Origin: Meloidogyne chitwoodi
Taxonomy: Eukaryota; Nematoda; Chromadorea; Rhabditida; Meloidogynidae
Assembly: GCA_015183035.1 (NCBI GenBank)
Contig: JACZZP010000010.1
Location: 2,046,001 to 2,110,000, forward strand
Length of the DNA: 64,000 bases
Reading direction: 5' to 3'
Shown: piece by piece, positions 1-64,000 of the stretch
Position numbering within the stretch: the first letter of the stretch is position 1
Layout of the letters: each line of letters opens with the position of its first letter
Notes under the pieces: model-generated
Seen by the model: the letters and a program-made list of their open reading frames with translations, nothing else
The model's database searches: none
What the model was told of the DNA's origin: nothing
Program-made: the position numbers and the translations under genes

Positions 1-15
1 CGTCCCTCCCAATAT

Positions 16-2692
16 ATGGCAGACCATCAACCTCGAGGTATTTTTCCAGCAACTAGAAGAGTACAACAAAAACGAAAAACAGCAGCAGCTATTAAACAAC
101 TTGTTGGAAATAATAATAAAATTGTTAAAAAGTTTCAAGCAAGAAAGTCTTTTGCTCTTCCTTCATGGGTTAATTTGACGGAAATGGGGGTGAGTTGAGA
201 GAAAATAAAACTTTCCGGAAAGAAAATACAAAAATCAGAATTAATTATTAAAATTAGAAAGTACACAAGTTTTAATTTCTGGACACAATTTACAACTTTC
301 CGGAAAGAAATTAGATTAAAAAATATAAATAAAGTTTATATTATCTTCAGATTCTTGCTGCACGTCCTCATTTGGCTAAACTAGAATCTTGGCGTTTATT
401 AAATGCAACAAAAGCAGCTAATGAAAAAATACAAAAACAACTAGCCTCACTTTCTGCAAAGGTTTTTAGATTATTAATTTTTTATATTAATTTTTTTAAA
501 TTAATTTTAAGGCTTTTGGTTTAAAAAATGAGGAAATAAAAACAAATAATAATACTAAAATTATTAAGACTTCCAGAAATACTACTAATTCATTTAATTC
601 TTCACAATTTACAAAAACAACATCTTTTAAACCAATAAAATCAAAGGTAAATAAATCTGCCTCTTTGTCCACTTCCTCAACTTTACCTCCAACTTCTCTT
701 TATAATATGAAATTTACTCAAATTTGGACCACCAAAAAACGTTCAGAACCTACAACAACAATTAAAGCAACTTTAAATTATAATATAACATTAAAAAGAA
801 ATAAAAATCAAGAAGATTATTATTCAAGTTTAGAAACAGTGATTGATCCTAATAGTTGGGAAGATATTGATGTTCTCTTACCTTTTACTGCAAGAAAAGA
901 GGTTTAATTTTATTTTATTCAAAATTTCCGGAAATTTTTATATATTTTATAATAAGTGATTTTGTTGATTTATTACTTTCTCTGAAAAGTTTTATATATT
1001 TATTTTCCGGAAAGTTTTATATATTTTAAGCTATCAAATTCATCATCAAATAAACCAAACAAAAAACAACATAAATTAAAAACAACAACATTGCTACCAC
1101 AAAATAATAATAAATTAAATATTTTATTAAACAATACAAAAGTGAATAAGTTGAGACATTCTGGGCAAGCAATAATGAATCAATCATTAATAGATGTATT
1201 TTTTAAATAAAAATAATTTTTATTTAGAAATAAAATATATAATTATTTTTAGACGCCGAAAAAACGTGTTGAAATTACCTTGGAATCAAACAAACATAAA
1301 TTAAATAATCAAAAGGTAATAAAAAAATTAAAAAAAAATTTTAAATTTATAATATTAGCCTTCAAATTCAACAAAAACAACAATTTTGCCTTCTTCATTT
1401 TTTTCAAATTTAACAAAAAATCATTCACATTTATCTGCTGCAAAAACCTTGTTAACTTCAAAAAAATCATCACAAAAAAATCAAAATAATTTATCATCTT
1501 TTAAAAAATTAATAAATAGTAGTAGAGAAGAATTAGAATATTTAAAGCAAGCATTAATTAAAAACTTGGAAAAATTTTTGAAAAATAAAAAAGAAAAACT
1601 TGAAGCAGAGAATATTAGTAGACAAAAAAGGTTGAATAATGATCCACCTGCGATGCTTTTTTATTCTAAACAGGTTAATTATTATTTTTAAATTTATATA
1701 TTTATTTTTCCGGAAAAAGTTTTATATATTTTCCGGAAGGTTATGTATTACATTTCCGCGGAAAAAGTTTTATTTATTTTCTGAAAAAGTTTTATATATT
1801 TATTTTCCGGAAAAAGTTTTATTTATTTTTCCGGAAAAGTTTTCCGGAAAATATGAAACAAATAAATAATAATGCTCTATTATTATTTAAGGATTCAGAA
1901 AGATTAGGCCTTAATCTAAATAATTGTCGTCTTTATATTATTTGTAAAAATTATTTGGGACAATTAAATTCTTCTTGTTCTTCTTTTGAAATAAAAAATA
2001 ATAATTCTACTAAAATAAAAAGAAGAAAAAAACATTTAATTATTGAAAGGTGTAATTCACATATTTTGCCTTTATTTAAACGTGCAGAAATGGCTAAAAA
2101 TAAATTGGAAAAAGAAGTTATTAAATGTGTGGAAAATAAAATAATTGAGAAAAATAATAAAACAAAGGTTTATATTTTAATTAATTAATTTAAAATAAAT
2201 TAATATTTTTTTCAGTCATTAGATAAATGTAATAATTCTAATTGGCCTTTACTAACACCTTTCTTTCCACAACTTAATTGTACAGAAAAATATATTAAAG
2301 TACAAGAGCACTGTCAAAATTTAGGAAAATGCTGTCAGAATTTACAAGAGTATTTTTTAAAATTAATTTAAAAAATTAAATTATTTAAAATTTATATTTC
2401 TCTTTAGTTGTCAAAATCAAATAAATTTTTCTGGATTATCCAAACGCATTCAAATAGAAAAGCAAAGATTAAAACGTAGATCAGAGCAATGCGAATTACA
2501 AGCTAATGAAATGTTTAATAATTCTTTAAAAGGTTAGTGATTAATTTTTAAATTAATTAATTTAAATAAATTAATAAAAATGACAAAAATAAGGTGCCTA
2601 AATTTTAATAAATAATTTTGTATTTTTTTTAATTTTTAGAAAGGAAAAAAATGTTATTGGTTGCTACTTCAAAAAGTCGGCATTCAACTTAA
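16..2692 (+). CDS. Unrecognised multi-exon basic protein (5' end possibly outside window)
   Basis: I do not recognise this protein. Ten exons join with a consistent frame: about 16-189, 351-461, 512-901, 1031-1194, 1253-1315, 1359-1673, 1892-2167, 2216-2349, 2408-2532 and 2640-2692 (TAA). All but the last two introns are phase 0. The product is about 600 residues, rich in Lys, Asn and Ser, with no signal peptide or membrane segment. The middle (512-1673) is low-complexity. The C-terminal third has Cys pairs (motif GKCCQN, then DCQNQ) and a strongly basic, probably coiled-coil tail. The frame is open upstream of the ATG at 16, so the true start may lie before the window. Introns hold clustered CCGGAA palindromes. 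It could be a nuclear or cytoskeletal protein, but nothing seen decides this. Confidence 0.62.
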
Positions 2693-5600
2693 AAAGGGGC
2701 CTTTTTTTGTCTTTTTAATAATTATTTTTATTTTTTTAAATAAATTTTTGTTTTTTTTTTAATTTTTTTATTATTAATTTTAATATTTTATTTATTAATT
2801 TTTTTATAATTATTTAAAATTGCCGGGGTAGGTTCTCCCCTTACCCATTTGAGTCTCAAAATTGAGTATTAATTAATTAATATTTTATAATTATTTTTAA
2901 TCTAATTTCTATTTATTTTTAATAATCTCTAATAGTTAGTTAAAAATGCTTAAAGTTCTATTTTATATTTAAATTATTAAAAACACATCAAATGTGTTTT
3001 TAAAAAAACTTACCTTTATCCGTTCTCTCCAAATTTCCTTTTTTTAAACAAATTCTAATATTTTTTTTTATTTTTAATAATTGGTTCCTTATATTTTTCA
3101 ATTCCACTTTGCCATATATATTTTACTCCAAAATATTTTTTTTTTTGCTATATTAAAAAAACAACCCTATAGTAGCACTCAAGCTAAAATTGAAAAATGG
3201 GGGATTGTTATAAGAATAAAAAAAAATAAGGCAAAAACCCCTTGGGGGAGACAGCCAGTAGTTACTTTTTTTAAAGAATTCTATTTTTATTTTCTTCCAC
3301 TAAATTTAGTAAAAAAAGGAATAAAAGTGTATTATAATATATTCCCATGCCTTTAATCCTCCAAAAAAAATATTTTTTTTTAATTTTATATTTTTGAAAA
3401 AGTGTATAATATGTATCGTTTATTGGAAGATGTAGAAAAATAATAGTACAAAATAATTAATTGTAAATTCTAAAAAAATATTCAAAATTCTGATTTTTAA
3501 GTTTATTTATTAAAATTCTGATTTTAAGTTTATTTATTAAATTCTGATTTCAAGTTTATTTATTTATTTGTTTATTTGTTCACGCAACAAACACACATAC
3601 TACTTTTAACAACACTGGAGTGAGTGTTTTATTATTAATATTTGTTAAGGCTACTACTACTCTATTTTTTTAATATTTTATATTGAAAGGCGATAAATAA
3701 ATATTAAAGCCAAAGCCTTTCATTTCTCTTTTAAGCTATATTATTATTCTTTTTTTCATTTTATTTTTGTTGATTTTCGCGCAGTCGATTTTACTTAAAT
3801 AAAATTTAAGAAAGTTTTTATTTATATCTTAACTTTTGACATTTTTACTCTCTTTATATATTTTTTTATTTTAAAATTTTTTGACTTAATATTTACTACT
3901 TTATTTTGATCTCGTTATAAAAACACTAATATCAACAAAAGTTTTTCCAATTTTTTAAAACAAATATTAAATAAATAATAATAACACTTTTAATAATAAA
4001 AAGAACATACCAACGAGAACAATCCCTTTAAAGTGTTTTATAATAATTTCAATTAAATATTTGCAAATTACCATGACTTTGGGGAGCTTATCACTATATT
4101 TATTTTATTTTTAAATTAAAATTTTATTTTATTTTTTCCTATTTTTAAATATTTTATAATATTATTTTATTTTTTCAACCATTTCCATCTGCTCATATTA
4201 TAAAAAAGCAAAGCAGCCCTAATTTTCCCCTCTTTCCCCAAAAAATCTCGTTTTTATGGCCGCCGCTCTCGAACACTTTTTTTCTTTTTTTCAAATCATT
4301 ATTGCCCTCTACTCATATATATTATAGCCAATAATAAAAAAATTTGGGGTTGACCACGATTTCACGATCATTGCTGACCTTCTCTTTTTTTTTAAATTAT
4401 GGCGTGTTCAGTTGAGTCTTTTGAGAATTTAATAAATAAACTTGAAATCAGAATTTACATTAAAAAACTTGAAATCAGAATTTACAATAAATAAACTTAA
4501 AATCAGAATTTTAGTTAATTAAACAAAAAAAGTTTTTTACTATTAAAATTAGACATATTCTGTTTTTTTAACCATAACTTTTTCATTTAAAAATCTAAAA
4601 TTTTTATTTCTATGATTTTATAGAGAATTTTCTTTTCTCTCTATTCATTGGTATCAAAATAATTTTAAATAATTTAATATTTTTAGAGTTATTCTGCTAA
4701 AACTCTATATGTCTTTGTGTACCTATTACCGTTCAAATTTTTTTCTTTTTTCCAATTCTTTTAATATTTAGCAATAGAAAAAATAAAGCAATGAAAAATC
4801 ATATAAAATTGCTTTAAAAGAAAATAAATAAATAAATATAAATGAAAAGACAATAAAAGTGCGCGTTAACGACCTTTTTCCCTTTCCCCTAAATTCTATT
4901 TATTTATTTATTTGGAGGTGGCCGAATGTTGTGTGTCTAAAATAAAATTTATTTATTTATTTATTTTGAAGGTCTAACCGCCATGAATGGTCTTTAAAAT
5001 TGATCAAATAAAGAAAAAAATATGGAAAAATTGCCAAAATAGAATTTTATTATTTTTTCTTAATATGCTCTTTATGCTTTTAAGGAAATAAAATAAAAAA
5101 TAATATTTTTTGATAATTTAAAATTATTTTTTGAAAGCAAAATAAAAAAACATTTTAGGGTCATCGAAAAAATAATTAATTAATAATTTTATTTATTTTT
5201 TTAATTTTTAATTTTAAACATAATAATAATTTTTTTTTAAATTTAAAAATTAATTCACTTTATTTAGTTTAATATATGCTCTATTTATTTTTCTCTTCGG
5301 GCGCCGTTGTTCTTTCAATAAATTTTTTTTTGAAAAAAAAATTTCACATCTCAATGTTACTTTCTTTCCCTAATTTGTAATAATTCTTTTCTACACTTTT
5401 TTATCAAAAAAAAATTTTTTTGCCTCCATTAATATCCTTATATATATTTTACAGATCCACTGACTTGTTTCACACACCAATTTTTCCTTTTACAAAATTT
5501 CCCAGTCAATTTTTTAACGCTTCTTTTGGTTTTTCACTTCTTCCAATTAGCTTCTTAAATTAATAAAGTACATTAGAGTCTTACCCAAATAAATTTTAAT

Positions 5601-8600
5601 GTTTGTTTTTTTCAAATCAGCAATTAAAAAATTAAATTTATTAATTTTATTTGTAAATTATCTTAAAAATAAATGTCTATACTCTATTATCAATTTTCTA
5701 TACTCTAATATCCAGATATCCCCGTTTTTAATTTTTTCACACCAATTTTTCTTTAGCATTTTCACCTTCATTTGTAAAGTATTTTAACTAGTACAAATCA
5801 AATAAATTTGTGTTTTCCATAAAAAATTTAAAAAGAGTGTGAAAACAGGATTTGAAAAAAGTGTTTTATTGTAATATGTAAACTGTTATTTATTTAAATA
5901 AATTGTATTTGTAAATTCTCTCATTTATATAGTCTTTTTGTTATATGTTTTCTCTATAAACATCCTGATTTGTGTTTTTTTGTATTTTGCAAAGTTTATT
6001 TTCCGATGTATATTGTCAAATGTTTTAAAAGTATTCTGATTTGTGTTTTATATTTTGGTTACAACTTTTTTAATTCTGATTTCCAACTTGTTTTAAAGTT
6101 TTGGTTGTGTTTTATTATATTTCTGATTTTTATTTGTTAAATTATGGTTGTATTTGTTAAATTCTGATTTATATGTTTAGATTTGTATTTTTTCCTTCTG
6201 ATTTTAGTTAATAATTCTGATTTTTTCAAAATTCTGTTTTATGTATTATATTGAATTTTTTGTTTTTATCAACTTCTGATTTTTATATTTTCTGATCTAT
6301 TTAAAAATTTTCTATTTTGTTGATCTTTCGGGTTATACCATTTATTGCAAAATACTTGTACTAATTTACAATTTATTTATATAATTTATTTATTTATGAC
6401 CCATAAAAAATAATATATATCAGAAAATTAGCTCCAATCCTCACATCCCAGGAGAAAAATATAAAATTTAAGCAAATTTATTTTTAAAGAGGAGAAAATA
6501 ATTTTCTTTTTTCTTTTTAATCTCCTCAAAATAACAACAAATTTATTTATTTATATTTATTTATTTGTGTTCGTTTTATATTAAAAGTTTAATCTTTTAT
6601 TCTCACTTGGGAATTTATTTTTATTTTTATTCTGTTGCGCATGAATGCTACAAACAAATAAAATGAATAAATAAATAAAATGCCGAAAAAGAATTTTTGC
6701 AACATTTTTTATTATTTTTTTATTAAATTTTTTTATGATTATTTGCTTTGACCAATTCTTTGTTGTGAATTTAATTAAATATTCAAACGATCAAAAAACC
6801 TTTAAGTATTAAAAATTCTAATTTTATAAAGAAAAATAATTATAATTTAATATAATCAAGCAAATAATCAGAAAATATTTATAAATTAAATTTATTAATT
6901 TAATATAATGTACTTAAGTGTAATACTATAAAGGGCGTTTCTTTTAATATTAGATCATAAACTCTATTACTTTTTTTAAATAATTTATTATTAATATTCT
7001 TCTATTATTTTATTTTTCAAAAAAAAATTAATTTTTTCTAATTGTTTTCTTTAATTTTTTTTATTCAGAATTTTCCTCAATTTTTAAATGTTTTTGTCCT
7101 TGAACCGAATTCCTTTATTTTATAGTGCGCGTAACAAACAAAAACAGAATAAATATATAACTGCTTCTTTTAATTTAATTTTTTATTTCATTACCTTGGA
7201 ATTACTGTCCAATCTTTTATTTAAATCTTTTTAGATAATTATTTTTGATTTCTGAAATTGCATAACTTAAATTAACAGAATAATTCTGATTTTTTAAAAT
7301 TCTGATTTTCTTATAAATTTTTCAAATCAGAATTTTAATTTTTAAATTCTGATTTTTCATTTCTAATTATTAAATTCTGATTATAAAGTCTGAATTTATT
7401 CTGATTTTTTAAATTCTGATTTATGTTTTTAAATGCAAAAATCTGATTTTATTTCTGATTATAAAATAAAATTCTGATTAAAAAATTTTGACCTTGTTTC
7501 TAATTTCTGATTTTACTCTGATTTTTATTCTGATTTTTATATTTAATATTCAGCCTTAATTTCGTACATAATTATTAATTTTCCCATTATATTTTTTAAA
7601 TATTTTATTTTTTTGGTTGTTGTAGCTTACGGCCTTTAGTATATTCTTTTTCTCTCTTAACGTGCGTTTATGCCGTTATTTTTTATATTTTAGCGATTTT
7701 CTTTTTCTATTATCTCTTCTCCGGATCAGTTGTATAAAACCAAACTTTACATTTATTTTTATCTTTTTTTTAATTTTCTCTTTAATTTATTTTTTCTCAT
7801 CGTCCCCAATTCTTCGTTTTTTTTTCATCGAAAAAAAATCAGAAAAATTTTTTTACAACCCAGTTTTTAAAATATAAGTATATTTATTTATTTAAATATT
7901 AATTAAATTACCGGGGAAATGTATTTGCGTGGTTACAAAATTTTTTTATATTTTTTTAAATATTAAATAGTTGGCACTGTAACGTCCGAAATATTTATTT
8001 TTATATTTTAAATTTAATCAATTTTTAGTTGATCATTTCGACTCTGATCATTCTCTAAAATACTTTTTAATTTTCATAAAAAAAAATATTTTCTTTTTTC
8101 CAAAAATAACCTCTCTTCAAATACATATTTTTGTCCCTAAAATTTATTTTTTTTCTTATTTATTTATTTTTTCTTTTAATTAAAAAGAAGAGAGGATTAT
8201 TGAATAAACACAAAAGTAATATTTGAGAGAGGGGGAATGAATGTGCTTTTTAAAAAATTGGGAAAAATATGAATTGGATTGGCCTTGGGGGAGATGAGGG
8301 CAAAAAAAAAAGATTTTTTTTGAGTGAAATGTGTAAATGAAAAAGTGTATTTATTAAAAAATTATTATTTTAAAAGATTAGATTATTTTTTGTGTTTTTT
8401 TTATTTTTTAAATTGATTTTTAAACAATTAATTTTTGGCACTGAAACGTCCTCCTCACCTTGTTTTTAATTTTTCTTTAAAATTTCTTTTAAACTTTTCA
8501 AATTTTCCATTTAAATATCTCTTTATTTTAATAACATTTATATTCTTTTTAATATTTTTTATTCTATTAAAAATATTTATTTTATAAATTTATTTTTCTT

Positions 8601-11600
8601 AAATTGCCCTGAGGCAATTAAAAAAATAATAATTTTTTTAATCAAATAAAATTTTAATAATCTTCCCAAGCCTTTAATTAATCTCTTTTAATTTAATATA
8701 ATATTTACTTTCTTTTTTTGGCTTCAAAAAAGGTAATTTATTTATTTATAAATATGCTTGTAAACCTTTTAATTCTTTTTTATTTTTTTTTCTCGAAAAC
8801 TTTATAAAAAAAATATTTTTTTTATTTATTTATCTATACGCGGTTATCATCAAAAAAAAAGAATATAAATAAATAATTATTATTATATAATAATTGGTTT
8901 ATTAATATTCTTTTTCGGCATTTTTATTGTTAAATAAATATAATTATGTATATTAAGCAAAAGAAAATATTACTGTAAATGCTAAAAGATCAAAATCAAA
9001 AAGATCAACGCTAATATTTGAAATATATGTTTCTGAATCATTTTTGTTAATGTTTCAGTTTCAGAAAAATTTTAAATTTTAATTCTGAAGCATGCTTCAG
9101 TTTGGAAAAAAAATAAAAATTTGTTTTTGAAGCATGCTTCAATTTCAGAAATTTCCTGAAACATGCTTCATTTTCGGTAAATAAATTAGAAGAATATTAA
9201 AATATAAAAATAGTTTTTGAAGCATATTCTTCCTAAAATAATATTTAATTTTTATTAATAAAAAGGAGAGAAATACCTAATTAATTTTTATTACCAAATT
9301 AAAAATAAATAAATATTAATTTTTGTTTACCATTTAATTCTCCAAAAATAAATTATTGTAAAATATATCCTTTTTTAATTTAATGACATCTCTTCTTTAT
9401 TTTTATATTTATTTATTTACTTGTGGTTAAAATAGAAGAGAAGATTATTTATTTATTTTTATTTATTTTTAGTAGTGTGATCAACCGTCCTTCTCTTCCC
9501 CCTCGCAGACGCGCGTTTACTTTCTCATCCTTCATAAATTTAAAGTATTAGAGAGAGGATTTTTTTAAAAATAATTTTTGTTGTTTTTAATGATTTTTTA
9601 GGGAATTAAATTTTTTTAGCTTTTTTTAAAGTTTTTAATTGAGTAAATGTACTTTTATTGAGAAGGATGTTTACTTTGTTTCAGCGTCCATAACTTTTTT
9701 TTTTTATTTAAAATTATGAACTTATGTTTTCCTTGTAGCTAATTAAATTCTATATTTTTTATAAAAATTAAAAAAATAAAGGTTTATCTGTTAGTGAGTT
9801 ATGGATGCGGCAATAAGTCGCTTACTCTTATCGCAGTACTTTTGTTGCGCAGTTCTAAAATACTTTTTAATTTTTTACTAAATTCTGATTTTTAATTTTT
9901 CTAGTAGCAAATTAAATTATCTTTCTAAATTTATAAAAATAATAAAAAAATATTCATTAATTTTTGAGTTATAAGGGGACACTCTAACGCATGCCTCTTT
10001 GAATGCCGGATTGTATAACTCACGAAAGAATTGAGTTATAATTAAATTAAATATATCATTTGATAGAGTAGATAATTTGCTACAAAAAACACTTTAATCC
10101 AAAATTTTAAGTAAATTAATAAAAAAGTTAAAGTCAAAAAACTATGTTAAATGTGGGAGAAAATGTGCCGACTGAAAGTTTTATGACCAGAACTTTTGAT
10201 TAAATATTTCAAAATTGTGATTTTTATTTTTAGCTAATATAATCTGATATATTTATTTTATAAAAATTTTTAAAAAAAGTACAAATTAAAAATCAGATAT
10301 TTTTAAAATATTCAACTGACACAACTATGCGTTTATTTACACTTTTTTGCCTTTATAGTAATCCAATTTTTTTATTATAATTAATTTTGCTTTTTGATCT
10401 CTTCTTCCTTTGCTTAAAAATAAAACTTTTTTAAATCTGATAGCTTTATTTATTTTTTTTTAAATTACTGTAAAATAAATAAATTAATTAATTTTTTAAT
10501 AGACCAACCCTTTTGAAAATTTTTCCTCCTCGTCCTTTTGTAAAATAGAATCTTTATTTATAGTATTTTTGAATATTCAAGTTCTCCCCTATTTTTAGAA
10601 ATTTAATAATTAAATTTAAAAATATTCTATTTCCTAAAAATTAAACTCCCAAAAATAGACACCTTTTTCCCCTTAAATTGAAATAATTAAGTTATTTTTT
10701 ATTTAAAAAATATAATTTTTCTTTTTTTTATTTTTAATTAAAACAATTTTTACTTTACTAAAAAAAATATTTTTTTAGGCAAAAAAAAAAAGAATTACAA
10801 AACTTAATGTAAACATTTGTTGAATTTATTAACTAAACAATGCGTTAAATTGACTAATAAATCTTTGACTAATCCTTTTCTTATTTTTTATTATTTTTTT
10901 GTTTTTTATTATTATTATTATTTTGTTATTGTTTTATTTTTTTGTTTTTTAATAATTTTTTTCTGATGGGAGAAAACATCTTTAGGGTAGTGAAGTGACT
11001 GAACGCCAACTTCTATACCTTTTAAATTTGTAAATTTTTTTATTTGTTTTTTGGTGTATTAGATAGAGCACAATCTCAGCTACAAAATAGTTAAAAATTT
11101 AAATTTTTATTTGCCGGCAACAAAAGGTTATGGTCAAAAAATGACAGTTTTGATGAAAATTTCAATTTTTCGAGGGTTTTTTGGCCATAACTCTTTTTTC
11201 TAATAATTTTAAAATTTTTATTTAAATTTTATTTTGTAGCTGAGATTATGCTCTATCGAATGTTATCAAATTTAGAATAAAATATTAGTTATTTTAAAAG
11301 TTATAGAAAGTGGCGATAGGGTGGTCTCTTAGCACTACTTTGTCTTCCCTTACCTCTTTATTTAAATTTTTTCTTTTTTATTGTCTTTTTCGGATGTGTT
11401 TTTGTTGTTCTTTTCTGATTCTTCTGATTTTTTAATTTCTCTAATTATTTATTTTTAAACAAAAACATTATTTTTCAATTAAATCATTGTCCTCATTTTT
11501 TCCCATTTTTCTTCCCATAATAATTTTTTTCTTTACCTTCTCTCCTATTAAAAACAAAAACTCTTCTGACTTTCCGGTGATGATTTGAGCGGAATAATTA

Positions 11601-14600
11601 GCGTGGGATATTGCGTCTTTTAGGACATTAATTATTTTATAATGGACATAGGTTATTTGAGTCAGAATTGAGTAAATTAGAGTCTAGATTAGTCAAAAAT
11701 ATTTTTGAACAAAATTCTGATTATTTCTGATTTTTCTGAATTTTTGTTGATTTTTTTCTGATTATTCTGATTTTTTCTGATTTTTTTTTAAATTTTTGGT
11801 CAAAAAACCCCCAATTTTCTTAAAGTTTCCCAATTTTTAATTTTTCAAAATTTTTTCAAGTTTAAATATTTATTATTCTTTCTAGTCAAAATATGTTTTT
11901 ATTTTAATAATTTACAAGCTTGAGAGAATGCCTTTTACACTAATTTCCCCTCTTCAACAAAAAGACAGGTAAAGTGCGCGTAGGGGGTTTTGAGCACATA
12001 AATTATATAAAAATAAATATACATTTTTTTAACCCTTTTCCTGTCCATCTCTTATTCAATTCTTTTACCACTACTATTATTTTTACTAATGGAATTTTCT
12101 CATTTTTCCCTATCTAAAGCCATCCGTCACCCACAGCCTTATGGGGACACTTTAGGGGAAGGGAAGGTAGTGTAATGTGTTTGGTCAATTCTTCCAAAAC
12201 ATGCATTTTTATTCTAAAATTATCCTTAATGGATCAATTTTTGAATTTTTTAATTAAAAAAATAATTTTAGGGCGTTAAAGACAGCTTCCAGGTTAAATT
12301 AACTTTTCCTCTATAACTCGAAATTAAACAAACTTTTATTTTTGATTAATATTTTTTTGATAGGGCATTGAATTAGCTATCAAATGAAATTTATTTTATA
12401 ATTTTAAATAATTTTTCAAAAAAGTTATGGCCAAAAAACCTTCAAAATTATCAAAAAATCCAAGTTTTTTGACTACAACTTTTTTTTGCTATCAAACAAA
12501 ATTTTTTATTTGTGCCCATTTTGTAGCTAAGTTTCTCCTCTATCAAAAAATAATAAAACTTTATTAATTGATCCATCCGTTCAAAAGTTATAAAATTTAA
12601 TGTTAGGTCGGTTCACCTCAACAAGCGTGCGTTCCTCCAATTTCTTTTTATTAAAAAAATAATAATTACCTTTAAAAACCTTTTATTAATTTTTTTTATT
12701 GTCTTTTCCGGTCATGACCTTTAAAAAAAAAATTTATTTTTATTTATTTTTTCTAAAAATTGTTTTTTGTTCATCCCCTGCTGATTTTTTTTGTTCATCT
12801 CTTCCCTATTATTAAAATAAATAAATAAATATTCTTTTTTTTTATTTATTTGGTTATATGCCTTCTGCTCTACACTATTATTATTATTTTAAAGACAATA
12901 GAAAATCCCTAACAATAATTTTTACTTTTCTGTTCGAGAGTGCAAATTGGCCATCCCCCGTCACGGTTGCGCTCACCCGCTGGCTTCTCGTGTTTCTTTT
13001 TCTTTTCTTTTTTTTCTATTGTATTTATTTGGGGGTCATTTGAGTCTGTGATTATTTTTAACCAATTAATTGTTTTTCTTGACCAATTATTTGACCAAAT
13101 AATTTTTTATATTTCCAGACTCAAATGTCCAATCTCGTATTTTGGTCACTCTAAAATACCCCTGCCCCCAAAACCTCCAAAAATGGTTTTTCTTTCTCTT
13201 ACATTAATACCTTTTTTTGTGTTCATTATTCATTTCTTTTTCTAAAAATAATGACAAGTGTGAGAAGAGAGACTTTTTTTCTTCTAAAAACTTGGGGGGT
13301 TTTAGCACTATAAAATAAACAATCGAAGAAATAATTTAGTATATAATATAGTCCAAATAAAAAAAAATATTCGCGCGAATAATAATATTTTTTTTTTCTT
13401 AAAAATATATTTTTTGACTTTTGGAAGTATTTTTTTAATTTTTCAAAATGTCAAAATTTTCAAATTTTTCAAAATATCAATTTTTAAAATTTTTGCATAA
13501 TTTTAAAAATATTTTTAAAAATAAAAGATTATTATTTATTAAAAAAAAGTCTTTTATTTTTATTTATTTTATCACATTTTTAAAAATTACAAATGTAAAG
13601 GTAGTGGACAACTCTCTTACTTCTACTTAAATACACAACACACCTTTTTACGGTTATTTTGTTTTTAAAGTTTTTTTTTAGTTTTTTTTTCTTTTTTTAT
13701 TTTTAAAAGTGTTATTAGTATTAAATAAAAATAAAATTAAAAAAAAAAAATTTTTTTTTTTTTAATTTTTTAAATTTTGGGAAATTTTAATTTTAAAAAT
13801 ATTCTCTTCTTTTATTTTTTTTTATTTTCCAAAAAATAAAAATAATAAGCGCGTGTGTCTATTAAATTATTTTATTTTATTTTTTTCTTTAATAATGACC
13901 ACATTTATTAAATTTTAAATTTAATAAATTATAACATTCTGATATGTTAAAAACTTTTTTATTGTCTCTCTCAGTTTTGCAAAAAATGTCAAAAATTTTA
14001 AATTAATTTAAAAATATTAAAATATTATTAATTTTTTCTGATTATTTTGATATTATAAAAGTTTATTTTTCTTTTTATTTCCTTCAAAAGGATTGATTTA
14101 AATAAACCTTTTTATTTTAAAACTCTTCCCTAGGGATTAAATAAACCCTTTTTATACTGACCGAATTGAAAAAAATTTTTTTTTTTTTTTGCAGCCGAAA
14201 ATGAATTGAAGGATTTGAAAAAGGGGCAAAAATAAAAGAAATAAAATAAAATAAAAGTACGGCGCCGGCAAAATTTTCGGCCTGCTGTGGAAGTATATAT
14301 ATATTTATATATTCACGGGGGGCTTCTACAAATAATAACCATATAAACTTTAAAAAAATAAAATGTTTAGGAAAGTGGTCATTTTATTGACTTATAGATT
14401 TTGATATATTTTTGTTAAAATTTTAAAAAAATTTTTAAAAAATTTTGAGACTCTAATGTTCCTTTATTCTAAAATAACTTAAAAAATATACACTAAATTT
14501 CCATAAAATATTTCAAAAAATCTCAAAATTTTTTTTAATTATAAAAAACTTGGAATTTATTAATTTTGGCAATTGGAATATTAAAATATTATTTTATTTT

Positions 14601-16667
14601 TTTTTAATTTTTTAAAATAAAATAAAGCCTCAGCTGTTTACTCCTTTTCATCATTTTTAAAAAATTTATTTTTTTTTAAATTTATTTTCTTCAATAAATA
14701 AATAAAATAATAACCTTTTACCACCCATAAAATAGGCAATTCCCGCCCCTTTTTTCTTCTTCTTTTTATTTTTATATATTTTTCCTCAGTCATTCAAAAG
14801 TCCAAACGGTCTCTTTTTTCTCTTATTCTTCTATTTTTACCCCCAAAAATATCGCAAAAAAAAAATTTTTGTTTAAAATGTGTCAATCTGGCGCCGACTT
14901 TATTTTTTAAATTATTAAAAAATAAAAAATAAATTTATTAATTTTTTTTTAAATTTTAACATTTTTTTCTACTATTTAAAGAGAGAAATAATATAAGTTT
15001 TATTATTTTTTAAGTTTATTATACTATTTTCTTTTTCTCTAACTTCAAGTTTTAAGTTTTATTTTACAACTTGATTTTATTTTATTTTTCTCTCTCTCTC
15101 TATACTCTCTCCACTTATTTTTATTTTTCTCTCTTTTATTTTCTTTATTTCTTATCTTTTAATAATTTTAAACTTTTTTCTTTTTCTTCATTTTAATAAT
15201 TCTTCTTCTTTTTGCTTTTAATATTATTAGCTTTCACACTTTTTGGGGAATTGAGAGAAGAAAAGATCATTTTTAAAAAATTGGGGGAAGAAGATATATA
15301 TCATCTTTCTCTTTCTCTTAAAATTTGTTTTTCACACCAGTAGTAGTGTGTACGGAACAAAAATAATTTTTGATTTAAATTAATTTGTCTCTTTTTTTAT
15401 TTTTATGATATCAACATTATTTTTAAAAATTATATGTAGGTAATTGTTTTTCTCAATTAAAGTTTTATTACATATTTCTCTCTCTTCTATTTTTGGATCA
15501 TTCTGCTTGTTATAAAAGAAGGATATTATATTGTTTTTAATATATTTTCTTTTTTTTATTACTATTTTTAGTGCCATTACTAAATAGAAAAGTTTCCCGA
15601 TCATTTTAATCGTCTATTTTTCTTCTAACATAAAACACAAAATGACAAGATACTCAAAAGATCACCCATTTAAATTACTCAACTTTAGAGTCTGATATTT
15701 CCATACTTATTTGACTCTATTGTACTGTCATAAATATCTGGTTTGTGTAATTCTATTAAGTATTGGTTTTTCAGACTCTAATAGCCTTAGTGACTATAAA
15801 TTGTGTTTATCTTCTGGGTAGGAGGACTTTTGTTGTGCCCCAAGCAAAAAATATATATAATTGTTCAAATAAAATATATTTCCTATCAATAAACATTTAT
15901 TAGTAGATAAATATATATTTAGTCTGTCAACCAAAAACTAAAATATCATCATCAAGCACTTGTGTGTGTGTTACAAATTTATTTTTATTTATTTATTTTT
16001 ATTTTCAACACCTTTATTTGATTGGATTATATTATTAAAGAGATTATTTTACACAAAAATTTATTTATTTATTATTATGAATTAGACCGCAATGGCCTTT
16101 TAATAATTACACACAAAAAAATTTAAATTAAAAACACTCAAAAATACTTATTACATTTTTATATAATTAAATTAGTTGCAAATATTTTATTTTTGTCATT
16201 ATGTTTATTTATTTTTCATAATGTTAATTATTAGAGAAATAGTGTTAAGTAGAGAAGTAGACAAAAAAATAGTTTTATATTAAAGAAGGAGAGTAAAATT
16301 ATGGTTTTTTTTAAATATTTTTTCTTTCCCTGATTTGAATATTTTAACTTTTAATTTAAATTTTGGATTAAATTTTCAGCATTTTGTTTATTTTAACACA
16401 TTTTAGTTTTAATATTTTGACCTAAACACTTAAATAAAAATGTCTTTTATAAAATTACTCTCAGAATTATCTTCCGTTATTTTTTTTTTGATTTTGTTTT
16501 AAACTTTGCACGCGTATTTTTAAGTAATTCACTTCAATTTTATATAAATTAATATATTTTAATAACTTAATTTTTTTAGACTTTTTATTTATTTATTTTT
16601 CCGGTTCTTCACTTCTAATGTCCTTATAAAGAAGGATATAAATGCTTTACTAAAATAAATAAAAAAG
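2693..16667. other. 14-kb AT-rich gene-poor region
   Basis: I see no exon series with coding character on either strand. Open frames here are Phe/Lys/Asn-rich products of T and A tracts. The region holds clusters of an ATTCTGATTT motif (3480-3560, 6000-6300, 7280-7540, 11410-11800), two GGCACTG(A/T)AACGTCC boxes (7973 and 8437), near-palindromic GAAGCATGCTTCA boxes (9085-9230), and copies of a dispersed repeat with ATAACTTTTTT and CTCTATC modules (about 9690-10290, 11090-11330, 12300-12600). The 3' part probably includes the promoter of the Eph receptor gene that follows. Regulatory elements and non-coding RNAs cannot be excluded. Confidence 0.5.
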
Positions 16668-19600
16668 ATGGATTTATCTGCAATGATGCCATTACTTTGT
16701 TTACGAGGCCTTTTACTTTTATTACTTTCATTTTCGACTTTATATTCTACTAGAGCGCTTAAAGGTTTGTTCTTTTTAAATTTAAAGTTTTTAAAATATA
16801 TATATGTTGTGGTCAGGTGGTAATTGATCTTGTTTTGAAAGGGGAGGGAGAGTTGAGGGTTCGAATCCTGGCTAAGTTCAAATTTATTTTTGGTTATTTT
16901 TTGTTTTTTTCTTTTTTAATGGTAGCTTATTTGTTTTTAATCTCCAAAAATTATTTTTGCGGTCATCATCACTAATATTAGGGCAACATATTTAAAAAAG
17001 AGAGAAGGAAATTAATCCTTTTTCATCATCTTTTTCTCTAAAAATCAAAACTTTTTGCTTAAAATTACTTTACATTTTTGGTAATTGCCGTGTTCTCTTT
17101 TTTAGATTCCCCTTTTTAATGAATTGATAAAAATATTTTTTTAAAGAGAAAAATTTTGGGTAAAATAGGAGAAATTTGTCATGTTTTTAATCTGCAAATA
17201 TTGTCCGCAAAAAATTCTTTTTCTTCTTTATTATTTTTAATTTTAACTTAATTAAATAATCCTCCAAATTCCTCTTAATAAATCAGTTAATTTATTTTTA
17301 TTTAATTTATTTTGCTCTCTTTAAATTTATTTATTATTTGTCACCTTTTACTCTCCTTTTTGTTGCTGTGTTATAAATCGTTTCACTCATCTGATTTATT
17401 TTTTCTTCTCTTTTTTTGACATTTTTTGTTTTTGGTTTGATTCATTTTTGGCTTAAAAACGATGCCTAATTTTTTGGGAACCTTTTTTGATATTTTTTCT
17501 TCCAAAAAAAGATGTTTTTTTGCCTATTTCTGGCTTTTCTGCTCTTTTTTACTTTTCTTTTTTGAATAAATTATTTTTCTTTTTAAAAATAAAATGTAAG
17601 AGAGATTGGGGAGATATAATAGACATAAATATAACTAAAAATGAATAAATAAATTTTTAATTATATTTTTTTTAAAGTTTATCTTTTGGACACACTTAAT
17701 GCTACTTCTGAATTAAATTGGCGCACTTATTCAAATCAGGATGAAAAGGATGGGGTATATTTTAAACAATTTTTTTTTATTATTTTTTATTTTTATAAGC
17801 TTTATTTTTTAAGTTTTTTTATTTAAAAAAAGTTATTATTTTTTTTTATTTTATGGGAAAAATAAAAGAAATAGAAGAACACCACTATTAATAAAAAAAT
17901 AAAGTTTTTAACTAAAAACACCAAAAAGCTTCATGTTTAATAAGCTTAATGAAGCGAAAAAATATTAAAAAATTTTTTTAATGTGTTATGATTTTTTAAA
18001 GAAATTTATTTATTTTTTTTTATTTTTGCCGAAAAAGAAAGATGCCGATTTTTATTTTTTTTAATTTTTTTATGCCGAATTTTTAACAATTTTTTTTATT
18101 TATCCCATCGTTTAGATAAATTAACTTTTTTTATTTAAAATAAAATTAAAAAAAAATTAAATTTTATTTTTAAATTTAATTTAGTGGTTAGAAGAGACAA
18201 TGTATTCTCGTTTTGAAAATAAAAATCATCAAGTCTATTCAACTTGTAATTATGAATCTTCTTCTCATAATGCAGAAAATTGGTTATTAATTCCTTCAAT
18301 TGAAAATTATGAAGCTCAACGTTTTTATTTAAATTTTAATTTTACAATTGTAAGATGTGCAGCTGTAGAGGCTTTAAGGACTAGTGGTGGTTGTAAAGAA
18401 ACTTTAAAACTTTATGCTACTCAATTTGATAATTTGGAAGAAATTGAATTTGTTAAAAAGAAGAATTGGCATAATGAAACTACATGGTTTGTGATTTTAA
18501 TTTTTTGGGGAATATTTTAAAAATATTTTTGTCCAAAAATTCCTAACACCAAAATTTTTTGCGCCGAAATGGACACTATGCAAGCATTAAGTTTTGTGTT
18601 TTGACATAATTCATTAATATATGTGTTTTTGTTTTAATCTTTTTAAATACAAAAACATTGTTTTTATATTTTCAAATTTTTGTTTCACACAATAAGAAGA
18701 AAACATGTTTTACTAGACATGTTTTAGTTTTTATTTGTTTTAATTAATTTTTATTTGTTTTAATTAATATTTATTTGTTTTTAGGGATTATGTGGACACA
18801 TTAGCCTCTCATTCAACAACAGATAATTTAAATAATAATAACAATGAAATAAACATTGAAGAAAACAATTTATTACAAAAACAACAAGACCAACAACAAC
18901 AAAACAATAATATTAATAATCAACAACAAACATATACACAAACAAGTTCTTATGATGTTAAAAAACGTTTTGTTCATTTTGCATTGAGAAATACAGGAGC
19001 TTGTTCTTCCATTCTTTCTGTAAAGGTTTGTGAGTATTTTTTATAATATTTTTATAATTTAAAAAAAATATATATTTATAATAAAATTAAATTTTTAGAT
19101 TTATTACAATGTTTGTCCAAAACGTTTTTCTTCTCTTTTACATTTGCCTCGTACCGTTTCATCACGAGATCCTCATGGTGTTGTAACAATTCAAGGAACT
19201 TGTGCAGAAAATGCTTCTCCTGTTGCTACAATTTTAGAACACCCAAAACGTCATTCTTCTTCAAACAATGATAATTTTGATAAAATTGTTAGACGTCAAT
19301 TTCCAGCAATTTCTGCTCCTACAGCAATTTGTAAATCTGATGGAACATGGCAACTTGTTGGTTCTACGGAATGTGTTTGTGATCAAGGATTTTCAATTTC
19401 GATGATTACTGGATTTTGTACAGGTTTGCGTAAATTTTTTTAAATTAATTTTTTTTTAATTTTTAACGGGTTTTATTTTTTGTTAAAAAACATTTTTTCT
19501 GAAAAGAGATAATTTTTTTTTCTTGGAGGTCAATATATTAAAGATATTTTTATTACTAGTTTCTTAATATTTTTTTCTGGAAAAATATTTATTAAAAATT

Positions 19601-22600
19601 ATTTAATGGTTGGGTTAACACAATTTTTATTTTTTGGATTTCATTATTTTTACTTTTCTATTTTTATTCTCTTTATTTTTTTCGCGCGGTTTTGTAAAAT
19701 GACATGGTCATATTAATTATATTTAATTATTATCAAGTGAAAATTTAAAAAAAAGGATGGGTTATAATAAAAAAAAATGAGTAGAGAAGTGTGATGGTTA
19801 TATTGTGTGCTCTTTTTTAAAATAATAATAAAAAAAACATCAAATAAATTATTAAAGAAAAAAAAATAAATTTTTGGGGATGATGACCTTTTCATTGACC
19901 TTTTTGACTATTATTTTTATTTTTTTTTTACTTCTGTTGTGGATTCGGAAAAAATTTTTTAATTAAAGCCGACATTTTTTTAAAAGAACACATTGTATTC
20001 GAGAAAAAAATTTTTTTGTTTGTATATTTATAATTATTAGTTATATTGACATCAAGTGAAAATATTTTCTTTTAAAAGAGAGAGGGATGTTTTTAAAGAA
20101 AAAATGTTTTAAGGATAATGTTTATGTGTTTTTAAATGTTTTTAAGTTTTTTAATATGTGTTTTTATGTTTTTAAGTTTTTTAATATGTGTTTTTATGTT
20201 TTTAAGTTTTTTAATATGTGTTTTTATAATTCTAAGTTTTTAAGTTTTTACAAAAGTACAAAACACGCGCATGTTTTTACGCATCATAAACTTTTATTTT
20301 TCTACTCTATTAAATCTATAATTAACAACAAGTTTTATTTTATTTTGTTTTTCGCCCAATTGTTTTTTACAATAATTTTAATTGTTAATTGTTGGTAGTT
20401 AATTTATTGACTTGATCTCATCTTTTTTTTTATAAAATTATTTATTTTACACACACTTGGTTAATTTATTTTTATTATTTTTCTCAAATTTTTATTGTTT
20501 ATTATTTAAAAAAACTGGAGCAGTGACTATCTTTTAAAAAATTATATTTTTTAAAAGAAAAAAATAATGAGAAAAATGATGGTTTAAAAAAATAATAATA
20601 TTTTTTATAAATATTAAATTTTAAAGAAAAAGGAATTTTTTAAATATTTATTATTAATTTTGCTTAAATATAAGTACTTTTTTTTAAGTTTATTTTTTAT
20701 TATTTTGCTTCAAGTTTTTCCTCTTTTTTAATAAAAAAATACAAAAAGATTTAATTTCAGTTAAAAAATATTAATTTTTTAAAAATACTCATTGGTCACG
20801 CTATTTAATAAAAAAAAATAAAATATTAATTTTATTTTTTTTATTAAATATTTTTATTATTTTAACACTTAAGGGATATTTTAATAAATTTATAGAGAGA
20901 GAGTAGAGGGGAGTAAAGGATTTATTTATTTTGATCTATTTATTTCCTGTCAACTATTTTAATAAAAAAATATTTTTAAAATTATTTTCACACTTTTGTT
21001 GTTAAACTATAATATCAAATTTTATTTTAAAGTTTTCTCTAAAAATAAAAATATATTAAATTACAATTTAATATATTAAAACAGATGTCGTCTCTTTTTA
21101 GGGGAGAAATAGGAAAAATGATTTTAAAAAAATATTTATTTTAAAAATAATTTTAGTTTATTATTTTATTAAAAAAGCGGAAATAAATAAATATTATTTA
21201 TTTATTTAGAATGAAAATAATATTATATTTATATTTAATTTTATAAGAGGATAAAAAAGAAATTAATCTTTTTTAATTTTAATGAAAAGCAGAGATTAAA
21301 AAAAAAGAATATAAATAAAATATTAATGATATTAGAGATATTTATTTAAATTAATTAATGAGTTGTACACTTTTTTCCTGGATTACATAATTCTCTTCAG
21401 AGCTCTTGTAATAAAGGCCACTCTCTCGTTGATGATAAAGACGCAGAAAAACTGACGAGTGGATAGTTGAGGTCAGAGAAACATCAAATGACTTGCTTTT
21501 CCGGAACTGTACACAATTTCTGCGTCTCTATCACATGAGAGAGTGGTCTTTATCAGGCGCTCTGAAGAGACTGATGTATTCCCGGAATAAAGAAAAGTGT
21601 ACAACTCTAAAATAAAAAGGGAAAATTTTTAATAAATTAAAAAAATGTTTGTTTGTTTAATATTTTATTTATTTTTATTTATTTTTATTTTTGACATTTT
21701 TTAAAAATAAAAAATATATTTACTTAAACTTTCCTCTTCTCTAAATTTAATTTAAATTTTAACATTTTTCAAAATTTTTTAATTTTAAAAATTAAAAAAG
21801 AAATTTAATTCTTTATTTTATTTACATTAATATTATATACTTTTATTTTTTTTTAATATTTTTAACTCTCTTATTTTTGCGCTTTTTGACAGGAAAAGAA
21901 ATATTAAAATAAAAAAGATAGATTAGTTAAAAATAAAAAAAAAAGGAAAGAGAATTAATGAAAGGAAAATAAAGTTTTAAAGGGATATTATTTTTATTAT
22001 TATTTTTTAAATATTTTTAAGGCCAAAAAATTAAAATTTTTAATTTTTTTTTAAAAGGGGATTTTTAGACTTTATTTTTTTAAATTAAAATAAAATATTT
22101 TTTTCCTTAATTTATTATTTTATCTGAAATTATTCCCACAAAATTATTATTTTAAAGAAAAAATAAATAATTTTTAAAATTTATTATTAATATTTTTATG
22201 CCTCTTGTATTGTTTTTATTGGGATAGAATGAATATTAAATTTGATTTTTATTATTTAAATATTTTTGAGAATAAGAAAAGAGAAAAAAAATAATTTAAA
22301 ATATTTTTAAAGGGAAAATTAATTTAAAAATAAAAAAAATATTTTTTGATGAATTGAGTATTCTCAATTTATATATTTATTTGAGTTGTTTTGAATAGAG
22401 AAAAGTTATTATTATTTAAAATTAACGAGAAGAGAAAAAAAGATGATGGGCTATTAACAAACAAAAGAAAAATAATTATTTTTTATTTTTAGGTTAAATA
22501 ATAATTTATTAAGTGTTTTTAAATGTTTTAATGGACAACTAATTGCAAGTTAGAAGAATTATATATGTGTTTTTAAGTGTGTGAGAGAGAAAAATAAAAT

Positions 22601-25600
22601 ATTATTATTATGAAGTGTTAAATGTGTGTTTATGTTTGTTTATGTGTTTTTGTGCGCGCGCATCTTGAGAATAACAAAAACAATATAAATGTGTTTGGGA
22701 GAATATTGAAAAGAAATAATTATTTAAATATAAAATACAAAATTATTTAAAAAAAATATTTTTTAGGGACCGATAAATAAATTAAATTTTTTTTAATTTT
22801 TCTGTCCTATATATTTATTTAACTTTTTGTTGTCTTTTCCAGTGTTTTTGTTATTCTTTATTTGTTTGTTTTGTGCTTTTGTTGTTGTTGTGTTTGTTTA
22901 TGTTTTTGTTTGTTTTCATTTGTTTGTTTCTTTTGTGTTTTTATTTTTTGTTTTATTTTTGTACTGGTTGTATTTTTATAATATTTATTATTAAAATTGT
23001 TTGTTTTGACACATTTTTAATTTTCCAAAAATATTTTTAAATTAATATTTGTTTTGTTTTATATTTCATAAAGCACATTCTCACACATATTTTGATGATG
23101 AGATTATTTATTTTATATTTTAATAATCATTTTATTTGTTTGTTTAATAATTTAAAATATCTTATTTTTCGCGCTTTAAAGCCGTTGATTTTTTATTTGT
23201 TTGTTCTTTTATATTTTTATTTAAAAAATTAATATTTTTGACATTGAAAGACAAAAGATTCCAAAAACAACAATTTTTTATTATTTTGTTTTATATTTAA
23301 TTTTCATTGCGCGAACAAAAAAGATCAAATTTAACTCTTTTGTTTTTTCTTTGTTTGTTATTTTCTCTTCCGCTCTAATTTCATTTATCTATTAAACAAA
23401 AGGTGCAAAAACACTTGAATGTGCGCACAACTTTTTCCTTTTGTAATTTTAATAATTATATATCTTTTTGTTCATTTTTATTGTTTGGTTATATATAATG
23501 TTTGTTTTGTTGTATTTTTAATTTTTTCAAACATAACAAAAGAGCAAACATTTTTGTGTTTTGTTTGTTTTTAGTTTAGAGGATGTTTTTTTGTTTTTAT
23601 GTTTTTATTATTTTGTATTTTTATTGTTAAAAACAAGGAAAAACATGCTTCAATGATTTAAGTAAATAATTCCTTGGTTGTTTTGAATTTATGCAAATTA
23701 AACAAGGAAAGATTAGTACCCATAAAATCCAAAGTTGCACATTATTTATATATACCTATGTTGCCATTTGCTAAAAATATAATAATTTTCTTAAAAAGTA
23801 ACAAAGAAAGGACAAAAATAGAATTTTTTGTTAAGTGACCGGAAATTTTTTGTTTTGTTAAATATATAAAATTTTTAAAATTTAACAGGTGTAAATAAAT
23901 ATATTTTTTTTTTCAGCCCTTCCAGTTATTGAATCAATAAGTGAAGGAGAAGAAGAAATTCCTGTAACTCAATCAGTTTTTGGTCTTCAAGAACTTCCCG
24001 TTACTGATTCTATTTTTGGTCAAACAATATTTTTTCTTTTACTTTTTGTTATATTAGCTCTTATTGGTACTGGAATTGTTTTGTTGGTTACAAAACTTAA
24101 AATTAGACAAAACAATAAACAACAAGTTAAACAACAATTACAACGATTGGAAGGAAATAATGGAAGGTTTGTTTTGTGTTTTTTGTTTGTTTTGTGTTTT
24201 TTATTTTTTGTTTTGTTTTTATGTGTTGTTTGTGTTTTATGTTTTTGTTTGTTTTTTAATGTTTTTAATTAAATTTAGATATCAAAGTCTAAAATACCCT
24301 TGTATACAACCTAAACAACATATTGGACCTATCATTAATACATGTCAGGAATGTTGTACTCCTCGTTTACAACATGAGTGTACTACTCCAAGACTTGAAA
24401 AACAATGGAATAATAATACATTTAAGGTTTAATTAAAAAATATTTATTTTTCTTTAATATTTATTTAATTAAAATAATTTTTCAGACTCAAACACCCACT
24501 ACTTCAATCAAAAAACAACAAAATCATTTATATGTTGATCCAACCACTTATGAAGACCCAACACAAATATTAGCAGCATTTACTAATGAAATATTTTCTA
24601 AAGATGTTGAAATTACTAGAGTAATAGGTTCTGGTGAATTTGGAGAAGTTTGTTGTGGTCGTTTGACTGTTGAAGATAGTTATGGACAAAGACAGGTTTT
24701 TTATTTTTGCTTCAAGTTTATTTTATAAAAAATAAATAAATTTGCTTCATGTTTGTAAATAAACTTAAAAAAAGAGAAATTAATAAACTTTAAACAAACT
24801 TTTTCACAAAAATTAAACTTGAAGCAAATATATTGTTAAAATTTATTTAAATTTTTGCTTCAAGTTTATTTTTTTTAATTTCTTTATTTGTAGCAACAAA
24901 TAGTAGCTGTTAAACGTTTATTACCTGAAGCAAGTTGTAAAGCCAAAACAGACTTTTTATTAGAAGCTTCAATAATGGGACAATTTGAACATGAAAATGT
25001 ACTTAGATTAATTGGTGTTGTTACAAGGAATGAGCCAGTTATGTTAATAACAGAATATATGCTATATGGTTCTTTGGATCAATTTTTGAGAGCTAATAGA
25101 GACGGTCAATTAAATATTTGTCAATTAGTTAGATTATTACATGGAATTGCTTGTGGAATGAATTATTTAACTGATAAGGCTTATGTTCATAGGGTAAAGA
25201 ATTTTAAAAGTATTTTTTTAAATATTTTTTGAATTTTTTGGAAATTAGAAAAAAATATTTTTTAAATTTTAATTTTTTGCTTTCTTTTCTCTCTATTAAG
25301 TTTATTTATTTATTGTGAACCATAAAGTTCACTTGTGGTGTAGTGGTTAACGTCTTTGACTATGCTTTTAACATTGCTTGGTTCGAACCCTCTTTAGTCA
25401 GAATTAATTTTAAATAAACTTTATTTTAAACATTCATTCTTTAAAGGATTTAGCTGCGCGAAATGTCCTTGTAGATGACCGATTAACATGTAAAATTGCT
25501 GATTTTGGCCTCAGCCGTGGATTACGTCCTATTAGTAATAACAATAATGGAGGTTCTTCTTCTCCTTTTATTGAGCAGGAATATACTACACAACAAGGAG

Positions 25601-25975
25601 GGAAAATTCCAATTCGTTGGACAGCCCCAGAAGCAATTTTACAACATAAGTATACGACAGCCTCGGATGTTTGGAGTTTTGGTGTTGTTATGTGGGAGGT
25701 TAGAGAAAAGATAAATTTAATAATAATTAATTATTTTAAAGGTTTTATCCTTTGGTGAACGGCCATATTGGGATTGGAGTAACCATAGAGTTATTCAAGA
25801 AGTGATACACTCAAGTTATCGGTTACCAGCACCACAAGATACGCCTAAAAGACTTTATGAAATAATGATGACCTGTTGGACTTTAGAAAGAAATTTAAGG
25901 CCAACATTTGCCCAATTACTTGGACAATTAAATACATTCCTTACAGACGTTGACTTCTTTTATAAATATATTTAA
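16668..25975 (+). CDS. vab-1: Eph receptor tyrosine kinase (VAB-1 type)
   Basis: Single-pass ephrin receptor for axon guidance and epidermal morphogenesis. Exons: 16668-16764 (signal peptide with a Leu-rich core), 17678-17754, 18185-18486, 18785-19025, 19099-19423, 23917-24166, 24279-24426, 24486-24695, 24894-25193, 25447-25698, 25742-25975. The ligand-binding domain shows LLDT, W-(L)EE and [10 protein letters not shown]; a Cys-rich segment ends in [10 protein letters not shown]. The 23917 exon carries the membrane helix. The juxtamembrane Eph signature is [10 protein letters not shown]. The kinase has [35 protein letters not shown] and ASDVWSFG, all intact. No FNIII repeats were found: the Cys-rich exon joins the transmembrane exon in matching phase 1 across a 4.5-kb intron. 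No SAM domain follows the kinase. A poly-Asn/Gln insert lies in the ligand-binding domain (18820-18950). Confidence 0.93.
16806..16880 (+). repeat. tRNA-like Pol III element in Eph intron 1
   Basis: An A-box-like stretch (TGGTCAGGTGGTAA) is followed about 40 nt later by a perfect B box (GGTTCGAATCC, 16858-16868). Acceptor and T stems do not pair as in a working tRNA, so this is more likely a tRNA pseudogene or tRNA-derived short element. It lies in the sense orientation within the first intron of the Eph gene. Confidence 0.6.
20137..20229. repeat. 30-bp tandem repeat, three copies
   Basis: Three near-perfect copies of a T-rich unit of about 30 bp (core GTTTTTAAGTTTTTTAATAT) inside the large Eph intron. 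They create a spurious repetitive Phe/Val/Lys open frame that is not coding. Confidence 0.8.
21360..21607. mobile_element. 248-bp foldback MITE in Eph intron
   Basis: Ends in perfect inverted 11-mers (GAGTTGTACAC ... GTGTACAACTC). The similarity continues inward as an imperfect inverted repeat over most of the element: CTCTTCAGAGC near one end matches GCTCTGAAGAG near the other, and GACGCAGAAA matches TTTCTGCGTC. There is no open reading frame. No clear target-site duplication was found, so the superfamily is undetermined. Confidence 0.75.
25329..25402 (+). repeat. tRNA-like Pol III element in Eph kinase intron
   Basis: A box TGGTGTAGTGG and B box GGTTCGAACCC separated by about 34 nt. The T and acceptor stems do not pair, so it is a tRNA-derived element or pseudogene. 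It sits in the intron between the HRD-containing exon and the exon for LAARN, in the sense orientation. Confidence 0.65.
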
Positions 25976-26500
25976 GTTTGTTAGAAAAAAGATTTTTATT
26001 ATAGGTGTGCCTAAAAAATGTGATTTTTTTGAGAGAGATTCCTTTCTTTCCTTTTTTTTATATATAAATTGTTTAAAAGTGTAGGAATATTGGAGACAAA
26101 AATAAAAAAAAATTTTTTGTAAAATTTTAAAGTCAAAAGCTCGTTATAAGGACACATTGGGATGTCTAAGAGGGGAATCCTTATAATGATAGTAAATTTT
26201 TTTTAAACTTTTTTCAGTTATTAATTAGTTCAAATATATTCCTATATCACAAAAATTGCTTTTTCTCTCTTTTTTCTTTTATTTACTCTACAATTGTGTG
26301 ACACTTTCTCTTATATCTTGATTTTTTACTTTTCAAAGAAAATTGAAAAATTGAAGAAAAATTATTTTTTCCCTAATGAAAAGGATAAATGAGAGAGAGA
26401 AAACTTTTTAATTGTATATTTAATTTTCTAGCCTTTTTATTGACCTATACAAATATATATAATTTATCCTTATAATCACTTTTATTGTTTTTTAATACTG
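25976..26500. other. 3' flank of Eph gene
   Basis: AT-rich sequence after the Eph stop codon with no coding signal. It presumably holds the 3' UTR; several AATAAA-like hexamers occur but none can be singled out. Confidence 0.4.
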
Positions 26501-27126
26501 CTAACAATCGCAATTATGTGAGAGGAGGAAATAAACAATACAATGTTTTATTTTTTTATTTATATTTATGCATCTTTCTGATTTTGTAATTCTTTTGCAG
26601 TAAAAATAAAGAGCCGCATAGAAAAATTAATTTGAAGAGAAGGCGCAGAAAAACACATGAAGAACAATCATCTGCTACTTTATAGATTATTTACGCTAAA
26701 ATATAATAATATTGAAACAATATTGAAAAAAAGAAACTACTTTTTTTGGCCAATTCTCATACACGTGCTCGCTGCTCTCTGTGTCTTTTTTCCTTCCTTG
26801 GAACTTCTCTTCACTTCCAAGTCTCTTCACTTCAAAGGAAGGAACAAAAGACACAGAGAGCAGCGAGCACGTGTATGAGAATTGGCCAAAAAAAGTAAGT
26901 TTCGTATTGTTTTAATATTATTATATTTTAGCGTAAATAATCTATAAAGTAGCAGATGATTGTTCTTCATGTGTTTTTCTGCGCCTTCTCTTCAAATTAA
27001 TTTTTCTATGCGGCTCTTTATTTTTACTGCAAAAGAATTACAAAATCAGAAAGATGCATAAATATAAATAAACAAATAAAACATTGTATTGTTTATTTCC
27101 TCCTCTCACATAATTGCGATTGTTAG
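26501..27126. mobile_element. 626-bp perfect foldback element
   Basis: Two arms of about 300 bp are near-perfect reverse complements around a short centre near 26820. Termini are CTAACAATCGCAATTATG and its complement. It fills most of the gap between the convergent Eph and aldehyde dehydrogenase genes; its right end is 20 bp from the dehydrogenase stop codon. It has no transposase frame, so it is a non-autonomous foldback/MITE. No target-site duplication is visible. The open frame at 26657-26878 is a by-product of the arms. Confidence 0.85.
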
Positions 27127-27145
27127 AAATTTGGTTTGAACAAAA

Positions 27146-30100
27146 TTAATTAAAAATAATAAGAGAATATCTTTTTATAAAAACAGTCACTTTTATGAAT
27201 TCTTTTGAGGAACCTAAAAATATTAAAAAATTATTTTTTAAATTTTTAAAAATTATAACCTTAATTGTAACAGTCTTAACTTCAGTATATGCCTCTAAAC
27301 CATATTCACCAAGTTCTCGACCAATGCCTGACATTTTGTATCCTCCAAATGGTGCAGCAGGATCAAAAACATCATAACAGTTTACCCTAAATAAATAAAT
27401 AAAATTTGAAAATAATTTTTATAAGTGAAGCAAATTAAAAAATTAAGCAGAAAATAAAAAGTGAAGCAAAATGAAAATTGAAACAAAAAATAAAAAGTTA
27501 AGCAAATTAAATAAGTGAAACAAAATAAAAACTGAAGCAGAAATTAAAAAAATGAAGCAAATAAAAACTAAAAAAACCTCTCACCAAACAGTTCCAGCTC
27601 TAATATTATTAGCAACATATAATGCTTTATCCATGTCTTGAGTAACAACACCTGCAGCTAATCCATAGCATGTTTCATTCGCTTTTTCTACAAGGTCTTT
27701 TATATCATTAAATTTAATAATTGACATAACTGGGCCAAAAATCTTTAAAAAAATAAAATAATATTTTTTTAATATTTTAAACCTCTTCTTGAGCAATTTT
27801 CATTTCAGATTTAACATCAGAAAATATTGTTGGTTGAACAAAATAACCATTTTCTTTTCCATTATATTTTACTCCTCCAGTAACTAATTTTGCACCTTCT
27901 TTTTTACCATATTCAATTAAATTTAGAATTTTACGTTCTTGATCTTGATCAATTTGTGGGCCTTGATTAACATTTAAATCAAAAGGATTGCCTAATACAC
28001 GTTGTTCAGCAAGAATCTTTAAAAAAATAAATAAACTTGAATTTAAAAATAAATAAACTTGAATTTAAAAATAAATAAACTTGAATCTAAAAATAAATAA
28101 ACTTGAATCTAAAAATAAATAAACTTGAATCTAAAAATAAATAAACTTGAATCTAAAAATAAATAAACTTGAATCTAAAAATAAATAAACTTGAATCTAA
28201 AAATAAATAAACTTGAATCTAAAAATAAATAAACTTGAATCTAAAAATAAATAAACTTGCTAACCTTAGAACGTTCCACAAATTCATCATAAATTTTAGA
28301 CTCAACAAAAGTTCTTGAACCAGCACAACAACACTGTCCTTGATTGAAAAAAAGTCCAAAAGCAGCCTGTTCTATTGCAAGATTCATATCAGCATCAGAA
28401 AAAATTATATTTGGACTTTTCCCTCCGAGTTCAAGTGTTATTCTATTTTTCAAAATTAATTAATTAATTTCTTTTAACTTTATTTTTTACCTTTTTAAAT
28501 TAGATGTAGAACATTCTCGTTTAACTTGTAATCCAACTTCAGTAGAACCAGTAAATGCAACTAAAAAATTAAACTTTAAATAATAAACTTGGGTAAATGT
28601 CCAGTTGGCGGTCCACCTATGCGCCTTCTTTTTTCTGCGCCGAAAAAATACTCTAGACTGACTTGATTGATATTGCCCCAAGAAAAACTTTGATGTGTAA
28701 AGGCGAGTTAAATTTGATTTTTTAATTTTGTCTACGTTTCAAACTCTATTAGGAGTGTTTTTATTACTTCTTCATTTTTGGGCCCATGGCTGGTTGGTCT
28801 TGGCAAATACTTGGATCTATTCATTGAAATTCCTCTCTAATGTATGATTTCCATTGATCAGAAAACACCACTTGACAAAATAGTTTCACACTTTAGAGTA
28901 AATTTTAATGAATAGATTCAAGTTTGAAGACCAACCCATGGGCCCAAAAATGAAGAAGTAATAAAGCACTCCTAATAGATCCAAGTTTGACGCGTTTCCA
29001 GCAAACTTCAATCTTTATTAACTTTTTTTAACATCAAAGTTTTTCTTGTGGCAATATCAATCAAGTCAGTCCAGAGTATTTTTTCGGCGCAGAAAAAAGA
29101 AGGCGCATAGGTTGACCGCCAACTGGACATTTACCATAAACTTGAAGCAATATATAAAAAAGTTGAGTGTCAACCTTTAAGTTTCTATTAGTTTTTGAAC
29201 TATAACTTTTTTTCTTTTTTAGATAAAAATTTTTTCCCAAGTCGATTTTGTAAAAAATTTTTTCCTCTATCGAAAGGAATCAAGAAAATTAAATTTGGAC
29301 CATTTTTCAAAAAGTTATAAAGGTTGGCACTCAACCGTCCATTTTTATTAAAAAAAATTTACTTATTGTTAGGTTATAATAAACTTTAAATAAAAATAAA
29401 CCTTTATCTACATTAGGATGTGTAGCAAGAGCCTTCCCAGCTGTTGGTCCATAACCTGGCACAATATTTACAACGCCAGGAGGGAATCCAGCCTAAACTT
29501 TTAAAAATAAAATTAAAAAAAAAATAAAAAACCTCTTTAATTAAATTAGCAATGTATAAAGCAGTTAATGGAGTTTGTTCTGCAGGTTTTAAAATAATTG
29601 TGTTACCCATAGCAAGTGCTGGTGCTAATTTCCAAGATTGCATTAATATTGGGAAATTCCAAGGAATTATTTGGCCTTTTTTGTTAAATTAAAATTAAAA
29701 AAAAATAAAATAAGTTACTAACCAACAACACCCACAGGCTCATGACGTGTATAACAAAAATAATCTCCTCTAATAGGAATAGTTTTCCCGTGGTTTTTAT
29801 CTGCCCAACCAGCATAATATCGGTAAACGGCAACAGCCATTGGAAGATCAGCTAAATTTATAAATTTAATAAAAAATATTTAAATTAAAAAAAAATACCC
29901 AAATAAGAATCTTTATAAGGCTTTCCATTGTCCAGTGTCTCTAAAGAGGCCAACTCACAAGCATCTCTTTCAATTAATGAAGCTAATTTATTTAGTAAAA
30001 CTCCACGTGCTGAAGCATCCATACGACGCCATTCTGAACCTAATTTGAAGGCATCACAGGCTGCCTAAAAAATTAATATTCTAGTATGAAAATAATTCTA

Positions 30101-30593
30101 AAAAAATTAATATATTAAAAAAAAATTTAATATTAAAAAACTAAATCTTTATTAAAAACAATAAATAAAAAAACCATCTCTGGGCATCGAACCCATGACC
30201 TAGTAAAGTCCCACCTAAAACTCTCACCACCAAACCACAACTACACTCTAATTTTTAGATTAAAAATGCTTAAATACTCTAAGTGAAATTAAAAACCTTG
30301 ACAGCCTCATCAATATCAGCCTTATCCCCTTCCTGTACATCAGCAATTTTAGTTTTATTCGTCGGATTAATAGTAGGAAAGGTTTTTCCACTTTTAGAGT
30401 TGTGCCACTCGTTATTTACAAAAATCTGACATTTTTCAAGTAATTTTAAAAACAAAAATTAAAAAAAAACCTGTGTAAATTTCGGTTTATTTTCCCAAAC
30501 AGGTTTAGGTGCTGGAATAGCAGCAAAACCACGAATATTTGAAAAAGTTAAAAGTTGAGTATTTTTGCTTACAATTCTTACACTTTTCAGCAT
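27146..30593 (-). CDS. alh-1: Mitochondrial aldehyde dehydrogenase (ALDH2 class)
   Basis: NAD-dependent oxidation of aldehydes to acids. The start at 30593 gives a basic, Ser/Thr-rich leader like a mitochondrial targeting peptide. About eleven short exons on the minus strand encode the whole family: [20 protein letters not shown] (NAD-binding fold), FTGSTEVG, the general-base glutamate in LELGGKSPN (exon 28241-28453), the catalytic Cys in [20 protein letters not shown], and [18 protein letters not shown] near the C-terminus. Where the family normally stops (EVKTVTIK plus a few residues), this frame runs on about 35 hydrophobic and basic residues to a TAA at 27146, next to the foldback element. 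Introns carry a tRNA-like element, a foldback element, a terminal-repeat element and two tandem arrays. Confidence 0.92.
27420..27575. repeat. Degenerate GAAGCAAA tandem repeat in ALDH intron
   Basis: About six diverged copies of a roughly 27-bp unit centred on AAAAGTGAAGCAAA lie in the 3'-most intron of the dehydrogenase gene. On the gene's strand this reads as repeated TTTGCTTCACTTTT. Confidence 0.6.
28028..28258. repeat. 22-bp tandem array filling an ALDH intron
   Basis: About ten copies of a 22-bp unit (core ATAAATAAACTTGAATC) make up essentially the whole intron between the exon with the catalytic Cys and the next one. On the gene's strand eight or so copies contain TTTTTAGATTC. The real downstream exon also begins with ATTC after an AAAG acceptor, so every unit mimics the true 3' splice site. 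Confidence 0.85.
28592..29136. mobile_element. 545-bp foldback MITE with 9-bp target duplication (MULE-like)
   Basis: The termini are GGTAAATGTCCAGTTGGCGG and its complement. The whole element is an inverted repeat, including an internal GGGCCCATGG segment and its complement. It is flanked by an exact 9-bp direct repeat ATAAACTTG (28583-28591 and 29137-29145), a length typical of Mutator-like elements. No coding capacity. It lies inside a dehydrogenase intron and shares its first 16 terminal bases with the element at 35759-36331. Confidence 0.88.
29162..29341. mobile_element. 180-bp element with TTGAGTG(C/T)CAACC inverted ends
   Basis: The left end GTTGAGTGTCAACCTTTAA and right end TTAAAGG-like/GGTTGGCACTCAACCGTCC are inverted repeats. 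The interior has the ATAACTTTTTTTCTTTTTTAG and TCCTCTATCGA modules shared with 30860-31012. It is intronic in the dehydrogenase gene. Confidence 0.65.
30172..30248 (-). repeat. tRNA-like Pol III element in ALDH intron
   Basis: On the minus strand there is an A-box-like TGGTTTGGTGGTGA and a B box GGGTTCGATGCCC. The T-arm pairs better here (TGGGTTCGATGCCCA) but the acceptor stem does not. It is intronic and in the sense orientation of the dehydrogenase gene. Confidence 0.6.
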
Positions 30594-32243
30594 TTTTAAA
30601 TAATAAAAATCTAAAAAATAATTTTAAAAGAAAAGATCAGCAGTTTTTGATAAAAATTATCTAAATAAAATTAAAAAAGTAAACATAAACAAGAAAGTAA
30701 AAATTAAATCGATTATTAAACTCTCCTTTGATTGTAATTAAATAGTTTCACTTTACACTTTATTATTTCAACGAAAATAATACGGCTTTTTTGAATAAGA
30801 CTGTTCAGTGCGATGAGTTGAGAGTTTAATCCGTTAAGAGTTTTGTTATTTGAGTATCACATTAGTTTTTGAACTATAACTTTTTTTCTTTTTTAGATAA
30901 AAATTTTTATTCAAGTCATTTTGTAGCAAATTTTCTCCTCTATCGATGACATCAATAAAATTAAATTTGGACAATTTTTCAAAAAGTTATTAAGGTTGGC
31001 ACTCAACTGTCCAATTTTTTAAAAATAAAATTTTTATTTTTTATTTTGTATTTATTAATAAATCTTTTAATTATATATTCTAATTAAATTTTTTTTTAAT
31101 TTTTACACGCATTAGAAACTAATTATAGCCATAATACCTATTTAATGCAGACAAAAAATTTAAAAATCTAAAAAAAAATTTATTAATAAAATAAAAAATT
31201 TTTTTCTTTTCAAGAAAACATTAATTTTTCTTTTTTTTTTAATTTAAATAAAAAAAAACAATATTTTTTCTTATTTTTAAATTATATCCTTTCCCCTCAA
31301 TGTGTAAAAAAAAATTCATCCAAACGTAAAATTAACACCTACAAATATTTTATTTTCTTTTATTTTTTGTCAAGCTTATAAAATAAATTAAAATTATAAC
31401 TTAAAAGTTTTATGACGCGAAACATGCGGAAATAATAAGATGAAAAGATAAGGGTTATTTCGGCGCGAGAAATAAAAATTAATTAATTTAATAAATCTCG
31501 CGATGAAACGACCAATTCGAAAATATTTAATTTTTAAATTTTTTTAAATTTAATTTATTTAATAATATTTTACAAATTATTTTTGCTATATAATTCTTAA
31601 TTAATTATTTAAATTTAAACAAGAAACGGAAATACCTAAATAATATTATTATTTATTAATTATTTTTTACCATAAAAAGCAAATAACCATAAATAATTAA
31701 TTTGCCTTTAAAAAAGGGAAGAATAAATTAATAAATAAATTATTTATTTAAATATGTTAATTTTCTTTTTTGTTAATTTTATTTATTTAATTCTAATTTA
31801 TTCTAATTTTATTTGCCCATAAGAAACTTCTCAAACACTCGGCACCCAAAACTTAAAAAATTGTTATAAAGTCCAAACATGCCATAAAATTATAAAATTT
31901 TATATAAATATATTTCAAAGTGTTAACCACTTTTATTAAAAATTTCAAAATTTTTGAGTAAATATTTCACAAGGTATGGTTAAAAAACTAATTAAAATCA
32001 TCATGTTTTTTAGCTTGACATTTTCGACCATAATTTCGAAAATACCTAACCAAAAATTCTGAAATTTTTAGACAAGGAAGGTATCATAAATAAGAATATT
32101 TGTGCAACTTTTTACAAATTTGGATTCATCGATAACATTTTTATAAGCTCGCACCGAAACGTCCTTTCCGTTAAAACATGAGAAACTTGTTTAAAATTTT
32201 CTATTTTAATTTTAATATATTAAAAAAAATTTTTAAAGACAAA
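30594..32243. other. Divergent intergenic region (ALDH / secreted gene)
   Basis: Shared 5' region of the dehydrogenase gene (-) and the first secreted-protein gene (+). It contains a partial copy of the ATAACTTTTTT/CTCTATC repeat ending in GGCACTCAACTGTCC (about 30860-31012) and, 80 bp before the secreted-gene ATG, GCACCGAAACGTCC (32151-32164). The rest is AT-rich without coding signal. Confidence 0.5.
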
Positions 32244-33026
32244 ATGCCATCAAAAATAAATTTTTCTTTCCAAATAATACTAATTTTATTATTATTAATT
32301 TCGACAAGTCAATCAGTTTTTTACAGAAAAATTCCTTTTAAATATAAATCTGTAGTTGAAAAGCCTTGGTGGTTAAATACAGAAGAAGATAATAATATTG
32401 GGGGAATTATTACTAATAAAGAAGAAAAAGATGAATTAGAAGGAGAACAAAATATTGCACAATTATTAGAACAAATTGAAAGTAAAGGGCCAAAATAATC
32501 AAAAAATTTATTTAATTTTTAGAATCTTCTTTTGACGCACCTGATGAAGAAATTGAAGAATATAATTATAATAAATTGAAAGAAAAAGAAAATAAATTAC
32601 AAAAAATAAATAATAAATTAATTAAACAAAAAATAAATAAAAATGGGGAAGAAATTATTCCAAAAAATGTTTTTAATGAAAATGAAGATAATTTACCTGC
32701 ATATACACATTTAATGGCATTTAGACCAGATTATAATATTAGGCAAGTTGAAAAAAAATTTAATTTAATTTTTTTTACTCAAAGAATTGAGTAAAAGTTT
32801 ATTTAAAAATGAGGGGCTTCAAACGGGTTCGAACCTTCTCCCCCAATGGGGAAATCCAAAACACTACCACTACACCACAAACATACTTAGCTAAACAAAC
32901 TTAAATAAATATATATAATAAAGGGAAAATAAAAAAATATTTTTTAGAAACTTTGCCAGCTTTCTAAAACGTTTTCTTGATACTCGTATAATTGCTGCAA
33001 CTATGGATGATAACAACAGAAAATAA
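32244..33026 (+). CDS. Small secreted protein, function unknown
   Basis: I do not recognise this protein. The ATG at 32244 gives a clear signal peptide (hydrophobic core ending LLLISTSQS); an in-frame ATG at 32178 would only add a basic, hydrophobic stretch before it. Exons 32244-32481, 32523-32742 and 32948-33026 join in frame. After the signal there is a Trp-containing segment (VEKPWWLNTEED), an acidic then Lys/Asn-rich middle, and a conserved-looking tail ending FLKRFLDTRIIAATMDDNNR. The second intron uses a GC donor in an otherwise ideal context (AG|GCAAGT); no GT alternative keeps the final exon in frame. It is the first of four same-strand signal-peptide genes. Possible roles include an effector or a cuticle protein. 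Confidence 0.72.
32810..32887 (-). repeat. tRNA-like Pol III element
   Basis: On the minus strand, A box TGGTGTAGTGG and B box GGTTCGAACCC. It lies in the GC-AG intron of the first secreted gene, antisense to it. Stem pairing is poor, so it is tRNA-derived rather than a working tRNA. Confidence 0.6.
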
Positions 33027-33456
33027 ATAAATTAATTATTTGAAAAATATATTAAAAAGAATAAAAAGAAAGAAAATTAAAATATTTTTAAATATTTTTA
33101 ACATTTTAAATATATTAAATTATGTTATAAATTGTTTAAATTAAAATTTTTTTAATTTTCTTTGTTAAAATTAATTTTTATGTGTCTTTTAAAGGGTTAT
33201 AAACTTTTTTTAATTTTTTTAAATGTCAACAAACAATAAAAAAATAATTTTCACTAAAAAAACTTTTTTAAACTTTTAATTGGAGCAATTAAAATAAAAA
33301 TAATCCCTCTCATCTCGTAAAAATGTCCAAAAAAAATTGAAAGAAAAAATACTCACATTTTTTTATTTATTTTTAAGTAAAATTTACTTAAAATAATTTT
33401 AAATAATTCTTATTTAAATATATACTAATAAAATAGGCAGATTTGTATTACTTAAT

Positions 33457-33525
33457 TTGTGGTGTAGTGGTAGAATGACGGATTCTCTACTAGAACGAGG
33501 GTGGTTCGATTCTTTTAAGCGTCCA
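33457..33525 (+). repeat. tRNA-like Pol III element, intergenic
   Basis: A box TGGTGTAGTGG and B box GGTTCGATTC on the plus strand, about 90 bp upstream of the next secreted-protein gene. It shares the A-box sequence with the copies at 25329, 32810, 40051 and 45729. Confidence 0.6.
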
Positions 33526-33612
33526 AAGAATTTTTTGTTTCAATTAATGTTAAATAATCAAAAATATTTTTTACATGACTTTAAAAAAATTTAGAATTTT
33601 TAGACAGTCAAA

Positions 33613-34684
33613 ATGGTTTCATTTTTAAATAATTTAATTAAACTTGAACTAATTTTGCTTTATTTTTCAATAAATTATGTCTCTTTATCTGCACTGGAAG
33701 AGAAAAGGATTAAAAAAGAAATTAAAGAAAATTTAAATCAAGAGACAAATACAAGCAGAAATACTACAGAAGAAAAAGAAAAAGGTAAAAAATAAATAAA
33801 CTTGTAAATATTAAAATAAAACTTGGCTTTTTATACTAATATTTTTATCTCAAGTTTTAAATATTTTTTAAGTTTAATCTTAAAACTTGATTAAAACTTG
33901 AAACTTATTAAAACTTACATATTTCAAGTTTATCTCACTTTTTAATATTTAAGTTTTATTTAATTAAAATAAAAGAGTTAATTAGAGTCTTGGAATTAAA
34001 ATTAAATAAATAAACTTTAATAAAAAAAGAAAAACAAGTAAATGAACGTTATGAAAAATACTTGGCACAGCGAAAACGTATACTTGATAAAGAAAAAAAT
34101 GAAACTGAAAAAACAGAATTAACAACAACAACAAGAACAAGTGAAAAACATAAAGAAAAAGATGAAGAACAAGTTTTGGATGAAAGGTAGGAGATAGTTT
34201 TTAATAAAAATGGGAACGAAATGTCCATTTTTAGAGTTTTGACGAAATGTCCATTTTTAGAGTTTTGACTAAATGTCCATTTTTAGAGTTTTGACTAAAT
34301 GTCCATTAATAAATTAATTTTAAGAAATCCAATAGTTGGAAATGAATATCAAGAATCTCCTACATATTATCAACAACAATACCCTTATTACTACCAAAGT
34401 TACCGTCCTTATCAACAAAATCAAAATTATTATGGTTATTGTGGGAATAATCAACAACAACAATATTATTATTATCCAAGTTATAATTATCCTTACTACG
34501 GTATGTGAAAATTGAAAAATAAAATACAAAAACACAAACAGGTTCAACATATCAACAACCTTCATGGGGAGGAGGTTCTTGGCCAGGCAATTTATTCAAT
34601 TTAGGACTTGGTGGTGGATTTAATATAGGCCCACCTGGAGGAGGAATAGGTGTTGGGACAGGATTTGATGTTAATATTGGATAA
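33613..34684 (+). CDS. Secreted Tyr/Gln/Gly-rich protein
   Basis: Exons 33613-33784, 34030-34186, 34325-34500 and 34542-34684 join in frame. A signal peptide (LILLYFSINYVSLSA) is followed by a Lys/Glu-rich linker with NTS/NTT sequons, then a Tyr/Gln-rich block (YYQQQYPYYYQSYRPYQQN), then a Gly/Pro-rich tail (GGGFNIGPPGGGIGVG) ending in a TAA. The composition resembles structural or adhesive extracellular proteins of nematode cuticle or eggshell, but no named family is recognised. Intron 2 holds a 26-bp tandem repeat. The last exon and its 3' flank are duplicated at 37606-37860. Confidence 0.8.
34212..34305. repeat. 26-bp tandem repeat in intron
   Basis: Three and a half copies of a 26-bp unit (AAATGTCCATTTTTAGAG plus TTTTGAC) directly precede the third exon of the Tyr/Gln-rich gene. 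Each copy contains ATTTTTAG, a nematode-like splice acceptor. The last copy is truncated at the real acceptor. Confidence 0.85.
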
Positions 34685-35037
34685 TAACAAAATAATAAAA
34701 GAAAATAAAATTTTAAATTAACGCATGGTCGTTTCGGTGCGAGTGTGTAATAAATTTATAGTTTGTAGTTTATATTAAAATTTATATTGTCTGGAATAGA
34801 TTTTTAAAATTAATTTATTTTAAAAAGTGCATTCACAATGTGTTCACCTTAAAGTGTCTTATGAAAAGAGAAAGGGCATTGTTTTAAATCATATGTCCTT
34901 TTTTCTCTTATTTATAAAATGTTATGCCATCTCAATAAATATTTTATTTCTCTCTTCACTTTAAAAATTAAAAAAAGGACCCTATGGCTAAAAGTTAACA
35001 CAAAACTCATTACCGCACCAAAACGTCCCACTAAAAA
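34685..35037. other. Intergenic region between secreted genes
   Basis: AT-rich, no coding signal. It holds GGTCGTTTCGGTGC (34727-34740) and, just before the next ATG, GCACCAAAACGTCC (35015-35028). These are opposite-strand versions of the same box and could be the ends of an old roughly 300-bp element. Confidence 0.5.
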
Positions 35038-36910
35038 ATGTTAAAAAAATTAAAAAGGAAAATTTTATTAATTTTTGTATTATTTTTGTTTATTAATGTA
35101 GCAATATGTAAAAAAGAAGAAACAAAAAGTCTTTTAAAAAATCAAGAAAAAAACGAATTTTTTGATTCTTTAAAATTAGAAGGAAAAAACGTAACGTTTC
35201 AGTGCCAAAACAATATCCTCGCGTTTTTACTGAATTAGAATTTTTTGAAATTTTGTATTAGAGAACCTTATTAAAATTTTTTTAAAGATTTGATATTTAA
35301 AAGTTAAAGATAAGTTGATCAATTAAAGTGGTGATATTTTGGACATAACAAATTTTACATTTTTTGGCATAACATCCCAAATAATTAACAAAAAATTATG
35401 AAATTAAATTTACTCTTAGATTACTTAAAAACAATATTTATACAAAATTTCACATTTTTAAGTTTTAAATTCGCAAAGTTATAAGCGTCGAAAAGATAAT
35501 TGGCACTGAAACGTACAAAAAACAAAGGAAAACAAAGAAAACGATTTTAATGAAGATTTTTTAGAAAATACTAGAAAAAATGTAGAAAAATTTGATAAAA
35601 ATAAAGAAAAAATAAAAAATGCTTTAAAAAATATAAAATGGCAAAATATTGAGTTAAATTCAGACAATTTTGAAAAATTTGGAAATTATTTGGAAAAACA
35701 AATAAATTTAAAAGAGGACAATGAATGGCATGAAAAAGTTACTTTATTAGAAGATAAAGGTAAATGTCCAGTTGATGTCCCACCTGTCCGCAAAGAGAAT
35801 TCGCTCTTTTCTTTCCTTCTCTTGCATTTTTGGCGTTAGGAGAAGTGCACGCTTATTTTTCCTTCTCCGCTGTAATATGCCTTTTGGCACTTTGAAAGAA
35901 AGGGATAAAATAATTAAAATTAATTGATAATAAAGTGAATACTCAACAGATCGAGGCTTTTTGGAATAGATTAAGATTCAGAATTGTCCATCAGATAAGA
36001 ATTACAGAAACTGAATTACCTAATTATTTGTCCTTTTACTGGTTCTTATCCCTTCATTATAATCCCATAAAGGTTGTTATCTACCTGATCTTCTAGAAAT
36101 ATATTTTAGAATTTTGTCCCAAATTTATGTTCTTTGATTATTAATCTTTGTTCACTTTATTATCAATTAATTTTAATTATTTTATCCCTTTCTTTCAAAG
36201 TGCCAAAAGGCATATTACAGCGGAGAAGGAAAAATAAGCGTGCACTTGTCCTAACTCCAAAAATGCAAGAGAAGGAAAGAAAAGAGCGAATTCTCTTTGC
36301 GGACAGGTGGGACATCAACTGGACATTTACCGAAGATAAATTTAAAATATTGAAAAATTTTGATTTTCAAGCAATTTTAAAAATACGTGAAATTTGTGGA
36401 AATATTGAAAATATTTTTAGTGAAAATATTTATTTTCCTGCTGAAGCAAAAAGTATTTGTTTAGGGGAAAATTTTGTTGAAAAGTTTGATAAGTTGCTTA
36501 ACTATGCTGATGCCAAGTTTGAAGTAAATTTTAAATGACACTCAAAATTAAGGGCATTGAACCGTCCATATGGTTAATTAGGGTTATAATAGAAGGGAAA
36601 GTTTTTTATCTGATATCTACCGGACACTCAATAAGCGGCACCGAACTGTACGGACACTCAATTAATGGCAATGAACCGTCCTAATTTACAGTTAGGGGGT
36701 TCAGTTAGGGAGGAATTTTAAAAATAAAAAAATTTTTAATTAATTTAGACAGCAAAAACAAAAATAAACAACAACAAATTTAAAGAAATTGTAGAAGAAA
36801 CATACTTATATACAAAAAATATTCGTATAAAATTAAAAAATGTATTTAAACGTATAATAACTACTTTCATAAAAAAAGAAAAAAATCTAAATTATACAAA
36901 GCTGAATTAA
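35038..36910 (+). CDS. Secreted Lys/Glu/Asn-rich protein interrupted by intron-like elements
   Basis: No named family is recognised. Exons 35038-35190, 35528-35759, 36336-36523 and 36749-36910 join in frame into about 245 residues. There is an N-terminal signal peptide (ILLIFVLFLFINVAIC), a charged helical middle, the motif KIREICGNIENIF...AKSIC shared with the gene at 38605, and a basic C-terminal helix. Intron 1 is almost exactly a 326-bp element with GTTTCAGTGCC ends. Intron 2 is almost exactly a 573-bp foldback element flanked by a 9-bp duplication of coding sequence. Splicing at the visible GT and AG keeps the frame and adds Asp-Lys relative to the pre-insertion site. If unspliced, the gene is broken. 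Candidate parasitism effector by inference only. Confidence 0.72.
35191..35516. mobile_element. 326-bp element coinciding with an intron
   Basis: Ends GTAACGTTTCAGTGCC and GGCACTGAAACGTAC are inverted repeats, flanked on both sides by AAAAAAC (35184-35190, 35517-35523). The first two bases form the splice donor of intron 1 of the secreted gene; the acceptor lies 11 nt beyond the right end in flanking sequence (CAAAG|GAA). No coding capacity. Confidence 0.75.
35759..36331. mobile_element. 573-bp foldback introner with 9-bp target duplication
   Basis: The termini are GGTAAATGTCCAGTTGATGT and its complement; the arms pair along most of the length. It is flanked by the exact 9-bp repeat GAAGATAAA (35750-35758 and 36332-36340), which lies within coding sequence. 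The terminal GGTAAAT supplies donor G|GTAAAT, and the duplicated target supplies acceptor GAAG|ATAAA, so the predicted intron is 35760-36335. Removal leaves the reading frame intact. The terminus is shared with the element at 28592-29136. Confidence 0.9.
36623..36684. repeat. Two-copy 30-33 bp repeat carrying the GGCA..GAAC-GT box
   Basis: Two tandem copies of GGACACTCAAT..., each followed by GGCACCGAACTGTAC or GGCAATGAACCGTCC, lie within the third intron of the secreted gene. A further GGCATTGAACCGTCC is at 36553-36567. They are probably debris of the same terminal-repeat family. Confidence 0.6.
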
Positions 36911-37094
36911 AAAAAAAGAAAAGAAAATTAGTGTTTTTTAAGCTTATATTATGTTTTGTAAAAACTAAAATTATATAAACTATTTTTTTATTGTAAATAT
37001 ATTTTTTTAATTTCAAAAGTAAAGTTTTCTTTCTTTTTTTTTGTAAAATATATTTATAATTTAATTAATTGTAATTAAAAAAATAAGCGGTAAA

Positions 37095-37436
37095 GGACGC
37101 TTCAGAGTCGGCCGATTCATAGTAGCTCATATAACTTTTTTCATTTTAAACCTTTTCAGGTAATTTTTATTTCATTCGAAAGAGCTCGAAAAGTAGTCTT
37201 TTCACTAATTTGACCGATCAGATCAATTTATTTTAAAAAAAGTTACGCCCGAAAAACGCGAAAATAACGATTCACTTTTAGCAAGCTGTAACTTTTTGTT
37301 GTGTGATCAGATTTATAGTTACAATTGGTTAAATTAATCCTCTTATTGGATGCTTTCGATTAATAAAAGAACTGTTCAGATAGGTTAAAAATTAAAAAAG
37401 TTATGGCCAAAAATAACCTGCTACACTGAATCGTCC
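37095..37436. mobile_element. 342-bp element with GGACG-TTCAGTG ends
   Basis: Left end GGACGCTTCAGAGTC and right end TACACTGAATCGTCC are imperfect inverted repeats. The interior has repeated ATAACTTTTTT/GTAACTTTTTG and GTTATGGCC modules on alternating strands. It is less AT-rich than its surroundings. No target duplication is clear. Confidence 0.6.
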
Positions 37437-37605
37437 TCCTACACGAAAATAAGGGAATCACCCGAACAGGCGCATGTATATTCTCTCGCTTTCTTTTTTA
37501 TCTCTAATTCTCTCCATTAGATTGCGCGCCTAGATGCCCGCACCTAGTCGGCCGGCAGCACCTAGTCGGTGTACCAACAAAATAAACAATAAACTTGAAT
37601 TTTGT

Positions 37606-37860
37606 AATTTATTCAATTTAGGACTTGGTGGTGGATTTAATATAGGCCCACCTGGAGGAGGAATAGGTGTTGGGACAGGGCTTGATGTTAATATTGGATA
37701 ATAATTAAATTAATAAAAGAAAATAAAATTTAAAATTAAAGCATGGCCATTTCGGTGCGAGTGTGTAATAAATTTATAGTTTGTAGTTTCTATTAAAAGT
37801 TTATATTGTCTGGAATAGATTTTTAAAATTAATTTATTTAAAAAGTGCATTCAAAGTGTA
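37606..37860 (+). pseudogene. Duplicated last exon of the Tyr/Gln/Gly-rich gene
   Basis: Near-identical direct repeat of the final exon part and 3' flank at about 34593-34850: the same Gly/Pro-rich tail (GGGFNIGPPGGGIGVGTG) and stop codon, followed by the same UTR-like sequence, including the CATGG(C/T)C(A/G)TTTCGGTGCGAG segment. The upstream exons are absent, so it is a 3' gene fragment about 3 kb downstream of its parent. A Phe codon has become Leu (GTGF versus GTGL). Confidence 0.82.
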
Positions 37861-38409
37861 AAAGAGAAAGGGCATTGTTTTAATCATATGTACTTTTTAT
37901 ATAAAATGGTTCTTCTAAAATATTTGAATAACCAATATTTATTAACTTTAGACAATTTTAAAGAATTTTAAAGGGCATTCACGTGAAATGTCTCCTCATA
38001 AGACTCAATTGAAAATTTAAAAAAATTTTTTTGGGGGAGAGAGATGGAAAAGAGAGGAATTGGTGTGGGAAAGTCACGTTCATAATTGCCAAAATTAATT
38101 TTTTACAAGTCAATAAAAGCCTTTCTAAATCTTCAATCCTTCATAAATTAAAAAAAAATTTCAATTCAAATTAATATTTTAAAAACTCCAAAGAAAAATT
38201 AAAATGCCCAAATTTAATTTTTTTAAATTATTAAAAATATTTACAGGGAGACCCAAAAGTCTTGACCCACCAATTCATAATTTTATTAAAAATTAAGCTA
38301 GCAAAATAAAATAAAAATCGGTGGATAGGTCAGAGATTGCAATGTGTGGGGAGGGAAATAAACGATTTTATGGGAAGACTCTAATTAATTTAATAAAGGA
38401 GAAATAAAA

Positions 38410-38498
38410 TTTATCCCACGGAGAGGTTCGAACCTGAGCATTAACTAAAACTTTCACCAAACATAATCAAGCGCTCTACCAACTTAGCTACCGAGACG
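38410..38498 (-). repeat. tRNA-like Pol III element with long anticodon region
   Basis: On the minus strand it begins GTCTCGGTAGCTAAGTTGG, with A box TAGCTAAGTTGG, and ends with B box GGTTCGAACC followed by TCTCCGTGGGA. The T stem pairs well (AGGTTCGAACCT). The acceptor is only partly complementary, and the region between the boxes is too long for an intronless tRNA. This is the best tRNA candidate here, possibly intron-containing, but not secure. Confidence 0.55.
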
Positions 38499-38604
38499 AT
38501 TATTGTATTTTCATTTATTTCTATTTTATAGTTATTTAAATAAACTTTAATTAATTAAAATATTTTTTAACAGAATTTCTTTATAAATTTAAAAAAAGCT
38601 TTAA

Positions 38605-38949
38605 ATGTTACCAAAAATTCTATTAAAATTGTCCATTTTATTTTTTTTAATTTCTTTAATCAAAAGCGAAGGAAATTCTGGTGAACATATTTTAGCAGAA
38701 AATATTCAAGAAAATCAGTCTATTGAAGGTTTAAAAGGACAAATAAATGCAAAAGAAGAATTAGAATTGTTTGAATTAATGAAAGAAATTAAAGAAACAT
38801 TTTTTAAAGAGAAAAAATATTTTAAAAATTTTGCAAATTTTGAACCAGGAAATTTTTCTATTTTTAAAAAAATTAGAGAAATTTGTGCAAATCTTGACCA
38901 TTATTTTAAACAAATTAATGCAAATGCACAAAGTATTTGTATTGATTAG
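38605..38949 (+). CDS. Small secreted protein, paralogue of the 35038 gene
   Basis: Single-exon frame of 114 residues with a signal peptide (LLKLSILFFLISLIKS), an acidic middle and a C-terminal motif FSIFKKIREICANLDHYF...AQSIC. This matches the KIREICGNIENIF...AKSIC segment of the 35038 gene, so the two are diverged paralogues. The frame ends at a TAG two residues after the last Cys. The same frame then stays open for another 22 codons, where the paralogue also continues, so the TAG may be a recent truncation. Function unknown; a secreted effector is one possibility. Confidence 0.75.
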   Translation: MLPKILLKLSILFFLISLIKSEGNSGEHILAENIQENQSIEGLKGQINAKEELELFELMKEIKETFFKEKKYFKNFANFEPGNFSIFKKIREICANLDHYFKQINANAQSICID

Positions 38950-39366
38950 GAAAAACCTGATAATGGTTTTAAAAACAAATTTGACGAAAAGTTCGGGTAT
39001 CAATTTGGTAAAAAATAGAATATACCTATTAGTCAAATCCTTGTTAACATTGTCTCTAATAAAGAAGGAAGTATTATTACATGGTTGAATGTTTAAATAT
39101 ATGCTAAATTAAAATAAATAAATAAATAAATAAACAAGTTGAATGGTAGTAAGTCAGTTGTTGTGCTCTGATTTAGACTTTTTTCGTATTGTTTCTATCT
39201 AATATAATATATTAAAACAAATAATTGTTAAAAAAAAAAAAGATAAAAAAGAAACTTTAAGGTGAACAGTCTTCACAAATTTTATTTAAAAAAATTTAAA
39301 AAAAAAATTATTAATTATCAATTCGAAATATTTAAATATTTTTATTATTTTCCCTAATAATAATTT
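38950..39366. other. Gap between convergent genes
   Basis: 3' flanks of the secreted gene (+) and the acyltransferase gene (-). AT-rich, including a short AAAT microsatellite (39109-39135); no further gene seen. Confidence 0.45.
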
Positions 39367-41576
39367 TTATTCTTCTTTTTTTGATTCATTCAAAAGTAAT
39401 TTAGATTCAATTGGAAATTCTTCATTTAATTCTTTTTCAATAATTTTATCAATTCTTTTTTGTTTTGAAATAAATTGACGTAAAATAAAATTATATAAAA
39501 TTGGCCATAAAATAAAATAAATAATATAACTATAAAAATACATTGATTTTAATGGCTAAAATAAATGGAGAAAATCAAATAATTTTAAAAATAAATATAC
39601 CACAATCCAAATTTCCTTTTTAACAAGTCCAAAAGTTAAAAAAGCAAAAGCCATAGAAGTACAAATATTTAAACGTCCAAATAACCAACAAAATGGACGT
39701 AACCACCAAAGATTAATTAAATAACGAATTTTGGGAGGACCAAAAGAAATAAATGTATAAAACTAAAATTTAATTAAATTTAAAATTAATTTAAAAAAAG
39801 AAAAGAAAACCTGTTGTTGTGCTATCATACACATAAATTCAAAAGCAAATAATAAAAAATAACCCAAATGATATCCATGCCAAACAGCCAAATATAAAAG
39901 AGTAATTAAATGGCTATAATATTTATTACCTAACCATTTTAATCTTTTGAATATATGACTAGAAATTAAATTTAAAAAATTTAATTTTATTTTTAATTAA
40001 ATTAAAGCGAATGAGAAATTCAGAGTAAATGAGAATGGAAAAGAAAGAAAGGATATCAGATGGATTCGAACCAGTGCTCTCTGGCTTGCAAAGCAGACAC
40101 GTTAACCACTACACCACAACATTACTCACTCTCAAAGACAATTTAATTCTTTTAAAGAATCAAATAGAAGAAATAAAATATTAAAAATAATAATATTTCA
40201 TCAACCCAATAAATTATTAAAAAAATAACAAACAAACTTTCTAGCAAAATCATTAGTAGAACAATTAAAAGAGTCAATAACTGATGAAAAATCACTGCCC
40301 AATTCAAATTTAATAATATTAATGTTTCTGGTTCCATCCCATTTATCATCTCCATTAATGTCTTTTCCATTATAAGAAATTCCACAAAGAATTGAACTTC
40401 CTTCCTATTTTAAATAATTATTTTTTAAAAAATAAAAAAAAGAAACCGTCAAAAGCCAAACAATACAATAACGATACATTGTTGCTTTAAACCAAATTGT
40501 ATTCCAAATAATTTTCCAAATAAATGGAAGAGTCTTTTAAATTAAAAAATATTTATTTATTTATTTTAAAAAATAAATTATTACTAAAAATTCTGATGAA
40601 TTAAAATAACTTTCAGGCACCCAATGAGTTCCCCATTTATATAAAACAGCAAAAAATACACCAACAACAAAACGTTGAATACTTGCCATTATACTAATTA
40701 ATTTAATTTAAATAAATTAAATTAAAAAATAAAGACATTAAATTAAATAAAAACCTTGATTCTCTAACTTCATTTTTATCTTTATCCAAATATTGTCCTT
40801 GTACAAATAAACGAAAACGTTTTAAAGAAAAATGAGGACCAGTAAAAGCTCCACTAAAAAATAGAGAATAAGCAGCAATTTCAAGAAGATTAGGTTTATC
40901 AATTATAAATGTATTTTCTGATTTTAACTAAAATTTAAATTAAATTTAATAAAATTAAATTAAAAAAAGAAAACCTTCTTTGAATCATTATCATCTATAG
41001 AATCCTTTAAAATAATTTTTAAAAGAAAAATAAATTAAAAAACTTTAATATTCTTTTTATTTAAATGTCCATCATAAACATCCATAACTAAAGAAGTCAA
41101 TTTTAAAGTCAAAATACAAAAAGGTGTTGTCCATGTAATATCATAAGTTGAAGATTCTACAAACCAAATTCCAATTAATAAATGTCCCTTTTTTAAATTA
41201 TTTTTTAATTTAAAATAAATAAATTTTACAAGAAAGAAAAAATGTGCAGCAAAAACTGAAAGAGGAGTTCCAGGAATAAAATTGACAATTAAATAAGCAA
41301 TAATAATAGAAAATATTGTATTAAAGACGGCTAATCCTTTAAAATTTTATTTAAAATTTTGACTAAAAACACTCAAAAAAACAAACCGCAAAAAAACAAA
41401 TAAAGCAAAAAACCAGTAATCACAAAAAACCAATGTTGTATTTGTTCATTCATTTTATAAATAAATGTTCGATAAATAACAGATAAAGGATAACATGCCA
41501 AAATTGAAATAAGTAAACGTAAAGCATCATCTTCTATACCAATTAGTTGAGAAAAGTTGCTTAAAATTGTTGACAT
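39367..41576 (-). CDS. mboa-6: Lysophospholipid acyltransferase, MBOAT family (LPCAT3/MBOAT5 type), intact copy
   Basis: ER-membrane enzyme that re-acylates lysophospholipids with polyunsaturated acyl-CoA. The start at 41576 (MSTILSN) and the minus-strand exons give about 480 residues of repeated membrane helices. Family landmarks are YDITWTTPFCILTLKL, FSGAFTGPHFSLKRF, the conserved Asn region (SFNCSTNDFAR), and the catalytic His in LYLAVWHGYHLGY. The C-terminus is Lys/Glu-rich and ends KKEE, a dilysine ER-retrieval signal as in vertebrate LPCAT3. One intron holds a tRNA-like element. The copy is repeated in inverted orientation at 44251-46388 with introns included. A 3' splice-like TTTTCAG lies 13 nt before the ATG, which could be a trans-splicing acceptor. 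Confidence 0.9.
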
Positions 41577-41600
41577 TTTTTTACTTTTCTGAAAATTAAA
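39463..41600 (-). repeat. Left arm of 2.1-kb inverted duplication
   Basis: Reverse complement of 44251-46388 with no net length difference, introns and tRNA-like element included. By eye the arms differ at very few bases, one giving Ser2 versus Pro2 of the acyltransferase. Homology starts at the TTTTCAG before the ATG and stops abruptly 96 bp before the stop codon of this copy. Confidence 0.92.
40051..40122 (-). repeat. tRNA-like Pol III element in acyltransferase intron (left arm)
   Basis: On the minus strand, A box TGGTGTAGTGG and B box GGTTCGAATCC. It lies within an intron in the sense orientation and is duplicated in the right arm at 45729-45800. Poor stem pairing argues against a working tRNA. 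Confidence 0.65.
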
Positions 41601-42119
41601 AATTTATTTAATAAAATTGTGTTAGAAAAAAATTAGGTCAACTTATTCATTTTAATAGGTTCATCTCTGATAAATCAATAAAATAAGGTCATATAGCAAG
41701 TTCTAGTTTTGCAAAATGAACGATAAAAATAAAAGCATTTTACATAGATAAGAAAATTATTTAGTCCCAATTTGACAAAAACAAGACAAAATGTCAGTAA
41801 GGGAATACAGGCAAAATGTCACTAACGATTAGAATAAAATGATAGACAAGATTTTATATTTATTTAATACAATGAAAATGCTCTAACACTTGTCAAAACA
41901 TTTGGATTAATACAAATGAGAGGAACAAGAGGTAATCAATAATGATTTTTTATTTGAGTTATTTTAACATATAAAATAAACATATAGGTATAGAACATAA
42001 ACTAAATCATTTCAAGACAAAAAATAATTTTAATAACATTTTTAACCACAATTAAAGGGCAAAAGCAAACCAAATTATAATTAAATTTTCCTAATATTAA
42101 ATATATACCATTGCATATC
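41601..42119. other. Intergenic spacer inside palindrome, left
   Basis: AT-rich sequence between the acyltransferase start and the stop of the repeat-containing membrane-protein gene; both genes are on the minus strand. No coding signal. It must contain the promoter, or the outron if trans-spliced, of the left acyltransferase copy. Confidence 0.45.
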
Positions 42120-43863
42120 TTACAATTTATAAATCTTATCCTCTTCAGTTTCTTTTTCACTTTCAGAAGATGAACTTGTTGTAGTCGTCTTCCCAGTTTT
42201 ATCTGTACCTTTTTCTTCTTCAGTACTTTCTAAATTATAAAATTTTGATTAAATAATAAAAATTATATTCAACGTTTTGAAGCATCCAAAACAATATTTT
42301 TAACATTTTTTGAGAAACCTATTCAGGAGTATCCTTCTTATTTTTAAACTTTTGTTCCCACTATGTTAAGGATTATTATTCAATTTATTACCTTCAGTAC
42401 TCTGTTTCGTCGGAGCTTTCTTCTCTCCCGGAGCTTTAACGAATGGAGGAGTTTTCAAAGGAATACCTCTGCCACCATCACTTAACATAGAGAAAGGAAC
42501 AGGCCCAACCTCTTCTTCACTAAAAAGTTTTGCTGATTTGATAGATTTGTCAGAAGGCATTGGAGTAGAATAAATATCATCAAGATTAACATTTCCAATC
42601 TCCTCGTATTTGCTGTTATCGGAAATAAGAATTGGTCCTTTAACAAATAAAAATTTTTAAAAGAAAATCTAAAAATTAAAAAGAAAAACCTTGTTTTGGT
42701 TTTTGCACAAGTTGAATACGTTTTGAAGAAATTTGCGTCTTTGCAACAACAAGTGGTTGCTTTTTAATTTTTGCTTTTTGCGATTTAAGTGAACTTGGGA
42801 CATCGCTCCAATCAGATTTACTAACTTCGCTGCTAGTTACAAGTATAGACTTAAAGAAACAAATTATTTAATTTAAACAAAACTTTGGGAATTAAACAAA
42901 TAAACAAATTCTCTATGACTAATACCCACTTTCCAAAATAATCTTTGGGGCGGGGACCTTGGCCAAATTATAAACAAATAAAATACCCTGTCACTCTTAG
43001 AAGTATCAGATTTCGGCATTTCCTCTTTACTACTCATTAATATTTTTTCGCTTCTGTACTCATTCTCAACTAGTTTATAATGTTGCTCCAAATGAAGTAT
43101 CTTCTTATTGTGTGGAACAACCAAACAGAACCGCACGAGTGCCCAAATTATGTTTGAACTTTAAGACAAAAAATTAGACTTTAAATATTCTTGACTTACA
43201 CAATCATGAAGCAAAAAGCACCAAGCAAGTAATAAAGAGCAATCTTATCATCATATTCCAGCATCTCATCAGCGTCAAGAGTAGAATAAGGTAAGCTAAA
43301 AAAATAAAATGAGACAAAGGTATAGATAAATTTAAAAAATTAATTTAAGACCGAAAATCGTCCTAAAAACAGAAAACTTACTCATCAGATGCAGATTCAG
43401 AACTAACAAAATAAGATGGCTCCAAAGATGTAGATTTTGAAATATCAACAGAAGATAGCCTATCATGCGTAGATCCAGAACTAATAGAGGAAGATGCATT
43501 TTCAGATGTAGATCCAAAACTGACAGAAGATGCATTTTCAGTTGTAGATCCAAAACTGACAGAAGATGCATTTTCAGTTGTAGATCCAAAACTGACAGAA
43601 GATGCATTTTCAGTTGTAGATCCAAAACTGACAGAAGAAGGCTCATTTGATGTAGAGTTTGAACTAACAAAAGACTCATTAATTGTAGATCCAGAAATAG
43701 AAGATGGCTCATTAGTTGCAGCTTTGGAAGTCACAAAAGATGTCTCCTCAGGTGTAGATTCAGAAGTAATAAATGACTCATTAGATGCAGATTCAGAATT
43801 AACAAAAGAAGATTTGTAGCAAAGGAATAAAAGAAATACAATTAAATAATTAAAACGCAACAT
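42120..43863 (-). CDS. Single-pass membrane protein with Ser/Thr-rich repeat ectodomain
   Basis: No named family is recognised. Exon 1 (43863 down to about 43382) encodes a signal peptide (YLIVFLLFLCYKSSFVNS) and a Ser/Thr/Glu-rich ectodomain with about four copies of the 12-residue unit FGSTTENASSVS (36-bp repeat); each carries an N-glycosylation sequon (NAS). Following exons give YSTLDADEMLEYDDK, then a membrane helix (ALYYLLGAFCFMIVVSNIIW), a basic stop-transfer segment, and a cytoplasmic tail rich in Ser, Lys and Pro (VGPVPFSMLSDGGRGIPLKT). It ends in an acidic Ser/Thr tail with TAA at 42120. The layout suggests a mucin-like surface protein. It sits between the two palindrome arms, head to head with the fusion gene. 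Confidence 0.75.
43505..43640. repeat. 36-bp coding minisatellite
   Basis: Nearly identical 36-bp units (core ACAGAAGATGCATTTTCAG on the plus strand) encode the 12-residue repeat of the membrane protein. The central copies are identical, implying recent copy-number change. Confidence 0.9.
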
Positions 43864-44274
43864 TGTGTTGAATTAAATTCAGATTTATGCGTAAAAGTGT
43901 CTGATCTATGCTTTTATAGTGTAAATTTAAAAATGTTGAAAAATAAAAATAGAACTACAGTATTGGAACAAAATAGAAAGAAAATATGTGTGTGACAAAA
44001 AGAAAGATTTTCAAATTAGGTAATTCGAATTTGGTAAAACGAAAAATATTTAAAATGAAAAAATTGTATAAGAGTTAGAGAAAATTAAAAATAAAAGAGA
44101 AGAATATAAAAAGAGAGAATTTTTGAGTAAAGAGTTAGCTGATTTTTTACTATTTCAAAGTGTTAATTAGTGAAAAATCGTCTAATAACCTACTTTTTTG
44201 ATAGTTTTTTAGAATTTTTTTCTATAAATTTTGGTGTTGTTTTAAATTTATTTAATTTTCAGAAAAGTAAAAAA
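43864..44274. promoter_or_regulatory. Head-to-head 5' region
   Basis: A 411-bp gap between the start codons of the minus-strand membrane protein and the plus-strand acyltransferase-protease gene; it must serve both. It is not homologous to the upstream region of the left acyltransferase copy, so the right copy has different regulation. TTTTCAG at 44256-44262 precedes the ATG and could be a trans-splice acceptor. Confidence 0.45.
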
Positions 44275-46388
44275 ATGCCAACAATTTTAAGCAACTTTTC
44301 TCAACTAATTGGTATAGAAGATGATGCTTTACGTTTACTTATTTCAATTTTGGCATGTTATCCTTTATCTGTTATTTATCGAACATTTATTTATAAAATG
44401 AATGAACAAATACAACATTGGTTTTTTGTGATTACTGGTTTTTTGCTTTATTTGTTTTTTTGCGGTTTGTTTTTTTGAGTGTTTTTAGTCAAAATTTTAA
44501 ATAAAATTTTAAAGGATTAGCCGTCTTTAATACAATATTTTCTATTATTATTGCTTATTTAATTGTCAATTTTATTCCTGGAACTCCTCTTTCAGTTTTT
44601 GCTGCACATTTTTTCTTTCTTGTAAAATTTATTTATTTTAAATTAAAAAATAATTTAAAAAAGGGACATTTATTAATTGGAATTTGGTTTGTAGAATCTT
44701 CAACTTATGATATTACATGGACAACACCTTTTTGTATTTTGACTTTAAAATTGACTTCTTTAGTTATGGATGTTTATGATGGACATTTAAATAAAAAGAA
44801 TATTAAAGTTTTTTAATTTATTTTTCTTTTAAAAATTATTTTAAAGGATTCTATAGATGATAATGATTCAAAGAAGGTTTTCTTTTTTTAATTTAATTTT
44901 ATTAAATTTAATTTAAATTTTAGTTAAAATCAGAAAATACATTTATAATTGATAAACCTAATCTTCTTGAAATTGCTGCTTATTCTCTATTTTTTAGTGG
45001 AGCTTTTACTGGTCCTCATTTTTCTTTAAAACGTTTTCGTTTATTTGTACAAGGACAATATTTGGATAAAGATAAAAATGAAGTTAGAGAATCAAGGTTT
45101 TTATTTAATTTAATGTCTTTATTTTTTAATTTAATTTATTTAAATTAAATTAATTAGTATAATGGCAAGTATTCAACGTTTTGTTGTTGGTGTATTTTTT
45201 GCTGTTTTATATAAATGGGGAACTCATTGGGTGCCTGAAAGTTATTTTAATTCATCAGAATTTTTAGTAATAATTTATTTTTTAAAATAAATAAATAAAT
45301 ATTTTTTAATTTAAAAGACTCTTCCATTTATTTGGAAAATTATTTGGAATACAATTTGGTTTAAAGCAACAATGTATCGTTATTGTATTGTTTGGCTTTT
45401 GACGGTTTCTTTTTTTTATTTTTTAAAAAATAATTATTTAAAATAGGAAGGAAGTTCAATTCTTTGTGGAATTTCTTATAATGGAAAAGACATTAATGGA
45501 GATGATAAATGGGATGGAACCAGAAACATTAATATTATTAAATTTGAATTGGGCAGTGATTTTTCATCAGTTATTGACTCTTTTAATTGTTCTACTAATG
45601 ATTTTGCTAGAAAGTTTGTTTGTTATTTTTTTAATAATTTATTGGGTTGATGAAATATTATTATTTTTAATATTTTATTTCTTCTATTTGATTCTTTAAA
45701 AGAATTAAATTGTCTTTGAGAGTGAGTAATGTTGTGGTGTAGTGGTTAACGTGTCTGCTTTGCAAGCCAGAGAGCACTGGTTCGAATCCATCTGATATCC
45801 TTTCTTTCTTTTCCATTCTCATTTACTCTGAATTTCTCATTCGCTTTAATTTAATTAAAAATAAAATTAAATTTTTTAAATTTAATTTCTAGTCATATAT
45901 TCAAAAGATTAAAATGGTTAGGTAATAAATATTATAGCCATTTAATTACTCTTTTATATTTGGCTGTTTGGCATGGATATCATTTGGGTTATTTTTTATT
46001 ATTTGCTTTTGAATTTATGTGTATGATAGCACAACAACAGGTTTTCTTTTCTTTTTTTAAATTAATTTTAAATTTAATTAAATTTTAGTTTTATACATTT
46101 ATTTCTTTTGGTCCTCCCAAAATTCGTTATTTAATTAATCTTTGGTGGTTACGTCCATTTTGTTGGTTATTTGGACGTTTAAATATTTGTACTTCTATGG
46201 CTTTTGCTTTTTTAACTTTTGGACTTGTTAAAAAGGAAATTTGGATTGTGGTATATTTATTTTTAAAATTATTTGATTTTCTCCATTTATTTTAGCCATT
46301 AAAATCAATGTATTTTTATAGTTATATTATTTATTTTATTTTATGGCCAATTTTATATAATTTTATTTTACGTCAATTTATTTCAAAA
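44251..46388 (+). repeat. Right arm of 2.1-kb inverted duplication
   Basis: Mirror image of 39463-41600; paired coordinates add up to 85851. Homology ends at 46388 within the last acyltransferase exon, immediately before the sequence that leads into the protease domain. Confidence 0.92.
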
Positions 46389-47290
46389 TCTCATCAAAAA
46401 AATAATAAAATTTATCAAAATAAAATTATTGAAAATATTTGGAATAATAATAATTCATTTAATGATAAAAATATTGGTATATCTCGTAAAGATTTTTTTA
46501 CACTTTCAGAGGGAGAATGGTTAAATGATGAAGGTTTATTATTATTTTTTAAATTAAATTTTTTTAATTTTTAGTTATCAATTTTTATATTAATTTAATT
46601 GTTAATAGAAGCAAAAATGACTTAAAATTGCCCAAAGTATTTAAAATTTTAAAATAAAAAAAATTATTTTAAAAGGTTTATGCTTTTAATACATTCTTCT
46701 ATCAAAATCTTTGTCAAAAAGGCTTTTCTGGAGTGAAAAGTTGGTCAAGAAAAGTTAATATTTTTGATTATGATATAATACTTGTTCCTATACATTTGGG
46801 AAATCATTGGTGTATATCGGTAAAAAATAAAAAAATATTTAATGTTTTTTTAGGTTATCGATTTGGAACAGCACAAAATTGATTATTATGATTCTTTAAT
46901 GGGTAACAACTTTCAATGCTTGGAATCATTAAAGTTTGTGTTTTAATAATTTTATTATTTTTTATATTTTGTGAATAAATTGGGGTGTTCACCTAAATAA
47001 ATTCCACTTTTAAAGGCAATATCTTGTTGAAGAATCTCTTGATAAGAGAAAAAGGCCATTAGACATGAATGGATGGAATTATAATTGTAGAAAGGTTTAT
47101 TTAATTTAATAAATGTTTTTATATATTTTAGGATATTCCTTATCAACAAAATTTATGTGATTGTGGAATATTTTGTTGTTTATTTGCGGAATATGCCTCA
47201 CGTAGAGCACCAATCACATTTACACAGCAAAACATTCCTTATTTTCGTGAGAGAATTGCTAATGAAATTTTGAAGAAGAAATTGCTTTAA
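44275..47290 (+). CDS. Chimeric MBOAT acyltransferase - Ulp1 SUMO protease
   Basis: The first 2.1 kb repeats the left acyltransferase gene exon for exon (start MPTILSN; catalytic His in AVWHGYHLGY). At 46388 the homology ends inside the last acyltransferase exon. The same frame continues through a Lys/Asn-rich linker (SHQKNNKIYQNK) into ISRKDFFTLSEGEWLNDE, the start of a Ulp1 peptidase domain, which is complete to the TAA at 47288. The normal C-terminus with KKEE is lost. No stop or frame break separates the two parts, and no other 5' end for the protease is visible. The predicted product is about 700 residues: a multi-pass ER protein with a cytosolic deSUMOylase tail. Both catalytic sets appear intact. 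A misassembled inverted repeat must be excluded. Confidence 0.75.
45729..45800 (+). repeat. tRNA-like Pol III element in acyltransferase intron (right arm)
   Basis: Duplicate of the element at 40051-40122. A box TGGTGTAGTGG, an anticodon-like loop around TTTGCAA, B box GGTTCGAATCC. Stems are degenerate. Confidence 0.65.
46389..47290 (+). CDS. ulp-1: Ulp1/SENP SUMO-protease module (3' part of the fusion gene)
   Basis: Cysteine peptidase of clan CE that matures SUMO and removes it from targets. Exons continue from 46389, then 46576-46640, 46677-46820, a short exon from 46855, the exon beginning 47020 and the last from 47132. The domain reads GEWLNDE|VINFYINLI, VYAFNTFFYQNL, then VPIHLGNHWCISV (catalytic His), IDYYDSLMG (catalytic Asp), the oxyanion Gln in YQQN, and the nucleophile in LCDCGIFCCLFAEYASRR. 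The closing TFTQQNIPYFRERIANEIL fits the ULP-1 class of worms. The usual long N-terminal regulatory region is absent; its place is taken by the acyltransferase. Whether an intact ulp-1 exists elsewhere cannot be seen. Confidence 0.85.
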
Positions 47291-50200
47291 TCTAAAACTT
47301 TAAAATTACAATTATATTTTTATTTTATTGTTAGTGAGGATGATTGTAAAAAAAGTTTATTTAGTTCTCTTTTTAAAGTTCTGTTTGATCTCAAGTTATT
47401 TTCTCTAGTTTTTAAAGTTTTATATTTTCAAGTTTTAATTCTGATTTATTTTCAAGTTTTAATTCTGATTTTTGTATTTTCTCTAGTTAGTTGTTTTCAA
47501 GTTTTAATTCTGATATTTTTGTATTTTTATAAAAATCAGAAATTGAAAAAAACAAACCTTTTCTTAAAAAAAACAATGTTGTAATTAATTAATTTAATTT
47601 TATATTTATTGGGGAATTTAGTATTCTCTCGAGCAATAACAAATCCTTTAAATATTCGCGTCCTTAAGACAGCGAAAATGTCATCACTACGGAGAATACC
47701 TAATTCACCTTTTTTCGATTTAAAAAAAATAAATTACTAAAAAAAGTTTAAAAAAAATAAAAAATTTTTTCCATTTTAGTAACTTTTTTGTCTTGAAAAA
47801 ATTATTAAAAAAACAAGGTGAAATAAGTTTGGAGAGAGGAATAAAAATAAAGAGAGAGAAACACCTGCGCGGCAGAACGGTATTTACTTACTAAGAAAAT
47901 CGTAAAAATTAAAAAAATTATCTTGTTAGATTAAAAGTTTTTTAATAAATAAATCCAAAACGAGTGATCAAAAAATATACAAAAATAAAAAATCGCATGT
48001 GCGCCAATTTTTTTTGTAAGAACGCCAATCTTTGCGTTTAGTCAGTTTACCTTACAAAAATATTTTTGCGCACAGACAAAATTAAAAAAGTTTATTTTTA
48101 TTTAATTTGCACTTTTAATATTTCTAGAAAAATATCGTGCTAAAAAAAGTTTTTTTTTCTTTTTGTTAGACAAACTTATTGGTAGAAAAATGAGAAAAGG
48201 TAAAATAAATTAATAAAGAGCTTTTCCCGCGCATATTTTTTTTAAAATTTTTTATACAATTTTAAAATAAAAAAAAAGGTATTTCAAAGGAAGTTGAGAC
48301 TAAAATGAAAGCGACGGCATTTTTATTATTATTATTAAACGGTTAATTAACTAAACAAAAGTATATTATTATTTATTTACGTAGTTGGGGCAACCAAAAG
48401 GCAGAGCATTTTCTCCCCTTTTACTTTTTTTCTATTATTAAAAAAGGTAAAACTGCGCTTTTCTTTTTTGTATTTTTTACAGTTACAATTTTAGTTTATT
48501 AGAAATTCTTGAATTTCCAGATTTGAGTGAAGGGACTTTAGTCTTATAGCAACTAAACTTAAGTACAGATGTAAAAAGAATAAGGGTTACTAGAGTCTCA
48601 GATTATTATTTTAGAGAAATAGGTGCTTTAGAGTCTGGGAATTAGAATAAAAATTCTAAAGGCCCTTTAGAGTCTGGGAATTAAACTAAAAATAATTAAA
48701 GGTACTTTAGAGTCTGAAAATATTTTTATTAATTTATAAATCGAATATAACCTCTAAAATCTAACGATCACAGAGTTAGGACCATTAAAACGAAAGAATA
48801 TATTTTTATAATTTTTCCCAAAATTCCTTCCTGAAAATTAAAAAAAAGCTCATAAAGAAATATTTTTTTCTTCCATTAATTTATATTTTTAAGACCAGAA
48901 ATAAGGTTGGCAGCAATTTGGCGTAGCGCGCGTTTTCACCCCTTGGGGTTAGCACTCACAAAACTATAAAAGAAAAATGGAAGAAAAAAAGAAGAATAAA
49001 GGGGTCTCATTAAAATTAGTGAAAATAAAAGTGGCACAGAACAGAGTCTTTCTTTCCCTTTTTTATTTAAATGTCTTGAAGAAAATAATTTTTTGAAGCA
49101 TCTTTTTTATTGAGTCAATATGAGGGAGAAAATGAAGTAAAATATTAATAGCAAAAATAATTAATTTAAGAAAAAAGATTCTAAAAATTCAATATAATTA
49201 TATAATACAGAAAAATAAATTTTAAGTTTCTTAAATTCCAAAAAATTAAAAAAATATTAAAATATGCATAATGCCAAAATTTAAATTTTAACGCCAAAAT
49301 TAAATATTTAAATAATTTTTTAAAGTAAAAAAATAAATATATAATATTTCTTAACCAAAAAATCTTTTTTTACTAACAAATTATTCTCCAAAATAAATTC
49401 CTTTCAAAAAAAGAAAGAAAAGAGTGGTCAGGTTTAAAGGGTAAAATTTTGGTAATTGAGGAATTGTCAATTTGGGAACCTTATTTTCAGTTTTTTTTTG
49501 TTTTTGAGTGAATGGATTGGTGTACCGAAAAATTGGATTTGTGCCGCGCTCCTTTTTTTCTTTCCATATTTTTTAGTCCTCATTTGGGAAAGCTATAAGG
49601 AAAAAAATAAATGAAGATAGGCGGAAATAAGGGGAAAAGGCGCAAATAAACGCGAGGTGCTGCCAGCTTCTGGCTAATAGGGTGTCCAGTGGGTTTTTAC
49701 TGAATGGACGAAAATGTGGCAAGTCAAAGAGACGTTTCGGTGCAAAATTTTTAGGTACAATTCAATGCTTTTTGTTGTCATTTTGGTGCGATTTTTGGCA
49801 ATTTATGTGGTTTTTTGACCATAACTTTTTTAAATAAAAAAATATAATATTCAAATAAGGATCATCTTATAGTCCATTTTCTGCTCTATTAAATGTTATT
49901 TAATTAGCTAAGAAAATCTTTTTTATTGTAAAGTTATTGGATTGCGAATAGACTAACCTTCTTCATTTTATACCTTATAAAATCGAATTTTTTGACAATA
50001 ACTTTGTTGAGGAAAAAGTTACAAAAATTTAATTAGTATCATTTTATAGCCCAAATTCTCCTCTATCTAATTATCAAAAAATATTTTTATTATATTTATT
50101 TATAAAAAAGTTATAGAGTTTAAAACATATTAACTTTATATGAAAAAAATTCAAAAAACAAAAAAAAATTCTTCAAAAATATCCACATGGACATAAAAAC

Positions 50201-51794
50201 AAAAAAAATATGCAAAAATATATTGGCACATACATAGTTTAGAGGCAAAACCGAGTCGCAAATGGATTAATGAAATTAACACCAGTAAGTCAGGCTTTTA
50301 TTTAAATAAAGAGAGAGTAGAAAATATAAAAAGGGAAAATAATGCTTTAACAAAAATTCATTAATAGGAGATAAATTGAGTAATGTAATAAAATTTAAGT
50401 GAAAAGAGGATATTTGAGTCACACAAATTTTATAAATAATTTTAATGAATGCCATTAGAGTCTCAGTATTATTCATATCCCATTAGAGTCCCCGTTTTAA
50501 TCCTTTTATTACTACTAGTCATTAGAGTCTCATGAGTTCCCATTAGACATTTTAGTCCATTAGAGTCATTTGTGTTACATTGTTTTATTGGAGTTCATTA
50601 GAGTCGCATGAATAAAACTATTTATTTCAGTTGGGTCATTAGAGTCTTATTTTTTCAATTTTGGGTAAAAGGGTAAAATAAATATTTATTTAAAAATGTG
50701 AGGATGAGAGCAGAATTACAAACAAAAAAAGAGCCGGTCAAAAAGCCGAGACAGCCTTATAGGCCAATAGCCAAAAAAACTAGTACATTCCCATTAGTTA
50801 AATAATGGATGGGTGCGCATTGAAAAAAAAATTTTTTTGGGAATGACAAAATAATATTTTTTAAATAAATTAAAGAAATAAAGATACATTTATTAATTTA
50901 TTTAAAAATAAAAATTAAATGAATATAAAATTTCCTTTTTTCCTTTCAAGTGTTTCTGATGTGCGACGATGAACAGCTGAGAGAAGAAAGGCCAATTGCT
51001 CAAAAAAAATTTTTTTCTTAGTAAATTTTTGTAATTAATAAAAATAGCTTTAAAAAGTATGTTTTTTAAATTTCTCGAAATATTTTTATCGTCACTTGAT
51101 TATTTATATTTTACAAAAGGGTTGTGTGGGTGGAATGACACTTTGGGCGCACGCTCAAAATGTGCCAAATAAAATTGATCTAAAGTCTTAAATTTTTTTA
51201 TATATATCCCTCATAGTCCTAGCTATATAATTGATAAATTTTAGAATTTTTGATTTGACATATTTTAAAATATTGGATCATGAATAACAGCGCCATAACG
51301 ACCATGTCTTGTACTTTACTTTTATTAAGTTTATTTTTCAAGTTTAAAAATTATTTAAAAAATTAATTTTAAATTATAAATTTAAAATTAATTTAAATTA
51401 TATTATTTATTTTTTAAAATTGTATAAAATATTTTTTTAATGTCACACCATATCAGCAGGCTTTTATTTGTATTTATAATAAATAAAATTATTATTTTTT
51501 AGATAAAAATTACAAATTATAATCGAACCACCATTATTTAATTGTGTTCATTTTTCAATTTTATTTTAGTTTGATTTTATTATTTTTATTTTTGTAACTT
51601 TTATTAATAAACTTGTTCTGATTTTGTAAAATTTCGCAATTATAAAAATAAACTTGTTCTGATTTTGTAAACTTTTACAATTATAAAAATAAACTTTTTC
51701 TGATTTGTAAACTTTCAATTATAAAAATAAACTTATTTTAAAGGGTTGCTTTTTACATTTTTCCTTTATAAAATATTTTTTCTGTTACACCAAA
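47291..51794. other. 4.5-kb intergenic region
   Basis: No supportable gene. It contains ATTCTGATTT copies (47440-47540), a 100-bp hairpin-like pair (47611-47710), a 77-nt hairpin (47998-48074), TTTAGAGTCTG boxes (48540-48720), a GACGTTTCGGTGC box followed by ATAACTTTTTT/CTCTATC repeats (49731-50110), ATTAGAGTC boxes (50450-50650), and AAACTTGTTCTGATTTTGTA repeats before the elongase gene (51605-51735). Confidence 0.5.
47998..48074. other. Imperfect 77-nt hairpin
   Basis: Arms TGTGCGCCAATTTT...GTAAG and CTTAC...TTTTGCGCACA pair over about 23 nt around a loop of about 30 nt. It is the size of a microRNA precursor, but the T/A-run stem is also what an old MITE remnant would give. Confidence 0.35.
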
Positions 51795-53168
51795 ATGTCT
51801 TCAACATCATCTTCAAATTCCCCTTCACCACCAACATTTCTTTCCGTTTCACTTAGCCAACCTTTTGATTTTGAGGCAGCTAAAGTTTACTCACAATCTG
51901 TTCAATGGGCGGTAAGATTGGAAATTTATGAAAAAAAAAATTTTTTATTTTATAAAATAAAATTAAAAATATATCTAGGGCATATGGGTTGCTTCCCTCT
52001 ACGTTGTTGCAATATTTGGAATTCAATGGTTTATGAGAGAACGAAAACCTGTACAAGTAACTCTTAGTTTACAATTATGGAATGCTTGGTTAGCATTATT
52101 TAGGTTAGAAAAAATAAATTTTAAATAAAAAATAAATTTATTTTAAGTATTATTGGGTCTATTGTAACAAGCTTTGGACTTATTCGAGAAATTTTTTTTG
52201 AAAATGGATTAGTTTCTTCCTACACGAAAATTGGTAGCTTTTTTGAGGGAACTGTTGGACTTTGGACATTTTGGTAATTTTTAATAAAAAATTTGTATAA
52301 TTTAAATTTTATTAAATATGTAAAATAATTAAAATATATTTACAGGTTTTGCATTTCAAAATTTGCTGAACTTGGTGACACAATATTTATTGTATTACGA
52401 AAACGCCCACTAATCTTTTTGGTAATTTAAGAATTAAAATTATATAAAAATTAAACTAACAATAAGCATTGGTATCATCACGTCGCAACTCTCAATTATG
52501 GGTTAATGTCTTACGTTGATAATACAGCATTTAATTCATGGTATATATAATAAAATTAATATTTAATTGTAATTGTAAAATTTTAATTTCACAATTGTAA
52601 TTGTAAAATTGTAATTTCACGATTGTAATTGTAAAATGGTAATTTCACAATTGTAATTGTAAAATTGTAATTTTACATTTGTAATTTAAATTGTAATTTT
52701 ACATTTTATATTTGTAATTTTACAATTGTAATTGTAAAAAATATTTAAAGGATTGTTTGGCTAAACTTTTCCGTCCATGCTGTAATGTATTCCTACTATT
52801 TTTTGGCCGCTTGTAGAATAAGACTTCCAGCCTGGTTTGCGCAATGCTTAACTTCTGCACAAATAACTCAATTTCTTATAACATTGGCAATATTGGCTCA
52901 TGTTGGTATTAAAATGATTTATGGAATACAAGTTGATACAAGTAAAATTAAAAAATAACCTTTTTAATTAAAATATTATTTTAAAGCTTTTACTTCCTAT
53001 ATTTATTGTCTTCTAATGGAAATTAGTTATGTTGCACTTTTTGGCAACTTTTTCTACCACTCATACATTCGTGGAGGTGGAAAAAAGTTTAATCGGGAAA
53101 AACAGACGACTAAACCAGTTGATGAACAACATTCTATGAAGAATGGAACAGCTACAAAAATAGAATAA
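51795..53168 (+). CDS. Very-long-chain fatty acid elongase (ELO family)
   Basis: ER 3-ketoacyl-CoA synthase that condenses malonyl-CoA with fatty acyl-CoA. Exons 51795-51911, 51979-52103, 52148-52273, 52346-52421, 52467-52540, 52751-52941 and 52987-53168 join in frame to about 290 residues. Landmarks are WFMRERKPV, the signature KFAELGDTIFIVLRKRPLIF, the catalytic box HWYHH (split from the previous Leu by an intron), then NYGLMSYVDNTAFNSWIVW, HAVMYSYYF, and a final helix with ISYVALFGNFFYHSY. The pattern is nearest to the ELOVL3/6 group and its worm ELO relatives. The C-terminal tail is hydrophilic (no clear KKXX). The stop is 143 bp from the convergent NAB gene. Intron 5 contains a tandem repeat. 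Confidence 0.93.
52560..52742. repeat. AATTGTAATTGTAAAA tandem repeat in elongase intron
   Basis: About six imperfect copies of a unit of roughly 28 bp made of ACAATTGTAATTGTAAAA and GTAATTTC. The units are self-complementary in part, so the intron can form several hairpins. Confidence 0.8.
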
Positions 53169-53310
53169 AATTAAAAAAATATTCATATTTAAAACGTAAT
53201 TATTCTTTAAGAGTCATTTGAGTCTTAAAAATGTTTTATACTAATTATTTTTAAATAGTGATAAAAAGAATTATTGTACCAATAAAAAATAGTTGCTTAA
53301 TTAAATTATT

Positions 53311-55448
53311 TTATATTTTTCTTCTTCTCTCTTTATTTTCCTTTTTAATTTCCTCTTTTTCACCTTCAATTTCATTTAATTCTTCTTTTTCTTTAATTTC
53401 TTCTTTACATTTTTCTTCCTTATTTTCTAAGTATTCACTAGACTCTGATGGAGAAATTGATGAATGTTCTGGAGATGTAGAACAATTGGCATTATTTATA
53501 GACTCTAATAGTTCATTTGAAGATGAATTTAATGTTGAATTATTACAATTTGATGAGATAAGATTCCCAGGAATATTACTACTATTGGGTAATTCAAACA
53601 TTCTGGCCAACTAAAAATTTATTATATAATATCAAATAAAAATATATTTTTTTACTTTTCTCGCCAAAGGGAAAAGTTCATCTCTTCTAGTAAGCAATTC
53701 AGGTCTTAATAAGCTAAGCTGTACTGCTGATTCATTAACTATACGTTCATGTCTTGTTAAAGTTCTATCTGAACGTCTTTTAGCATCAAAACGACCATAA
53801 ATTCGAGCAAAAAGGCGAAAATGTTCAACACGTAAAGGATTTTCTTGCGGCATTGAAATAGCTTCTAAAAGACCTCTAAAAAATTTAAATCAAAAAATAA
53901 GATATATAATTTTTACCTTTCTAACCGTTTTTTACCATGACCAGATATTCTTGGTTCTAAGTATGGAGGTAATAAAGTAATTAATTCATTTGCAAGTTGG
54001 GATAAACGAAGCATCTCATTTTCGCTTAAACGCTCAGTTATTGAAGGAGAGGAACAAGAAGAAGAATATGAAGGTGTGGGGATTGCTGGAAATTCTGATT
54101 TTTAAATATCTGATTTTTAAATATTCTGATTTCAATTTATTTAATTGTAAATTATTCTGATTTGATTAAACTTATTACTTTGATTTTGTGTTATTGCTGT
54201 ATTTTCCGGAAAAGTTTTAATTATTTCCTCACTTAAAACTTGTTCTGGTTCTTCTTTTGCTTCTTTTCCCATTAAAATACCCATAGGAGGTGTGTTTGGA
54301 GGGGGTGAAAATGACATTCTTGCTCTTTTATTAAAATTTTCGATAAAAGGTTGGTTTTGTAAAATGTTAGATGTTGTAGTATTTACAAGACTAAGCAATA
54401 TATGTTGAAAGGAAAGTGAAGGTGGAAAAGTTGTTGCTATAAGATTTATTATTTTTTAAAGTTAATAAATCTTACTATTATTTTGAGACTGAAATGTTGT
54501 TACTGGACAAGATAATGGTGGAGTAGGATTTAATGGAAAAAGAATGTCTTGGTCAATATATGATGGAGTTTGTTGTTGTTGAGTTAATGTAGTGGACAAG
54601 TCAATTTGGCCTGTAGAGGGAAGATATCCTTAAAATTAATATTTAAATTATAAATATTTATTTAAATAATAATTTTACCAGGAACTAAAAATTGTAAAGC
54701 TGCAGTGAGATTGTCTGTAGAAGAAGTGCTAGGGAAGTCAATTGGTGGGAGGCCTAAAAATTAAAAAAAATTAATTAAAAATAAATTAAATTAACCAATG
54801 AATGGTACAGTAGTTATTAAAAACTGTGCTCGATTGACAGAAAATTCACTAAGAGTCCTTTGTAATCGGCGAACGTGTAGAGGTTTTGAAGCCATTCCAA
54901 CCTTAATTTAAAAATAAAAATAAATAAAATATTAAAAATACCAAAGACATAATTTCAAGAAATTCAGTTTCATCACATTGCATTATTTGATCAATATCAT
55001 CACCTCCTTGAGAAATAAACACATCAAAATATTGAGTTAAACGAGCTCGAAAAAGGACAGCTTGTAATTGCCATTCAGCCAATGATTGGGCTAATCTCAT
55101 TCCAGAAAGATGAAGTTGGGATCTGAAAAGAAAAATAAATTTTAAAGCAGAATTTAAAACAAAATCAGAATTTTTGAAAATAAAATTGAAATCAGAATTT
55201 ACAATAAATAAACTAGAATTTTCAAAAATCAGAATTAAAATTTCATTAATACTTAATTATACATCAGACTAAATGCTTAAATAAAAAATAAGTCTAATAA
55301 AAATAGTAAATATTCACCTTTGATGTTGTTGTTCAACATTATTGTTGTTTCCAATTAATAATTGTGGAGATTGTTCATTTAAAGGTGGACTAGGCGTAGA
55401 TTGTTGTTGTTCTAACTGTGAAGATGATGATTGTTTTTTTTCTGCCAT
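53311..55448 (-). CDS. mab-10: NAB-family transcriptional co-repressor (MAB-10)
   Basis: Nuclear cofactor of EGR-type zinc-finger factors; in C. elegans MAB-10 works with LIN-29 in terminal differentiation. Minus-strand exons: 55448-55318, 55122-54942, 54901-54796, 54753-54679, 54628-54476, 54436-54179, 54085-53917, 53875-53656, 53610-53311. A Gln/Ser-rich start is followed by the NCD1 domain (LAEWQLQAVLFRARLTQYF, ISQGGDDIDQIMQCDETEFL, LVGMASKPLHVRRLQRTLSE). A Ser/Pro/Gln-rich linker with an MSFSPPPNTPPMG stretch follows, then an NCD2-like domain (LSENEMLRLSQLANELITLL ... RLFARIYGRFDAKRR ... LARMFELPN). The C-terminus is Ser/Glu-rich and ends in basic ERRRKI. About 520 residues. One intron contains ATTCTGATTT repeats. 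Confidence 0.93.
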
Positions 55449-58400
55449 TTTTTAAAGAAGTTTTTTTATTATCTAAAATATATTTAAATTTTATTTTTGT
55501 TATCAACAAAATATTTTCCCTATTTAAAAGAGAATAAAAATGAACGACGGCAAATAGTGAATAACAAAAAAAATTTTTATAAAAAATTTTTTTTTACGAG
55601 CTTAGAGAAAATGACGAAAGGAAAAGAAAGAAAATTACAAAAAATTAAAAAATAAAAATGTGTTGGGAGAGAAAAATGATCGAATGTAAAGAGGGACAAT
55701 TTTTGTTTAGAAATACGTATTAGTATTTTAAATAAAAAAACAATTAAAAAAATTACTGTGTGATAGAGAATTAAATTTTAAAATAATTAAATTTTATGAA
55801 AAAATAAATAATTTATTATAATTTTATTTAATTTATCCGTTTATTTAATGTAAATTCTGATTTTAAGTATATTTAAGGTAAATTCTGATTTTAAGTTTAT
55901 TTATTATTGTATAAGTCTGATGTCAAGTTTTAAAGTTTATTTAATTTTATTTTATTAAATTAATTTTTTCCTAACTTTATTAATAAAAAATTGTTTTTAT
56001 TCAACTAAAAATAAAAATTTAATTATTGTCCTTTTTAATGAAAAATACATCAATTAATATGCCAAATATAGTAATTATCAAATAAATATTAAAAAAATAA
56101 ATTAAATTCCTTTCTAACTATATTCTGGGCAAAAAATTAGCGCAAACCCAAAAATAAATTTTTTTTCTAAAAATAGGGCAGTTTTATTATTTCTTTTTAT
56201 TTATTTTTTTAACTGAATGCTCAGGGTCGCTTTTTGTTTTGTTAAGGTAAATGGTGCCAGTCCATGAATGACTCAATTGATGGGGATATTATTTGGGAAA
56301 TAAACATAAAAAAATAAATTGAAAAAAAAAATAACGGATGAGGGGCAATGCGCATAGTAATTGACTCTTGAATATTTCATTTTTATAATATTTTATTGGT
56401 TAAATATTTATTTAGAGGTAAAAATCATAAGTCATTATTATTGAATAAAATTCTGATGTCAAGTTTATTTTATATTTATCGTAAATTCCAATTGCTTTGT
56501 CAAAATTCTGGTTTAAAGTTTATTTATTTAAAATTCTGATTTGTTTAGAATTCTGGTTTAAAGTTTATTTATTTTAAAACCTCAATAGTATTTTTAACTT
56601 CCCAATAATACATTAAATTGTGAAAAATCAGAATTATTTTGTAAATGTTGAAAATAAAAATGACTGGGATGTGAATGAACAACATGGATAAAGACGGACC
56701 AGTCGGAAGGGTTATAAATGCACTGACGGACACAAACTGATTTTTTGCACTTATTCTTTCTCGTGACCGCCTTCTCTACTATATAGTCAGTCCGACCGTC
56801 TTCACCACTTTTTTTTTGTTTTTTTTTGCTACCCCAATAAATGTATTTCTACATCCCCTCCCTTTTTTATTCAACTGAACAAGTATTAACGCCAGGGGAT
56901 ATTAGAGTATTTAATTTTTATTCAATAGACCAAAAAATATTCCCTCTTCATCTTTGACTCTGTTTTGTCTTCACGTCGCACAATTTTTTTCATCGCATTT
57001 TTTTATTTTTCATCTTTTCATTCTGTCAGTTGCTTGCCTCTCTTTTCAATGCAAAAAACGGCTGGCAGTAAAAAAAACAAAAAATAAAAAAGCAAAAAAT
57101 GGCGGCTGGTAGCGACGGGAGAATTCATTCATTTTTTACAGAGTACACAAACAGATTGAGACGAAAATGGTCATTAGAGTATATTTATCTTAACAATTTT
57201 TAGTATCTTGAGCCTACGTTTTTAGCTTATATATTTTATTTTATTGAAATTTTATTTAAAAATTTATATTAAAAATAATAAATTTATAAAATTTTAAATA
57301 AATTTTCTAAAGAAATTCATTGATCTCTAAGACTAAAATGACTAGATAATCTTTTTTTATAAAAAAAAGTTTAGTTTAGTAATTGTCTGTCGTGCTGCTT
57401 GGCGCCCAACTCATCAAGCCATTTTTAAGTTTTTTTATTATTTTTTGTTTCATGTTTTGTTGCCTTCTCTCCCTTCTCTGTTCCCTTTTTCTCCAATATA
57501 ATTATTTCTTTCAGTCTCGAAATATAAAACTTGTAAAATAAAATTAATAAAACATACTTTTTTGTTAACATAAAAAGAAAAAATAAAGAAAAAATGAAGT
57601 TTAGAATATAAATCAGAATATTGAAAAATAAACTTGAAAATAGAATTTACAATAAATAAACTTAAAATCATAATTTACAATAAATAAACTTGAAAATCAG
57701 AATTTGTAATAAATAAACTTAAAATCAGAATTTGTAATAAATAAACTTGTATTCCTTTTAGCCCTATTTGTGAGAATAAAAAATATTTAAATATTTTTAG
57801 TAATAAAAAAAGTAATAAAAAATGGGCAAGAATTAAATTCGCTGAGGCATCAAAAACAGTGCATTGACTGATTGCAAAAAATTTCTGTGAGCAACAGCTA
57901 GTTTTTGCGGAAAAAAAATACAATAAACCAAAGAGCAAATATATTTAAGAAAGGTGTGGAAGGGTGTGTTGTTGAGAAGAATGAAAAAGAACTGGAATGC
58001 TTAAACAAAAAAACAACTAACAAACACCAAAGGCGATACATAAAAAAAATAAAAATAAACGTAGAAAAATAAATGTTAGGTAAAATAAAAAATAATATGT
58101 ATAATAAATTTAATAAAAAAAATAAATAAAATAAAAAAGGTGGAATTTGTTGTGGCTATTAGCCAAATCTGACAGGAATTTTTGATTTTTTATATAAAAT
58201 GCACTTTTCCTATTCTCTCTTTCTCTTCTCATCCATCGTTGCTCTTAAAGCTTCAATTTTTTATGAAAAAATTTTTTTTATTTTTTTTTATTCCCTTGGT
58301 AGGTATATAATGGCTGGCGAAAAATAAAAAAAGATAATTCTGTTCGTCGCGCAAAAAAATGTACTAGCAAAATGAGTACAATAAATAAAAAATTCTTAAA

Positions 58401-58750
58401 GTGCATGTAAAACAGAATAAAAAAAATTTTTAATAAATGGGAGCACATAAAATTCATCAGATTGTTTTTTTATTTTGACATTAATATTTTTGTATTTTAT
58501 TGTAGTAAAGTAAAAATAAACTTGAAATCAGAATATAAAATTCAAAAATCAGAATTTTTGAAAAATAAACTTGAAATCACAATATTAAATTCAAAAATCA
58601 GAATTTTGAAAAATAAACTTGAAATCAGAACATTAAAATCAAAAACTTAAAAAAATTTTAGTATTAAAGCTCAAGTAATTCAACTCTTTATTTCTCTTCA
58701 TCTACACAAAGCTTTCAAACTTCCTGGCCACTTTTCTTCAAAAACAAAAA
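55449..58750. other. 3.3-kb intergenic region
   Basis: Upstream of both the NAB gene (-) and the small membrane-protein gene (+), so both promoters should be here. I see no gene. The region carries many copies of AAATCAGAATTT/ATTCTGATTT joined to TAAACTTGA (55860-55930, 56450-56580, 57600-57750, 58510-58650), and a less AT-rich patch (56690-56830). Confidence 0.5.
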
Positions 58751-59218
58751 ATGTTCTTCGTCCGTCGCTCGTCTACATTCTCATCAATGTACAAAAATCA
58801 AATCTTTTGGCTTTTGGTGGTCATTCTTGTACTTGGCAATTCACTTGTCGTTTCTGGTAGATCACCACCAAAGAAGACAACACCAAAGACAACGGAAAAG
58901 TCTGAGGATGATAGTAAAAAGAAAGGGAAGGAAGAAGACTGTCCGCTTGGCACTACAGTCATTATTCTATTGGTCTCTCTTGGTATTGTTGCTCTTGTGA
59001 TGTGAGTTGTTTTTTTTAATTTTTTGAAAATTTAATTTTTAAGGCTAATCATTGCTGTTGTCTTCATTGTTCTCTTCTTCACTCTCAAAGGCAAATTGGA
59101 GAAAATGGAAGTCGATTATAAAGGATATATGAAATGGGCGGAAATGGACAAGGACTATTCTAAGTTGGAATTGGGGTCGGCATATCAAACAAATAAGAAG
59201 AAGGGAGCGAAGAAATAA
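58751..59218 (+). CDS. Small membrane protein with two hydrophobic segments
   Basis: No named family is recognised. Exons 58751-59001 and 59044-59218 give about 140 residues. Residues about 15-35 (IFWLLVVILVLGNSLVVSG) are a signal peptide or anchor. A Lys/Thr/Pro-rich linker (KKTTPKTTEKSEDD) leads to CPLGTTVIILLVSLGIVALV, and the second exon continues the helix (LIIAVVFIVLFFTL). The cytoplasmic tail has several Tyr and Lys and ends in basic KKKGAKK. Codons often end in C or G (TTC, GTC, CGT, TCG), unlike every neighbour, which suggests strong expression or different codon selection. The likely topology is type I with a short ectodomain. Confidence 0.8.
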
Positions 59219-59836
59219 TGAAAAAAAGATGGAATGAAGAATATATATACTTGGTAGAGAATATTTGTTGGTAAATAAATAGATATATTGTATTTGTAAA
59301 AAATATTGTATTGTATAATTAATTTTGTGTATAGTATTTATTGATATTTTGTTGTAATCAATTATTGTAAAATAAATTTGTTATCTAACTGGCTTTTAAT
59401 TAATTTTTTAATTGAAGTTTTTAGCCTAGAAATTTTTAATTTTCGATCTTAAAGAATTACTTTATAATAGCTTTTGACCTTTTTAACTCTTAAAGTGTAA
59501 AAATTTTAAAAATTGTAATTAAATTTACCAATTTTTGCAATACTTTGGCATAATGTTTTAATTTTCATTTTGTCAAATAAAACTTCCAAATGGCAAAAAA
59601 ATAAATTTTCTATGGCCAAAGAATATTTTAAAGGTTTATAATGTTTTATTTTCCTTTTTGATTGTTTTTTTATTATTAATCATTTGTTTTATTCTGTTTT
59701 ATTCATTTTTAGTGAATAATATTGTTTATTATAATATTTTTATATTTTTTCTTTAAAGATTTTTTAATAATTTTTAAAAATTGTTTTAAATTTTTATATT
59801 TTATTTTTATTCTATTTTCTACAAAATTCTATAAAA
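59219..59836. other. Intergenic region
   Basis: 3' flank of the small membrane-protein gene and 5' region of the chloride/proton exchanger gene. AT-rich, no coding signal or clear repeat. Confidence 0.45.
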
Positions 59837-62800
59837 ATGTACAGCAAATACGGCGATTTTCATACAATTGACTGGCCTAGAGATTTGGCTCGTGATCGAC
59901 TTCGTCACAAATGTATTCGCGCTTATAGAAGAAAAGACTTTCCTTTTGGTTCAATACTCACAATTTGGGATGCTGGAAGTGGTTGGATTTGTGTTTTATT
60001 TGTTGGAATGGCTGCCGGTGCAGTTGCGGGTGTAATTGATATTGGAGCTCGTTGGATGAGTGATTTGAAAGATGGAATTTGTGCAGATAGATTTTGGTTA
60101 GATCGTGAACATTGTTGTTGGTCTGCTAATGATAGTGCTTTCAAAGTTTATTTTTAGATTTTTTATAAAAGAAAAAGCTTCATTAATTTAGGATAATGAT
60201 TGTATAAGTTGGCGTTCTTGGCCAGAAGTTTTTCTTTCAAGGGATCGGGGTGATCGAGACTGGCTTTACCATTCACTTGATTTTATTTTCTTTGTTTCAT
60301 GGGGAGGTTTGTGTACTTTTTTAAATACAAATATTATTTGAACATTTTTAAAGCAATGTACTATAATTTAATTTTTTTAAAGTTACACTCGCTGGATTAG
60401 CTGTAACCTTGGTACGCACATTTGCCCCATATGCCTGTGGCTCTGGAATACCTGAAATCAAATGTATTCTTTCTGGCTTTATAATTCGTGGTTATTTGGG
60501 TAAATGGACGTTTATAATTAAATCTGTTGGTTTAATATTGGCATCTGCTTCAGGTTTGGAATTTTAAAAAATTTAAAAATTTTTTAAGGCCTAAGCCTTG
60601 GCAAGGAAGGTCCAATGGTTCATTTAGCCTGTTGTATAGGCAATATATTCTCCTATCTCTTCCCAAAATATGGAAGAAATGAAGCTAAAAAACGTGAAAT
60701 ACTCAGTGCTTCTGCAGCTGCAGGAGTTTCAGTTGCTTTTGGTGCTCCAATTGGTGGAGTTATGTTTAGGTTTTAATTTTTAATTTTAAGTAATTTGATA
60801 TTTAAATGTTTAAAGTCTGGAAGAGGCAAGCTATTACTTCCCTTTAAAAACTATGTGGCGTTCTTTCTTCTGTGCACTTGTTGCTGGTGTGGTTTTGCGT
60901 TTTGTAAATCCATTTGGAAGTGATCAGGTTTATAAATTTATTTTTTTGATACCGAAAAAATAAAATTGTAAAAAATAATTTTTCTTATTAAGACTTCTTT
61001 GTTCCACGTTGACTATTCAATGCGTTGGACATTTATGGAATTAATTCCTTTTGCAGCACTGGGTATTTTTGGAGGTCTACTTGGCAGTTTATTTATATGG
61101 TTAATTTTTTTTAATTTTTCAAATTAAAGAAACAAATTTAAGGTCAAATATAAAATGGTGTGCTTATCGAAAAAATACTCAATGGTTAGGGCAAAATCCA
61201 ATTTATGAAGTTTTAGTTGTTAGTTTAGTTACTGGAACTTTATCTTTTTTTAATCCTTATACACGTAAAAGTGCTAGTTCTTTGATTAAACAGGTTTTTT
61301 TTAATTAATTTTTAAACTAAATTTTTATTATTTAAAGCTTTTTGATCGTTGTGGACCTGAAGATTATGGACAAAATTTGTGTGATTATAATAGAAATTTT
61401 ACTTTTGGTCAAGTTGTTGATAAAGTTGATGATAATTATCATACTGGAGATTTAGGCAGTGGATTGCAGGTTTAATTTTTAAAAAATATTTATTTATTAT
61501 TTTTCTAAGACTGCCATATTCCAACTTGTAATGGCATTATTTGCAAAATTACTTTTTACAATTTTTACTTTTGGTGTAAAAGTTCCGTCTGGACTTTTTG
61601 TTCCAAGTCTTGCAATGGGTGCAATTGCTGGACGTCTTTTAGGAATTAAAGTGGAAGGTCTTACTTATGCTCTTCAACAACAATATCCAAAGAGTGATTT
61701 GTGGACTTGTAGGATTGGACGTGATTGTGTTATGCCTGGTTTATATGCAATGGTTGGTGCTGCAGCTGTACTTGGAGGAGTGACAAGGTTTTTTTATAAT
61801 CTTATTTAAAAATTTTTATATAAATTTTTTAGAATGACAGTTTCATTGGTGGTTATAATGTTTGAATTGACCGGAAGCCTAGAATTTATTGTCCCAACAA
61901 TGGCAGCTGTTATGTTTGCAAAATGGGTTGGAGATGCAATTTATAAAACTGTATTATTTTAATTTTTAAAAAAATATATTTTATTATTTTTAAAAAGGGA
62001 ATATATGATGCTCATATTGAATTAAATGGATATCCATTTCTTGATAATAAAGGGGAATATCCATATTCAACAGTTGCCGCACAAGTAATGAAACCAAGTA
62101 ATCAAATGCGTGTTATTGAGCAAAATGGAATGACTATTGGAGAATTAGAAACAGTTTTGAGAGAATCTAATTGTAATGGATATCCAATTATTAATGATAT
62201 TAATGAAATGTTAGTTGTTGGATTTTGTACAAGGTTTGTGTAAATTATTTATTTTTTTTAAATTTTTAAATTAATGTTATAGAATGGATGTTGGCCAAGT
62301 ATTAAAAAATGCACGTAAAACAATGCCTTATGTAACAACAAATTCTCCTGTATATTTTACTTCATCATCTTTAACCTCTTCTTGTGATAATACTTTTACT
62401 AATAATAATAATATAAATAATTATTCTGAACAACAACAAACATCATTTGATAATATTATGGTTATTGATGAACAAAGAAGGAGAAGAAGAAATAATAATG
62501 AAGAAAATGTTGAAATTGAGCAACAACCAGGGTCACCAGCACCTCTTTATATAAATCATATTATGGATGTGGTAAGAAAAATATATTTTTTTAAATCAGA
62601 ATTAAATTAAAAAACAAAATCAGAATTAAATTAAAACATATTTTTTAAATCAGAATTAAATTAAAACATGTTTTTAAAATCAGAATTAAATTAAAACATA
62701 TTTTTTAAATCAGAATTAAATTAAAACATGTTTTTAAAATCAGAATTAAATTAAAACATATTTTTTAAATCAGAATTAAATTAAAACATATTTTTAAAAT

Positions 62801-63231
62801 CAGAATTAAATTAAAACATATTTTTTAAATCAGAATTAAATTAAAACATATTTTTTAAATCAGAATTAAATTAAAACATTCTTATTTTTTCAGGCACCTA
62901 TGGTTAGTTTATTTCTATTTTACTTTTTTTTAATTTTTTAACTTCTGTGCTAAAAATGAATATGTAAACATTTGAAGCAGTCAGGAGGATGTAAATTAAT
63001 TAAATAAATAAATGTTTATTTAGGCAGTAGCTGATCAAACACCGATGGAAACAGTAATAGATATGTTTAGAAAATTGGGACTACGTGGAACTGTGAGTTT
63101 TTTTTAATTATTTTTGCATTTTATATAATAAATTTATTATTTTTTAGCTAGTAACAAATAATGGTAGACTATTGGGTATAATAACAAAAAAAGATATTTT
63201 AACATTTATGAAGGAAGGGGAGCATTGTTGA
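59837..63231 (+). CDS. clh-5: ClC-3/4/5-type chloride/proton exchanger
   Basis: Endosomal/lysosomal 2Cl-/H+ antiporter. Exons: 59837-60145, 60192-60306, 60383-60553, 60591-60769, 60816-60927, 60993-61099, 61143-61293, 61338-61469, 61510-61787, 61833-61950, 61998-62233, 62283-62571, 62894-62902, 63024-63092, 63148-63231. It starts close to the family's FHTIDW motif. Signatures are [16 protein letters not shown] (gating Glu), and [19 protein letters not shown] with the proton-pathway glutamate that separates exchangers from channels, then [15 protein letters not shown]. Two CBS domains follow ([13 protein letters not shown]...; [17 protein letters not shown]...[14 protein letters not shown]), linked by an Asn/Gln/Arg-rich insert. 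Exon 13 is a 9-nt microexon (Ala-Pro-Met). It ends GEHC. Confidence 0.94.
62594..62880. repeat. 30-bp tandem array in exchanger intron
   Basis: About nine copies of a 30-bp unit (core AAATCAGAATTAAATTAAAA followed by CATATTTTTT) in the intron just before the 9-nt microexon. Each copy ends in TTTTTTAAATCAG, similar to a splice acceptor. Variants alternate CATA and CATG. Confidence 0.9.
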
Positions 63232-64000
63232 AATTTTTTTAAATTATAAATATAGGTAATTAATTATATATTATTTTTTTTTTCTTCTAACAAAGTGTTG
63301 TGCAAAAATTAAATGCCCAATTTCCCATTTTAATTCTGATTTTTTCCATATTTTAAAAAAGTAAAATCAGAATTTTGGTTTTTCTCTTGGGAGTGAATTA
63401 CCCGTTGGTTGGGACAAAATTAAAATAAAAAATTTCCCCAAAAAAAAGGACAAACTTTAAAAAACCGAAAAAAATAGACAAAAGAATCTAAAAAAAATTT
63501 GAGGGACCCAATTTTTTTAAAAAAAAGTTGGCTTGTGCTTTTCCCAAAGACTCATTTTATTTTCTATTGTACAATAAATACTATATTTTTTATTTACTTC
63601 ATCTCTCCTCATCAATTTAAGGCCATTTTATATACCAAAAAATATATTTTATTTAAAATTTTATTTTTTTTTTTTACCAAAGATATTTTTTGTTTGTGTG
63701 TCTTTTTTTAATATTTAATTTTTCCCTCAATTTTATTTTTTTTTGTTGTGATTGCTACGGCCAGTTTTTCATAGTACTGTTATATATTTTCTTTTTTTTT
63801 TCTTTTTTTTTTGTATTTTTCTAAGCCTTGGAAAATTATTTGTGCGCATTTTAGTGACCCTTTTTTTGATTTTAAGGAAAAAAAATATTTTTAGAGAAAA
63901 GACCCTCCATTAATAAAAATGCTCTCATTTTGTTTAAACTTAAATTATATATATTTCTATTTTAATGACAAATATATTATGTGAAGAGATATTTTTTATA
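63232..64000. other. 3' flank of exchanger gene to window end
   Basis: AT-rich, no supportable gene. Open frames here are Phe/Ile-rich and without exon structure. One ATTCTGATTT/AAATCAGAATTT pair (63330-63375) forms a small hairpin. Confidence 0.45.

Follow-up and report, generated by a model that had tools for sequence, protein, structure and literature searches.

A probable recent insertion of a Merlin-type foldback MITE into an open reading frame of Meloidogyne chitwoodi

In a stretch of 64,000 nt from the nematode Meloidogyne chitwoodi (positions 2,046,001 to 2,110,000 of contig JACZZP010000010.1, assembly GCA_015183035.1; hereafter the window), we analysed a foldback element that interrupts an open reading frame. 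On the results obtained, we think it probable that a non-autonomous foldback MITE, itself probably of the Merlin type, was recently inserted into a frame which a repeat-like sequence of older appearance splits as well. Most likely, this was an ordinary MITE insertion, spliced from the transcript occasionally at best. An earlier note on the same DNA had read the element as an introner, i.e., as an element that makes introns; the data obtained do not support this reading at the level of the family. The confidences with which we word the competing explanations below are not mutually exclusive.

Results

The Element and Its Host Frame

The earlier note had described a 573-bp inverted repeat within an open frame, flanked by exact 9-bp copies of GAAGATAAA, and all of this was confirmed (Table 1). 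The two 181-nt arms show 2 mismatches between them, the predicted hairpin has an energy of −348 kcal/mol (z −39), and the insertion together with its target duplication amounts to 582 nt, i.e., 3 × 194. The terminus is GGTAAAT at each end, and the earlier note was right in placing a donor-like motif at both. The 16-mer end of the element is found four times in the window vs. 0.28 expected in shuffles. The remaining two occurrences are the termini of a second copy of the end family at 28592–29135 (544 bp, duplication ATAAACTTG), which belongs to another subfamily (L016) and whose arms match Merlin loci bearing a transposase.

Table 1. Coordinates of the features at the insertion locus (positions within the window)
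Feature	Position	Strand	Remarks
Upstream ORF, signal-peptide-like start	35038..35193	+	signal peptide judged by eye
Repeat-like insertion, 15-base inverted ends ACGTTTCAGTGCCAA	35194..35514	.	separates the upstream ORF from the 35510 frame
Open frame left of the element	35510..35758	+	83 codons, no Met
Target site duplication, copy 1, GAAGATAAA	35750..35758	+	exact 9 bp
Foldback element, non-autonomous MITE, probably Merlin-type	35759..36331	.	573 bp
Left arm	35759..35939	+	181 nt; end gives donor-like AAG/GTAAAT, GT at 35760
Right arm	36151..36331	-	181 nt; read on the minus strand, it too begins GGTAAAT
Target site duplication, copy 2, GAAGATAAA	36332..36340	+	exact 9 bp
GAAG, acceptor proposed in the earlier note, weak	36332..36335	+	score -3.8
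Open frame following the element, up to its stop	36341..36538	+	in phase with the left frame
TTTTGATTTTCAAG, best in-phase acceptor for the element donor	36358..36371	+	score 7.3

The significance of any splicing depends on the state of the host frame. It is quite possible, if short of probable, that this frame was already a dead gene when the element arrived, in which case splicing would have no bearing. Such a history is suggested by the diverged 321-bp insertion at 35194–35514, which has 15 partial matches elsewhere at 69–80% identity and shows no clear target duplication by eye; it looks older, since its other matches are partial and only 69–80% identical. A splice in phase at the edge of this insertion would be poor (donor −5.8, acceptor 1.1). 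With a score of 8.4, the best splice from the upstream ORF into the 35510 frame would skip most of that frame, which itself has no Met. Neither homologues nor paralogues of the host frame were found: the protein collection, which may hold few nematodes, gave none; one search of the genome returned the frame itself and a chance match (E 0.96) and a second search only the frame itself; and Pfam gave nothing above the cut-off on the host frames. On the other hand, two stretches of the host frame, of 81 and 65 codons, are free of stops, while the other two forward frames have 13 and 25 stops among 144 codons, which suggests coding constraint until recently.

Two copies of a gene-end-like segment, lying 3 kb from each other (34589–34783 and 37606–37801, 91–93% identity), bracket the host frame. 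Elsewhere in the window, a perfect inverted repeat is formed by 40851–41600 and 44251–45000, with at least 750 nt per arm and 2650 nt between them, and its arms may extend outside the searched region. Another foldback lies at 26501–27126 (222-nt arms, 99% complementary, 182 nt between), a 22-bp tandem array at 27979–28308, and a 36-bp tandem repeat within overlapping open frames at 43454–43771. A conserved exon for the NAB NCD1 SAM domain was detected on the minus strand at 54906–55256 (E 7.8e-21).

Copies of the Family and Their Age

The genome searched comprised 47,477,280 bases in 30 contigs. The 16-mer end, with up to 2 mismatches, gave 162 + 163 matches vs. 5 + 7 for the reversed pattern, and the family is estimated from this end pattern at about 160 copies. 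The family ends are GGTAAATGTCC or GGTAAATAACC; the latter variant, with up to 1 mismatch, gave 53 + 60 matches, a count that overlaps those for the main end. Among the matches listed, we read 86 paired entries, leaving out half-copies and 8 listed pairs. One entry (L057) represents the L054 copy wrongly paired, and two others (L094 and L095) look like one duplicated locus, so that about 84 insertions of the roughly 160 were read.

A target duplication accompanies 82 of the 86 entries, the mispaired L057 being one of the four that have none. Its length is 9 bp in 69 cases and 8 bp in 13; 77 duplications are perfect, three have one mismatch and two have two. They are AT-rich, with a mild preference for G as the first base and C as the last. 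Most copies (71 of 82) measure 500–660 bp, and five exceed 1.2 kb. A near full-length neighbour at 77–100% identity exists for 72 of the 82. The copy under study differs from a copy in contig 13 by 1 base in 573, which indicates that it moved recently.

The termini are strongly conserved: among 164 ends, G occupies position 1 in 162 and position 2 in all 164, although this conservation is partly due to selection, the ends having been picked by a 16-base pattern with up to 2 mismatches. The donor motif is likewise kept at nearly all 164 ends, again partly by selection because the pattern covers those bases, but positions 10–16 are conserved as well.

Affinity to Merlin and Mutator Elements

The superfamily to which the element belongs was judged from its ends, arms and duplications and from similarity to transposase-bearing loci. 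According to the parts of PMC8101967 consulted, Merlin elements have terminal GG, arms of 24–462 bp and 8- or 9-bp duplications. The family ends begin with GG and its duplications are of 8 or 9 bp, and Merlin (IS1595-type) appears the likelier assignment, though unproven; terminal GG, arm length and duplication length all fit that description.

Copies were compared with the transposase loci by blastn. At a threshold of 1e-3 there were 445 matches vs. 187 in the reversed-sequence control, whose best match reached 1.6e-8, and only matches below 1e-10 were used. At this level the arms of 9 copies, all of the L016 subfamily, match IS1595-transposase loci (L052 and L053), the best at 7e-34, and the L016 arm aligns with the L053 arm from the first base. 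This is a sister subfamily: in the best local alignment, the 573-bp subfamily has only the outer 33 bp in common with L016, and its own end-only alignments to Merlin remain within the shuffle range.

We also looked for the 16-base end, allowing up to 4 mismatches, in transposase-bearing loci, namely in 8 of the 26 MULE matches and 8 of the 16 IS1595 matches in the genome. The end was not found in the IS1595 loci L047–L053, L046 has a single match with 4 mismatches, and only L054 contains the end proper, there as part of a distinct copy next to a Merlin relic. No autonomous copy with the family ends was found among the loci scanned. When Merlin ORFs were used as tblastn queries against the 82 copies, transposase similarity was limited to two weak matches, both in L108 (E 0.62 and 0.75).

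Four Merlin copies of 2.19 kb (L048, L049, L050 and L051) are 99.5–99.95% identical, and each carries an open frame of 179 aa within the IS1595 domain, L048 having a 219-aa frame in addition; this family has probably been active recently. The intact copies end in GGTAAAAC/GGAAAAAC.

The earlier note had suggested a Mutator-like element, which 9-bp duplications would fit. Of the 82 duplications, 69 have this length and 13 measure 8 bp, and Merlin would probably fit somewhat better. A Mutator-like origin, with kinship to Tm1 of root-knot nematodes, passed from first choice to a rather unlikely rival. Tm1 resembles the element in its 9-bp duplications and foldback arms, as far as the consulted parts of PMC3169594 describe it, and the genome has 26 MULE matches. 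A MULE terminus agrees with the element end at 10 of 11 positions: the MULE locus L045, whose tandem units resemble those of Tm1, has the terminus GGTAAAGGTCC vs. GGTAAATGTCC in the element. Against this stand the 8-bp duplications, the match of sister-subfamily arms to Merlin loci, the absence of the 16-base end within 3 mismatches from all 8 MULE loci read, and the published Tm1 ends. In the same portions of PMC3169594, Tm1 arms are said to consist of tandem units of about 14 bp and to have asymmetric 7-bp ends, CGGTTAA/CCTACCC, which differ from those of the element; no Tm1-type tandem units are listed in the arms within 35600–36500. The MULE-bearing element of L045 itself (281–2756) has arms with tandem CGTTTCAGAGT-type units, like Tm1.

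Splice Sites at the Locus

Splice sites were scored with a model of 40 introns inferred from the window (6 by eye and 34 by score, with 34000–38000 left out) and with a looser model whose log-odds consensus is implausible, with G at −9 and −4; both were self-trained on the window and are partly circular. The element end does make a credible donor, as the earlier note had held: AAG/GTAAAT scores 8.0, at the 56th percentile of the training donors (38th in the looser model). The arithmetic of the proposed intron also proved right, since a donor after 35759 and an acceptor after 36335 give 576 nt, keep the frame and add two codons; the frame is, however, kept by other acceptors besides GAAG.

The acceptor is the weak point of the proposal. 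GAAG, supplied by the second copy of the duplication, falls below every training acceptor and was rejected as a likely site; 57% of the AGs on the plus strand of the window score at least as well in the 40-intron model and 82% in the looser one. The in-phase acceptor ending at 36371, 36 nt past GAAG, stands at the 26th percentile of training acceptors, with 5.5% of AGs as good, and at the 91st percentile in the looser model. Both models agree in the order, with GAAG near the bottom and 36371 above it, and if the window copy is spliced, the downstream site would be the better guess. Another acceptor, in the right arm at 36200, is in phase and open yet scores poorly (8th percentile in the looser model, 0 in the 40-intron model). 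Unspliced read-through into the element meets a stop after 26 codons.

Removal of the element from its own donor at 35760 to the pre-existing exonic acceptor at 36371 is conceivable but unlikely. This splice would take out an intron of 612 nt and keep the frame, and the product would lose ten codons relative to its length prior to the insertion; one site would come from the element and the other, by chance, from the host exon. Of the pairs joining the two frames in phase it is the best, with a combined score of 15.2 vs. 4.1 for the GAAG pair, and the frame stays open after the acceptor. An in-phase acceptor as good and as near occurs at just 1.9% of 3000 in-frame control points, a comparison made after the acceptor had been noticed. 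On the other side, an in-phase acceptor of at least 7 within 150 nt belongs to the window copy alone among the five open-frame copies scored (L001, L056, L008, L065 and L023), the score in L056 being 6.0, at 145 nt; the 181-bp hairpin would pair the donor, which is located at its base; and the frame before the element, lacking Met, needs a further splice.

The Family as a Whole

The suggestion of the earlier note that the family could seed introns genome-wide was examined by an open-frame proxy for the comparison of family ends with intron borders. Frames open in phase for at least 60 nt on both sides surround 20 of the 82 copies vs. 36% of 4000 random points, all taken from this window. In a previous set that overlaps with this one, such frames surround 16 of 62 copies vs. 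75 of 195 local points. With long cut-offs the family lies slightly above the null, in small numbers (3/82 vs. 2.4% at 150 nt; 1/82 vs. 0.4% at 200 nt). Of the 164 strands of the duplications, 40 (24%) contain an AG vs. 26% expected. By this proxy, copies standing as introns bordered by the element are not a feature of the family, and the element with its duplication does not regularly give both splice sites: the donor motif is present, while AG is at background. Copies that favour neither open frames nor AG-bearing duplications, together with the weak acceptor proposed, argue against genome-wide seeding of introns. Since its relatives show no preference for genes, an ordinary insertion is likelier than an intron maker.

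For seven copies in frames that look open, we noted the first AG beyond the element. Three copies (the window copy, L056 and L065) have it in frame and open, L064 has it in frame but with a stop, L008 and L023 have it out of frame, and none is listed for L007; this outcome is near chance and does not speak against splicing. The open frame in which the L008 copy (1502–2098) lies is that of a signal-peptide-like ORF, and the two AGs closest to the copy are out of frame. A Pfam run on the flanking ORFs of five other loci, chosen for their long ORFs, revealed a conserved exon on one side only in two: an RPA C-terminal domain in L063 (E 5.9e-17), the match stopping 13 residues short of the element, and an Ig I-set domain in L067 (E 1.6e-6), stopping 12 residues short.

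A weaker form of the idea is that the terminal repeats act as 5′ donors in both orientations and exonic copies are partly spliced to chance acceptors downstream, making the family a one-sided, inefficient introner with 35760–36371 as an early case; we hold this to be improbable, but it would be the first such case in a nematode. As for the introner proper of the earlier note, with its donor in the terminal repeat and its acceptor in the duplication, correct frame arithmetic and the existence elsewhere of introners that carry a 5′ site and co-opt a 3′ site (in the parts of PMC9860276 consulted) leave it highly improbable in view of a GAAG that scores below all training acceptors, duplications not rich in AG, and copies no more frequent in open frames than random points.

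Discussion

In this work, we considered how a foldback element came to lie in an open frame of M. chitwoodi and what it may do there. Under the preferred reading, the recent Merlin-type MITE insertion, the element would have been moved in trans by a transposase whose staggered cuts (8/9 bp) fall at the terminal GG. The donor-like GGTAAAT would be part of the end required by this transposase, and its resemblance to a 5′ splice site would be fortuitous. By default, the transcript would carry the 181-bp hairpin and read through to the early stop; disruption of the gene is therefore the most likely effect, provided that the gene was still alive. Partial removal may occur when the element donor is spliced to a chance acceptor downstream.

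Should exonic copies be spliced, they would offer a young, datable case of a transposon turning into an intron in an animal group without reported ones. Otherwise, the locus provides a caution, as a donor-like end combined with an in-frame AG is common by chance in AT-rich DNA, and the family would be a recent MITE family of which our literature searches found no description. Among animals and land plants, the systematic survey of PMC9860276, in the parts consulted, finds introners in two groups, both of them animals, and those parts of its main text do not mention nematodes. In the literature found, which includes a nematode intron study (PMC9169325, consulted in part), no nematode introner is described, judging by titles and the beginnings of abstracts.

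The element shares with introners, as presented in the consulted parts of PMC9860276, that it is a repeated element with arms and a target duplication and that it could supply one splice site. Introners differ in forming families of introns, whereas the copies considered here do not favour open frames and any splicing of them is predicted.

Insertions of Tc1 are reportedly spliced from C. elegans transcripts, although our literature search found no paper on this. Tc1 is similarly a nematode DNA transposon that, lying in an exon, may be removed by cryptic splicing; the difference is that transcripts were observed there, while any splicing of the present element is predicted.

The nearest described family in the genus, among the literature found and within the parts of PMC3169594 consulted, is the Mutator/Foldback element Tm1, likewise with foldback arms, 9-bp duplications and mostly MITE-like copies, from which the element is set apart by the 7-bp end motifs and 14-bp units of Tm1. 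The intact Merlin family of this genome also differs from the element, in that its ends are GG[T/A]AAAACTTG and its duplications, read by eye, are 8 bp in all four copies. With the Merlin superfamily and its MITEs, as characterized in the consulted parts of PMC8101967, the element nevertheless has in common the terminal GG, long arms (181 bp here) and duplications of 8 or 9 bp, and the homology of sister-subfamily arms to transposase-bearing loci extends this likeness within the genome itself.
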